This document shows, piece after piece, positions 1 to 28,299 of a stretch of 28,299 nucleotides of DNA (positions within the stretch are counted from its first letter, which is position 1; each line of letters starts with the position of its first letter). The translations under genes were made by a program, and so were the position numbers. The stretch comes from a virus. The notes beneath the pieces were generated by a model. The model was not told the origin of the DNA, made no database searches, and saw only the letters and a program-made list of their open reading frames with translations. The DNA is taken from positions 1-28,299 of the IMG/VR virus record IMGVR_UViG_3300020463_000101; one strand, 5' to 3'.

Positions 1-497
1 AAGTTTATTTCAAACAGTTTGGGATCTGCTTCTTGTAGCAGTCTAGATCTTTTACGAAGTTTTGTTAATGGTTTTTTGCTGGATAATTTTTTAAGAATCT
101 TTTTTGCAAGTGTGCTTTCGTCAACACCCTCAACATTTGCTTGTTTCATTATTTGACCAAATTTACCAGCAAGTGCTGGATTGCTCATTGCCTTTGAGAC
201 AGCACCTACAAGTTTTCCTACTTCAATGTTTTCAGCACCACTTGGTTTTCTGCCCATTTCTATTTTTTCTATTCCTTTTGCTAGAGGCCCAGGCATTAAT
301 TTTTGTCCCATTTGGCCGCCAACTTTCATAGCACCACGTTTGAATGCTTTTTCAAAATCTTTTTGAGCGTCTATTTCTTTTTTGCTGTCTGCCTTTGACT
401 TTTCTTGATCTTGACCTGGTTGGTCGTTTTCTGGCTCTGCCATTTGACTTTTGCCTTGGATGCCAGTGTCGTATTCAAAAATATCTGAATACTTCAT
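1..497 (-). CDS. Conserved phage protein, C-terminal part outside window
   Basis: Reading from the ATG at 497, the frame stays open for 165 codons to the left edge, so the stop lies outside the window. The start overlaps the upstream stop as TAATG and is preceded by GGAG at good spacing. The N-terminal 45 residues are polar, with many Gln, Glu and Lys. A Gly- and Met-containing stretch follows (GQMGQKLMPGPLAKG), and the visible end is Lys-rich. There is no signal peptide or membrane segment. I do not recognise a catalytic family. Its position at the end of a late-type block with basic and structural-looking neighbours suggests a virion or head-assembly role, but that is inference from context only. 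Confidence 0.8.
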   Translation of the reverse strand, partial: MKYSDIFEYDTGIQGKSQMAEPENDQPGQDQEKSKADSKKEIDAQKDFEKAFKRGAMKVGGQMGQKLMPGPLAKGIEKIEMGRKPSGAENIEVGKLVGAVSKAMSNPALAGKFGQIMKQANVEGVDESTLAKKILKKLSSKKPLTKLRKRSRLLQEADPKLFEIN

Positions 498-775
498 TAC
501 CTTCTCCTATTGAGTTGTCTAACTCTTCTGCTTATAGGACTTCTTCTTTTGGTTCTGGCGGCTTTTCTTGCCATCCTACTTCCCATTTTTGCTCTTGTAC
601 GTTTAAGTACAAATCTTTTCTTTAAGTTAATTGCTTTAGAACACTGACTACTTGATGAAACAAGTCTGCCTTTCCTTGGACCACTGGTACACCTGACCTT
701 ACGCACAATCTTGTTGCCTCGTTTGGCCCAAACCATTTTGGCCTCCATTACTTGTTCTACTTCAACTATTCTCAT
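497..775 (-). CDS. Small, very basic phage protein (92 aa)
   Basis: The protein is dominated by Arg and Lys. It opens with MRIVEVEQVMEAKMVWAKRG, has a KVRCTSGPRKGR segment with Cys, and ends in an Arg-rich tail (RRVRQLNRRR). Such a charge pattern suits nucleic-acid binding, for example an internal head protein packaged with DNA, but no defined DNA-binding fold can be seen. The general pattern resembles a short protein conserved in T4-like marine phages, from memory of that family. It lies one base downstream of the XhlA-like gene and overlaps the next gene by one base, so it is translated as part of a late polycistron. Function is not established. Confidence 0.8.
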   Translation of the reverse strand: MRIVEVEQVMEAKMVWAKRGNKIVRKVRCTSGPRKGRLVSSSSQCSKAINLKKRFVLKRTRAKMGSRMARKAARTKRRSPISRRVRQLNRRR

Positions 776-776
776 T

Positions 777-1019
777 TTAAAATAACTTAAATATCAATGC
801 TATTATCAAACTTGACATTGTGGCAAATACACCTGCCATAATGCCTACTAACCAGTTTTCAATTTTAGAAAAATGTGCTTTGACTTCTACCTTAAATTCT
901 TTTATCTCACTGGTGACTTGCTCAATTCTAAGCATGTCTGCGATTACTTGTGATTTCAGATCCGGCTCATTTGCGTATAACTGTTCTGCTGGTTTTTTAT
1001 CTAAATCTTTATCTGCCAT
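777..1019 (-). CDS. XhlA-like small membrane protein
   Basis: This 80-aa protein has a polar, charged N-terminal half predicted to form a helix or coiled coil (about residues 20-55), followed by one hydrophobic segment at about 57-79 (NWLVGIMAGVFATMSSLIIA) and a short C-terminal tail (LFKLF-like end). This architecture, an amphipathic helix followed by a single C-terminal membrane anchor, is that of XhlA/haemolysin-type proteins, which work with phage holins or anchor to membranes. The start overlaps the upstream stop by one base (TAATG). A lysis role is plausible, but no endolysin is visible in the window, so a membrane-anchored virion-assembly factor remains possible. Confidence 0.7.
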   Translation of the reverse strand: MADKDLDKKPAEQLYANEPDLKSQVIADMLRIEQVTSEIKEFKVEVKAHFSKIENWLVGIMAGVFATMSSLIIALIFKLF

Positions 1020-1423
1020 TATAATACATCCTGTTTAGAAAATTCCATATTTTTGGAACTTTTTGTATCAATAGTGCCTCCATTTAACACTATTCCGTTT
1101 AATTCGTCAATAAGTGTTTGTAATGTATGTGCGCCTTGCCTTTCAAATGCAAACTTAAACACCCAACCAGCACCTGTTAAAGTTGGTGCTCCATAGTCTT
1201 GTAGTCCTGCCGAACTACCGTCAACTACTATAGGTGTGTTCATCAGCATAGGTTGTGCTCTTAAACTAATTACCTGTACTAGACTTTCAAAGTCTTTTTG
1301 TGTATTATCTGTAAAACTGTCTGTGGCAGTTATATCTAAGGTGGTAAAGAGTGTAAAAAATTCTACGTCACCTGTGAGTGTTTCACTGGACGTTACTAAT
1401 CCACCTGCTTTTGTTTGTGCCAT
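1019..1423 (-). CDS. Probable virion structural protein (134 aa)
   Basis: The protein is rich in Thr, Ser, Asp and Gly, with a low Cys content and no membrane segment: the composition of a beta-rich structural phage protein. It begins MAQTKAGGLVTSSETLTGDV. The ATG at 1423 is preceded by GGAG at normal spacing, and a GATAAATA late promoter lies about 30 bases upstream. It is the first of three small genes (with 1547-1897 and 2033-2407) that each carry a late promoter. It continues without a gap into the XhlA-like gene. I cannot assign it to a named T4 structural protein; a capsid decoration or fibre-associated protein is the best guess. Confidence 0.7.
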   Translation of the reverse strand: MAQTKAGGLVTSSETLTGDVEFFTLFTTLDITATDSFTDNTQKDFESLVQVISLRAQPMLMNTPIVVDGSSAGLQDYGAPTLTGAGWVFKFAFERQGAHTLQTLIDELNGIVLNGGTIDTKSSKNMEFSKQDVL

Positions 1424-1452
1424 ATTGTCTCCGTGTGTCTTCTATATAAGCA

Positions 1453-1460
1453 TATTTATC
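1453..1460 (-). promoter_or_regulatory. T4-type late promoter GATAAATA
   Basis: On the minus strand this reads GATAAATA, matching the NATAAATA late consensus read by the gp55-type sigma factor of T4-like phages. By the T4 rule (box at -13 to -6) transcription would start near 1447, leaving a leader of about 24 nt that carries a GGAG ribosome site before the ATG at 1423. It lies just downstream of an intrinsic terminator that closes the upstream unit. Confidence 0.75.
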
Positions 1461-1496
1461 ATTTTGTGGCAATTAATCACACCATTTTTAAAAGTC

Positions 1497-1527
1497 AAAA
1501 AAAACCCCCTAATTTAAAGGGGGTTTT
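1497..1527 (-). terminator. Intrinsic terminator after the 116-aa gene
   Basis: A perfect G5/C5 stem (1505-1509 with 1519-1523), extended by A-T pairs on both sides, encloses a loop of about 9 nt. On the minus strand it is followed by eight T residues, a textbook intrinsic terminator about 20 bases past the stop at 1547. On the plus strand the T run is only four, so it mainly acts on the minus strand. Confidence 0.9.
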
Positions 1528-1546
1528 AAAAGTTTTTATGAACTTA

Positions 1547-1897
1547 TTATACTATTGTTAGTACACCTGCTGTTACAGTTGCGTCTGCTAGAGTTCCACC
1601 AGAAGCCTGAATTGCAGTTTGAAGTACTGATGCTGATACACCTGGTGCTTCAGTAGTGTAGTACATGATTCTGCTGTTAGAAGCATGTGGTGATATAATA
1701 ACTGGATTAGCCACTGAAGCCAATGCCATTACTGCTTGTTCACCTTCATCAGGTGTTCCGTTAGTGTTGAAACCAAAATCTGTTAAATCAACGCCTGCCG
1801 CACCTGCTACAATAAAATGATTAAGTTCTGCTGTTAAAAACTGGTCGTTAGCAACTCCTGGGTCGCCTGCTCTTCCGATTCCTGCAATTAAAGCCAT
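1547..1897 (-). CDS. Probable virion structural protein (116 aa)
   Basis: The protein is rich in Ala, Gly, Thr and Val and begins MALIAGIGRAGDPGVANDQF. It has no Cys or membrane segment and few basic residues, typical of a secreted or capsid-exposed phage structural protein. AGGAG precedes the ATG. The gene is a single transcription unit, with a GATAAATA late promoter upstream and a strong intrinsic terminator directly downstream. Its N-terminus (MAL-) and composition resemble those of the neighbour at 2033-2407, suggesting that they may be distant paralogues, but I cannot align them convincingly by eye. No specific T4 equivalent is recognised. Confidence 0.7.
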   Translation of the reverse strand: MALIAGIGRAGDPGVANDQFLTAELNHFIVAGAAGVDLTDFGFNTNGTPDEGEQAVMALASVANPVIISPHASNSRIMYYTTEAPGVSASVLQTAIQASGGTLADATVTAGVLTIV

Positions 1898-1963
1898 GTT
1901 AATCTCCTACTATTCGGTGTTATAAAAGTATTTTTGTTTAAACTTTTATAACTTGGTTAACTT

Positions 1964-1971
1964 TATTTATC
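1964..1971 (-). promoter_or_regulatory. T4-type late promoter GATAAATA
   Basis: The minus strand reads GATAAATA. The predicted start near 1958 gives a leader of about 60 nt ending in an AGGAG site before the ATG at 1897. The box sits about ten bases past the terminator of the preceding unit. Confidence 0.75.
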
Positions 1972-1981
1972 AAAATTCCAT

Positions 1982-2005
1982 AAAAAAAGGGTGAACTGGT
2001 CACCC
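1982..2005 (-). terminator. Intrinsic terminator after the 124-aa gene
   Basis: The six-base stem GGGTGA/TCACCC (1989-1994 with 2000-2005) has a 5-nt loop and is followed on the minus strand by seven T residues. It lies less than 30 bases past the stop at 2033 and directly before the next late promoter. Confidence 0.88.
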
Positions 2006-2032
2006 TCTTTTATTTTTAATTGTCTACAAATC

Positions 2033-2407
2033 TTATAATACGAAAGTTTTTGCGGCAACTGTTGCTGATGCTAAATTAATACTATCAACTGTACCTAATG
2101 CAATAATTACGTCTTCTAAGTGAGCCGCGATTGTTTCTGAATTAGATCCATCATATGTATCTGCTCCATACTCACCTTCAAGCATAAAACTCATTTTTTG
2201 GTTTGTGCTGTGTAAAGCACCATGCCCTAAAATGTTAAATTGTGCCTGAACCGCTTCGAAAACTGCCTCAACTGCACCTGCTGGTCCTAATGAACCGTTA
2301 ACAGCCGCGCCAAAGTCTACGTCTACTAATGCTACTTCTTTACCAATGAAAAATTTCTCTTCATCGACTCTATTTGGATTTGCTTGACTTAGTCCTACTA
2401 ATGCCAT
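2033..2407 (-). CDS. Probable virion structural protein (124 aa)
   Basis: The protein begins MALVGLSQANPNRVDEEKFF and is rich in Ala, Val, Gly and acidic residues, with no Cys and no membrane segment. An AGGAG ribosome site precedes the ATG. It has its own late promoter and is followed by an intrinsic terminator, so it is probably made as a monocistronic, strongly expressed late message, as expected for a protein needed in many copies per virion. The start resembles that of the 116-aa neighbour. A head-decoration or fibre role is inference; no catalytic motif is present. Confidence 0.7.
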   Translation of the reverse strand: MALVGLSQANPNRVDEEKFFIGKEVALVDVDFGAAVNGSLGPAGAVEAVFEAVQAQFNILGHGALHSTNQKMSFMLEGEYGADTYDGSNSETIAAHLEDVIIALGTVDSINLASATVAAKTFVL

Positions 2408-2452
2408 TTTTATCTCCTAAAATTATGTCTGTATTTCTACAGTCGTTACGTT

Positions 2453-2460
2453 TATTTATC
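2453..2460 (-). promoter_or_regulatory. T4-type late promoter GATAAATA
   Basis: The minus strand reads GATAAATA. The predicted start near 2447 leaves a leader of about 40 nt with AGGAG before the ATG at 2407. No clear terminator separates it from the upstream gene ending at 2504. Confidence 0.75.
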
Positions 2461-2503
2461 AATTTTATTTAGTTTTTTTGTATTTACGAGTGTAAAATTT
2501 CGA

Positions 2504-3100
2504 TTAATATTCTTGATGTAAGAAGTCTTTGATTCTCTTTACTCTATCTGTGTAAAAGTCAGCAATAGCATATCCAGGATCAACTGTGAGTGCATCTAGA
2601 CCTTTTCTGATTGCTGATCTATTGGGTCCTTTATTTGCGTCTGCTTTCTTTTGATAATATCTAGGGGCTCTTAGTGTTCTACCAAGGGCATCTTTTCTAA
2701 ATCCTGATCTATCATCGGACCGTTTGCCAAATTCTACTTCTCTCTCGCCTCTTCTTATTGCTCTTGTTCTGTCTTTAACATCTTTATTTTGCTGTCTCCG
2801 GTCGGCTAACTTGGCCTCTCTTTCTTTTCTTTGTTCTTCCCTTTCTGCTTCTTTTTCTTTAGCATCTCGAGCCGCTTTGTCTCTCTTCAATTCGTCACTT
2901 GCGCCTTTTCTTATTTTTTTAGCCTGTAAGTCTTCTGGATCAATACCTGAATAGCCTGCTCTACCTAGATCTTTAGTTGCTGTGGTTGTGTCTACCCCTG
3001 CTCTGGCCATTTGTTGAACACGTTTTAATCTTTCATCACCAGTGGCGCCGTCACCTGGAGTGGCATACTTGGATACTTCTGTGATTTCAAAAATCTTCAT
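2504..3100 (-). CDS. Highly charged coiled-coil phage protein (198 aa)
   Basis: The protein starts MKIFEITEVSKYATPGDGAT. From about residue 60 to 125 it is an almost uninterrupted run of Lys, Arg, Glu, Asp and Gln (for example KEKEAEREEQRKEREAK), predicted to be a long charged helix or coiled coil. The C-terminal third is basic with several aromatic residues. No enzyme motif is visible. Short N-terminal openings of this MKIFEI/MRAVEI type recur in its neighbours. A scaffold, core or DNA-associated head protein is plausible. The ATG has no Shine-Dalgarno sequence but lies exactly at the predicted start of the TATAAATA promoter at 3106-3113. Confidence 0.75.
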   Translation of the reverse strand: MKIFEITEVSKYATPGDGATGDERLKRVQQMARAGVDTTTATKDLGRAGYSGIDPEDLQAKKIRKGASDELKRDKAARDAKEKEAEREEQRKEREAKLADRRQQNKDVKDRTRAIRRGEREVEFGKRSDDRSGFRKDALGRTLRAPRYYQKKADANKGPNRSAIRKGLDALTVDPGYAIADFYTDRVKRIKDFLHQEY

Positions 3101-3105
3101 AATAC

Positions 3106-3113
3106 TATTTATA
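3106..3113 (-). promoter_or_regulatory. T4-type late promoter TATAAATA, abutting the ATG
   Basis: A perfect TATAAATA on the minus strand overlaps the stop codon region of the upstream gene (stop at 3109). With the T4 box at -13 to -6, +1 is base 3100, the A of the ATG. The resulting mRNA would be leaderless, which agrees with the absence of a ribosome site there. Confidence 0.75.
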
Positions 3114-3870
3114 ACTTTTTCTTACTTGCCCAGTAAGCCGCGATACCTGCCAATCCTGCTGATGCTTTAGGTCCTACCATGCCTCTGGTTACTTTTGGAC
3201 CTAGTTCACTGGCCACATAAGCCGAAGCACCTGCTACTGCTAATCGTTTCAGTGTGCTTTGGTTTGTCGATTTATCTAATTCTTTATTAGTTACACCAGG
3301 TAATAGATATCTTCTTTCTCTGGCCATGTCGTTTAATGGTTTATACAATTCGCTTCTTACTGCTTTTGCTCTCATTAAGTGTAATAATCTTGTTACTGCT
3401 AATTGTTTTTGTCGATATTTTAATCTGGGCCAATCACTTATTAGTCTTCTCACTGCCAATAACCCTGACTGTTTGATACCAAGTTGATATTGTAGTCTAA
3501 GCAAGTAGGTAGAATTTGTTTTACCTTTTGCTAAGTTTTGTAGATACACATGTAATCTTCTTTCATTGAAATTTATTTTTTTAGGCTTGGCACCTTTTGG
3601 TAAGTCGTCATATTTTTTATTCACAAAATATGCCATTTGATATAAATCTGTTGATGACACTCTGTTATACATAAATTTGCCATAATTGGAAGACTTTCTA
3701 GCATACTGTTTTCCAAATTTAATTGTGCTTCTATCTAATACAAACATAGAATTAATCAAAACAAAAATAAAAAGTAATTCTGTGACATCATCTTTATTAT
3801 ATGCTTTGAATCCGTTAGTTGCTCTAAACAAGCGACTTTCGTTTAGTTCATGTACCAGTTGGAGTTCCAT
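3109..3870 (-). CDS. Conserved basic phage protein (253 aa), function unknown
   Basis: The N-terminal 60 residues include a short hydrophobic stretch at about 32-45 (LLFIFVLINSMFVLD). The middle is rich in Arg, Lys and Leu, and the C-terminal 45 residues are Ala- and Gly-rich (LAVAGASAYVASELGPKV) and end in KKKL. The C-terminal part could be a weak membrane-associating or packing segment. I see no enzyme motif. The start codon overlaps the upstream stop as TAATG, so it is translationally coupled to the ligase-motif gene. The late-block context suggests a structural or assembly protein; I cannot name a T4 counterpart. Confidence 0.75.
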   Translation of the reverse strand: MELQLVHELNESRLFRATNGFKAYNKDDVTELLFIFVLINSMFVLDRSTIKFGKQYARKSSNYGKFMYNRVSSTDLYQMAYFVNKKYDDLPKGAKPKKINFNERRLHVYLQNLAKGKTNSTYLLRLQYQLGIKQSGLLAVRRLISDWPRLKYRQKQLAVTRLLHLMRAKAVRSELYKPLNDMARERRYLLPGVTNKELDKSTNQSTLKRLAVAGASAYVASELGPKVTRGMVGPKASAGLAGIAAYWASKKKL

Positions 3871-5165
3871 TATGATGTAGGCCTCCCTGTACCAAAATTC
3901 TTAACACTAAAGTCAAGTCTATCGACTAATTTGATTGCGTTACCTATATGATCTACAGCAACAAAACCTTCTTCGCCTGTTACGTCATAATCGCCTTCTG
4001 CGTTTTGTACAAATGTATCAATTTGTTTTATTTCTGCTAATTTTTTTACAATCATTTCTTTTGCTCTTATAAGATCTAAATACACAACATACGCACTTGT
4101 TATTTCTTTTGTGTTATCTTCTAAAAATTTTATACCATCTAGCATAAGTTTTGTTTTAGCAACTTTGGTTTTATCTGTTTTCACACTTTCAATTGCTTTT
4201 TTCATTACAGTTTTATAATCATTTATAAATGCTGTAGCAAATGCCATAGGATCTTTTTCAAACTGTCCTTGATCTCTAATTATTTTATTTACACTAGTTT
4301 TGATTCTATCTCTAAGATTTTGACCAAACTCATTATTTTTTAAAAATTCTAAATTGCCCATTTGCGATAAGTTTCTGTTGGCGTCTTCAATAGCAGATTT
4401 TAATATATTAGATTCGTCTTCGGTCATTGTTACTTGTCCTGAATAGTCTTTGATGATAGCATCTCTATACCAAACATTACTACCGCCATCGCCTAAACCA
4501 CTTGCGTCGTAACCAAATCTAGCATCCATATCTGATAGTGTTGGTCCACCTACATACTCTGTGTGGAACACTATACCCATATTAGCAGATAAAATTTCTT
4601 TTGCCAAGTCGCTATTTTTAGGAACAGCATAAATTATTGTATTAGGTTTAAATACTATGTATTCTTCTCCTCTAATAGTTGCTGTCTGTATATCGTCTTT
4701 GGAAAATAGCATGTCTCCTTGTACTACTCCAGTAAAATTTAGTTTTTGTAAATTTGTAAATGCTGTTGTTAGTTTTTTTCGAAGTCCTTCAGCACTTTTT
4801 TCTTCGCCTTTTACCACTTTGTCTGGATGATTGTTTTTTATGTCTGCGAGACTTTTATTAAGTTTGGGATCTTTGTTAAAAACACCTTTGGTGCCCACAA
4901 AAAATTTGCCATCAGCAGGATCAATGCCTGCGAATATTGCCGGAGCACCGTCCCATTTTGTAGTTAAATTAAATTTAGTTTTAGCACTACCTTTCAGCAT
5001 CTCATAAAAACTCACAAGATAATTAATTGCTTGTTTGCCACCTGGTAAGCCGTCATTAAAAATTAAGTCTTCAAGGTGTTCCAGATGTGTGTTTTTACTT
5101 TCGTCTAATCTGTGATGTATCACACATTCTTTGAGATACGTTTTAGTGATTTCAACTGCTCTCAC
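3870..5165 (-). CDS. Protein with ligase-type nucleotidyltransferase motifs (431 aa)
   Basis: The N-terminal part contains TTKWDGAPAIFAG (about residues 68-80), in which K70-WDG matches motif I (KxDG) of covalent nucleotidyltransferases such as RNA and DNA ligases. VVQGDMLF (147-154) sits where a motif III-like strand would be, and EEGFVAVDH...IKLVDR near the C-terminus (398-416) resembles motifs IV/V (EGxV...K). The spacing between the last two groups is long because a mostly helical domain (about 230-390) lies between them. The start is GTG, overlapping the upstream stop as GTGA. It is surrounded by late structural-type genes, not repair genes. A related family of unknown function is, from memory, common in T4-like marine phages. 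Activity is inferred. Confidence 0.75.
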   Translation of the reverse strand: MRAVEITKTYLKECVIHHRLDESKNTHLEHLEDLIFNDGLPGGKQAINYLVSFYEMLKGSAKTKFNLTTKWDGAPAIFAGIDPADGKFFVGTKGVFNKDPKLNKSLADIKNNHPDKVVKGEEKSAEGLRKKLTTAFTNLQKLNFTGVVQGDMLFSKDDIQTATIRGEEYIVFKPNTIIYAVPKNSDLAKEILSANMGIVFHTEYVGGPTLSDMDARFGYDASGLGDGGSNVWYRDAIIKDYSGQVTMTEDESNILKSAIEDANRNLSQMGNLEFLKNNEFGQNLRDRIKTSVNKIIRDQGQFEKDPMAFATAFINDYKTVMKKAIESVKTDKTKVAKTKLMLDGIKFLEDNTKEITSAYVVYLDLIRAKEMIVKKLAEIKQIDTFVQNAEGDYDVTGEEGFVAVDHIGNAIKLVDRLDFSVKNFGTGRPTS

Positions 5166-5914
5166 TTGAGTTTACCCTTGTCAAGACCTAAAAATTTATC
5201 TACTTTGCCGCCAATTCTGGCTCCTATTGTACCTATTGTACTCCTATCAGCACCGTCTCTCTGTAGTACGTCATAACCTGCTCTGCCTGTCGCATCTGGA
5301 TCTAAGAAGTTTGTTACTGCGTCTTTCATTGGCCCTATTATTCTATCTTTGAGTGAGGGCGGAATCGATTTTATAGCATTTACAATACGTTTTGTCACTG
5401 CCAATCCTTGTTTGTTTCGTTTATCGATCAGCCTAAACATGTCGACATTGGTATCTAATACATAAAAGGCATGATTATTTTTTATAATGTCATCATTGTT
5501 AGTGTAATGTACTGGCACTAATACTCTGTCAACTTCAATACCTTTATACATTACTCCAGCGGCGTTGGTACTTTTTACACTTAGATATCCTGCGTCAGGA
5601 AATAATGGCTTCCAAAATTTATTTGCTTTGCCCATTTTTTCAGGATATGCTTCTTCATTACCAGGTCCTGTGCTTCTAGTACCAATAGCCATAGTACTTC
5701 CTGCTACTTTAGGGCCAGGTTTTTTAAATTTATCTTTTAAGAAGTTTTGATCTAGATCATCTTGTGGTTGTTCTCCGTCTTTTGGAGGTGTAACTGGAGG
5801 TGTAGGAGTTCCTGCTCCTTGATCTTTTTGACCTGGACCGCCTGTCTGGCCAGGTTGAGCAACATCGCCCTTTGGATTTTTAGGATCCCCGCCTATAATT
5901 TCATTTATTATCAT
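5162..5914 (-). CDS. Conserved phage protein with Pro/Gly-rich N-terminus (250 aa)
   Basis: Residues 8-65 form a low-complexity segment rich in Pro, Gly, Gln, Asp and Lys, probably disordered. Residues 85-185 look globular, with alternating hydrophobic strands (VLVPVHYTNND and AFYVLDTNVDMFRLI). The C-terminal third has several Gly-Arg motifs. There is no membrane segment or known catalytic motif. It overlaps the upstream gene by 14 bases and the downstream gene by four (GTGA), so the three are co-translated. Context and composition suggest a virion-associated protein; function unknown. Confidence 0.75.
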   Translation of the reverse strand: MIINEIIGGDPKNPKGDVAQPGQTGGPGQKDQGAGTPTPPVTPPKDGEQPQDDLDQNFLKDKFKKPGPKVAGSTMAIGTRSTGPGNEEAYPEKMGKANKFWKPLFPDAGYLSVKSTNAAGVMYKGIEVDRVLVPVHYTNNDDIIKNNHAFYVLDTNVDMFRLIDKRNKQGLAVTKRIVNAIKSIPPSLKDRIIGPMKDAVTNFLDPDATGRAGYDVLQRDGADRSTIGTIGARIGGKVDKFLGLDKGKLK

Positions 5915-6161
5915 TTCGTGACTCTTTAACTATTTGTACGCCTTTAGCAAAACGTTCAGGCTTTCTTCCTTTAATAGAATTTACTAATCTTCTTTGTAAA
6001 TCCAACGCCTGTGAGTCATCAAAATTTTCTTCAATCAAGTCTATTAAATTAATAGCACTCTTAATAATGTGATTACCTCTTGTGGCAACCACATCGAGTT
6101 TGTTTCTTTCAGATACTACCGAATTTAATTCTTCTAAAATTGATTTTTTATTTAATGACAT
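5901..6161 (-). CDS. Small helical phage protein (86 aa)
   Basis: The protein is charged and predicted to be almost entirely helical. It opens MSLNKKSILEELNSVVSERN and has a central hydrophobic helix face (HIIKSAINLIDLIEENF) that is not long or greasy enough for a membrane segment. It is the first gene after the late promoter at 6183-6190 and has an AGGA-type ribosome site. The pattern (NHxIxSAINLI...DLxRRLxNSI) recalls a short protein conserved in T4-like marine phages of unknown function. It may be a small assembly or adaptor protein. Confidence 0.75.
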   Translation of the reverse strand: MSLNKKSILEELNSVVSERNKLDVVATRGNHIIKSAINLIDLIEENFDDSQALDLQRRLVNSIKGRKPERFAKGVQIVKESRNDNK

Positions 6162-6182
6162 ATCTTGTTCCTGCTTTAAGCA

Positions 6183-6190
6183 TATTTATC
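6183..6190 (-). promoter_or_regulatory. T4-type late promoter GATAAATA
   Basis: The minus strand reads GATAAATA in the 35-base gap between gp41 and the 86-aa gene. The predicted start near 6177 leaves a 16-nt leader containing AGGA before the ATG at 6161. It marks the switch from replication genes to the late block. Confidence 0.8.
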
Positions 6191-6196
6191 AAAAAA

Positions 6197-7588
6197 TCAC
6201 TTTTTCTTGAGTAAGTCTCTGAGTGCCAATCCTTGTAATTTGGTTTCGTCTATACTAGATACTGTGTCGTCCTTGTCTTCTGTGCGTATTGCTGAACTTC
6301 TTTGTAGGTCTGCTACCAGTGTTTTTGTTTGTAGTGTGTCAAAATCTTCGTCATCGTCTTCAAGATCTTCTATTCTCAGTGTTTCTGGATCAAACTTTAA
6401 GTCAACTTTACTGCCTACACCACTACTAGAACGTGTTTTCATAAATTGTATTTGATATCTGCCACGTTCTCTCATGGCATTACTTGTAAATATACCTATT
6501 ACATTATCAGATGTTTGTATTTTACTAATGCCACCAGCAATATGGCTATGGTCAAATTCTATTTCTTCTACAGCACCTCTATTTAACTGCGATGCTGTTA
6601 CTAATAATATGTTTAATTCTACTGCTAAATTACGCAATTCTTCAGACACATACTTGTCCTTAATAAACAAGTCGCTTGGACTAACTTTACCGCTAATTGG
6701 CATCATTAAATCCAGATAATCCAGTAACAATGCGTCTACCTTTACCCCTGTTTGTATCTCATATTCTCTCAAAAACGACCTAATGTCATTGGCATTTATG
6801 CCATTGCTCATCTGTTTTATGCGAAATTTACCAGCACCTTTACCTTTCATACGCACTTTTAAGTCAACATCATCCATGTTTTTCATTACATCTCTAGTTG
6901 CGTAACCACTAACCATAGCATCAATACGCATACTTGATAGTTGTTCACTTAATTCTAAACTAAGATAAACAGTATTAAGTCCTGCTTGGCTCCAATTAAC
7001 ACCTAAGTTCTGTAAGAATAAACTTTTACCAGCACCAGAACCACCAGCAAATACTGTTAGTTCACCTCTATTAAGTCCACCATACAACTTTTGATCAAAC
7101 TTTTTCCAACCTGTGCTAATTGCTCCTGCTTGATCTTTAATCCATTGTAATCTTTCTTTGGGATCTTCATAATAGTCCAAACCAAAATCACTTACAAGTC
7201 CAACTTGACTTGCTTCTTTGATCATTGTTTCGACACTACCGTAATCTTGTTGCTCTAATAAATCTGTGCTGTCTAATATTGCTTTTTCTAATGCTTTGTG
7301 TCTACAAAATGTTTCAAACTCATCCATAAACCAAGACATATGGCTCTCATGTACGTCCTCTACAGGCGTTAATTCAATACCATTTACTGCTTCTAGTTGT
7401 TCTAATGTAGGAATACTGTTATATTTGTTAGCATGGTCTTTTAAAAATGTTACAGCATCTCTAAATTTTCTGTGAAACATGTAAGGTTGTACAATAGTGT
7501 TCACTCTCACAAACACATCTGGATCTGTAACTAAAAATCTCAGAAACAATTCTTGTATATCTTCGCCGTAATCTTTTATTTCACTCAT
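6197..7588 (-). CDS. 41: Replicative DNA helicase, T4 gp41 type (DnaB family)
   Basis: This 463-aa protein has the size and layout of T4 gp41: a helical N-terminal domain (about 1-130) followed by a RecA-like motor. The Walker A motif GGSGAGKS is at 182-189. A Walker B-type strand (ALLLDYLDLM) lies near residue 290, and a DnaB-like SELRNLA/TASQLNR segment follows. gp41 forms the hexamer that unwinds DNA ahead of the T4-type polymerase, moving on the lagging strand with primase gp61. It overlaps the primase gene by four bases (ATGA), so the two primosome subunits are translationally coupled. The C-terminal tail is acidic and then Leu-rich. Confidence 0.95.
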   Translation of the reverse strand: MSEIKDYGEDIQELFLRFLVTDPDVFVRVNTIVQPYMFHRKFRDAVTFLKDHANKYNSIPTLEQLEAVNGIELTPVEDVHESHMSWFMDEFETFCRHKALEKAILDSTDLLEQQDYGSVETMIKEASQVGLVSDFGLDYYEDPKERLQWIKDQAGAISTGWKKFDQKLYGGLNRGELTVFAGGSGAGKSLFLQNLGVNWSQAGLNTVYLSLELSEQLSSMRIDAMVSGYATRDVMKNMDDVDLKVRMKGKGAGKFRIKQMSNGINANDIRSFLREYEIQTGVKVDALLLDYLDLMMPISGKVSPSDLFIKDKYVSEELRNLAVELNILLVTASQLNRGAVEEIEFDHSHIAGGISKIQTSDNVIGIFTSNAMRERGRYQIQFMKTRSSSGVGSKVDLKFDPETLRIEDLEDDDEDFDTLQTKTLVADLQRSSAIRTEDKDDTVSSIDETKLQGLALRDLLKKK

Positions 7589-8574
7589 AACATTTTGCTC
7601 TGTACTTCGATTTTTATCTTATTTGCTATAGCATACTTAATTATACTTGATAAGGTTAATAGTCTGCCATACTTGGTAACCGCATCACCCACATCTTTGA
7701 TATCTGGTTCCCAAGGCGGAAAACTTACTTCCCACCCTAGTTCAGCGGCCTGCCTTATTAATTCTTTTCCTGGTGCGTCTCTGTCAGGACAAAGTATTAC
7801 TCTTTTATTTAACGAATTAATCTGTTGTATCTGCCTATCGTTCATGCTATTACCTAGTACACTAACACCATCTATGAGTATAGCATCAATTACACCTTCT
7901 GTTACTACAACAATCTCTCTATCTGAATATATGTATTTGTCTAAATTGAATACATATCCTGCTTGACTGTTATTAATATACTTGGGTGTTTCTTTAGTAG
8001 GAGGATTTATATGTCTGCCTACATAACCTACCATTTCTTGATTGTAGTAGAAAGGTATAATAAGTCTATTCTTCATCATTAAATCATCACATACAAAAAA
8101 ATCATATTGTGTTTTTAATAGTCCTCTACTGTAAGCATACTCTAATATATCATTATGTGTTTTATTGTAAGGCAGTTTGGGTACATCATTTAAACTAACT
8201 GCGTTAGCAATTTCTACTGGCTTAAATTTTTCATATTTTATTACAATATCGTCGACTTCGTTTTCAAAGTCTTCAATTTTCATAAGTTCTAATACCAGTT
8301 TCTTTACACTTTCGTTGGTTGCTCCTAATTTTACTGCTAAGTCTTTATATTTTTTACCTATCTTTTTACTTGGACTCCACCCTGTTGAGTAACCACAGTT
8401 AAAACAGTTATATGCTATTTTAGGACCAGTCGATATGACACCTGCTCTACCTCTTTTATCGTTACACATAGGACAATTGAATGTGACCCAACCAGCAGGA
8501 GTTTTCTTATGCTTAGGTGGCATATGAGATGTAACTAATTCATGTACCTGTTGTATTGCGTCAGAGTAATCCAT
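7585..8574 (-). CDS. 61: DNA primase, T4 gp61 type
   Basis: The N-terminal zinc-ribbon has CPMC (residues 34-37) and CFNC (57-60). The TOPRIM core follows, with VVVTEGVIDAIL (Glu of motif I) near 224-235 and RVILCPDRDAPG (the DxD-type motif) near 260. The 329-aa length is close to T4 gp61 (342 aa). It makes RNA primers for lagging-strand synthesis in complex with gp41, encoded next. The gene sits behind a sigma70-type promoter whose predicted start falls one base before the ATG; the only ribosome-site candidate is a weak AAGAG too close to the ATG. Confidence 0.95.
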   Translation of the reverse strand: MDYSDAIQQVHELVTSHMPPKHKKTPAGWVTFNCPMCNDKRGRAGVISTGPKIAYNCFNCGYSTGWSPSKKIGKKYKDLAVKLGATNESVKKLVLELMKIEDFENEVDDIVIKYEKFKPVEIANAVSLNDVPKLPYNKTHNDILEYAYSRGLLKTQYDFFVCDDLMMKNRLIIPFYYNQEMVGYVGRHINPPTKETPKYINNSQAGYVFNLDKYIYSDREIVVVTEGVIDAILIDGVSVLGNSMNDRQIQQINSLNKRVILCPDRDAPGKELIRQAAELGWEVSFPPWEPDIKDVGDAVTKYGRLLTLSSIIKYAIANKIKIEVQSKML

Positions 8575-8581
8575 TGCTCTT

Positions 8582-8610
8582 ATTATACTTGATTATATGT
8601 ATGAAGTCAA
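8582..8610 (-). promoter_or_regulatory. Sigma70-type promoter for gp61-gp41
   Basis: On the minus strand, TTGACT (8605-8610) and TATAAT (8582-8587) are separated by exactly 17 bases, a near-consensus host promoter. The start is predicted near 8575, one base before the ATG of the primase. The same layout precedes uvsW and gp32, so these are probably the early or middle promoters used by host RNA polymerase. Confidence 0.85.
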
Positions 8611-9120
8611 GTCAAAATTGATCAGTTTTATGTCTTGCTTATATTTGTTTAAAACTTTTTCTATCATACCGTCTGTGTATGCTTCGATATCATTTATACC
8701 ATCGTCAACACTATGATAGGAATTATCATATTTGTCTATTTTAAGATTTAATTCTTTTGTAAAGAAATCATTTATATTGTCTATATTTACATGTTCCACA
8801 AAGTTGTTTAGATCTCCATACCTGGAGCAATAACTTGGTTCATGATCAAACCAACTGCTATTAACATAATTTTCAAAGGATACATCTTCCAATTTTATTT
8901 GATTTGTTTCTAATAGCCATCTATGTACACTTCTTTCCCTTGTGAATGGATTTCTAACAAACATAAAAATTTTTACATCAGCAGAACTATCATAATTAAA
9001 ATTATGATGTGGTCCAAAAGTATTAATTAATTTGTTGTAGTAGAGTTTTTCAGCAATCCATCGGGTGCCACATCGGGGTGGGAACACTAGGGCATGTGTG
9101 CCATTATTTAAAATGTGCAT
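8593..9120 (-). CDS. Sulfotransferase-like protein (175 aa)
   Basis: Near the N-terminus FPPRCGTRW (residues 13-21) matches the 5'-phosphosulfate-binding loop of sulfotransferases (P-[KR]-x-G-[ST]-[ST]), and VRNPFTRERSVHRWL (55-69) matches the 3'-phosphate-binding motif RNPxxRxxS. The order and spacing fit the P-loop sulfotransferase fold, although the protein is short compared with full-length enzymes (250-300 aa). It would move sulfate from PAPS to a carbohydrate, lipid or tyrosine; the acceptor is unknown. It follows a structural gene with an 8-base gap, so it probably belongs to the late transcript starting at 9963. A P-loop protein of another type is possible. Confidence 0.7.
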   Translation of the reverse strand: MHILNNGTHALVFPPRCGTRWIAEKLYYNKLINTFGPHHNFNYDSSADVKIFMFVRNPFTRERSVHRWLLETNQIKLEDVSFENYVNSSWFDHEPSYCSRYGDLNNFVEHVNIDNINDFFTKELNLKIDKYDNSYHSVDDGINDIEAYTDGMIEKVLNKYKQDIKLINFDLTSYI

Positions 9121-9128
9121 ACTTGTAT

Positions 9129-9947
9129 TTAATTTCTTAAAAGAATCTTATCGAATGATCCTGAATTTCCAGAACCTGGTGAGTATTTAAATCTCAAGTA
9201 ATTAAAATTACCTGTAAAGTTGTAGTAGATAGGGCCGGAATCATTTGCTAATGGTATTCTATCTAGATTGTTTAGTACTGCTATACTGGCCCAATTGGCA
9301 TCGTCACTGGATGGTGCTTCTATACCTAAACTGCCTTCCACAAATACGTTTCCGGTAAAGTTAGTTGCGTATATACCAACTGTGTGATTAGCATTATTAA
9401 AATTATATGTTTTATTACCAACAAAATTACCACTAGAATAAACATTAGCAGGATCACCATTGTTAGTATTTTTTGTTTGTGTCCAAACATTAGCAATTTG
9501 TGTTGGTACTGGAGAAGGATTAGCATCTTCTTTTACCATTAAAGTACATAGTACGCCTCCATTGTAATCAGAAAATACAGGAGTTGTAGTTCCGTCATCT
9601 TCTAAAAACTTAAATGAAATTTTGTACTGCCCTGGACTAAGGGTGTTGAGATCTGCTTCGGCTATTAGTAATTCTGCCTGGCCTTGCTCTAGTCCTGGAG
9701 TAGTGTATTTTGTTAATACTCTTTCATTGCTTGAGTATTTGATTACATCTGCTCTTATTTGTTGATTGTAAATATTTTGTTTATTACGATCTTGATCGCG
9801 TAAACAAATATTAAACTTATTGTCCATTCCTTTATGTGCTACAAATTCTTTTTTGTTCATACTTTTATTATCCAAATATAGGTTTTCTCGCTTTTTTACG
9901 AGATCTAATTCGTTTATCCTGTAAGAATATAGTGTTATACTGCTCAT
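9129..9947 (-). CDS. Probable virion surface or fibre protein (272 aa)
   Basis: The protein is rich in Asn, Gly, Thr, Ser and aromatics, with alternating beta strands. Residues 40-135 (NICLRDQDRNKQ...ADVIKYSS...SPGQYKISFKF) look like the beta-sandwich that starts many baseplate or fibre proteins (BppU-like), and the C-terminal half (YNFTGNFNYLRFKYSPGSG) looks like a ligand-binding beta domain. There is no enzyme motif. It is expressed from the late promoter at 9969-9976, with a short leader carrying AGGA. A second ATG eight bases upstream is out of frame. A host-recognition role is inferred from composition only. Confidence 0.7.
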   Translation of the reverse strand: MSSITLYSYRINELDLVKKRENLYLDNKSMNKKEFVAHKGMDNKFNICLRDQDRNKQNIYNQQIRADVIKYSSNERVLTKYTTPGLEQGQAELLIAEADLNTLSPGQYKISFKFLEDDGTTTPVFSDYNGGVLCTLMVKEDANPSPVPTQIANVWTQTKNTNNGDPANVYSSGNFVGNKTYNFNNANHTVGIYATNFTGNVFVEGSLGIEAPSSDDANWASIAVLNNLDRIPLANDSGPIYYNFTGNFNYLRFKYSPGSGNSGSFDKILLRN

Positions 9948-9968
9948 ACATGCTCATTCCTTCCATAA

Positions 9969-9976
9969 TATTTATC
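9969..9976 (-). promoter_or_regulatory. Late promoter GATAAATA, minus arm of a divergent pair
   Basis: The minus strand reads GATAAATA. The predicted start near 9963 leaves a 16-nt leader before the ATG at 9947. Only eight bases separate it from the plus-strand box at 9985-9992. Confidence 0.8.
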
Positions 9977-9984
9977 ATTTTCTT

Positions 9985-9992
9985 TATAAATA
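9985..9992 (+). promoter_or_regulatory. Late promoter TATAAATA, plus arm of a divergent pair
   Basis: This is a perfect TATAAATA on the plus strand. With the T4 spacing +1 is base 9998, one base before the ATG at 9999, and no ribosome site exists between. It serves the only plus-strand gene in the window. Confidence 0.8.
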
Positions 9993-9998
9993 ACTTTT

Positions 9999-10370
9999 AT
10001 GCAGGATCAAAAAGAAATAGAAGAAAACTTTCCTTTCTTCACAATGATTACTTCTGGCGGTAAAGACTACTTTGGAATTGTTCAAAATCAAGATAATACG
10101 GTAACATCTTTTTATGACTATAATAAATTAGGTTCTCCAGAAGAGAAAAAAGAATTCGTATCAATAGCAGAAACTTGGTGGTGGGAATCAAACAGGCAAA
10201 TTCCAATTGATATTTTTCTCTTTAAGGAGATGCAGTCTTTCAGGCGGTGTTTAAGAACATTTAATAATAAAGATGTAGAAATACAGTTTGGACCAGTTAC
10301 CAGTATTCAAAATATTGTAAAGAAAAGAATTAAAAGACGTACTATTCAGTTAGTGAAGAAAGATCAATAA
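9999..10370 (+). CDS. Conserved phage protein (123 aa), the only plus-strand gene
   Basis: The protein begins MQDQKEIEENFPFFTMITSG. It contains GIVQNQDNTVTSFYDYN (about 26-42) and ETWWWESNRQIPIDIFL (58-74), and ends with a basic region VKKRIKRRTIQLVKK. The Trp triplet and the basic end are features I recall from a short protein shared by T4-like marine phages and of unknown function. No enzyme motif is seen. It is divergent from the fibre-like gene and convergent with the DnaE-like gene, overlapping it by 29 bases tail to tail. The ATG lies one base after the predicted late start site. A second ATG at residue 16 has no ribosome site either. Confidence 0.85.
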   Translation: MQDQKEIEENFPFFTMITSGGKDYFGIVQNQDNTVTSFYDYNKLGSPEEKKEFVSIAETWWWESNRQIPIDIFLFKEMQSFRRCLRTFNNKDVEIQFGPVTSIQNIVKKRIKRRTIQLVKKDQ

Positions 10371-10929
10371 CAATTTTATTTAATTGTACAATTATCGCCA
10401 TTGCGTAACTGTATGCATGTGACTTCTTAAAAAAGTATGTATTGTTATCAGGTTTGACCCAAACTTGATCTTCTATCTCTCCCCAAGTTTTACCAACCAA
10501 ATATCTTTTGCCTGGTCTTATCATAGCAAGTATCATTGCCAGTTGATCAATATTTTTAGGTAAATGTTGCAATACTATATCATAGTGATTGCTTATATGA
10601 AATAATTGTTCTACTATTTCTTTGTGACTAAATAGTTCCCACATTGGTTCCATTTTACAAAGATCATCTAACTCACCTTCTGTGCGAATACCTTTGTAAA
10701 CATTATTGTTAAGAACATCTAGTTTAAAATAACCAATGTCTTCTGCTTCTTTGTGATCAATTGTGCTGAGACCAGTAAGTGGATTATGGGGTATAGGCTG
10801 TATATAAACGCCTGTGTTGTGTTTTTCCATACCATCTGGACGTTTGATACTACCCTTTACATGCCTAAGCACAGACAGTAAATTATCGCGGTTAGCCATA
10901 TCAATATCTACATCGAAATCAATCTTCAC
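10342..10929 (-). CDS. Miniature DnaE-like protein (polymerase III alpha core relic)
   Basis: In 195 residues this protein repeats, in order, hallmark segments of the bacterial replicative polymerase DnaE. IDFDVDID (3-10) matches the catalytic PDxDxD palm motif. KHNTGVYI (36-43) matches HASGVVI, GYFKLDVL (66-73) matches GxxKxDFLGL, AMILAMIRPG (131-140) matches the ALxRPG segment, and FFKKSHAYSYAMA (166-178) matches the FNKSHAAAYAL fingers motif. PHP, tau-binding and OB domains are absent and the intervals are greatly shortened. It is the last gene of the uvsW operon, has a GTG start and overlaps the MazG-like gene by 11 bases. T4-like phages replicate with gp43, so its role is unknown. Similar short proteins occur in marine T4-like phages, from memory. 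Confidence 0.8.
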   Translation of the reverse strand: MKIDFDVDIDMANRDNLLSVLRHVKGSIKRPDGMEKHNTGVYIQPIPHNPLTGLSTIDHKEAEDIGYFKLDVLNNNVYKGIRTEGELDDLCKMEPMWELFSHKEIVEQLFHISNHYDIVLQHLPKNIDQLAMILAMIRPGKRYLVGKTWGEIEDQVWVKPDNNTYFFKKSHAYSYAMAIIVQLNKIVIDLSSLTE

Positions 10930-11179
10930 TGAACAATAAACTCCACTTCATTAATTTATCTTTTTTTACTTTGATACGTTCTTGAATTTGTTCTTCGCTT
11001 ACTAGACCACTGTGTTTCATAATATCAATCATACACATTACATCACCTATTTCATCTTGTAGATTTGAAATGTCATGCTCTGTACGGTCATCTTCAAAAC
11101 GTATTAATTTGCTACATGCTTGAATAAGTTCAGCACATTCTTCCATTGTTATTACCAACATTTCTTGTCTTTTATTCAT
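10919..11179 (-). CDS. MazG-like nucleotide pyrophosphohydrolase (86 aa)
   Basis: The helical MazG core is visible: EECAEL (13-18) provides the first ExxE pair and DEIGD (42-46) the second metal-binding group, in the spacing of all-alpha NTP pyrophosphatases. Such enzymes cleave NTPs or dNTPs to the monophosphate and have been linked in phages to nucleotide pool or alarmone control. I chose the ATG at 11179, which overlaps the upstream stop as ATGA and has AGGAG upstream; a TTG two codons earlier is less likely. It is flanked by a small membrane protein and the DnaE-like gene. A second MazG-like protein lies at 15562-15879. Confidence 0.85.
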   Translation of the reverse strand: MNKRQEMLVITMEECAELIQACSKLIRFEDDRTEHDISNLQDEIGDVMCMIDIMKHSGLVSEEQIQERIKVKKDKLMKWSLLFSED

Positions 11180-11340
11180 AACCAACTCCTAATAATATTT
11201 GCTATAATAAAGAAAGCACAAACTACATTTATACCAACAATAAATGTCCTGGCTATTGCTACAGGATCGTCATATTCTTCTGTTTGCTCATCTGAAAAAC
11301 TGCCAATAGCAAATTTCCAAATAGTCCACAGCCTTTTCAT
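11176..11340 (-). CDS. Small single-pass membrane protein (54 aa)
   Basis: A 54-codon frame starts at the ATG overlapping the upstream stop (TAATG) and ends in TGA overlapping the next ATG. The protein starts MKRLWTIWKFAIGSFSDEQT, has an acidic middle (EEYDD), then one hydrophobic segment at about 33-50 (FIVGINVVCAFFIIANII), and ends RSWL. The perfect coupling at both ends and the RLW-IWK/SFSDE pattern, which I recall from T4-like marine phages, make this a real gene. A membrane-localised regulator or superinfection-type protein is possible, but nothing in the sequence fixes the role. Confidence 0.85.
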   Translation of the reverse strand: MKRLWTIWKFAIGSFSDEQTEEYDDPVAIARTFIVGINVVCAFFIIANIIRSWL

Positions 11341-11639
11341 TATTCCCCCTTTAATTTATTCTTTACTTTCTCTCTGTAAAAACTCTGTCTTATAGGATTT
11401 TCTTTGTCTAAATTTTTAATTACATTTAAAAGTGCAAACAAGTCTTCAATATCTTCTTCATTCAATGTTTGTTTACCAATACTCAAAGCACCTTCATTGT
11501 CCGTGTTATCAAAATTAAAAGTAAAATTATCTTGATATGTTGGCCAATTATCTATTGTAACAGTTTTATCTGCGTATGTCAATGTATATTCTCCTGATGT
11601 ACCAAATGCGTTACCATATTTTTTTGTGTCATCGATCAT
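11340..11639 (-). CDS. Small acidic phage protein (99 aa)
   Basis: The N-terminal half is predicted beta (GEYTLTYADKTVTIDNWP) and rich in aromatic and Asn/Asp residues. The C-terminal third is helical and charged (EEDIEDLFALLNVIKNLDKE). No known domain or membrane segment is apparent. It overlaps thyX by four bases (ATGA) and the next small gene by one, so it is firmly embedded in the operon. Function unknown. Confidence 0.75.
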   Translation of the reverse strand: MIDDTKKYGNAFGTSGEYTLTYADKTVTIDNWPTYQDNFTFNFDNTDNEGALSIGKQTLNEEDIEDLFALLNVIKNLDKENPIRQSFYREKVKNKLKGE

Positions 11640-12304
11640 AAATCTTTTCCTTTGAAATCTTCTGCTAATGGAAAAATTTTAGCAATTACATCTGCTACAG
11701 CATTTGCTATTTCTATGTGTTCTAATTGTGTGCCATTTGCGCCACGTAATTCAATATAATGTATCCAACTTCTTAGTGTGCCATTTACATACATTCTACT
11801 TAATGTATTGCCTTCTGGTAGTACTGCTCTTGCTTGTTCTTTGGCAATGCCGTTATCAATTGCCCAAAAGTATGCCATTCTGGTCTCTCTAATTATATTT
11901 TCTTGCATTCTTCTCCATTCAGATATAATTTTATAATCATGCTTTTCATCTGCTGGAATACTATTCTGCCTATTTTTAGGATCTTGAAATCTTGCTTGTC
12001 TTACTTCAAAGTCTAAATTATTTGTTGGATCAGCATAACGTTGACTGAACTCTTGGAAACTAAAACTTCGATGTCTTAGTATTTGCCTAGCAATGTCTCT
12101 GGTTGTTTCTATTTCTAAACATGCTGATACCATTTCTAATGGCGACCAGTGTTTGTGTTTCATCAAATACTTTACAAGTTTTTCACTTGTTTCTTTATTG
12201 TTTTGATTACTGGGATTACTTACTCTTGCACAATAGGCTACTAAGTCTAGTGCTGACTCGTTAAAGTCAGGAGCCTGACTGTGACTGATTAATTTTACTT
12301 TCAT
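11636..12304 (-). CDS. thyX: Flavin-dependent thymidylate synthase ThyX
   Basis: The signature RHRSFSFQEFSQR (residues 77-89) matches the ThyX motif RHRx7S. The 222-aa length is typical. The enzyme converts dUMP to dTMP with methylene-THF as carbon donor and FAD/NADPH as reductant, supplying dTTP for an AT-rich genome. The C-terminal region includes LPEGNTLSRMYVNGTLRSW, which carries the conserved Arg residues for dUMP and FAD binding. It overlaps genes on both sides by four bases (ATGA). ThyX is common in T4-like marine phages, in place of the T4 td gene. Confidence 0.95.
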   Translation of the reverse strand: MKVKLISHSQAPDFNESALDLVAYCARVSNPSNQNNKETSEKLVKYLMKHKHWSPLEMVSACLEIETTRDIARQILRHRSFSFQEFSQRYADPTNNLDFEVRQARFQDPKNRQNSIPADEKHDYKIISEWRRMQENIIRETRMAYFWAIDNGIAKEQARAVLPEGNTLSRMYVNGTLRSWIHYIELRGANGTQLEHIEIANAVADVIAKIFPLAEDFKGKDL

Positions 12305-12975
12305 AGGTTTGATGCCTCCACTATGTCTTGTACTAGTTTTACTTCTTCGTTATTTTTTAAAAATATAGTTCTCCAAAAAGTTGGTTCTGCTATATCTTTT
12401 ATTAAGTTTATTTGTTCTTCGTTCAAATTGGCCCATAAGTCCTGTCCGCTTTCGCTTAAGAATACAAGCCATGGCGATATCTTGCCGCCTCTAATATGAT
12501 GTATTGCCAATTGCGGCGACACTTCTCTAAAATAATTATGCCATTCTTTATCTTTTTCGTGTGCCCAATTTTCCATACATTTTATACTTCTCACTATTCC
12601 TCTTTGTGCTGGCTCCTTTTTTATCAGTTGTTTTAAATATATGTCATAGATAGAATCTTTAGTCCAGTCAGAAAGTTTTATACTTTCTCTAATTAAATAT
12701 TCTGCGTAATTTTCTGGTTCTAATAATTCTTCATTAACCATTTTTCGACCAAACTTTACAAATCCAGCATAATATTTGCTTGTAGCAAATTCATCATATG
12801 TTTTTGTTTTGGCATTCTGCATATTCATTTCATAAAACTTTTGATATGTTCTAAATCCTAGTCTTACATGTGATAGATCCTTATCTACAAATCTTCTTTT
12901 TTGAGAACACATATGAACGTTTATTGTTCTTTCAGAAGTAAATTCTCTTCCACAATATTTACATGTAAAACTCAT
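12301..12975 (-). CDS. Zinc-finger conserved phage protein (224 aa)
   Basis: The N-terminus has CKYCGREF...HMC (Cys5, Cys8, His21, Cys23), a C2H2/C2HC-type zinc finger. The rest is charged and helical without a known enzymatic motif, but with conserved-looking segments such as IHHIRGGKISPWLVFLS (about 157-173). The ribosome site is the usual overlap start (ATGA with the upstream stop). A zinc-bearing nucleic-acid-binding accessory protein for replication or transcription would fit the operon, but this is inference. I recall similar proteins in T4-like marine phages without assigned function. Confidence 0.8.
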   Translation of the reverse strand: MSFTCKYCGREFTSERTINVHMCSQKRRFVDKDLSHVRLGFRTYQKFYEMNMQNAKTKTYDEFATSKYYAGFVKFGRKMVNEELLEPENYAEYLIRESIKLSDWTKDSIYDIYLKQLIKKEPAQRGIVRSIKCMENWAHEKDKEWHNYFREVSPQLAIHHIRGGKISPWLVFLSESGQDLWANLNEEQINLIKDIAEPTFWRTIFLKNNEEVKLVQDIVEASNL

Positions 12976-13436
12976 TTAAAAATCTCTTTTATTTCTTTGT
13001 CATCAATGCCGTTCTCCATCGCTAATTCTTTTAATTGATCTTTGGAGTTTAGTGTAAGAAGCATTTCTATCTCATCGTTTTTCAATAACGGAAATAACTC
13101 TCTAACTAACTCTTCAATTTTATTTTTTTTCTTTTTTGCTTTAGGCACTTTTACAAATGGATGAAACTGTATTTTTCCACACCCAGCCAAACACATTAAC
13201 TTCCATTGTAGTTCTGGATGTTTGCTCACATCACTCCAATTTGTATTCATGAATTCATTTATCATAACCAAATAGTGTCCAGCATACTTACCTTGAACAC
13301 TACTAGCATATCTTTGAGTCATCCATAAATTTAAACTTTTACGTTGCTCGTCAGTAAGGCGACTATAGAAATCATAGTCCTTGCGATCAACTGCCGCCAT
13401 AATATCTTTAATTTGTAAAAGTGGTTTATTCGCCAT
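12972..13436 (-). CDS. Conserved phage protein; clamp-loader small subunit gp62 is a weak possibility
   Basis: The 154-aa protein begins MANKPLLQIKDIMAAVDRKD, then has DFYSRLTDEQRKSLNLWMTQRY and a Cys-containing segment WKLMCLAGCGKIQFHPFV. A Lys run (KAKKKKNK) separates a helical C-terminal region (ELFPLLKNDEIEMLLTLNSK). This helix-rich layout with a short charged linker recalls small accessory replication proteins of T4-like marine phages, but I cannot match it to T4 gp62 directly. The start at 13436 (ATG with GGAG upstream) is preferred over the TTG one codon earlier. It overlaps apt and the zinc-finger gene. Confidence 0.8.
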   Translation of the reverse strand: MANKPLLQIKDIMAAVDRKDYDFYSRLTDEQRKSLNLWMTQRYASSVQGKYAGHYLVMINEFMNTNWSDVSKHPELQWKLMCLAGCGKIQFHPFVKVPKAKKKKNKIEELVRELFPLLKNDEIEMLLTLNSKDQLKELAMENGIDDKEIKEIFK

Positions 13437-13962
13437 CAAACTCCACCAACGTTTTAATTGTATATCCGTTGTCCTTTATTATAGCAGAACCTCCTAGTTT
13501 GGGCAAGTCTATTATTGCCAATATTAATATATCGTCCTTTGGTATATTCCAATTCTCATGTATTAAGTTAGCACATGCCAAAGCAGTTCCGCCTGTGGCA
13601 ATTAAATCGTCTATGATTACTACCTTTCCTTGTATAGGTGATAAGAGTTGAATATGTAATTCGGCTTCTCCATATTCTAATTGATACTTTTTACTAACAG
13701 TTTTATTAGGCAACTTTCCTGGCTTTCTTGCTAGTATAAAAGGTAACTCTAAATCTCTTGCTAGTGGTGTACCAAATAAAAATCCTCTGCTTTCAATACC
13801 AACAATTATGTCGCCCTTAAACAACATGATTTCTGCTGTAAGGTCGATTAGTGATTTGTTAAATGCTTTTGGATCTTCAATAAGACTTGTAATATCTCTA
13901 AACTGTATTCCTGCAATAGGAAAGTCAAGTACTGTTCTTATGCTTTTTTTAATATCAGTCAT
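13426..13962 (-). CDS. apt: Adenine phosphoribosyltransferase
   Basis: The protein aligns by eye with bacterial Apt along its length. FRDITSLIEDPKAF (21-34) matches the N-terminal hood, GIESRGFLFG (55-64) and ARKPGKLP (78-85) are the adenine and PPi loops, and VVIIDDLIATGGT (114-126) is the PRPP-binding motif. The length of 178 aa is normal (E. coli Apt is 183 aa). It converts adenine plus PRPP to AMP, a salvage step. The gene lies two genes downstream of metK, so recycling adenine released when SAM-derived products are hydrolysed is a plausible use. It overlaps the GIY-YIG gene by 8 bases. Such an enzyme is unusual in T4 itself. Confidence 0.93.
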   Translation of the reverse strand: MTDIKKSIRTVLDFPIAGIQFRDITSLIEDPKAFNKSLIDLTAEIMLFKGDIIVGIESRGFLFGTPLARDLELPFILARKPGKLPNKTVSKKYQLEYGEAELHIQLLSPIQGKVVIIDDLIATGGTALACANLIHENWNIPKDDILILAIIDLPKLGGSAIIKDNGYTIKTLVEFDGE

Positions 13963-14320
13963 ACTTGTATTTTTCCTTCCTATTTTTCTTTCTATAATGC
14001 TTTTTTATTATGTCTTGCTGTGCCCAACGTCTTTTATTATTCTCTCCATTTTCGCCACCCCAACTTACATTAAGACGTTTTTCTTTGGAAGTTTTTTTAA
14101 TCAGTTTCTTTTCCCAATCAAGTGCTTCTTCCATTGTATGAAACTTATTGACCTCTCTTCCTACACATTCATAGTCACATAGTCTTATTGCTTTATACAA
14201 AGGTGACTTACCCACTTGACTACTTTCTATATGCTCTTCTAATCTTATTGATAAGGGTTTTGCTGTATAACCATAATAAACTTTGCCGTCTGGAAAATCT
14301 ATTCTGTAAACTGTAAACAT
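13955..14320 (-). CDS. GIY-YIG nuclease domain protein (121 aa)
   Basis: The N-terminus VYRIDFPDGKVYYGYT (4-19) is the GIY-YIG strand pair. The catalytic Arg is in the following helix (SIRLEEH, R26), and the metal-binding Glu is likely in ALDWEKKLI (67-75). The basic C-terminal tail (KKHYRKKNRKEKYKYD) may bind DNA. The protein is small, like free-standing GIY-YIG homing-type nucleases (Seg family) of T4-like phages, which cut unoccupied sites or rival genomes. It lies between metK and apt and shares overlaps with both, so it is translated within the operon instead of being a free insertion. Confidence 0.85.
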   Translation of the reverse strand: MFTVYRIDFPDGKVYYGYTAKPLSIRLEEHIESSQVGKSPLYKAIRLCDYECVGREVNKFHTMEEALDWEKKLIKKTSKEKRLNVSWGGENGENNKRRWAQQDIIKKHYRKKNRKEKYKYD

Positions 14321-15423
14321 TAGAAAAGATCAACTTGTTCCCATGGCATTGTAGTATTGCCAAAGTGACCATAATTTGTTGTATCTGCTAACTGTATATT
14401 AAATAATTGAAATTTATCAATTATGCCTTTTGGTGTTAGATTAACTGTTTGTTGTATTTCGTACGCCAGGTCCTGTCTTACTACGCCATCAGCATATACA
14501 TATAAACTAGTAGGTTCTTTTACACCAATAGCATAACTTAATTGTACTGTACAATTTCTTGCCTGACCACTTGCTACAATGTTCTTTGCCAAATATCTAG
14601 CCATATATGCCGCTGATCTGTCGACTTTAGTGCAGTCCTTACCTGAAAAAGCACCACCGCCATGTGGAGCATACCCGCCATAAGTATCAACAATAATTTT
14701 TCGTCCAGTAACACCTGTATCTCCATCTGGTCCTCCTATTACAAATTTGCCTGTTGGATTAATCAAATATTCGGTTTCGTGGTTAATTGGAGCACCTGCT
14801 TCTTCCATTGCTGTTATTACCAATTCTTTTATACCGTCTTGTACAGCATTTAAACTAAATTCTTCTGTGTGCTGACTGCTACATACTATTTTAGTTATGT
14901 GTGTAGGAGTATTAATATCTTGATAGTTCATTGTTACCTGTGCTTTGCTGTCAGGACCTAACCACGAATATGATATACGTCTTTCACTTGCTAAGTACTG
15001 TAAAATTTTGTGACTATAATATATAGAACTTGGCATATAATCAGGTGTTTCATCACAAGCATAACCAAACATAAGTCCTTGATCACCTGCCCCAAAGTCA
15101 TCTGTTCCTAATGCTATATCTGGACTTTGCCCATGTAATTCATTGTATATTTTTAGATTCTCCCAATGGAAGCCATCTTGTTCATATCCAATTTCTCTAA
15201 CAGTACCTCTAATAATTTCTTCTATGTGTTCTTTGTTAATTGGTACAGTACTTTTATATTCGCCTGCTACTGTAACCATATTTGTTGTAACTAATGTTTC
15301 AACTGCCGCTCTGTGACTGCTGTTGCCTGCTATAATATAATCAGCAATTCTATCAGATATCTGGTCTGCTATTTTGTCTGGGTGTCCTTCTGATACACTT
15401 TCACTGGTAAACTCGTAACTCAT
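14320..15423 (-). CDS. metK: S-adenosylmethionine synthetase MetK
   Basis: FTSESVSEGHPDKIADQISD (5-24) is the ATP-binding N-terminal signature. GAGDQGLMFGY (111-121) is the PROSITE-type hexapeptide region, and GGGAFSGKDCTKVDRSAAYM (about 256-275) is the phosphate-binding signature. The length of 367 aa is slightly under the bacterial norm of about 384 and no motif is missing. It makes SAM from methionine and ATP. Possible phage uses are DNA or protein methylation (a SET-domain protein is encoded nearby) or compensation for depleted host SAM. It overlaps the GIY-YIG gene as TAATG and follows a small membrane gene by one base. Confidence 0.96.
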   Translation of the reverse strand: MSYEFTSESVSEGHPDKIADQISDRIADYIIAGNSSHRAAVETLVTTNMVTVAGEYKSTVPINKEHIEEIIRGTVREIGYEQDGFHWENLKIYNELHGQSPDIALGTDDFGAGDQGLMFGYACDETPDYMPSSIYYSHKILQYLASERRISYSWLGPDSKAQVTMNYQDINTPTHITKIVCSSQHTEEFSLNAVQDGIKELVITAMEEAGAPINHETEYLINPTGKFVIGGPDGDTGVTGRKIIVDTYGGYAPHGGGAFSGKDCTKVDRSAAYMARYLAKNIVASGQARNCTVQLSYAIGVKEPTSLYVYADGVVRQDLAYEIQQTVNLTPKGIIDKFQLFNIQLADTTNYGHFGNTTMPWEQVDLF

Positions 15424-15424
15424 A

Positions 15425-15562
15425 TTATCCCCAAAAATGATATTTTGTTGGAATTTTTTCTTTTATAGGTTTCCAAATTGCTTCTTCAATTGGGCCTAAG
15501 TATTTAGGTCTTGGTGTTAACCAACCAACTAATATTCCTATAATTAACCATTTTAATATCAT
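15425..15562 (-). CDS. Small single-pass membrane protein (45 aa)
   Basis: The frame starts at an ATG that overlaps the stop of the MazG-like gene as TAATG and is preceded by a strong ribosome site (GGAGGAATAATG). It ends at TAA two bases before the metK ATG. The protein has one short hydrophobic segment (WLIIGILVGWL, residues 5-15), then a Pro-rich part (TPRPKYLGP), and a basic tail ending KYHFWG. Tight coupling on both sides and the excellent ribosome site support it as a real gene too short for most ORF callers. The role is unknown; a membrane-targeted peptide is likely. Confidence 0.85.
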   Translation of the reverse strand: MILKWLIIGILVGWLTPRPKYLGPIEEAIWKPIKEKIPTKYHFWG

Positions 15563-15879
15563 TATTCCTCCTTGACAAAAATGCCATCTATCATTTTACC
15601 TTTACGATCTTTAATATCCATGTATGCTACTGCTAAACATTCTTCAATAGTGATTTTATTTCTTTCCATAATATTAATCATTACCACTAACATATCACCA
15701 ATGTCATCTCTAATATCATTGCCTTTACAAATGTTATCACTTAGTTCGCCCATTTCTTGAATGAGTTTTGCTAACTGATCTTTGTCTGTAGCACCATCAA
15801 TTAAGTTTCTGTCATGATGCCACTGCGTAATCTTAGTAATAAGATGATATGCTGTAGCCATGCCGTCATTGTCTGCCAT
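15562..15879 (-). CDS. mazG: Second MazG-like nucleotide pyrophosphohydrolase (105 aa)
   Basis: The all-alpha MazG signature is present: IQEMGELSDN (40-49) gives the first metal-binding group (ExxE) and DDIGDMLVVMINI (58-70) the second (DxxD in place of ExxD). The 105-aa length matches phage MazG proteins, which are single-domain. The reaction is NTP to NMP plus PPi. Compared with the second copy at 10919-11179 it has an additional N-terminal segment and a different core, so the two are not recent duplicates. It is flanked by a kinase-nucleotidyltransferase fusion and a small membrane protein that overlaps its stop. Confidence 0.88.
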   Translation of the reverse strand: MADNDGMATAYHLITKITQWHHDRNLIDGATDKDQLAKLIQEMGELSDNICKGNDIRDDIGDMLVVMINIMERNKITIEECLAVAYMDIKDRKGKMIDGIFVKEE

Positions 15880-16655
15880 TATAATTTTCCTTCTTCTCTC
15901 ATTTGTTCACGTATTTTGGTAGCACTGATATCGTGTATAGCATCGTCAAAAACTTCTTGCTCAATTTTATATCCAACATCTCTACCATACGTTATGTTTA
16001 AGAGGTTTGGTACAACCTCTATCTTTACTTTACCAGCAAATTTATATAAACTTTGTTGTAAGTTTTCTATAACTTCATGTGCTGGAAAAGGATTCTTTTC
16101 ATCAGTTGGCATATCTCTAACCATTAAAAACACTTGATTGTGTTTAGCCAATGCTCTATCGAACAATGCTTGGTGTCCAGGATGCCAGGGTTGAAATCTT
16201 CCAAGCATTTGTGTAGTGGGTGCCTGGTTATCCCATATAAATCTTTGTCCAATTTCATAAGCAATTATTTTAGCATCTACATCACCACGTTGTTCGTGTA
16301 TATTGTAGTCTGTTGCTATTGGTCTTTCAAATACTTTATTAGTATCTTCAAATCTACCTGCTTCTATTGTGTCTACAAATATTTCATAGTCAGCAAAGAA
16401 TTTATTTCTTGCACTTTCAAATGGTGCTACAAAATCTGCCATGGCAATCTTGCCTTCTAATTCAGCATTTATACATAAATCAATCATTCGTTGATTTTGC
16501 CTTAATCTACCTTCTTCAGAAAAGTCCCAGTCGTCTGCTTCTTCTCTAACTTTATCTGCGTTGAACCAGGCAACTTTATCACCTAGGTATTCAACCAGTC
16601 TTTCTGCCAAGTAAGTTTTTCCACTACCCGGTAATCCAAAAATTAATACTCTCAT
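15879..16655 (-). CDS. Kinase-nucleotidyltransferase fusion (APS-kinase-like plus HxGH)
   Basis: The N-terminal half (about 1-140) is a P-loop kinase close to the APS kinase/CysC type: GLPGSGKT (7-14), FNADKVREE (31-39), DWDFSEEGRLRQNQRMIDLC and MADFVAPFESAR (72-83). The C-terminal half is an HxGH nucleotidyltransferase: GRFQPWHPGH (152-161), an FLMVRD strand and ISATKIREQM (243-252), like the NMN adenylyltransferase ISSTxxR motif. The order, kinase then nucleotidyltransferase, is opposite to NadR. The substrate cannot be fixed: NAD salvage, PAPS or another cofactor or nucleotide modification are possible. A sulfotransferase-like gene in the same window makes a PAPS link attractive. The start overlaps the upstream stop as ATGA. 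Confidence 0.85.
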   Translation of the reverse strand: MRVLIFGLPGSGKTYLAERLVEYLGDKVAWFNADKVREEADDWDFSEEGRLRQNQRMIDLCINAELEGKIAMADFVAPFESARNKFFADYEIFVDTIEAGRFEDTNKVFERPIATDYNIHEQRGDVDAKIIAYEIGQRFIWDNQAPTTQMLGRFQPWHPGHQALFDRALAKHNQVFLMVRDMPTDEKNPFPAHEVIENLQQSLYKFAGKVKIEVVPNLLNITYGRDVGYKIEQEVFDDAIHDISATKIREQMREEGKL

Positions 16656-17401
16656 CTATCCTCGTTTTGCTCTTTTTCGTACTCGGCATTTTCATCAAAA
16701 CCTTCCCAATACTCGTCATCAAGTTCTTCGAATTGTCCATATGAATCGTGCCACTTCTTATTTAACCAACCAATGTCTGCATTATAACTTTTACCGGTTG
16801 TGTCATTGTTATCGTAATCAGTAAACAATTCTTCTTTGTTATAATACACTCTATCAACCATCTCGCACATGTTAGTTTCTGCTAATCCAATACCTAATTT
16901 AGTATAATCAAACTCTTCATCTGTGTCAATAAACCAACAACCAAAACCACCTTTTTCTGAACTGTGAAATAGTAAAACAGGAACATATTCTTCTAAATCC
17001 TCATTTGGTTTATCTTTACCAAAGTATCCTGCCTCTCTACTATACACTTGTATAGGTTCACCGTTCCACACTTCTTTTTCCCATCCATAATCATCACTGC
17101 CATCTGATGGAACTTGATGTACAGTAAATCCTCCGTCACCATATGGAGCATTAAGATGTTCTATATCATCGCATTCCCACATGTAATAATCATCTCGTGG
17201 ACTTAATATTGCTTCTGGATTTTCGTGTTCTTCCATTTCAAATTCATCATGTACACAGTTGTCTTCTGCGTTTAGCACTAGTTCGACCAAATCGTCTTGT
17301 TCTAACTTCAAGGATTGTTTTACAAACTCCTCTTTTACTTCTCCAATGACAAGTTCTCCTCCATAATTACTACCTTCTATTCTGTATCTATATTTTGCCA
17401 T
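16652..17401 (-). CDS. Large acidic conserved protein (249 aa)
   Basis: The protein is strongly acidic, with many Glu and Asp, plus frequent Tyr and Trp (for example WECDDIEHLNAPYGDG and WLNKKWHDSYGQFEELDDEYW). It starts MAKYRYRIEGSNYGGELVIG, suggesting an N-terminal beta domain. There is no membrane segment or recognised catalytic motif. Highly acidic phage proteins of this size sometimes mimic DNA to inhibit host nucleases, but there is no direct evidence for that here. It overlaps the neighbours by one and four bases (TAATG, ATGA) and is transcribed with the SET-domain gene. Confidence 0.7.
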   Translation of the reverse strand: MAKYRYRIEGSNYGGELVIGEVKEEFVKQSLKLEQDDLVELVLNAEDNCVHDEFEMEEHENPEAILSPRDDYYMWECDDIEHLNAPYGDGGFTVHQVPSDGSDDYGWEKEVWNGEPIQVYSREAGYFGKDKPNEDLEEYVPVLLFHSSEKGGFGCWFIDTDEEFDYTKLGIGLAETNMCEMVDRVYYNKEELFTDYDNNDTTGKSYNADIGWLNKKWHDSYGQFEELDDEYWEGFDENAEYEKEQNEDR

Positions 17402-17757
17402 TACTCTTCTATTTCTGGTTCTGTGTCATCACCAACTGTTCCGTCATAACCTTTAAATCTGTAAAACACAGTTATCTCTTCTCCTGCCTTGACAGGTCTA
17501 ATCACATGTAATATTCTGTCGCCTTTGTCAGTGGCAATGTAACTATTAGGATCATCGCTATGATTAATAAATCCACCTAAAGGAGTTCTCACCCATTCGT
17601 GTCTATCTCTATTGTGTACTAGCACATGAGTTTCACCTAATACAGTTCCAGCATTTAAATAACTTGTTGCGTGTAAACCTAAGCCATCAATTAGACTGTT
17701 CAGTATAGTAACTTCCTTTGGTAAAGGTCTGTATGTGCTTTCGTTAAAAGTTTTCAT
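17401..17757 (-). CDS. SET-domain protein (probable protein-lysine methyltransferase)
   Basis: The 118-aa protein (ATG at 17757, GGTG upstream; a TTG five codons earlier overlaps the upstream stop but is less likely) has the SET order. SLIDGLGLHATSYLNAGTVLGE (from about 21) gives the GxG and the strand leading to the cofactor, GGFINHSDDPNS (61-72) is the NHSxxPN cofactor/active-site motif, and HVIRPVKAGEEITVFYRF (84-101) is the GEEI/LTxxY motif with the catalytic Tyr. There is no post-SET cysteine cluster. SET enzymes transfer methyl groups from SAM to Lys, so metK nearby is suggestive. The target (phage or host protein) is unknown. Confidence 0.85.
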   Translation of the reverse strand: MKTFNESTYRPLPKEVTILNSLIDGLGLHATSYLNAGTVLGETHVLVHNRDRHEWVRTPLGGFINHSDDPNSYIATDKGDRILHVIRPVKAGEEITVFYRFKGYDGTVGDDTEPEIEE

Positions 17758-17768
17758 TATGTCACCGA

Positions 17769-18272
17769 TCAAAATACATCGCCTAGGTCTACAACGTCTG
17801 GAATTTTATTTGCTTCTTTTATAAAAAGTACACTAGACGGAGTTTTTTTATTTTCTATTGGTGTTACCAAAAGGTGTCCGTGTTTCAACTTTGGAAAGAA
17901 CCATTTTACTTCTTGATATATGTTTGTAATAAAAATTTCTTCTATCCTAGGTATTTTGTTATCCATAGGGTTAAACACTGGTGTTCTAAATCCTCTATTA
18001 TTAAGACTTGTAAGTGGAACAATTTCTACTTCTGTGTGGCAATCGTCATCGCATATTGCTATACTCCAATCCATTGGCATTTGTATTTCATTACCGCCAA
18101 TATTTAAAACTATTGCTGGTGAATAAAAACTTTCTAAAAATACCAAAGGGTGCCAAAAGTAATCATAATACTCTGGGTCATTTACATCTAAAACACAATA
18201 TCTTAGATCATCAATTTCATCTGGAACACTATCCAGGTTATACACGTCATTCTCAACGGTTAATATATTCAT
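17769..18272 (-). CDS. Conserved phage protein (167 aa), function unknown
   Basis: The protein has beta-rich stretches: AIVLNIGGNEIQMPMDWSIAI, then DDDCHTEVEIVPLTSLNN, and VKWFFPKLKHGHLLVTPI. The pattern MPxDWSI...FFPKLxxG is one I associate with a conserved protein of T4-like marine phages. The C-terminus ends VVDLGDVF, an acidic-hydrophobic tail that recalls peptides that bind the sliding clamp in T4 (gp33/gp55 tails). This could mean a clamp-linked role in late transcription or replication, but is speculative. It overlaps uvsW by four bases (ATGA). Confidence 0.75.
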   Translation of the reverse strand: MNILTVENDVYNLDSVPDEIDDLRYCVLDVNDPEYYDYFWHPLVFLESFYSPAIVLNIGGNEIQMPMDWSIAICDDDCHTEVEIVPLTSLNNRGFRTPVFNPMDNKIPRIEEIFITNIYQEVKWFFPKLKHGHLLVTPIENKKTPSSVLFIKEANKIPDVVDLGDVF

Positions 18273-19732
18273 ACATACTCCACTTTTGTTATTTTAAAAG
18301 GATATTCGGCTTCCTTATAAAATTTCTTTCTTTCAGTTAAATGTTTTTTACTATATTTTAGTGTGCTAGTAATATCATACACATTTACAAAGTCTTTATC
18401 CTTGGCTCTTCTAATACCTCTGCCAATACTTTGGATTACTCTTACAAAACTTTTGCCTGGTTCAATTAAAACTAAATTGAATATTCTTGGTATATTAATA
18501 CCAACTGCGGCTACACCATATGTAGCAACAATTACTTTTCCTGTGGAGTCAGCAACTTCATCATAATTTTCTTTTCTTTCTGCTGATTTCATACCGCCCG
18601 ATATAAACACCCAGTCTGGATTTTTTTCTATTAGCATTTCTCCTGTTTTAATTCTGTCTACTAAAATTAATGTATTGCCTGCTCCTTTTATGCCGTTGGC
18701 CATCTCGCTAAAGAATTCTATTCTTTCTGGATTTGTTGTAATCCATTTTAATTCTTGTGCGTAATTATTAAAACCAACATGCGAATCTACAAGTTGTAAT
18801 ACATTAACTTCTAAATTAGCAAGTATTCCTTTGTCTTGTAATTCTTTAGCACTTAGTTGTCCTACTATTGGACCAATTGTGCTAGTACAGGCAACCTCTT
18901 CGTGTTTGTCTTTTGGTATTGTACCTGTTAGTCCCCAACGTACAGGAACATTAGCAAATACACTACTTAATAATTGTTTAAGTACATCTGCTTTTGCTTT
19001 GTGTACTTCGTCTACCATTACACATACAACACCATCTATAAATGTTTGTATGTCAAAATCTACTGCTTCTTTGGCCTTAGATTTCTTGTGTAGTATTTCT
19101 AAACTTTGCCATGTACAAATTGTGTGCGTTTTATTGTATTCTTTTCTGTCCCCGTAGAAAACACCAACGTCTAGGCCTAAATGCTTGTAGTCCGCTTCTG
19201 TTTGCGTTACAAGGTCCTTATTAGGCACTATCACTATTGTTCTACCATACTGTTCGCACTTGTGACTCAGTACTGCTGTAACCAATGTTTTACCGGCGCC
19301 AGTGGCAATCTCCTGTAAGCATTGTGGCGTTTCTAAAAAGCGATTGATTATCTCCACTTGATAATCTCTTAGTATAATTGGCAATCCTTCTGCTGGATGA
19401 TTTTTAGGCCAACTATATTGCTCATATGAATCTTGCTCAACTTTGTCAAAGGCAAAACTCCAAGTTTGTCTTTTGTCATCTACCTCTACGTCATAACCAA
19501 GTTCAGAGACAACCGGAAGTAATTGATCTAATAAGTTTAAGTAACTTCTACCACCTATGTCGCAATATCTCACATAACCGTCCCAGCGACCTAATTTGTA
19601 TGCTGGCATGTGATATGCGTAGGGTAAGAAATATTTACAAGTGTCAGACAGTTTTCGTCTAGTAGCAACATCTAAGTCATGAAACTTGATATTTACTTCA
19701 TCTCTTATTTCCAGTCTTGTACTTCTAGCCAT
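18269..19732 (-). CDS. uvsW: ATP-dependent helicase UvsW
   Basis: The 487-aa protein carries an N-terminal region of about 110 residues, then superfamily 2 motifs: LRDYQVEII (Q-like/motif Ia region, 121-129), ATGAGKT (143-149, Walker A), VDEVHKA (240-246, DExH box) and GLTGTIP (about 268, motif III). The second RecA-like half has GINIPR and QSIGRGIRRAKD (motif VI). This is the order and length of T4 UvsW (587 aa, here shorter), which unwinds R-loops and branched DNA and supports recombination-dependent replication and repair. It is transcribed first in a 17-gene operon from a consensus promoter whose start falls next to the ATG. Confidence 0.93.
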   Translation of the reverse strand: MARSTRLEIRDEVNIKFHDLDVATRRKLSDTCKYFLPYAYHMPAYKLGRWDGYVRYCDIGGRSYLNLLDQLLPVVSELGYDVEVDDKRQTWSFAFDKVEQDSYEQYSWPKNHPAEGLPIILRDYQVEIINRFLETPQCLQEIATGAGKTLVTAVLSHKCEQYGRTIVIVPNKDLVTQTEADYKHLGLDVGVFYGDRKEYNKTHTICTWQSLEILHKKSKAKEAVDFDIQTFIDGVVCVMVDEVHKAKADVLKQLLSSVFANVPVRWGLTGTIPKDKHEEVACTSTIGPIVGQLSAKELQDKGILANLEVNVLQLVDSHVGFNNYAQELKWITTNPERIEFFSEMANGIKGAGNTLILVDRIKTGEMLIEKNPDWVFISGGMKSAERKENYDEVADSTGKVIVATYGVAAVGINIPRIFNLVLIEPGKSFVRVIQSIGRGIRRAKDKDFVNVYDITSTLKYSKKHLTERKKFYKEAEYPFKITKVEYV

Positions 19733-19739
19733 AAACTAT

Positions 19740-19768
19740 ATTATACATTTAAACATACAAATTGTCAA
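19740..19768 (-). promoter_or_regulatory. Consensus sigma70 promoter for uvsW operon
   Basis: On the minus strand TTGACA (19763-19768) and TATAAT (19740-19745) are both perfect and separated by 17 bases. The start is expected near 19733, one base before the uvsW ATG (19732). The promoter overlaps the short gap after the glycosyltransferase-like gene. Confidence 0.9.
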
Positions 19769-20819
19769 TCTGTTTAAGTATATTTCCTATTGTTTTTTTG
19801 TGTTGTTGTTCATTCAAAAATACTGATTGATTATATTCTAATTTTTCTTTAATTAAATTATAATCTATTCCTTCTTTGCTTATCATGTTTACTTGATCTA
19901 ATAATTTTAGCCACCTTTCTTCGGGTGCTTCTTTACTATCAAAATCATAGTCCCAAATTTCGTCATATAATTCAAAACCTAAATAATCTTTTAAGTTTTT
20001 GTGATATTCAAAATCTGATATAGACACAAAAGGATGATTGTTAAAAATGGGTTTGAATGTTTTTTCTGTTGGAAAGAAAGAGTTATTAAACGACTGTAAT
20101 GGCATTGAGCCTTCGTTGGCATCATTATTAGCAGAACTTTCTGTAACCAAATTAAAATATGTATTTTCAAACCAACTATTTTTATAATCGTTATCCCAAG
20201 TAACTCCGTCGTTTGTATCTTTAATATCATCAGGCAGAGTAATAGTAGGATAACCTTCGAAAATACTGCCATGGTGTCTATTATGGAAACTAAAAATTGC
20301 TTCTTGTATTAAATCATTTTCCATACAGTAATTATACACAAATCTTCTTCCTGGTTTGTTTACACCATTAAGGCATAAAAAAGATTTTTTATCTGATAGT
20401 AAATGTTCGTTAAATGTCACAGGTGTCTTATTAAATTCATATTTTAATAAGCCATATGATTGCAACATGAAATAGGGTACTGTTATTACTTCTCCAAAGT
20501 GGTTGTGGCTTTCCATTAATAAATTTGAAGTGAGTAAAGTGGTTGTAGTTGTAAAACCACAGTCATGAAATTTTTGTACATTTGCTTCGTACATTGAATC
20601 TACAATTACATGTACGTCATTTGTATTAAGATATTCAATATATTTTGCAAATTCTACTTTGGGGTTATTATTTAAACCGTTAACAACCACAATATAATTT
20701 TTATCAATTAATTCTTTAAGTTTATCTAGGGAAGTTACTAACTCAATATTAATCGAGTCTTCAACAATTAACTGAAAACGATTTAATGACGTGCCTCCTA
20801 TAGTTGCTATATTATACAT
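19749..20819 (-). CDS. Glycosyltransferase-like protein (356 aa)
   Basis: FFPTEKTFKPIFNNHPFVSIS (from residue 248) resembles the donor-binding motif TEKxxxxxxxGxxPVxxG seen in GT10-like and exostosin-like glycosyltransferases and in phage proteins of that kind. A second typical segment is FLCLNGVNKPGRRFVYNYC (147-165). The remainder (N-terminal 1-140) is alpha/beta without a P-loop. Such phage proteins are usually assigned to sugar transfer onto virion or host glycans. It overlaps the preceding gene by 8 bases and is followed by the uvsW promoter. The donor and acceptor cannot be deduced. Confidence 0.65.
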   Translation of the reverse strand: MYNIATIGGTSLNRFQLIVEDSINIELVTSLDKLKELIDKNYIVVVNGLNNNPKVEFAKYIEYLNTNDVHVIVDSMYEANVQKFHDCGFTTTTTLLTSNLLMESHNHFGEVITVPYFMLQSYGLLKYEFNKTPVTFNEHLLSDKKSFLCLNGVNKPGRRFVYNYCMENDLIQEAIFSFHNRHHGSIFEGYPTITLPDDIKDTNDGVTWDNDYKNSWFENTYFNLVTESSANNDANEGSMPLQSFNNSFFPTEKTFKPIFNNHPFVSISDFEYHKNLKDYLGFELYDEIWDYDFDSKEAPEERWLKLLDQVNMISKEGIDYNLIKEKLEYNQSVFLNEQQHKKTIGNILKQIDNLYV

Positions 20820-21741
20820 CTGCTACCAGTGTTTTTAAAATTTCAACACTAATGCTATTAGCAGGTGTTGTATATAACCTTCCATACGATAAACTTGTCC
20901 CTGTATCTTCAGAGCAAGGTAAAAACACACTTAGTTCTTCTGTGGTTGCTATTGGTCCAAATCCAATAATATCTACACCTAATAATTCAAAGTTAGAAGC
21001 ATTTAATAATTCTTTATAGGAGCATTGTTTATACACATATCCGTCTATGTCATGTACTGCTTTTACAATTTCTTCATTAACTTCTACTTCTTCGGGAATA
21101 ATTATTCCAGCAATAAACTCGTCTGATACGTCGCAGTGATTTTTTATATTGTCAATATCAAGTTTATTATCTACACAATTTACTGGCAGTGAAACTGTCT
21201 TTGTTTGTTCTAATGCTCTAATTGTTTCTATGTCTGTATTATTGGTTGTAATTATACAGTCTTTAAAATATTCGCTATTGTGTAGATGTGATTCTCTCAT
21301 AACTAAAATAGCATTTAGTTTATCTGTAAAAGAATTACCTGATTGACAATCTATGCCGTAATAGTTTGAAGTTTGTAGAAACTTTTTTGCTAGTGTTTTA
21401 TATTCTGATATATACTGATCTTTTAATGTTGATTCAATTGGTATAGAAAAATTTTGGTCTTGATAGTTTATTTCAATAGAATCGTCATTGTAAAATATGT
21501 GTACAACACTATCTTTAATTTTTAATTTAGTGTCATCTGTAATAACATACGGAAACCATTTGAAATATGATTTAAAAATTAAGTTACTTACAGGATCTAG
21601 ATTAATTTTTACAATATTATCTTCATTAAGATACTCAGATAAATTATCCTTGAATGTGTTTAATAGTGTTTGTACTGAGGTTATAGAGAGATGTCTTCCA
21701 TTCCCGCTGTTCTCAATTTCACTATGTGACCTATCTGCCAT
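20812..21741 (-). CDS. Conserved phage protein (309 aa), C-terminal half perhaps aminotransferase-like
   Basis: The start codon lies inside uvsY: the overlap is 61 bases, long for this tightly packed genome, but the frame is open and no later start codon is found before residue 148. The N-terminal half (1-150) is unclassified. The C-terminal half (about 160-275: CIITTNNTDIETIRALEQ... and GVDIIGFGPIATTE) has the strand-helix order of class V aminotransferases/cysteine desulfurases, but the catalytic Lys, His and Asp are not evident. If related, it would be a degenerate, inactive form. The pairing with a glycosyltransferase-like gene suggests a shared role, unproven. Confidence 0.65.
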   Translation of the reverse strand: MADRSHSEIENSGNGRHLSITSVQTLLNTFKDNLSEYLNEDNIVKINLDPVSNLIFKSYFKWFPYVITDDTKLKIKDSVVHIFYNDDSIEINYQDQNFSIPIESTLKDQYISEYKTLAKKFLQTSNYYGIDCQSGNSFTDKLNAILVMRESHLHNSEYFKDCIITTNNTDIETIRALEQTKTVSLPVNCVDNKLDIDNIKNHCDVSDEFIAGIIIPEEVEVNEEIVKAVHDIDGYVYKQCSYKELLNASNFELLGVDIIGFGPIATTEELSVFLPCSEDTGTSLSYGRLYTTPANSISVEILKTLVADV

Positions 21742-22139
21742 TGCTTTGTGTCTAATCCTTTCATTATTCCAAGATACTTATTTCGTAATAAACTAAACTG
21801 ATTTGCTATTTGTGTTAAATTTACTACATCGTCATCGCCGTCAACATATTTGTCAGCATCTCTACTTGTTAATTGCCTGTTATAACTTTCTAAAAAATTT
21901 CTAAAAACTTTACTTCTAGTTTTTCTTAGTTGAATATTTATGTGTTCTAGAATTGCTTCAATTTCTTGTAACTGATTAAATCTATGTTCTGTTACGCCAG
22001 GTAATGCCGCACTATTACGTTCTACATTACCTTTTATGTAACATTCTTTTTTGGCTTCGTCGAGTTCTGCTTCATAGTAATCTATACAATCAATAATATT
22101 ACTTAAATTATCAGAAACTTTATTATACCAGCCAGCCAT
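21681..22139 (-). CDS. uvsY: Recombination mediator UvsY (T4-like)
   Basis: The 152-aa protein is helical and charged. Its C-terminus (LLRNKYLGIMKGLDTKQWQIGHIVKLRTAGME) follows the same pattern as the end of T4 UvsY (WGILLDFCSGALDAIKSRGFAIKHIQDMRAFEAG), including the G, K, I-H-I and R positions. T4 UvsY is 137 aa. UvsY loads the UvsX recombinase onto gp32-coated single strands. The gene is one gene away from uvsX and close to gp32 and uvsW, which supports the call. The divergence from T4 is large, so the assignment rests on position and the C-terminal pattern. Confidence 0.7.
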   Translation of the reverse strand: MAGWYNKVSDNLSNIIDCIDYYEAELDEAKKECYIKGNVERNSAALPGVTEHRFNQLQEIEAILEHINIQLRKTRSKVFRNFLESYNRQLTSRDADKYVDGDDDVVNLTQIANQFSLLRNKYLGIMKGLDTKQWQIGHIVKLRTAGMEDISL

Positions 22140-22372
22140 TAGTAATCCCAGTCGTCTTCATCATCGTCATCGTGTTCTACTTCAAAGTAGTCTTCGATTG
22201 CCTGACGTAGATATCTATCACATTCATTAATACTTACTTTATCATATTCAACCATGCCGTGGTCGTCCATTACCCTAACAAGTGCCGCACAGGCATCTTC
22301 TTTTTCTTTAGGGTTTACGCAAGGTTTTATTGCGTCCCACGTTTCAATGATTAAACTTAAATCACCTCTCAT
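22139..22372 (-). CDS. Small acidic phage protein (77 aa)
   Basis: The N-terminal 60 residues are helical with two Cys (KPCVNPKEKEDACAAL), and the C-terminus is a strongly acidic tail (EHDDDDEDDWDY). Acidic tails on small proteins near ssDNA-binding and recombination genes often act in protein-protein contacts. The gene overlaps uvsX by four bases (ATGA) and uvsY by one base (TAATG), so it is translated with both and may assist recombination. No catalytic motif. Confidence 0.8.
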   Translation of the reverse strand: MRGDLSLIIETWDAIKPCVNPKEKEDACAALVRVMDDHGMVEYDKVSINECDRYLRQAIEDYFEVEHDDDDEDDWDY

Positions 22373-23478
22373 TCAACAATCTCCTCGTACACTGATGGGT
22401 CGTCTATTTCGTTTTCATCAATATTGTCTTCAATATCTTCTGTAACTGCTTTAGGATTTTGCCCCCATTCATCTATAATTACCTGAAGTTTTTCTCCACT
22501 CCAGCCTTTTCTAAATTCTTTAATTTCTTCACCTGTAACAGGAGAAACATAAGAAAGTTTATTTCCAACTTTATCTACAATACCTTTTGCTTCTAGCATT
22601 TCTAGTAAACCACTATATGGGTCCATACCAGTTTCATATGGTATTTTAATTTGTACGCCTTCAAACGGTTTGCTGTAACGACTCTTCATCACTTTACATG
22701 CCGCTCTAATACCTTGTACTGTAGAAACTTTATTTCCGTCTGCGTCTTCTTTTAGTTTAAGTTTTTTAATTGCTACCACTATACTTGACGCATACACAAA
22801 TCCTTGTCCGCCACTTATTTTATCATCTGGATCAAACATATCTTGCGATGCGTATGTGTGGTTAGTACAAACCAATCCAATTGGGTATGGTGCTAATTGG
22901 TTAACAGTATTTCTAACCAATGCTGTAAGAGCCTTTGGCTTACGACCCATGTCACCTTTCATGTCACCTTTTTCAAATTGTGCTACATCTGTAGGGGTTA
23001 GCAACATACCCAAACTATCAACAACAAATAGTAATTTAGGCATTTCATCATACTCTAAATCACCATAGTTTGTTTTATAATCTTTCATAAACTCTGAAAT
23101 AGATTTTGCTACATCATCAATCATTGACACACTTATCTTTAACAGTTTTTCTGGTGCTGTATCAACATTTAATGCTTTTAGCCAATCTTCGTCTAGAGCA
23201 TTTTCTGAGTCAAATAACACAACTTGACATCCGTGGTCTTGTGCGTTTCTAACTAAGTTACCTGAACAGATAAAACTTTTACCTGAGCCGGACTCACCAG
23301 CGAATACACTAACTTTGCCTAGTGGTACGCCTTTATTAAAATCACCACTGATCAAATAATTGAGTGTGTGGTTACCTGTACTAATCCAATCAACTGGATC
23401 ATGAAAACCAGCACTAATACCGCTTATGCTCTTAGTAATGCCAGTTCTAAATTTGCTTAAATCAAATGGTTTTTGCAT
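22369..23478 (-). CDS. uvsX: RecA-like recombinase UvsX
   Basis: The 369-aa protein has the UvsX/RecA core: GESGSGKSF (61-69, Walker A), a Walker B-type strand LLFVVDSLGMLLTP, and a Gln/Asn-containing motif VCTNHTYASQDMF followed by GGQGFVYASSIVV (ssDNA-binding loop region). Length and motif order match T4 UvsX (391 aa). It catalyses homologous pairing, strand exchange and recombination-dependent replication with UvsY, gp32 and UvsW, all encoded in this window. GGAG precedes the ATG, and the upstream SGNH gene ends one base away. Confidence 0.95.
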   Translation of the reverse strand: MQKPFDLSKFRTGITKSISGISAGFHDPVDWISTGNHTLNYLISGDFNKGVPLGKVSVFAGESGSGKSFICSGNLVRNAQDHGCQVVLFDSENALDEDWLKALNVDTAPEKLLKISVSMIDDVAKSISEFMKDYKTNYGDLEYDEMPKLLFVVDSLGMLLTPTDVAQFEKGDMKGDMGRKPKALTALVRNTVNQLAPYPIGLVCTNHTYASQDMFDPDDKISGGQGFVYASSIVVAIKKLKLKEDADGNKVSTVQGIRAACKVMKSRYSKPFEGVQIKIPYETGMDPYSGLLEMLEAKGIVDKVGNKLSYVSPVTGEEIKEFRKGWSGEKLQVIIDEWGQNPKAVTEDIEDNIDENEIDDPSVYEEIVE

Positions 23479-23479
23479 T

Positions 23480-24223
23480 TTATTCTCCGTATATATTTCT
23501 TGCCTGTAATTCTTGTTTTAACTTTTCTGCCCAAATCTGATGCCCTTCCTTATTAGCATGACCACCATTAATTGCTACACCCCTATTATGTTCAGGGTCC
23601 ATAACGTATGTCCAGTAGTCTTCTTCCATGTAGTTATTATGATTTATGTTTTGATAATAACTTTGGTCAATTAAATTGGTACCGTCCCAAATTTTGTAAT
23701 CATCGTCGCCACTTAATGGAGCCGAGTTCTTAGTGTTTACCATTACGTCAAACATCAAATAAGGAACATTGTAACGTTCGCATAATACTTGACAAGCATA
23801 CACGGACTTATATTTTTGTGCTAATAAATCTTCAGCAGTTGTAATTGGCAGTAAATGTTTATGTTGTTGTAAATCATTTTCATTTGTCATGTTTGGATCT
23901 GACCAAGAAGTTAATACTGAATATTCGTATTCACCATTTTCTTTGGTATCAATACAATATTCAAATCTTCCCAATGTTGTCCAACCCATAATAACTAAAT
24001 CTGGTTTTGTTTCATTTTTAACAAAGTATTCAAACAATTTTCTTTCTGTTCGCATAATACTACCACCTGACTTACCATGGTTGACTATATTGTCAAACCC
24101 TAATAACATGCCAAGTCTGTTTGGATATGCTAATTCTTTGTTTGCTTCATCATGCATTTTTCCTTCGCCAAGTATCTCAGCACCAAATGTATGACTATCG
24201 CCTATTGCTAATAATGTCTTCAT
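23480..24223 (-). CDS. SGNH/GDSL-family hydrolase (247 aa)
   Basis: AIGDSHTFG (6-14) is the block I GDSx motif with the nucleophile Ser. HGKSGGSI (49-56) supplies the block II Gly, VIMGWTTLGRFEY (77-89) sits at block III (canonical GxND is replaced), and the C-terminal GGHANKEGHQIWAEKL (220-235) provides the block V-type His. SGNH enzymes are esterases or acyl hydrolases; the phage substrate (host envelope or glycan acetyl groups) is unknown. There is no signal peptide, so it is intracellular or virion-associated. It lies between gp32 and uvsX, with AGGTAG before the ATG, after a hairpin at 24241-24302. Confidence 0.8.
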   Translation of the reverse strand: MKTLLAIGDSHTFGAEILGEGKMHDEANKELAYPNRLGMLLGFDNIVNHGKSGGSIMRTERKLFEYFVKNETKPDLVIMGWTTLGRFEYCIDTKENGEYEYSVLTSWSDPNMTNENDLQQHKHLLPITTAEDLLAQKYKSVYACQVLCERYNVPYLMFDVMVNTKNSAPLSGDDDYKIWDGTNLIDQSYYQNINHNNYMEEDYWTYVMDPEHNRGVAINGGHANKEGHQIWAEKLKQELQARNIYGE

Positions 24224-24234
24224 AACTACCTAAT

Positions 24235-24302
24235 AAAAAGGTAGCCTTACTAGATCTTTGAAGTAAACAGGACCAAGTATTCAAATCCCTAAGTAAGGCT
24301 AC
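24235..24302 (-). terminator. Long hairpin with T run after gp32
   Basis: GTAGCCTTAC (24241-24250) and GTAAGGCTAC (24293-24302) form a perfect 10-bp (11 with the next pair) stem closing a loop of about 42 nt, which has an inner TTTGAA/TTCAAA stem. On the minus strand it is followed by C and five T residues. It begins only ten bases past the gp32 stop, so it is probably a terminator or attenuator. The loop does not fold as a tRNA. Confidence 0.7.
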
Positions 24303-24312
24303 AACCCGTCAA

Positions 24313-25320
24313 CTACTGCTGACGGTTTCTAATCATCGCTAAAATATCTTCAGCGGATGCTTTAGAATCAGTAGAGTTAGGAGTGGTTTCGGCAGAAGCA
24401 CTCGATTGTTCTACTGGGGCAACTACAGGAGCCGTTTCAACTGCTGGAGCAGGTGTTTCCACTGCTGGTGCTGTTGGTTGTGCTACTGGAGTTGAACTCT
24501 GTGCCGGTGGTGTTGTTGATTGCACTTTAGCAGGAGCAGACATACCGTTAGGTCTGAAACTGTCTCCGTATTTTGCGTTATCATACAACTCACCATTTAC
24601 TGAATCTTGGAACATGTTATAAATCATATCCACTTGTTCAGCAGTCGGTTTCTTAGGTAAAAAGTCTTTAAGATCATAAAGACCATTTGTATCAACTGCG
24701 GCAAGTTCATTCTCATCTAATGATCTTTCTTTTCTTGCCCACTTACTAGTTGAATAGTCTGCGTACTGTCCTTTCATTGTTTTTGATAATCTAAAGTCAG
24801 TACCGTTTACATAATCTGTTGGAATGTTTTCCATATCTGGGTCCATCAATGCGCCTTTAATAATATTAAATATTTGAGGACCAATAATGAATCTTCTAAT
24901 TGGATTTTCAGGTGTGGTATCCTCTTGTAAAGGACTATCTACTACATATCCTTGGAAAATGTAACTTCTCTTTTTCCAATACTTACGACCCATATCTTCT
25001 AATGAAGCATCTTTGAACCAAGGTCTGATCTCGTTATGTACCGGACATTGTTCACCCCACATTTCCATACAAGGTACTTGTACAGTTGTAGGTTTCATAT
25101 CGCCACCCTTTATACCAGGGAACTGTAAACGAATCATTTGTCGTTCAGTCCAAAAGAATGTGTTGTTGGGATCTCCGTCTGGAAGAAATCTTAGTGTAGC
25201 ACTAGTGCCCTCTGAGATGTTCCAAAAAGGATAGATAGCATTGTCGCCACCTGTTTGTGAACCGCCTGGTTTAGAATCCATTGCGGCTAGTTTTGCTCTA
25301 ATTTCAGCCAATGTTGCCAT
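24313..25320 (-). CDS. 32: Single-stranded DNA-binding protein gp32
   Basis: The 335-aa protein has the gp32 plan. A basic N-terminal region is followed by the core with YPFWNISEGTSATLRFLPDGD (30-50) and FFWTERQMIRLQFPG. The zinc-site ligands are likely Cys84, Cys92 and His95 in VPCMEMWGEQCPVHNEI; T4 gp32 has one His and three Cys, so one ligand differs or lies elsewhere. Then comes a Pro/Ala/Thr linker (about 262-310) and the short tail DILAMIRNRQQ. T4 has an acidic C-tail, which is largely replaced here by the linker. It coats replication and recombination intermediates and recruits partners. AGGAG precedes the ATG. Confidence 0.95.
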   Translation of the reverse strand: MATLAEIRAKLAAMDSKPGGSQTGGDNAIYPFWNISEGTSATLRFLPDGDPNNTFFWTERQMIRLQFPGIKGGDMKPTTVQVPCMEMWGEQCPVHNEIRPWFKDASLEDMGRKYWKKRSYIFQGYVVDSPLQEDTTPENPIRRFIIGPQIFNIIKGALMDPDMENIPTDYVNGTDFRLSKTMKGQYADYSTSKWARKERSLDENELAAVDTNGLYDLKDFLPKKPTAEQVDMIYNMFQDSVNGELYDNAKYGDSFRPNGMSAPAKVQSTTPPAQSSTPVAQPTAPAVETPAPAVETAPVVAPVEQSSASAETTPNSTDSKASAEDILAMIRNRQQ

Positions 25321-25377
25321 GTTTTTTCTCCTATGTTTGCCATGTTCTGTATAAAAATATTTCTATACATGTTGCCT

Positions 25378-25406
25378 ATTATAATGCCTTTTGAAGTTGA
25401 AGTCAA
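25378..25406 (-). promoter_or_regulatory. Sigma70-type promoter for gp32
   Basis: TTGACT (25401-25406) and TATAAT (25378-25383) on the minus strand are 17 bases apart. The predicted start near 25371 leaves a 51-nt leader with AGGAG before the gp32 ATG. In T4, gp32 autoregulates its own translation via its leader; the leader here is AT-rich and unstructured by eye. Confidence 0.85.
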
Positions 25407-25468
25407 CCTCTTTTTGCCTTGTTATGTAATTTAATTTAAAATTTCTCTTAAATTAACTTTACGAAAAT

Positions 25469-25476
25469 TATTTATG
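25469..25476 (-). promoter_or_regulatory. Possible late promoter CATAAATA upstream of gp32
   Basis: The minus strand reads CATAAATA, matching NATAAATA. It lies two bases past the stop of the upstream gene, about 150 bases before the gp32 ATG. With the sigma70 promoter at 25378-25406 it would give gp32 a second, late transcript. A chance match in AT-rich DNA is possible. Confidence 0.5.
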
Positions 25477-25477
25477 T

Positions 25478-26737
25478 CTATTCTACAATATTGTCAAGTT
25501 TTTTGGTAAAATTAATGAATTCTAGTATTTCATTAGTATCTTTTACAGTACTTTCCATGTTTGTTTTGGAAATCAACTTTTTAATATTGCTCATAGACGT
25601 TTCATCTAATTTACTACCTTTGAGTATTTTTGTACTACAATTTTCAATAAAGTTCTTTACAACTTTATCGTCTATAAATTCAGATATGATTGACAATTTA
25701 TGTGCTATCTCTGAATTAGTATTAGGATACTCTATTCCTGTTTCAGCAATTGGTACTTGAATATTTAATGTATCAATTGTGTTTGAAATATATTCGTCCA
25801 TTTTATGTTGGACTGATAGTAATTTATTAATTGTAGGGAAAGCATTTAATACATTATTATCAATATGCTTTTCTACAAATAAATCTGATAAATCTGATTC
25901 TTCATTAGTAATCTCTAATGAATTTGTGAAATCAATTGTTTCTACTGCTTTAGCATAACTTTTAGCACCACTTAATTTTTTTAGTGATGATCTTAAATTC
26001 TGTACAGATTCTTTTGCTAGTATAACTAACCCATTATTTTCTTCGTTAACAAGGTTTTTATTTTCTACATATCTAGCAAATTTTGATAATGAATCTATAT
26101 TGTTAACCATTTCGTTTATAGCAGAACCAACAGAGTCGTGTATTTCTCCTCCGTTATGAACGTGTCTTGCCATTGCTCTAGCACCTGCTAAACTTTTATG
26201 TGGTAAAGCAAATCTTTCATCTCCTCGTTGTATGAACAACTTAGAAATTTGTCTGCTTCTAGCACCACGTACTTCTTCGTTTACAGGTTTGCCGTGTCTT
26301 ACAATTATTTTTACTGAGTCTAAAGGTTGATAACTTGTTTTCATGCTACCGTACATTTTACCTAAACTTGCTTCTGTAACTGATTCTTGTTCTTGTTTCA
26401 TTTTGTTTATCTTTGCTTTGTAATTAGAATGCTTAGGTTTAATACTTTTACCAAATATTTTATAATCAAATGAAAATAAACTATCTTGTGCTATGTTTTG
26501 AATGCCTTTGTGGATACTATCCATTCTTTCATCCTCTACATGCTTTGACTTGCTAAGTTTTAATTCGTTGTTTTCTTTATCAATAGTGACCATAATATTT
26601 GGGTCATTGCTGTAAAAACGTACGCCAACTTCCGGGTCAAGTGTATCCTCATCGTTTTCATCTGAAATAGTGATAGGGACTCCTTTTCCTTTAAGGAAGT
26701 CAAAAACTTTATTACCTAAGTCTTCTTTATTTTTCAT
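25478..26737 (-). CDS. Probable virion-associated protein (419 aa)
   Basis: The ATG at 26737 is chosen over a TTG five codons upstream because it coincides with the predicted late transcription start (box at 26743-26750). The protein is charged. The segment VTEASLGKMYGSMKTSYQP, followed by VRHGKPVNEEVRGARSRQISKLF, resembles a segment I associate with T4-like marine phage proteins of unknown function. The C-terminal half is helical, with repeated Ile/Leu/Asn runs and many charged residues. No enzyme motif is visible. Late expression and a position next to the terminase suggest a head or packaging role, but that is not shown. Confidence 0.7.
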   Translation of the reverse strand: MKNKEDLGNKVFDFLKGKGVPITISDENDEDTLDPEVGVRFYSNDPNIMVTIDKENNELKLSKSKHVEDERMDSIHKGIQNIAQDSLFSFDYKIFGKSIKPKHSNYKAKINKMKQEQESVTEASLGKMYGSMKTSYQPLDSVKIIVRHGKPVNEEVRGARSRQISKLFIQRGDERFALPHKSLAGARAMARHVHNGGEIHDSVGSAINEMVNNIDSLSKFARYVENKNLVNEENNGLVILAKESVQNLRSSLKKLSGAKSYAKAVETIDFTNSLEITNEESDLSDLFVEKHIDNNVLNAFPTINKLLSVQHKMDEYISNTIDTLNIQVPIAETGIEYPNTNSEIAHKLSIISEFIDDKVVKNFIENCSTKILKGSKLDETSMSNIKKLISKTNMESTVKDTNEILEFINFTKKLDNIVE

Positions 26738-26742
26738 ACTTA

Positions 26743-26750
26743 TATTTATC
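26743..26750 (-). promoter_or_regulatory. T4-type late promoter GATAAATA, abutting the ATG
   Basis: The minus strand reads GATAAATA between gp17 and the 419-aa gene. By the T4 spacing +1 is base 26737, exactly the ATG of that gene, with no ribosome site in between. The box overlaps the apparent TTG start, which argues against that longer frame. Confidence 0.75.
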
Positions 26751-26759
26751 AAATATAAA

Positions 26760-28299
26760 CTATAACACCCCTATAGGTAGAGGTCCGTTAAAATCATCGT
26801 CATCATTGACACTTGTTTCTATTTCGTCATATATAGCATCTTCGTATTGTGCTATGTAATTAATCATTCTTACGCATACTAAAGTAGCCATAATTAAGTC
26901 ATCACTACCGCCTGGTTTAGCGGCAAATGTTGTTCCACGTGCTACAAATTCTTTTAATTCTCTAATAATATTTTTACTGCTTAATGTTAGTTTGTTGCTT
27001 TCAATCAGTCTTTTCATTGCTAAAGCACCTTCCATTTTATTCTTATGATGTGTATGATATCCTTTTCTGCCTTTTTTACCTTGTACTTTGTTAGGCTCAT
27101 GTAAGAATGTACCTGGAAAACTTTCTTCCCCTGTGTCTCTTATAACTACTAGTGCCGCTTCACCTATGGCATTATTTTCTACAGTCCAGTATATTTCTGT
27201 AGCACCATAACTTAATATTTCTTTTGCTATTTCTCGTAGTAATTTAATCTGTCCTTCAATAGGTGTTTTATTGTGTTGCCATTCGCATACTTGATTCATA
27301 GTTGGTAGGTCATAGCACACAATAGCCGCATTATCGCCACCTGTACCTGTACTAGGATCTAATGATATAGCATACATTTTGTTTGGATCAATTGCTTGGA
27401 ACCATCTTATTTGTCCACTGCGTCTTATTGGCTCTACACCTTTCATATCAACTAATTTTAGTGAGTCTATGAGTGTTTCATCGTATATAATAAATTCACA
27501 TTCGTGTTCACGTCTAAATCTTTCTTCACCAATTCTACTACGTTCTGCTTTTGCCCACAGTTCATCTCTGTCTGGATGCTCTTGCCAATTGACACGAAAT
27601 GCTTTAAATCCATTAGAACCTACTTCGCTGTCATTACCGTGGTCGTCTATTTCTCTAATTGCTTGGTGCCATATATTAGCAAAAGTATCATCGTCACTAT
27701 TAGGAGTGCTTGTAACTATACACTTACCGCCTGTACTTAATGTAGGTGACAGTGAAGTCCAAAACTCAGCCGCTATACGTGGTGGTACAAAAGCAAACTC
27801 GTCTAAGTACACTAACGAAAGGGACATACCTCTACCAGTGTTTTCAGTTGTTGTAGCACTTAAAATTCTACTACCATTATCAAAACTTAAACTACCTTTG
27901 TTATATTCTGTAACACCTGCTCTGATATAATCAGGCACACTTTCGTATGCGTATCTAATACGTTGCATAATTTCTTGTGCGCCAGTGTGTTTGTGAGCCG
28001 CAACTAATATTGTGCTGTCTGGTACAAACATAGCATACCATAATAGATATGCGGCCGCACATGTTGTTTTACCTGTTTGCCTAGGTAACATGTTTATACT
28101 ATACCTGTATTTAGAATATACTTGAATTAATCTTTCTTGGAATTCAAAAGGTTCAAATTCAATGCCGCCTTTTGTAGGGTGCTGTATTTTTACAAAGTTA
28201 GACATAAAGTAGGAAGGACCTGTCAGTGGGTCTATACATTGTTTTAAATGATCTACATGCTCTTCTGTAAAAGCCTGTCGTTGAAATGCTTTTTTCGTT
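26760..28299 (-). CDS. 17: Terminase large subunit gp17, 5' end outside window
   Basis: The frame continues upstream of the first visible Met (28205) for 31 more codons to the right edge, and the segment AFTEEHVDHLKQCIDPLTGP is sensible terminase sequence, so the true start is outside the window. From the visible Met, MLPRQTGKTT (39-48) is Walker A, LVYLDEFAF (131-139) is Walker B with the catalytic Glu, and ATTTEN (117-122) is the coupling region. The C-terminal nuclease has SLDPSTGTGGDNAA and the DDLIMATLV end with the metal-binding Asp. It pumps and cuts concatemeric DNA into the prohead. The stop is 22 bases upstream of the next gene's start. Confidence 0.96.
   Translation of the reverse strand, partial: TKKAFQRQAFTEEHVDHLKQCIDPLTGPSYFMSNFVKIQHPTKGGIEFEPFEFQERLIQVYSKYRYSINMLPRQTGKTTCAAAYLLWYAMFVPDSTILVAAHKHTGAQEIMQRIRYAYESVPDYIRAGVTEYNKGSLSFDNGSRILSATTTENTGRGMSLSLVYLDEFAFVPPRIAAEFWTSLSPTLSTGGKCIVTSTPNSDDDTFANIWHQAIREIDDHGNDSEVGSNGFKAFRVNWQEHPDRDELWAKAERSRIGEERFRREHECEFIIYDETLIDSLKLVDMKGVEPIRRSGQIRWFQAIDPNKMYAISLDPSTGTGGDNAAIVCYDLPTMNQVCEWQHNKTPIEGQIKLLREIAKEILSYGATEIYWTVENNAIGEAALVVIRDTGEESFPGTFLHEPNKVQGKKGRKGYHTHHKNKMEGALAMKRLIESNKLTLSSKNIIRELKEFVARGTTFAAKPGGSDDLIMATLVCVRMINYIAQYEDAIYDEIETSVNDDDDFNGPLPIGVL

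Follow-up and report, generated by a model that had tools for sequence, protein, structure and literature searches.

A viral homologue of the bacterial replicase DnaE, predicted to form the C-terminal half of a minimal, two-part family C DNA polymerase

Introduction

The closest described relatives of the protein studied here are the split, minimal DNA polymerase III (Pol III) alpha subunits that Iyer et al. 2021 (PMC7824862) predicted in group 2.2 jumbo phages. In the passages of that work devoted to these proteins, the enzyme is described as an N-terminal, NTP-binding protein and a C-terminal, Mg- and template-binding protein, whose genes lie far apart in genomes that also have a family B polymerase, and this simple form is suggested to lie close to the ancestral Pol III core. 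Single genes have been labelled in genome reports, with the CBB genome paper naming a truncated Pol III alpha (CBB_328, 172 aa) and the Atu_ph07 genome paper naming gp316 as a subunit, Pol III alpha. In cyanobacteria, too, DnaE is described as the product of two genes (PMC3919608), and in this respect it resembles the phage pair. The PHROGs families of the two phage proteins, phrog_11127 for the N-terminal protein and phrog_11778 for the C-terminal one (hereafter the N-half and the C-half), are both labelled 'DNA polymerase', names that are silent on their being halves of one enzyme.

Here we analyse a C-half gene within a 28,299-base virus record, the whole of which is referred to below as the window. 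An initial annotation of this DNA had described the gene product as a miniature of the DnaE active-site region and knew of no characterised function for such proteins. That holds as far as experiments are concerned, as we found no report of a laboratory test of a split miniature Pol III in the open-licence literature (a study elsewhere is possible), nor any mention there of phrog_11778 by name; a description nevertheless exists, in the passages of Iyer et al. 2021 (PMC7824862) cited above. The concept of a split miniature Pol III is already published, and what is new here is a member from a further clade. To this we add a map of how the halves tile DnaE, statistics on their homology and on the pairing of their genes, a confident predicted fold and evidence of selection.

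Results

A DnaE-like protein among replication and recombination genes

The C-half gene (10342..10929, minus strand; phrog_11778) codes for 195 aa from a GTG start, a choice backed by two relatives that have ATG at the equivalent position (loci L002 and L012). Five segments resembling DnaE motifs had been pointed out in this ORF by the initial annotation, and all were found, in order, at residues 4-178: DFDVDID (4-10), KHNTGVYI (36-43), GYFKLDVL (66-73), AMILAMIRPG (131-140) and FKKSHAYSYAMA (167-178). In an alignment with E. coli DnaE, D6 corresponds to D401, D8 to D403, K69 to K553 and D71 to D555, where D401, D403 and D555 are the catalytic carboxylates of the E. coli enzyme. The first two of these, together with an invariant D10, are encoded by the DVDID codons for residues 6-10 (10900..10914, minus strand), which, counted from the GTG at 10929, lie at the extreme N-terminus of the chain; the equivalents of K553 and of the third carboxylate, D555, lie in the K-L-D codons for residues 69-71 (10717..10725, minus strand). 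Further along the chain, RP at 138-139 corresponds to the RPG motif of DnaE and FKKSH at 167-171 to FNKSHS. Bacterial DnaE and the C-half therefore share the palm carboxylates, the K553 equivalent, KHxxGV, RPG and FxKSH in the same order.

Immediately upstream lies an ORF for a MazG-like nucleotide pyrophosphohydrolase (10919..11185, minus strand), which we regard as context and not as part of the enzyme; its end overlaps the start of the C-half by 11 bases, suggesting that the two form one operon. On the other side, a small convergent ORF of 123 aa (phrog_11637; 9999..10370, plus strand), likewise context, overlaps the 3' end of the C-half gene by 29 bases. A convergent ORF is found in the same place in the phages Atu_ph07, GAP32, PAC2 and 121Q, with sequence similarity shown for the first three. 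This convergent ORF is better conserved than the C-half itself, with up to 97% identity to relatives while synonymous sites are near saturation, and with pN/pS of about 0.03 among the rows listed.

The window as a whole encodes a DnaB/gp41-like helicase, a DnaG-like primase, ThyX, homologues of UvsW, UvsY and UvsX, and a T4-type terminase, and gene order near the C-half resembles that of the jumbo phages Atu_ph07, GAP32, PAC2 and 121Q (286-490 kb). When set against these four phages, the conserved neighbourhood comprises UvsY, UvsW, a C2H2 protein, the C-half, the convergent ORF, the primase (7585..8574, minus strand) and the gp41/DnaB-like replicative helicase (6197..7588, minus strand), with UvsY and UvsX compared only where the stretches from the named phages extended far enough. 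The C2H2 zinc-finger-like protein (phrog_11058; 12301-12975, minus strand) has homologues upstream of the C-half in all four reference phages. Two ORFs between UvsY and UvsW (19749-21741, minus strand) gave no Pfam or PHROGs match at the limits used; a DnaQ-like exonuclease gene lies between UvsY and UvsW in 121Q and just before UvsW in GAP32. The window also codes for an S-adenosylmethionine synthetase with all three Pfam domains (14320-15423, minus strand), which falls in a PHROGs family of unknown function (phrog_1569), and for an apparent fusion of an APS kinase-like P-loop kinase to a cytidylyltransferase-like domain (15879-16655, minus strand). PADLOC, consulted for a role in a defence system, gave no match for the C-half protein or for two neighbours.

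Profile comparisons establish homology to bacterial Pol III alpha

Searches with the single C-half sequence did not retrieve DnaE: there was no match among Pfam families at E up to 1 or in NCBIfam, and neither of the two phmmer matches in the PDB was DnaE. In PHROGs, the protein matches phrog_11778 over residues 4-188 (1.6e-63), while the long 'DNA polymerase' family phrog_405 matches at just 0.014. In INPHARED, 66 records match at E up to 10, with 61 of these covering at least 80% of the query. Identity is 65-88% to the contigs of the window's own clade, and 37-55% to the copies in named phages and to other contigs.

Homology became clear once profiles were compared. With hhalign, a profile of 28 C-half representatives matched a DnaE profile, built from 25 sequences of E. 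coli, further bacteria and two phages, at a P value of 7.7e-7, a probability of 91.7 and a score of 58.9, far above the peak of 28.5 among 100 column shuffles and the 16.8 obtained with a reversed profile. This local match spans E. coli residues 508-643 only; the DxD and KSH segments are collinear outside it and fall into register when the N-half is joined to the C-half (see below). Other profile searches gave weaker results. A self-built DnaE HMM recovered the best family member with an E value of 6.7e-5 in a set of 103 sequences, members of the window clade mostly lying above 0.01; an HMM of nine family sequences found five chains in the PDB, all of them Pol III alpha, at E values of 1.1-2.6; and at E up to 1, 58 of 73 family members hit the Pfam family DNA_pol3_finger (best 4.1e-4), the window protein not being one of them. 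Together, these comparisons show that the window protein and bacterial Pol III alpha (DnaE) are homologues.

The predicted fold of the C-half is that of a DnaE palm and fingers

An AlphaFold 2 model of the C-half (73 window and locus sequences) had a mean pLDDT of 90.9 and a pTM of 0.73. In a Foldseek search of 350,542 PDB chains with this model, the top ten were all Pol III alpha; the best reached an E value of 2.6e-3 and a probability of 1.00, no match fell under 1e-3, and the first chain of an unrelated protein appeared at 0.21. VIA-align 2 superimposed 192 residues on 3e0d (Taq alpha) at Z 10.2 and 3.2 A; for the superposition of the C-half on residues 397-781 of E. coli alpha, Z was 8.7 at 3.8 A. 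On this scale background commonly reaches Z 7-8, and about 13 for helical models, so that a Z of 10-12 is just moderately above it. Since such background values are common, the weight of the match lies in the gap to unrelated structures (the first unrelated chain has Z 3.6) and in full-length coverage, which amounts to 188-193 C-half residues in 11 Pol III alpha rows. All high-scoring rows belong to family C. At the level of the fold, the model thus has a Pol-beta-like palm and DnaE fingers, and the relationship to DnaE proposed in the initial annotation is borne out by profile comparison and by structural superposition alike.

Compared with bacterial DnaE, the C-half is strongly compressed. 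As had been noted from the sequence, nothing beyond palm and fingers is kept: D10 and H37 are separated by 27 residues, against 106 in the thumb region of E. coli DnaE, and the mid-fingers interval (139-167) is 28 residues, against 116 in E. coli, which include the RRAMGKKK stretch. The chain ends shortly past the KSH helix, leaving no room for the PHP, OB and C-terminal domains, and the thumb, the (HhH)2 element and the clamp-binding motif are absent. Because it is without all of these, we treat the C-half as a homologue and half-core of family C and not as a complete member.

A separate N-half gene completes the tiling of the DnaE core

The C-half carries Mg ligands and template-side motifs, and is without an NTP-binding loop; G[RK]GS is absent from every frame of at least 50 aa in the window. 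The idea of a stand-alone miniature enzyme accordingly had to be given up, as the first part of the palm, with its GRGS loop, is missing from this chain and is supplied in relatives by a separate gene. PF07733 detects this short N-half gene above cut-off in all four named phages (121Q, GAP32, PAC2 and Atu_ph07, where it is gp316), and all four products match phrog_11127; the same search found no N-half in six of six window-clade fragments of 50-130 kb (10 records searched altogether). The product of about 170 aa ends in GRGS...LDVNEFLK, equivalent to E. coli 361-393, and a stop codon follows. The N-half of CBB bears the annotation Pol III alpha and can be aligned along all 172 query residues, and CBB_328 is for this reason very probably the N-half.

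Profile and structure comparisons place the N-half on DnaE as well. Its profile matches the DnaE profile with a P value of 1.2e-8 and a score of 72.2 (shuffles at most 24.2). In its model (pLDDT 83.4), residues 79-172 align to the Pol III alpha structure 5lew at Z 12.2, and the match to E. coli 279-394 has Z 10.2, with family C making up 16 of the 17 rows; the first 75 or so residues are uncovered by the structure matches listed. N-half and C-half thereby cover successive stretches of E. coli DnaE, about 279-394 and about 397-781 respectively, the N-half ending at about 394 and the C-half starting at about 397, just before the catalytic DxD strand, so that DVDID directly follows the break point. 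When the two halves from 16 genomes were joined, they aligned with DnaE across 356 columns (P 1.9e-14), with GRGS, DxDxD, KHxxGV, KxD, RPG and FxKSH all in register. The profiles of the two halves have no similarity to each other.

Across 84 N-half ORFs from named phages and IMG/VR contigs (71 distinct), GRGS is present in every one, none has DxDxD after it, and none is fused to a C-half. An intein or frameshift origin of the split was considered and set aside on this evidence, since all 84 stop within 0-9 residues of the FLK that closes the DnaE-like sequence (62 of them directly), which leaves no room for an intein. This sets the phage pair apart from cyanobacterial DnaE, whose halves are spliced to a full-length protein and whose break lies near the KSH motif. 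Taking sequence and structural models together, it is close to certain that the window protein represents the C-terminal one of two halves into which a minimal Pol III alpha is split. It corresponds to the C-terminal protein in the pertinent passages of Iyer et al. 2021 (PMC7824862), a family identity that rests on their description, and differs from the phages treated there in belonging to a separate clade of contigs, in which the N-half was not found.

In the four named phages, the distance between the two genes is about 31 kb or greater. In both 121Q and Atu_ph07 an annotated clamp loader comes four genes after the N-half, and in PAC2 an AAA protein comes three genes after it; Vibrio phage 2.275 has its next P-loop protein eight genes further along.

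The two halves are nearly constantly paired in long genomes

An N-half is present in 59 of the 60 listed phage records with a C-half (63 in all, three of them not listed), the exception being PP728206, a record of 109.5 kb. In IMG/VR, we searched 26 of 80 N-half loci for the C-half: 13 were positive, including 11 of 11 records of at least 300 kb, and the 13 in which no C-half was found were all below 250 kb. The reverse search, on 18 records with a C-half, found the N-half in five of five records of at least 200 kb, one of four of 109-199 kb and none of eight smaller ones; one bacterial metagenome-assembled genome (MAG) within this set that holds a C-half contig also has the N-half. These counts are not independent, because several of the records duplicate phages of the INPHARED list. 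Contigs below 200 kb often carry one half alone. In genomes long enough to judge, the genes for the two halves are nearly constantly paired. Distances between N-halves and between C-halves correlate at 0.97 across 16 genomes, a value that shared descent alone would give and that we do not count as evidence.

The window clade is known here from fragments only. No N-half was found in the 28-kb window, in 17 contigs of its clade (five of which were re-searched with a larger profile) or at 80 C-half loci, where the best matches, attributable to chance, had E values of 0.27-0.98. In this clade, the N-half is either on sequence that is missing or really absent. The longest contig (G001, 130 kb) resembles none of the N-half regions of four reference phages, so that the N-half region may simply be missing from it.

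These data bear on the reading that the C-half acts by itself, as a metal-dependent DNA-binding factor or a homodimeric transferase, while the N-half has a separate job. The high confidence of the isolated C-half model and the distance between the two genes speak for it, but on DnaE the C-half takes up where the N-half leaves off, and it has no triphosphate loop and is accompanied by the N-half gene in nearly all long records, making independent action very unlikely.

Homologues were also sought in cells. A pattern-limited scan of 84,980 genomes returned five C-half loci in four assemblies, all titled MAG, two of which have the N-half. These loci look like jumbo-phage contigs binned with bacteria, and we read them as such and not as cellular homologues. 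Three such contigs, of 335, 90 and 153 kb (L198, L199 and L201), are filed under Neomarinimicrobiota and Methylophilaceae MAGs, and the same assemblies carry the N-half.

Catalytic residues are invariant and the C-half is under purifying selection

In 204 of 204 C-half sequences (155 distinct), the residues D6, D8, D10, K69, D71, R138, P139, K141, K168, H171 and Y175 do not vary, although part of this invariance, notably that of DxD, was selected for, because the search patterns by which loci were fetched included DxD and, in a single scan, GYFK. Against close relatives, dN/dS of the C-half is 0.074-0.101 (12 of 80 comparisons listed), similar to the 0.074-0.140 of ThyX (12 of 42 listed). The C-half is thus under strong purifying selection.

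It had been suggested that the protein might be a catalytically dead relic, turned into a clamp- or template-binding module, or a decoy of the host replisome. Its extreme reduction would fit such a role, and other phage proteins are known to interfere with host replication. Yet the catalytic aspartates are invariant and dN/dS is about 0.1, which contradicts a relic, and the parts through which cellular alpha contacts the clamp, tau and epsilon lie outside the retained stretch (397-781), leaving the decoy without support. We regard either role as very unlikely.

Other polymerases and exonucleases in the same genomes

That a family B polymerase would be found alongside was anticipated from the T4-like character of the phage, and proved true of the larger genomes of the C-half family: one is present in nine of 12 records, including nine of nine of at least 259 kb, and was not found in three window-clade fragments (61-130 kb). 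In Atu_ph07, PAC2 and an IMG/VR contig (G021), the family B polymerase occupies two separate open frames, so that both polymerases look split; the relevant part of the MIJ3 paper describes a split PolB with an intein. A DnaQ-like proofreading exonuclease as an obligate partner of the pair was likewise considered and is unsupported: PF00929 occurs in just five of 11 records (the four reference phages and G021), and was not found in five large records that have both halves, nor in G001.

Discussion

The reading that we consider probable is that the C-half is the part that carries the metal ligands and fingers in a family C nucleotidyltransferase composed of two proteins, acting as a short-patch helper beside the family B polymerase. 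The suggestion of a small nucleotidyltransferase in the initial annotation comes close to this, with the difference that the enzyme would be made of two proteins and not one. Its activity and role we infer as follows. The two chains would assemble into one palm without being covalently joined, with the incoming nucleotide's triphosphate held by the GRGS loop of the N-half, two magnesium ions held by D6, D8 and D71 of the C-half with the assistance of K69, and the remaining fingers (IRP-K and the FKKSH helix) placing the template and the nucleotide. As the thumb, clamp-binding and exonuclease parts are lacking, the pair is expected to be a distributive, short-patch enzyme of low processivity that works beside the gp43-like family B polymerase. 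Its probable sites of action would be recombination intermediates, gaps and freshly primed ends, where it may help in recombination-dependent replication, fill gaps or process ends, because the C-half gene lies among genes for primase, helicase, UvsW, UvsY and UvsX, and the N-half gene near the clamp loader. Two points weigh against this reading: the N-half was not found in the window or its closest relatives, and the loss of the thumb and mid-fingers leaves the DNA binding of the pair unexplained.

The loss of these parts invites another reading, in which the two halves form a nucleotidyltransferase that retains Pol-beta-like chemistry and no longer copies DNA, being instead template-independent or RNA-directed, and serving in end repair, tailing or on some other substrate. 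The carboxylates and the GRGS loop are kept while the thumb and much of the fingers are gone, and the larger genomes already possess a gp43-like polymerase, both of which speak for this reading. However, R138, P139, K168 and H171 of the fingers are as invariant as the metal ligands, which suggests that the handling of both nucleotide and template is retained, and the gene sits among replication and recombination genes; we therefore think a non-copying enzyme unlikely, albeit worth bearing in mind.

Returning to the templated, short-patch polymerase that we prefer, the pair differs from bacterial DnaE in comprising about 365 aa in two chains, against 1160 in one. It is a tentative proposal of ours, which may well prove wrong, that no smaller form of family C chemistry is known than this pair: thumb-less and clamp-less, with an active site assembled only in trans, it would serve next to a family B replicase as a polymerase specialised in short patches or end processing, and would represent either an extreme reduction or a near-ancestral core.

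An active pair would reveal how small a part of the bacterial replicase suffices for catalysis, and would be a natural polymerase with its active site divided between two separately encoded chains. The capability of an ancestral Pol III core would then be directly testable with two small proteins, and a widespread group of jumbo phages would carry polymerases of two unrelated families.

Follow-up and report, generated by a model that had tools for sequence, protein, structure and literature searches.

SET-type protein-methylating enzymes are best known from human chromosomes. A gene of this type in a tailed phage, whose host is presumably bacterial, raises two questions: does it encode a genuine enzyme, and which protein would it methylate? 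We address these questions for a viral DNA stretch of 28,299 nucleotides (IMGVR_UViG_3300020463_000101; hereafter "the window"). Our preferred reading, to which we assign a probability of about 0.62, is that the gene codes for a catalytically competent minimal SET-domain protein methyltransferase and represents a mobile accessory gene of tailed marine phages.

A minimal SET domain in a phage reading frame

The sequence-only reading had placed a SET-domain gene at 17401-17757, coordinates that proved exact, and the coding strand is the minus strand. The gene and its motifs are as follows.

17401-17757, minus: SET-domain gene, 118 amino acids, ATG at 17757-17755, TAA at 17403-17401; assigned by Pfam SET, relatives and fold
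17677-17685, minus: N-terminal GxG motif of the SET domain, G25-L-G27; G27 invariant and G25 conserved in >90% of 47 relatives
17545-17589, minus: R57-T-P-L-G-G-F-I-N-H-S-D-D-P-N71, the family signature together with the NHSxxPN motif of the SAM site; R57, T58, P59, G61-H66 and N71 unchanged in all 47 relatives
17461-17484, minus: G92-E-E-I-T-V-F-Y99 with the presumed catalytic Y99; E94 and Y99 invariant, Y99 aligning with the tyrosine that closes the motif of the chlorovirus enzyme vSET

The start codon is preceded by GGTGA, and the plus strand of the same interval is interrupted by stops throughout. A TTG five codons upstream is a possible alternative start, yet the relatives align to the ATG. 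The 118-amino acid protein matches Pfam PF00856 (E 2.7e-9; 37.8 bits at a gathering score of 22.4) over profile positions 62-104 only, i.e., the C-terminal half of the domain. The motifs expected of that family (GxG, NHSxxPN and GEExxxxY) are present in the correct order, the second as N65-H66-S-D-D-P-N71, which bears out the earlier description of GxG, NHSxxPN and GEEITxxY in SET order. Cysteine-rich zinc modules of the pre- or post-SET type are absent: nothing fits before residue 10, and no cysteine cluster follows Y99 across the family. The protein is thus a minimal SET domain, devoid of pre- and post-SET regions and with a very short SET-I segment, and its gene is apparently intact. An NCBIfam search with the protein returned nothing, and the anti-phage and counter-defence families of PADLOC-DB gave no match, a role of this kind being compatible with absence from that library. 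Designed pentatricopeptide proteins, the best sequence matches, were dismissed as repeat artefacts over residues 2-26.

Relatives found by tblastn occur in the phages P-SSM7 and P-RSM6, Pelagibacter phage Kolga and the single-cell virus AG-345-P14, with a weak match in Rhodoferax phage P26218; every annotated one is called hypothetical. A scan of viral contigs yielded at least 124 relatives, 80 of which were retained, and many are just 93-105 amino acids long. Across 47 aligned relatives, with identities down to 37%, residues L12, S21, G27, G41, R57, T58, P59, G61, G62, F63, I64, N65, H66, N71, E94 and Y99 are invariant, and each of the 47 matches PF00856 independently. Within the close clade, the median dN/dS is 0.17 over 190 non-saturated pairs and ranges from 0.02 to 0.16 in the 22 pairs of lowest dS. 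The argument is built on these closer pairs, because the synonymous distances of the window gene itself are near saturation. Judged from these ratios, the SET gene is under purifying selection.

Given that the frame is short and hypothetical in annotated phages, a spurious reading frame or a chance motif match might be considered. We give this explanation practically no credence, since it is already refuted by the Pfam match, the fold, the 80 relatives and the dN/dS values.

The structure was predicted with AlphaFold2 from 47 alignment rows, with sequences from the phage collection left out. The model reaches a pLDDT of 82.7, exceeding 85 for residues 11-100 and 90 in most core blocks, and dropping below 50 over most of the tail, where the last ~16 residues are unstructured. 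A Foldseek search of the PDB placed SET and PR domains on top, the best match being vSET (3kma, E 3e-6). VIA-align gave a Z score of 11.7 to vSET over 89 residues (11-99), 12.0 to 4rz0 and 10.4-12 across fifty SET entries. A search of predicted viral proteins with the same model retrieved annotated SET proteins from tailed phages and giant viruses. Membership in the SET fold, including its pseudoknot, is derived here from structural alignment of the predicted model rather than from tracing the threading in coordinates. The sequence-only reading had named a prediction without the SET fold as its refutation; the model aligns with solved SET domains. The minimal phage-operon SET domain proposed in that reading is now backed by the sequence, the family profile, the predicted structure and the signs of selection. 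The peptide groove cannot be argued from the model, because SET-I is very short and the post-SET region is missing; the substrate site would presumably be open or completed by a partner.

Operon context and mobility of the SET gene

In the window, the SET gene is embedded in a tight row of genes in the order uvsW, 167-amino acid gene, SET, 249-amino acid gene, kinase and MazG-like gene, with overlaps or gaps of at most 11 bp.

19740-19768, minus: sigma70-like promoter TTGACA-N17-TATAAT before uvsW; hexamers match 12/12
18269-19732, minus: uvsW-like helicase, first gene of the operon (phrog_16, E 9e-72)
17769-18272, minus: upstream gene, 167 amino acids, phrog_11279, function unassigned; 11 bp before SET, adjoining uvsW in relatives without SET
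16652-17401, minus: downstream gene, 249 amino acids, function unassigned; its ATG shares 1 base with the SET stop (TAATG), as placed by the empty-site alignment

The exact promoter hexamers recur at the same place in 13/18 relative contigs, while the surrounding sequence differs. We infer that the genes from uvsW to the MazG-like gene form one operon, which would be read by a host-type RNA polymerase; operon and timing of SET are both deduced from consensus matches only. A T4-type late promoter (TATAAATA) was rejected as a candidate, as none lies near the SET gene and the matches are fewer than expected by chance. The perfect promoter ends just 7 bases before the uvsW start codon, and hence, translation of uvsW may start leaderless or nearly so. 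The product of 15879-16655 (minus) joins a P-loop kinase-like domain at the N-terminus to a cytidylyltransferase-like domain at the C-terminus, and is 90-97% identical in most relatives, far above the conservation of its neighbours.

The sequence-only reading had put weight on the position of the gene next to replication genes. This is true in the window, which carries uvsW, uvsY, uvsX, gp41, gp61 and gp32, but the adjacency is not conserved among relatives. In addition, 10342-10929 (minus) codes for a 195-amino acid protein that matches the phrog_11778 "DNA polymerase", reads like a lone fragment of a bacterial DnaE-type polymerase and is kept in distant relatives (L155-L160). The nearest named phages by the window terminase are PA5oct-like Pseudomonas jumbo phages (58%).

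Thirty distinct contigs harbour both flanking genes (the 167- and the 249-amino acid gene, between uvsW and the kinase/nucleotidyltransferase gene) with no SET in between. In 6 of these 30 the junction was aligned to the base: only the flanking stop and start codons and the ribosome-binding site are found where the window has SET. Three records (L122, L123 and L128; 130, 62 and 50 kb) are very close to the window (UvsX 95-97%, terminase 91-92% identical), and no SET domain was found anywhere in them. Conversely, the SET proteins of L004 and L006 are 82-83% identical to that of the window, whereas their UvsX is 27% identical and no match to the window terminase was found. In L009, L013 and L015 (UvsX 82%), SET instead follows uvsY. 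At least five different contexts were observed.

Window: SET between the 167- and 249-amino acid genes
L002, L003: SET after thyX
L004, L006, L007: SET after a B-family polymerase gene
L009-L015: SET after uvsY
L020-L034: SET before a peptide deformylase gene

In the phylogenetic tree, the window SET belongs to a clade of 25 made up of phage sequences only (support 100/97) and groups with L002-L004, L006 and L007 (98/93), not with L009-L015. Taken together, the pattern shows that SET moves horizontally, as a single gene and mobile cargo, among distantly related T4-like phages. The records compared are mostly fragments and may not include near copies of the window, so that a sibling phage with SET at the same site as in the window could exist. 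The significance once attached to the replication-gene neighbourhood is therefore not upheld: SET is an insertion, occurs in at least five contexts and is missing from the closest backbones. Four loci (L026, L028, L029 and L031) carry two tandem, diverged SET genes (~40% identical) between glutaredoxin-like and peptide deformylase genes.

Relation to known SET proteins and the case for catalysis

Viral enzymes of the vSET type are homodimers that act on Lys27 of histone H3. The closest parallel to the phage protein is vSET itself (A612L of chlorovirus PBCV-1; PDB 1n3j/3kma), which is likewise a viral gene product and the top Foldseek match, comprises 119 compared to 118 amino acids, consists of SET alone without pre- and post-SET and shares the order of motifs. 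The phage family profile covers vSET residues 5-105 over their full length, including GxG (E 2e-9), at 24-27% identity, and matches MLL SET domains with an E value of 4e-10; built on the family alignment, the match thus extends into the N-terminal half of the domain. Relative to the phage family consensus, vSET is longer by ~18 residues in the stretch from the second strand to the NHS motif, and it operates in a eukaryotic host on histone H3 (PMC7019647). As the host of the phage is presumably bacterial, histone H3 is not expected to be its substrate.

SET domains are established in bacteria and archaea (PMC3980110). A possible functional parallel to the phage protein is Go1-SET of Methanosarcina mazei, a prokaryotic SET protein with a non-eukaryotic target; unlike here, an in vitro substrate is known, the DNA-binding protein MC1-alpha (PMC3980110). 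Bacterial genes of the "RTPLGG" type (Porticoccaceae, Flavobacteriaceae, SAR86 and others) share the RTPLGGFINH signature and 40-57% identity with the window protein; these genes are, at least in part, chromosomal, whereas the window gene falls into the phage-only clade. The signature was found in 27 bacterial genome contigs, some clearly chromosomal, e.g., between argC-like and proC-like genes. Others may be phage sequence in assemblies; one (L108) is nearly identical to phage Kolga. In three Flavobacteriia-type loci (L092, L094 and L104) SET sits inside a row of arginine/proline biosynthesis genes (argG-argC-[SET]-proC-argD-like), and in Porticoccaceae (L091, L095-L099) between a fabB-like beta-ketoacyl synthase gene and peroxiredoxin/ssb genes.

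Tailed-phage SET proteins were annotated earlier (PMC9025141), including those of an uncultured Caudovirales phage (BFVD), Stenotrophomonas phage Ps15 (ORF62) and Synechococcus phage Sf-CH1b, which have the SET fold or motifs in common with the window protein. The first two are likened to it by annotation rather than by sequence; the Sf-CH1b protein belongs to another subfamily and shares only C-terminal motifs in BLASTP. Together with the at least 124 relatives in viral contigs, these annotations make a phage copy less unusual than the sequence-only reading had implied. What is unusually clear here, given the known SET proteins of tailed phages, bacteria, archaea and a chlorovirus, is the mobility of the gene.

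The papers that we found on SET domains in phages mention them in passing, and none reports a function or activity for a tailed-phage SET. This, along with the very short SET-I and the absent post-SET region, would suit a SET fold retained for binding SAM or peptides, with no methyl transfer, in the role of a decoy or regulator. We regard this explanation as improbable: the motif residues are unchanged, or nearly so, across 47 relatives with identities down to 37%, the presumed catalytic tyrosine being among the invariant ones, and the equally bare vSET is an active enzyme (PMC7019647).

Candidate substrates

According to the preferred reading of a competent methyltransferase, the gene would be transcribed early or middle by the host RNA polymerase, and its product would bind SAM in the pocket formed by the NH and GxG motifs and, with Y99 as the catalytic residue, methylate a lysine on a target protein supplied in trans. 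The label "lysine methyltransferase" is borrowed from the family and is thus putative. The protein would accordingly be an accessory enzyme acting on a host or a phage protein. Since SET moves between contexts, its adjoining replication genes says nothing about the substrate. No conserved neighbour in the SET clade points to one, and adjacent genes were rejected as a fixed substrate, given the varied contexts even among members of one SET clade. With neighbours differing between phages, a substrate common to many infected cells or phages is more likely than the product of an adjacent gene. Candidates are host proteins of transcription, translation or the nucleoid, and conserved phage proteins.

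The window also carries a gene for the supply of the methyl donor.

14320-15423, minus: metK, S-adenosylmethionine synthetase, complete in three Pfam domains

The product of metK makes the methyl donor, and both genes lie on the same strand within one 4-kb stretch, as if SET and the phage's own metK formed a methylation module. Yet, metK is lacking in 20 SET-bearing records, including the complete P-SSM7, P-RSM6 and Kolga, and occurs at the same place in many relatives without SET. The presence of metK is unrelated to that of SET; a conserved module is refuted, and we consider a functional pairing highly improbable.

The most concrete lead comes from cyanophages, where the gene order is phrog_516, SET, gp25 and gp6. 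The phrog_516 product is a lysine-rich, strongly basic protein of 49 amino acids, and SET might modify this small phage protein, or an analogous basic protein encoded elsewhere in the window phage. SET directly or nearly follows phrog_516 in ~10 loci, including P-RSM6 and AG-345-P14. Furthermore, Synechococcus phages (S-B05, RB11-B, Sf-CH1b and SynMITS9220M01) carry a second SET subfamily of high divergence, which scores 50.5 bits against Pfam SET, is very weakly related to the window family in BLAST and likewise starts directly after phrog_516.

L161, 3144-3515: second-subfamily SET, after phrog_516 and before PurM-like and gp25 genes
L162, 2498-2869: same arrangement
L163, 2501-2866: same arrangement

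However, phrog_516 occurs in 437 phage records and adjoins SET in a handful, being widespread in cyanomyoviruses without SET. Moreover, PurM-like and endonuclease genes are inserted in this interval as well, which makes it an insertion hotspot, and SET of P-SSM7 lies elsewhere, after nrdB. The small basic protein of the window (497-775, minus; 92 amino acids, extremely basic) matches neither Pfam nor PHROG families, the window being a fragment beyond which a phrog_516 homologue may lie. On balance, we deem a small phage protein of this kind an unlikely substrate.

More broadly, we tentatively propose, as a possibility rather than an expectation, that the mobile phage SET family methylates a specific lysine early in infection, either on a conserved protein of the bacterium (from RNA polymerase, the ribosome or the nucleoid) or on a lysine-rich phage protein like phrog_516. 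If true, the former would be the bacterial counterpart of the action of vSET on host chromatin, and the latter a dedicated enzyme-substrate pair of the phage. Lysine methylation of proteins by phage enzymes during bacterial infection is apparently undescribed in the literature searched. The substrate question is directly testable, because phages whose hosts are in culture (P-SSM7, P-RSM6 and Kolga) carry this compact, recurrently transferred and selected enzyme. Finally, the very small relatives, down to 93 amino acids, lend themselves to defining the minimal requirements of a SET domain.
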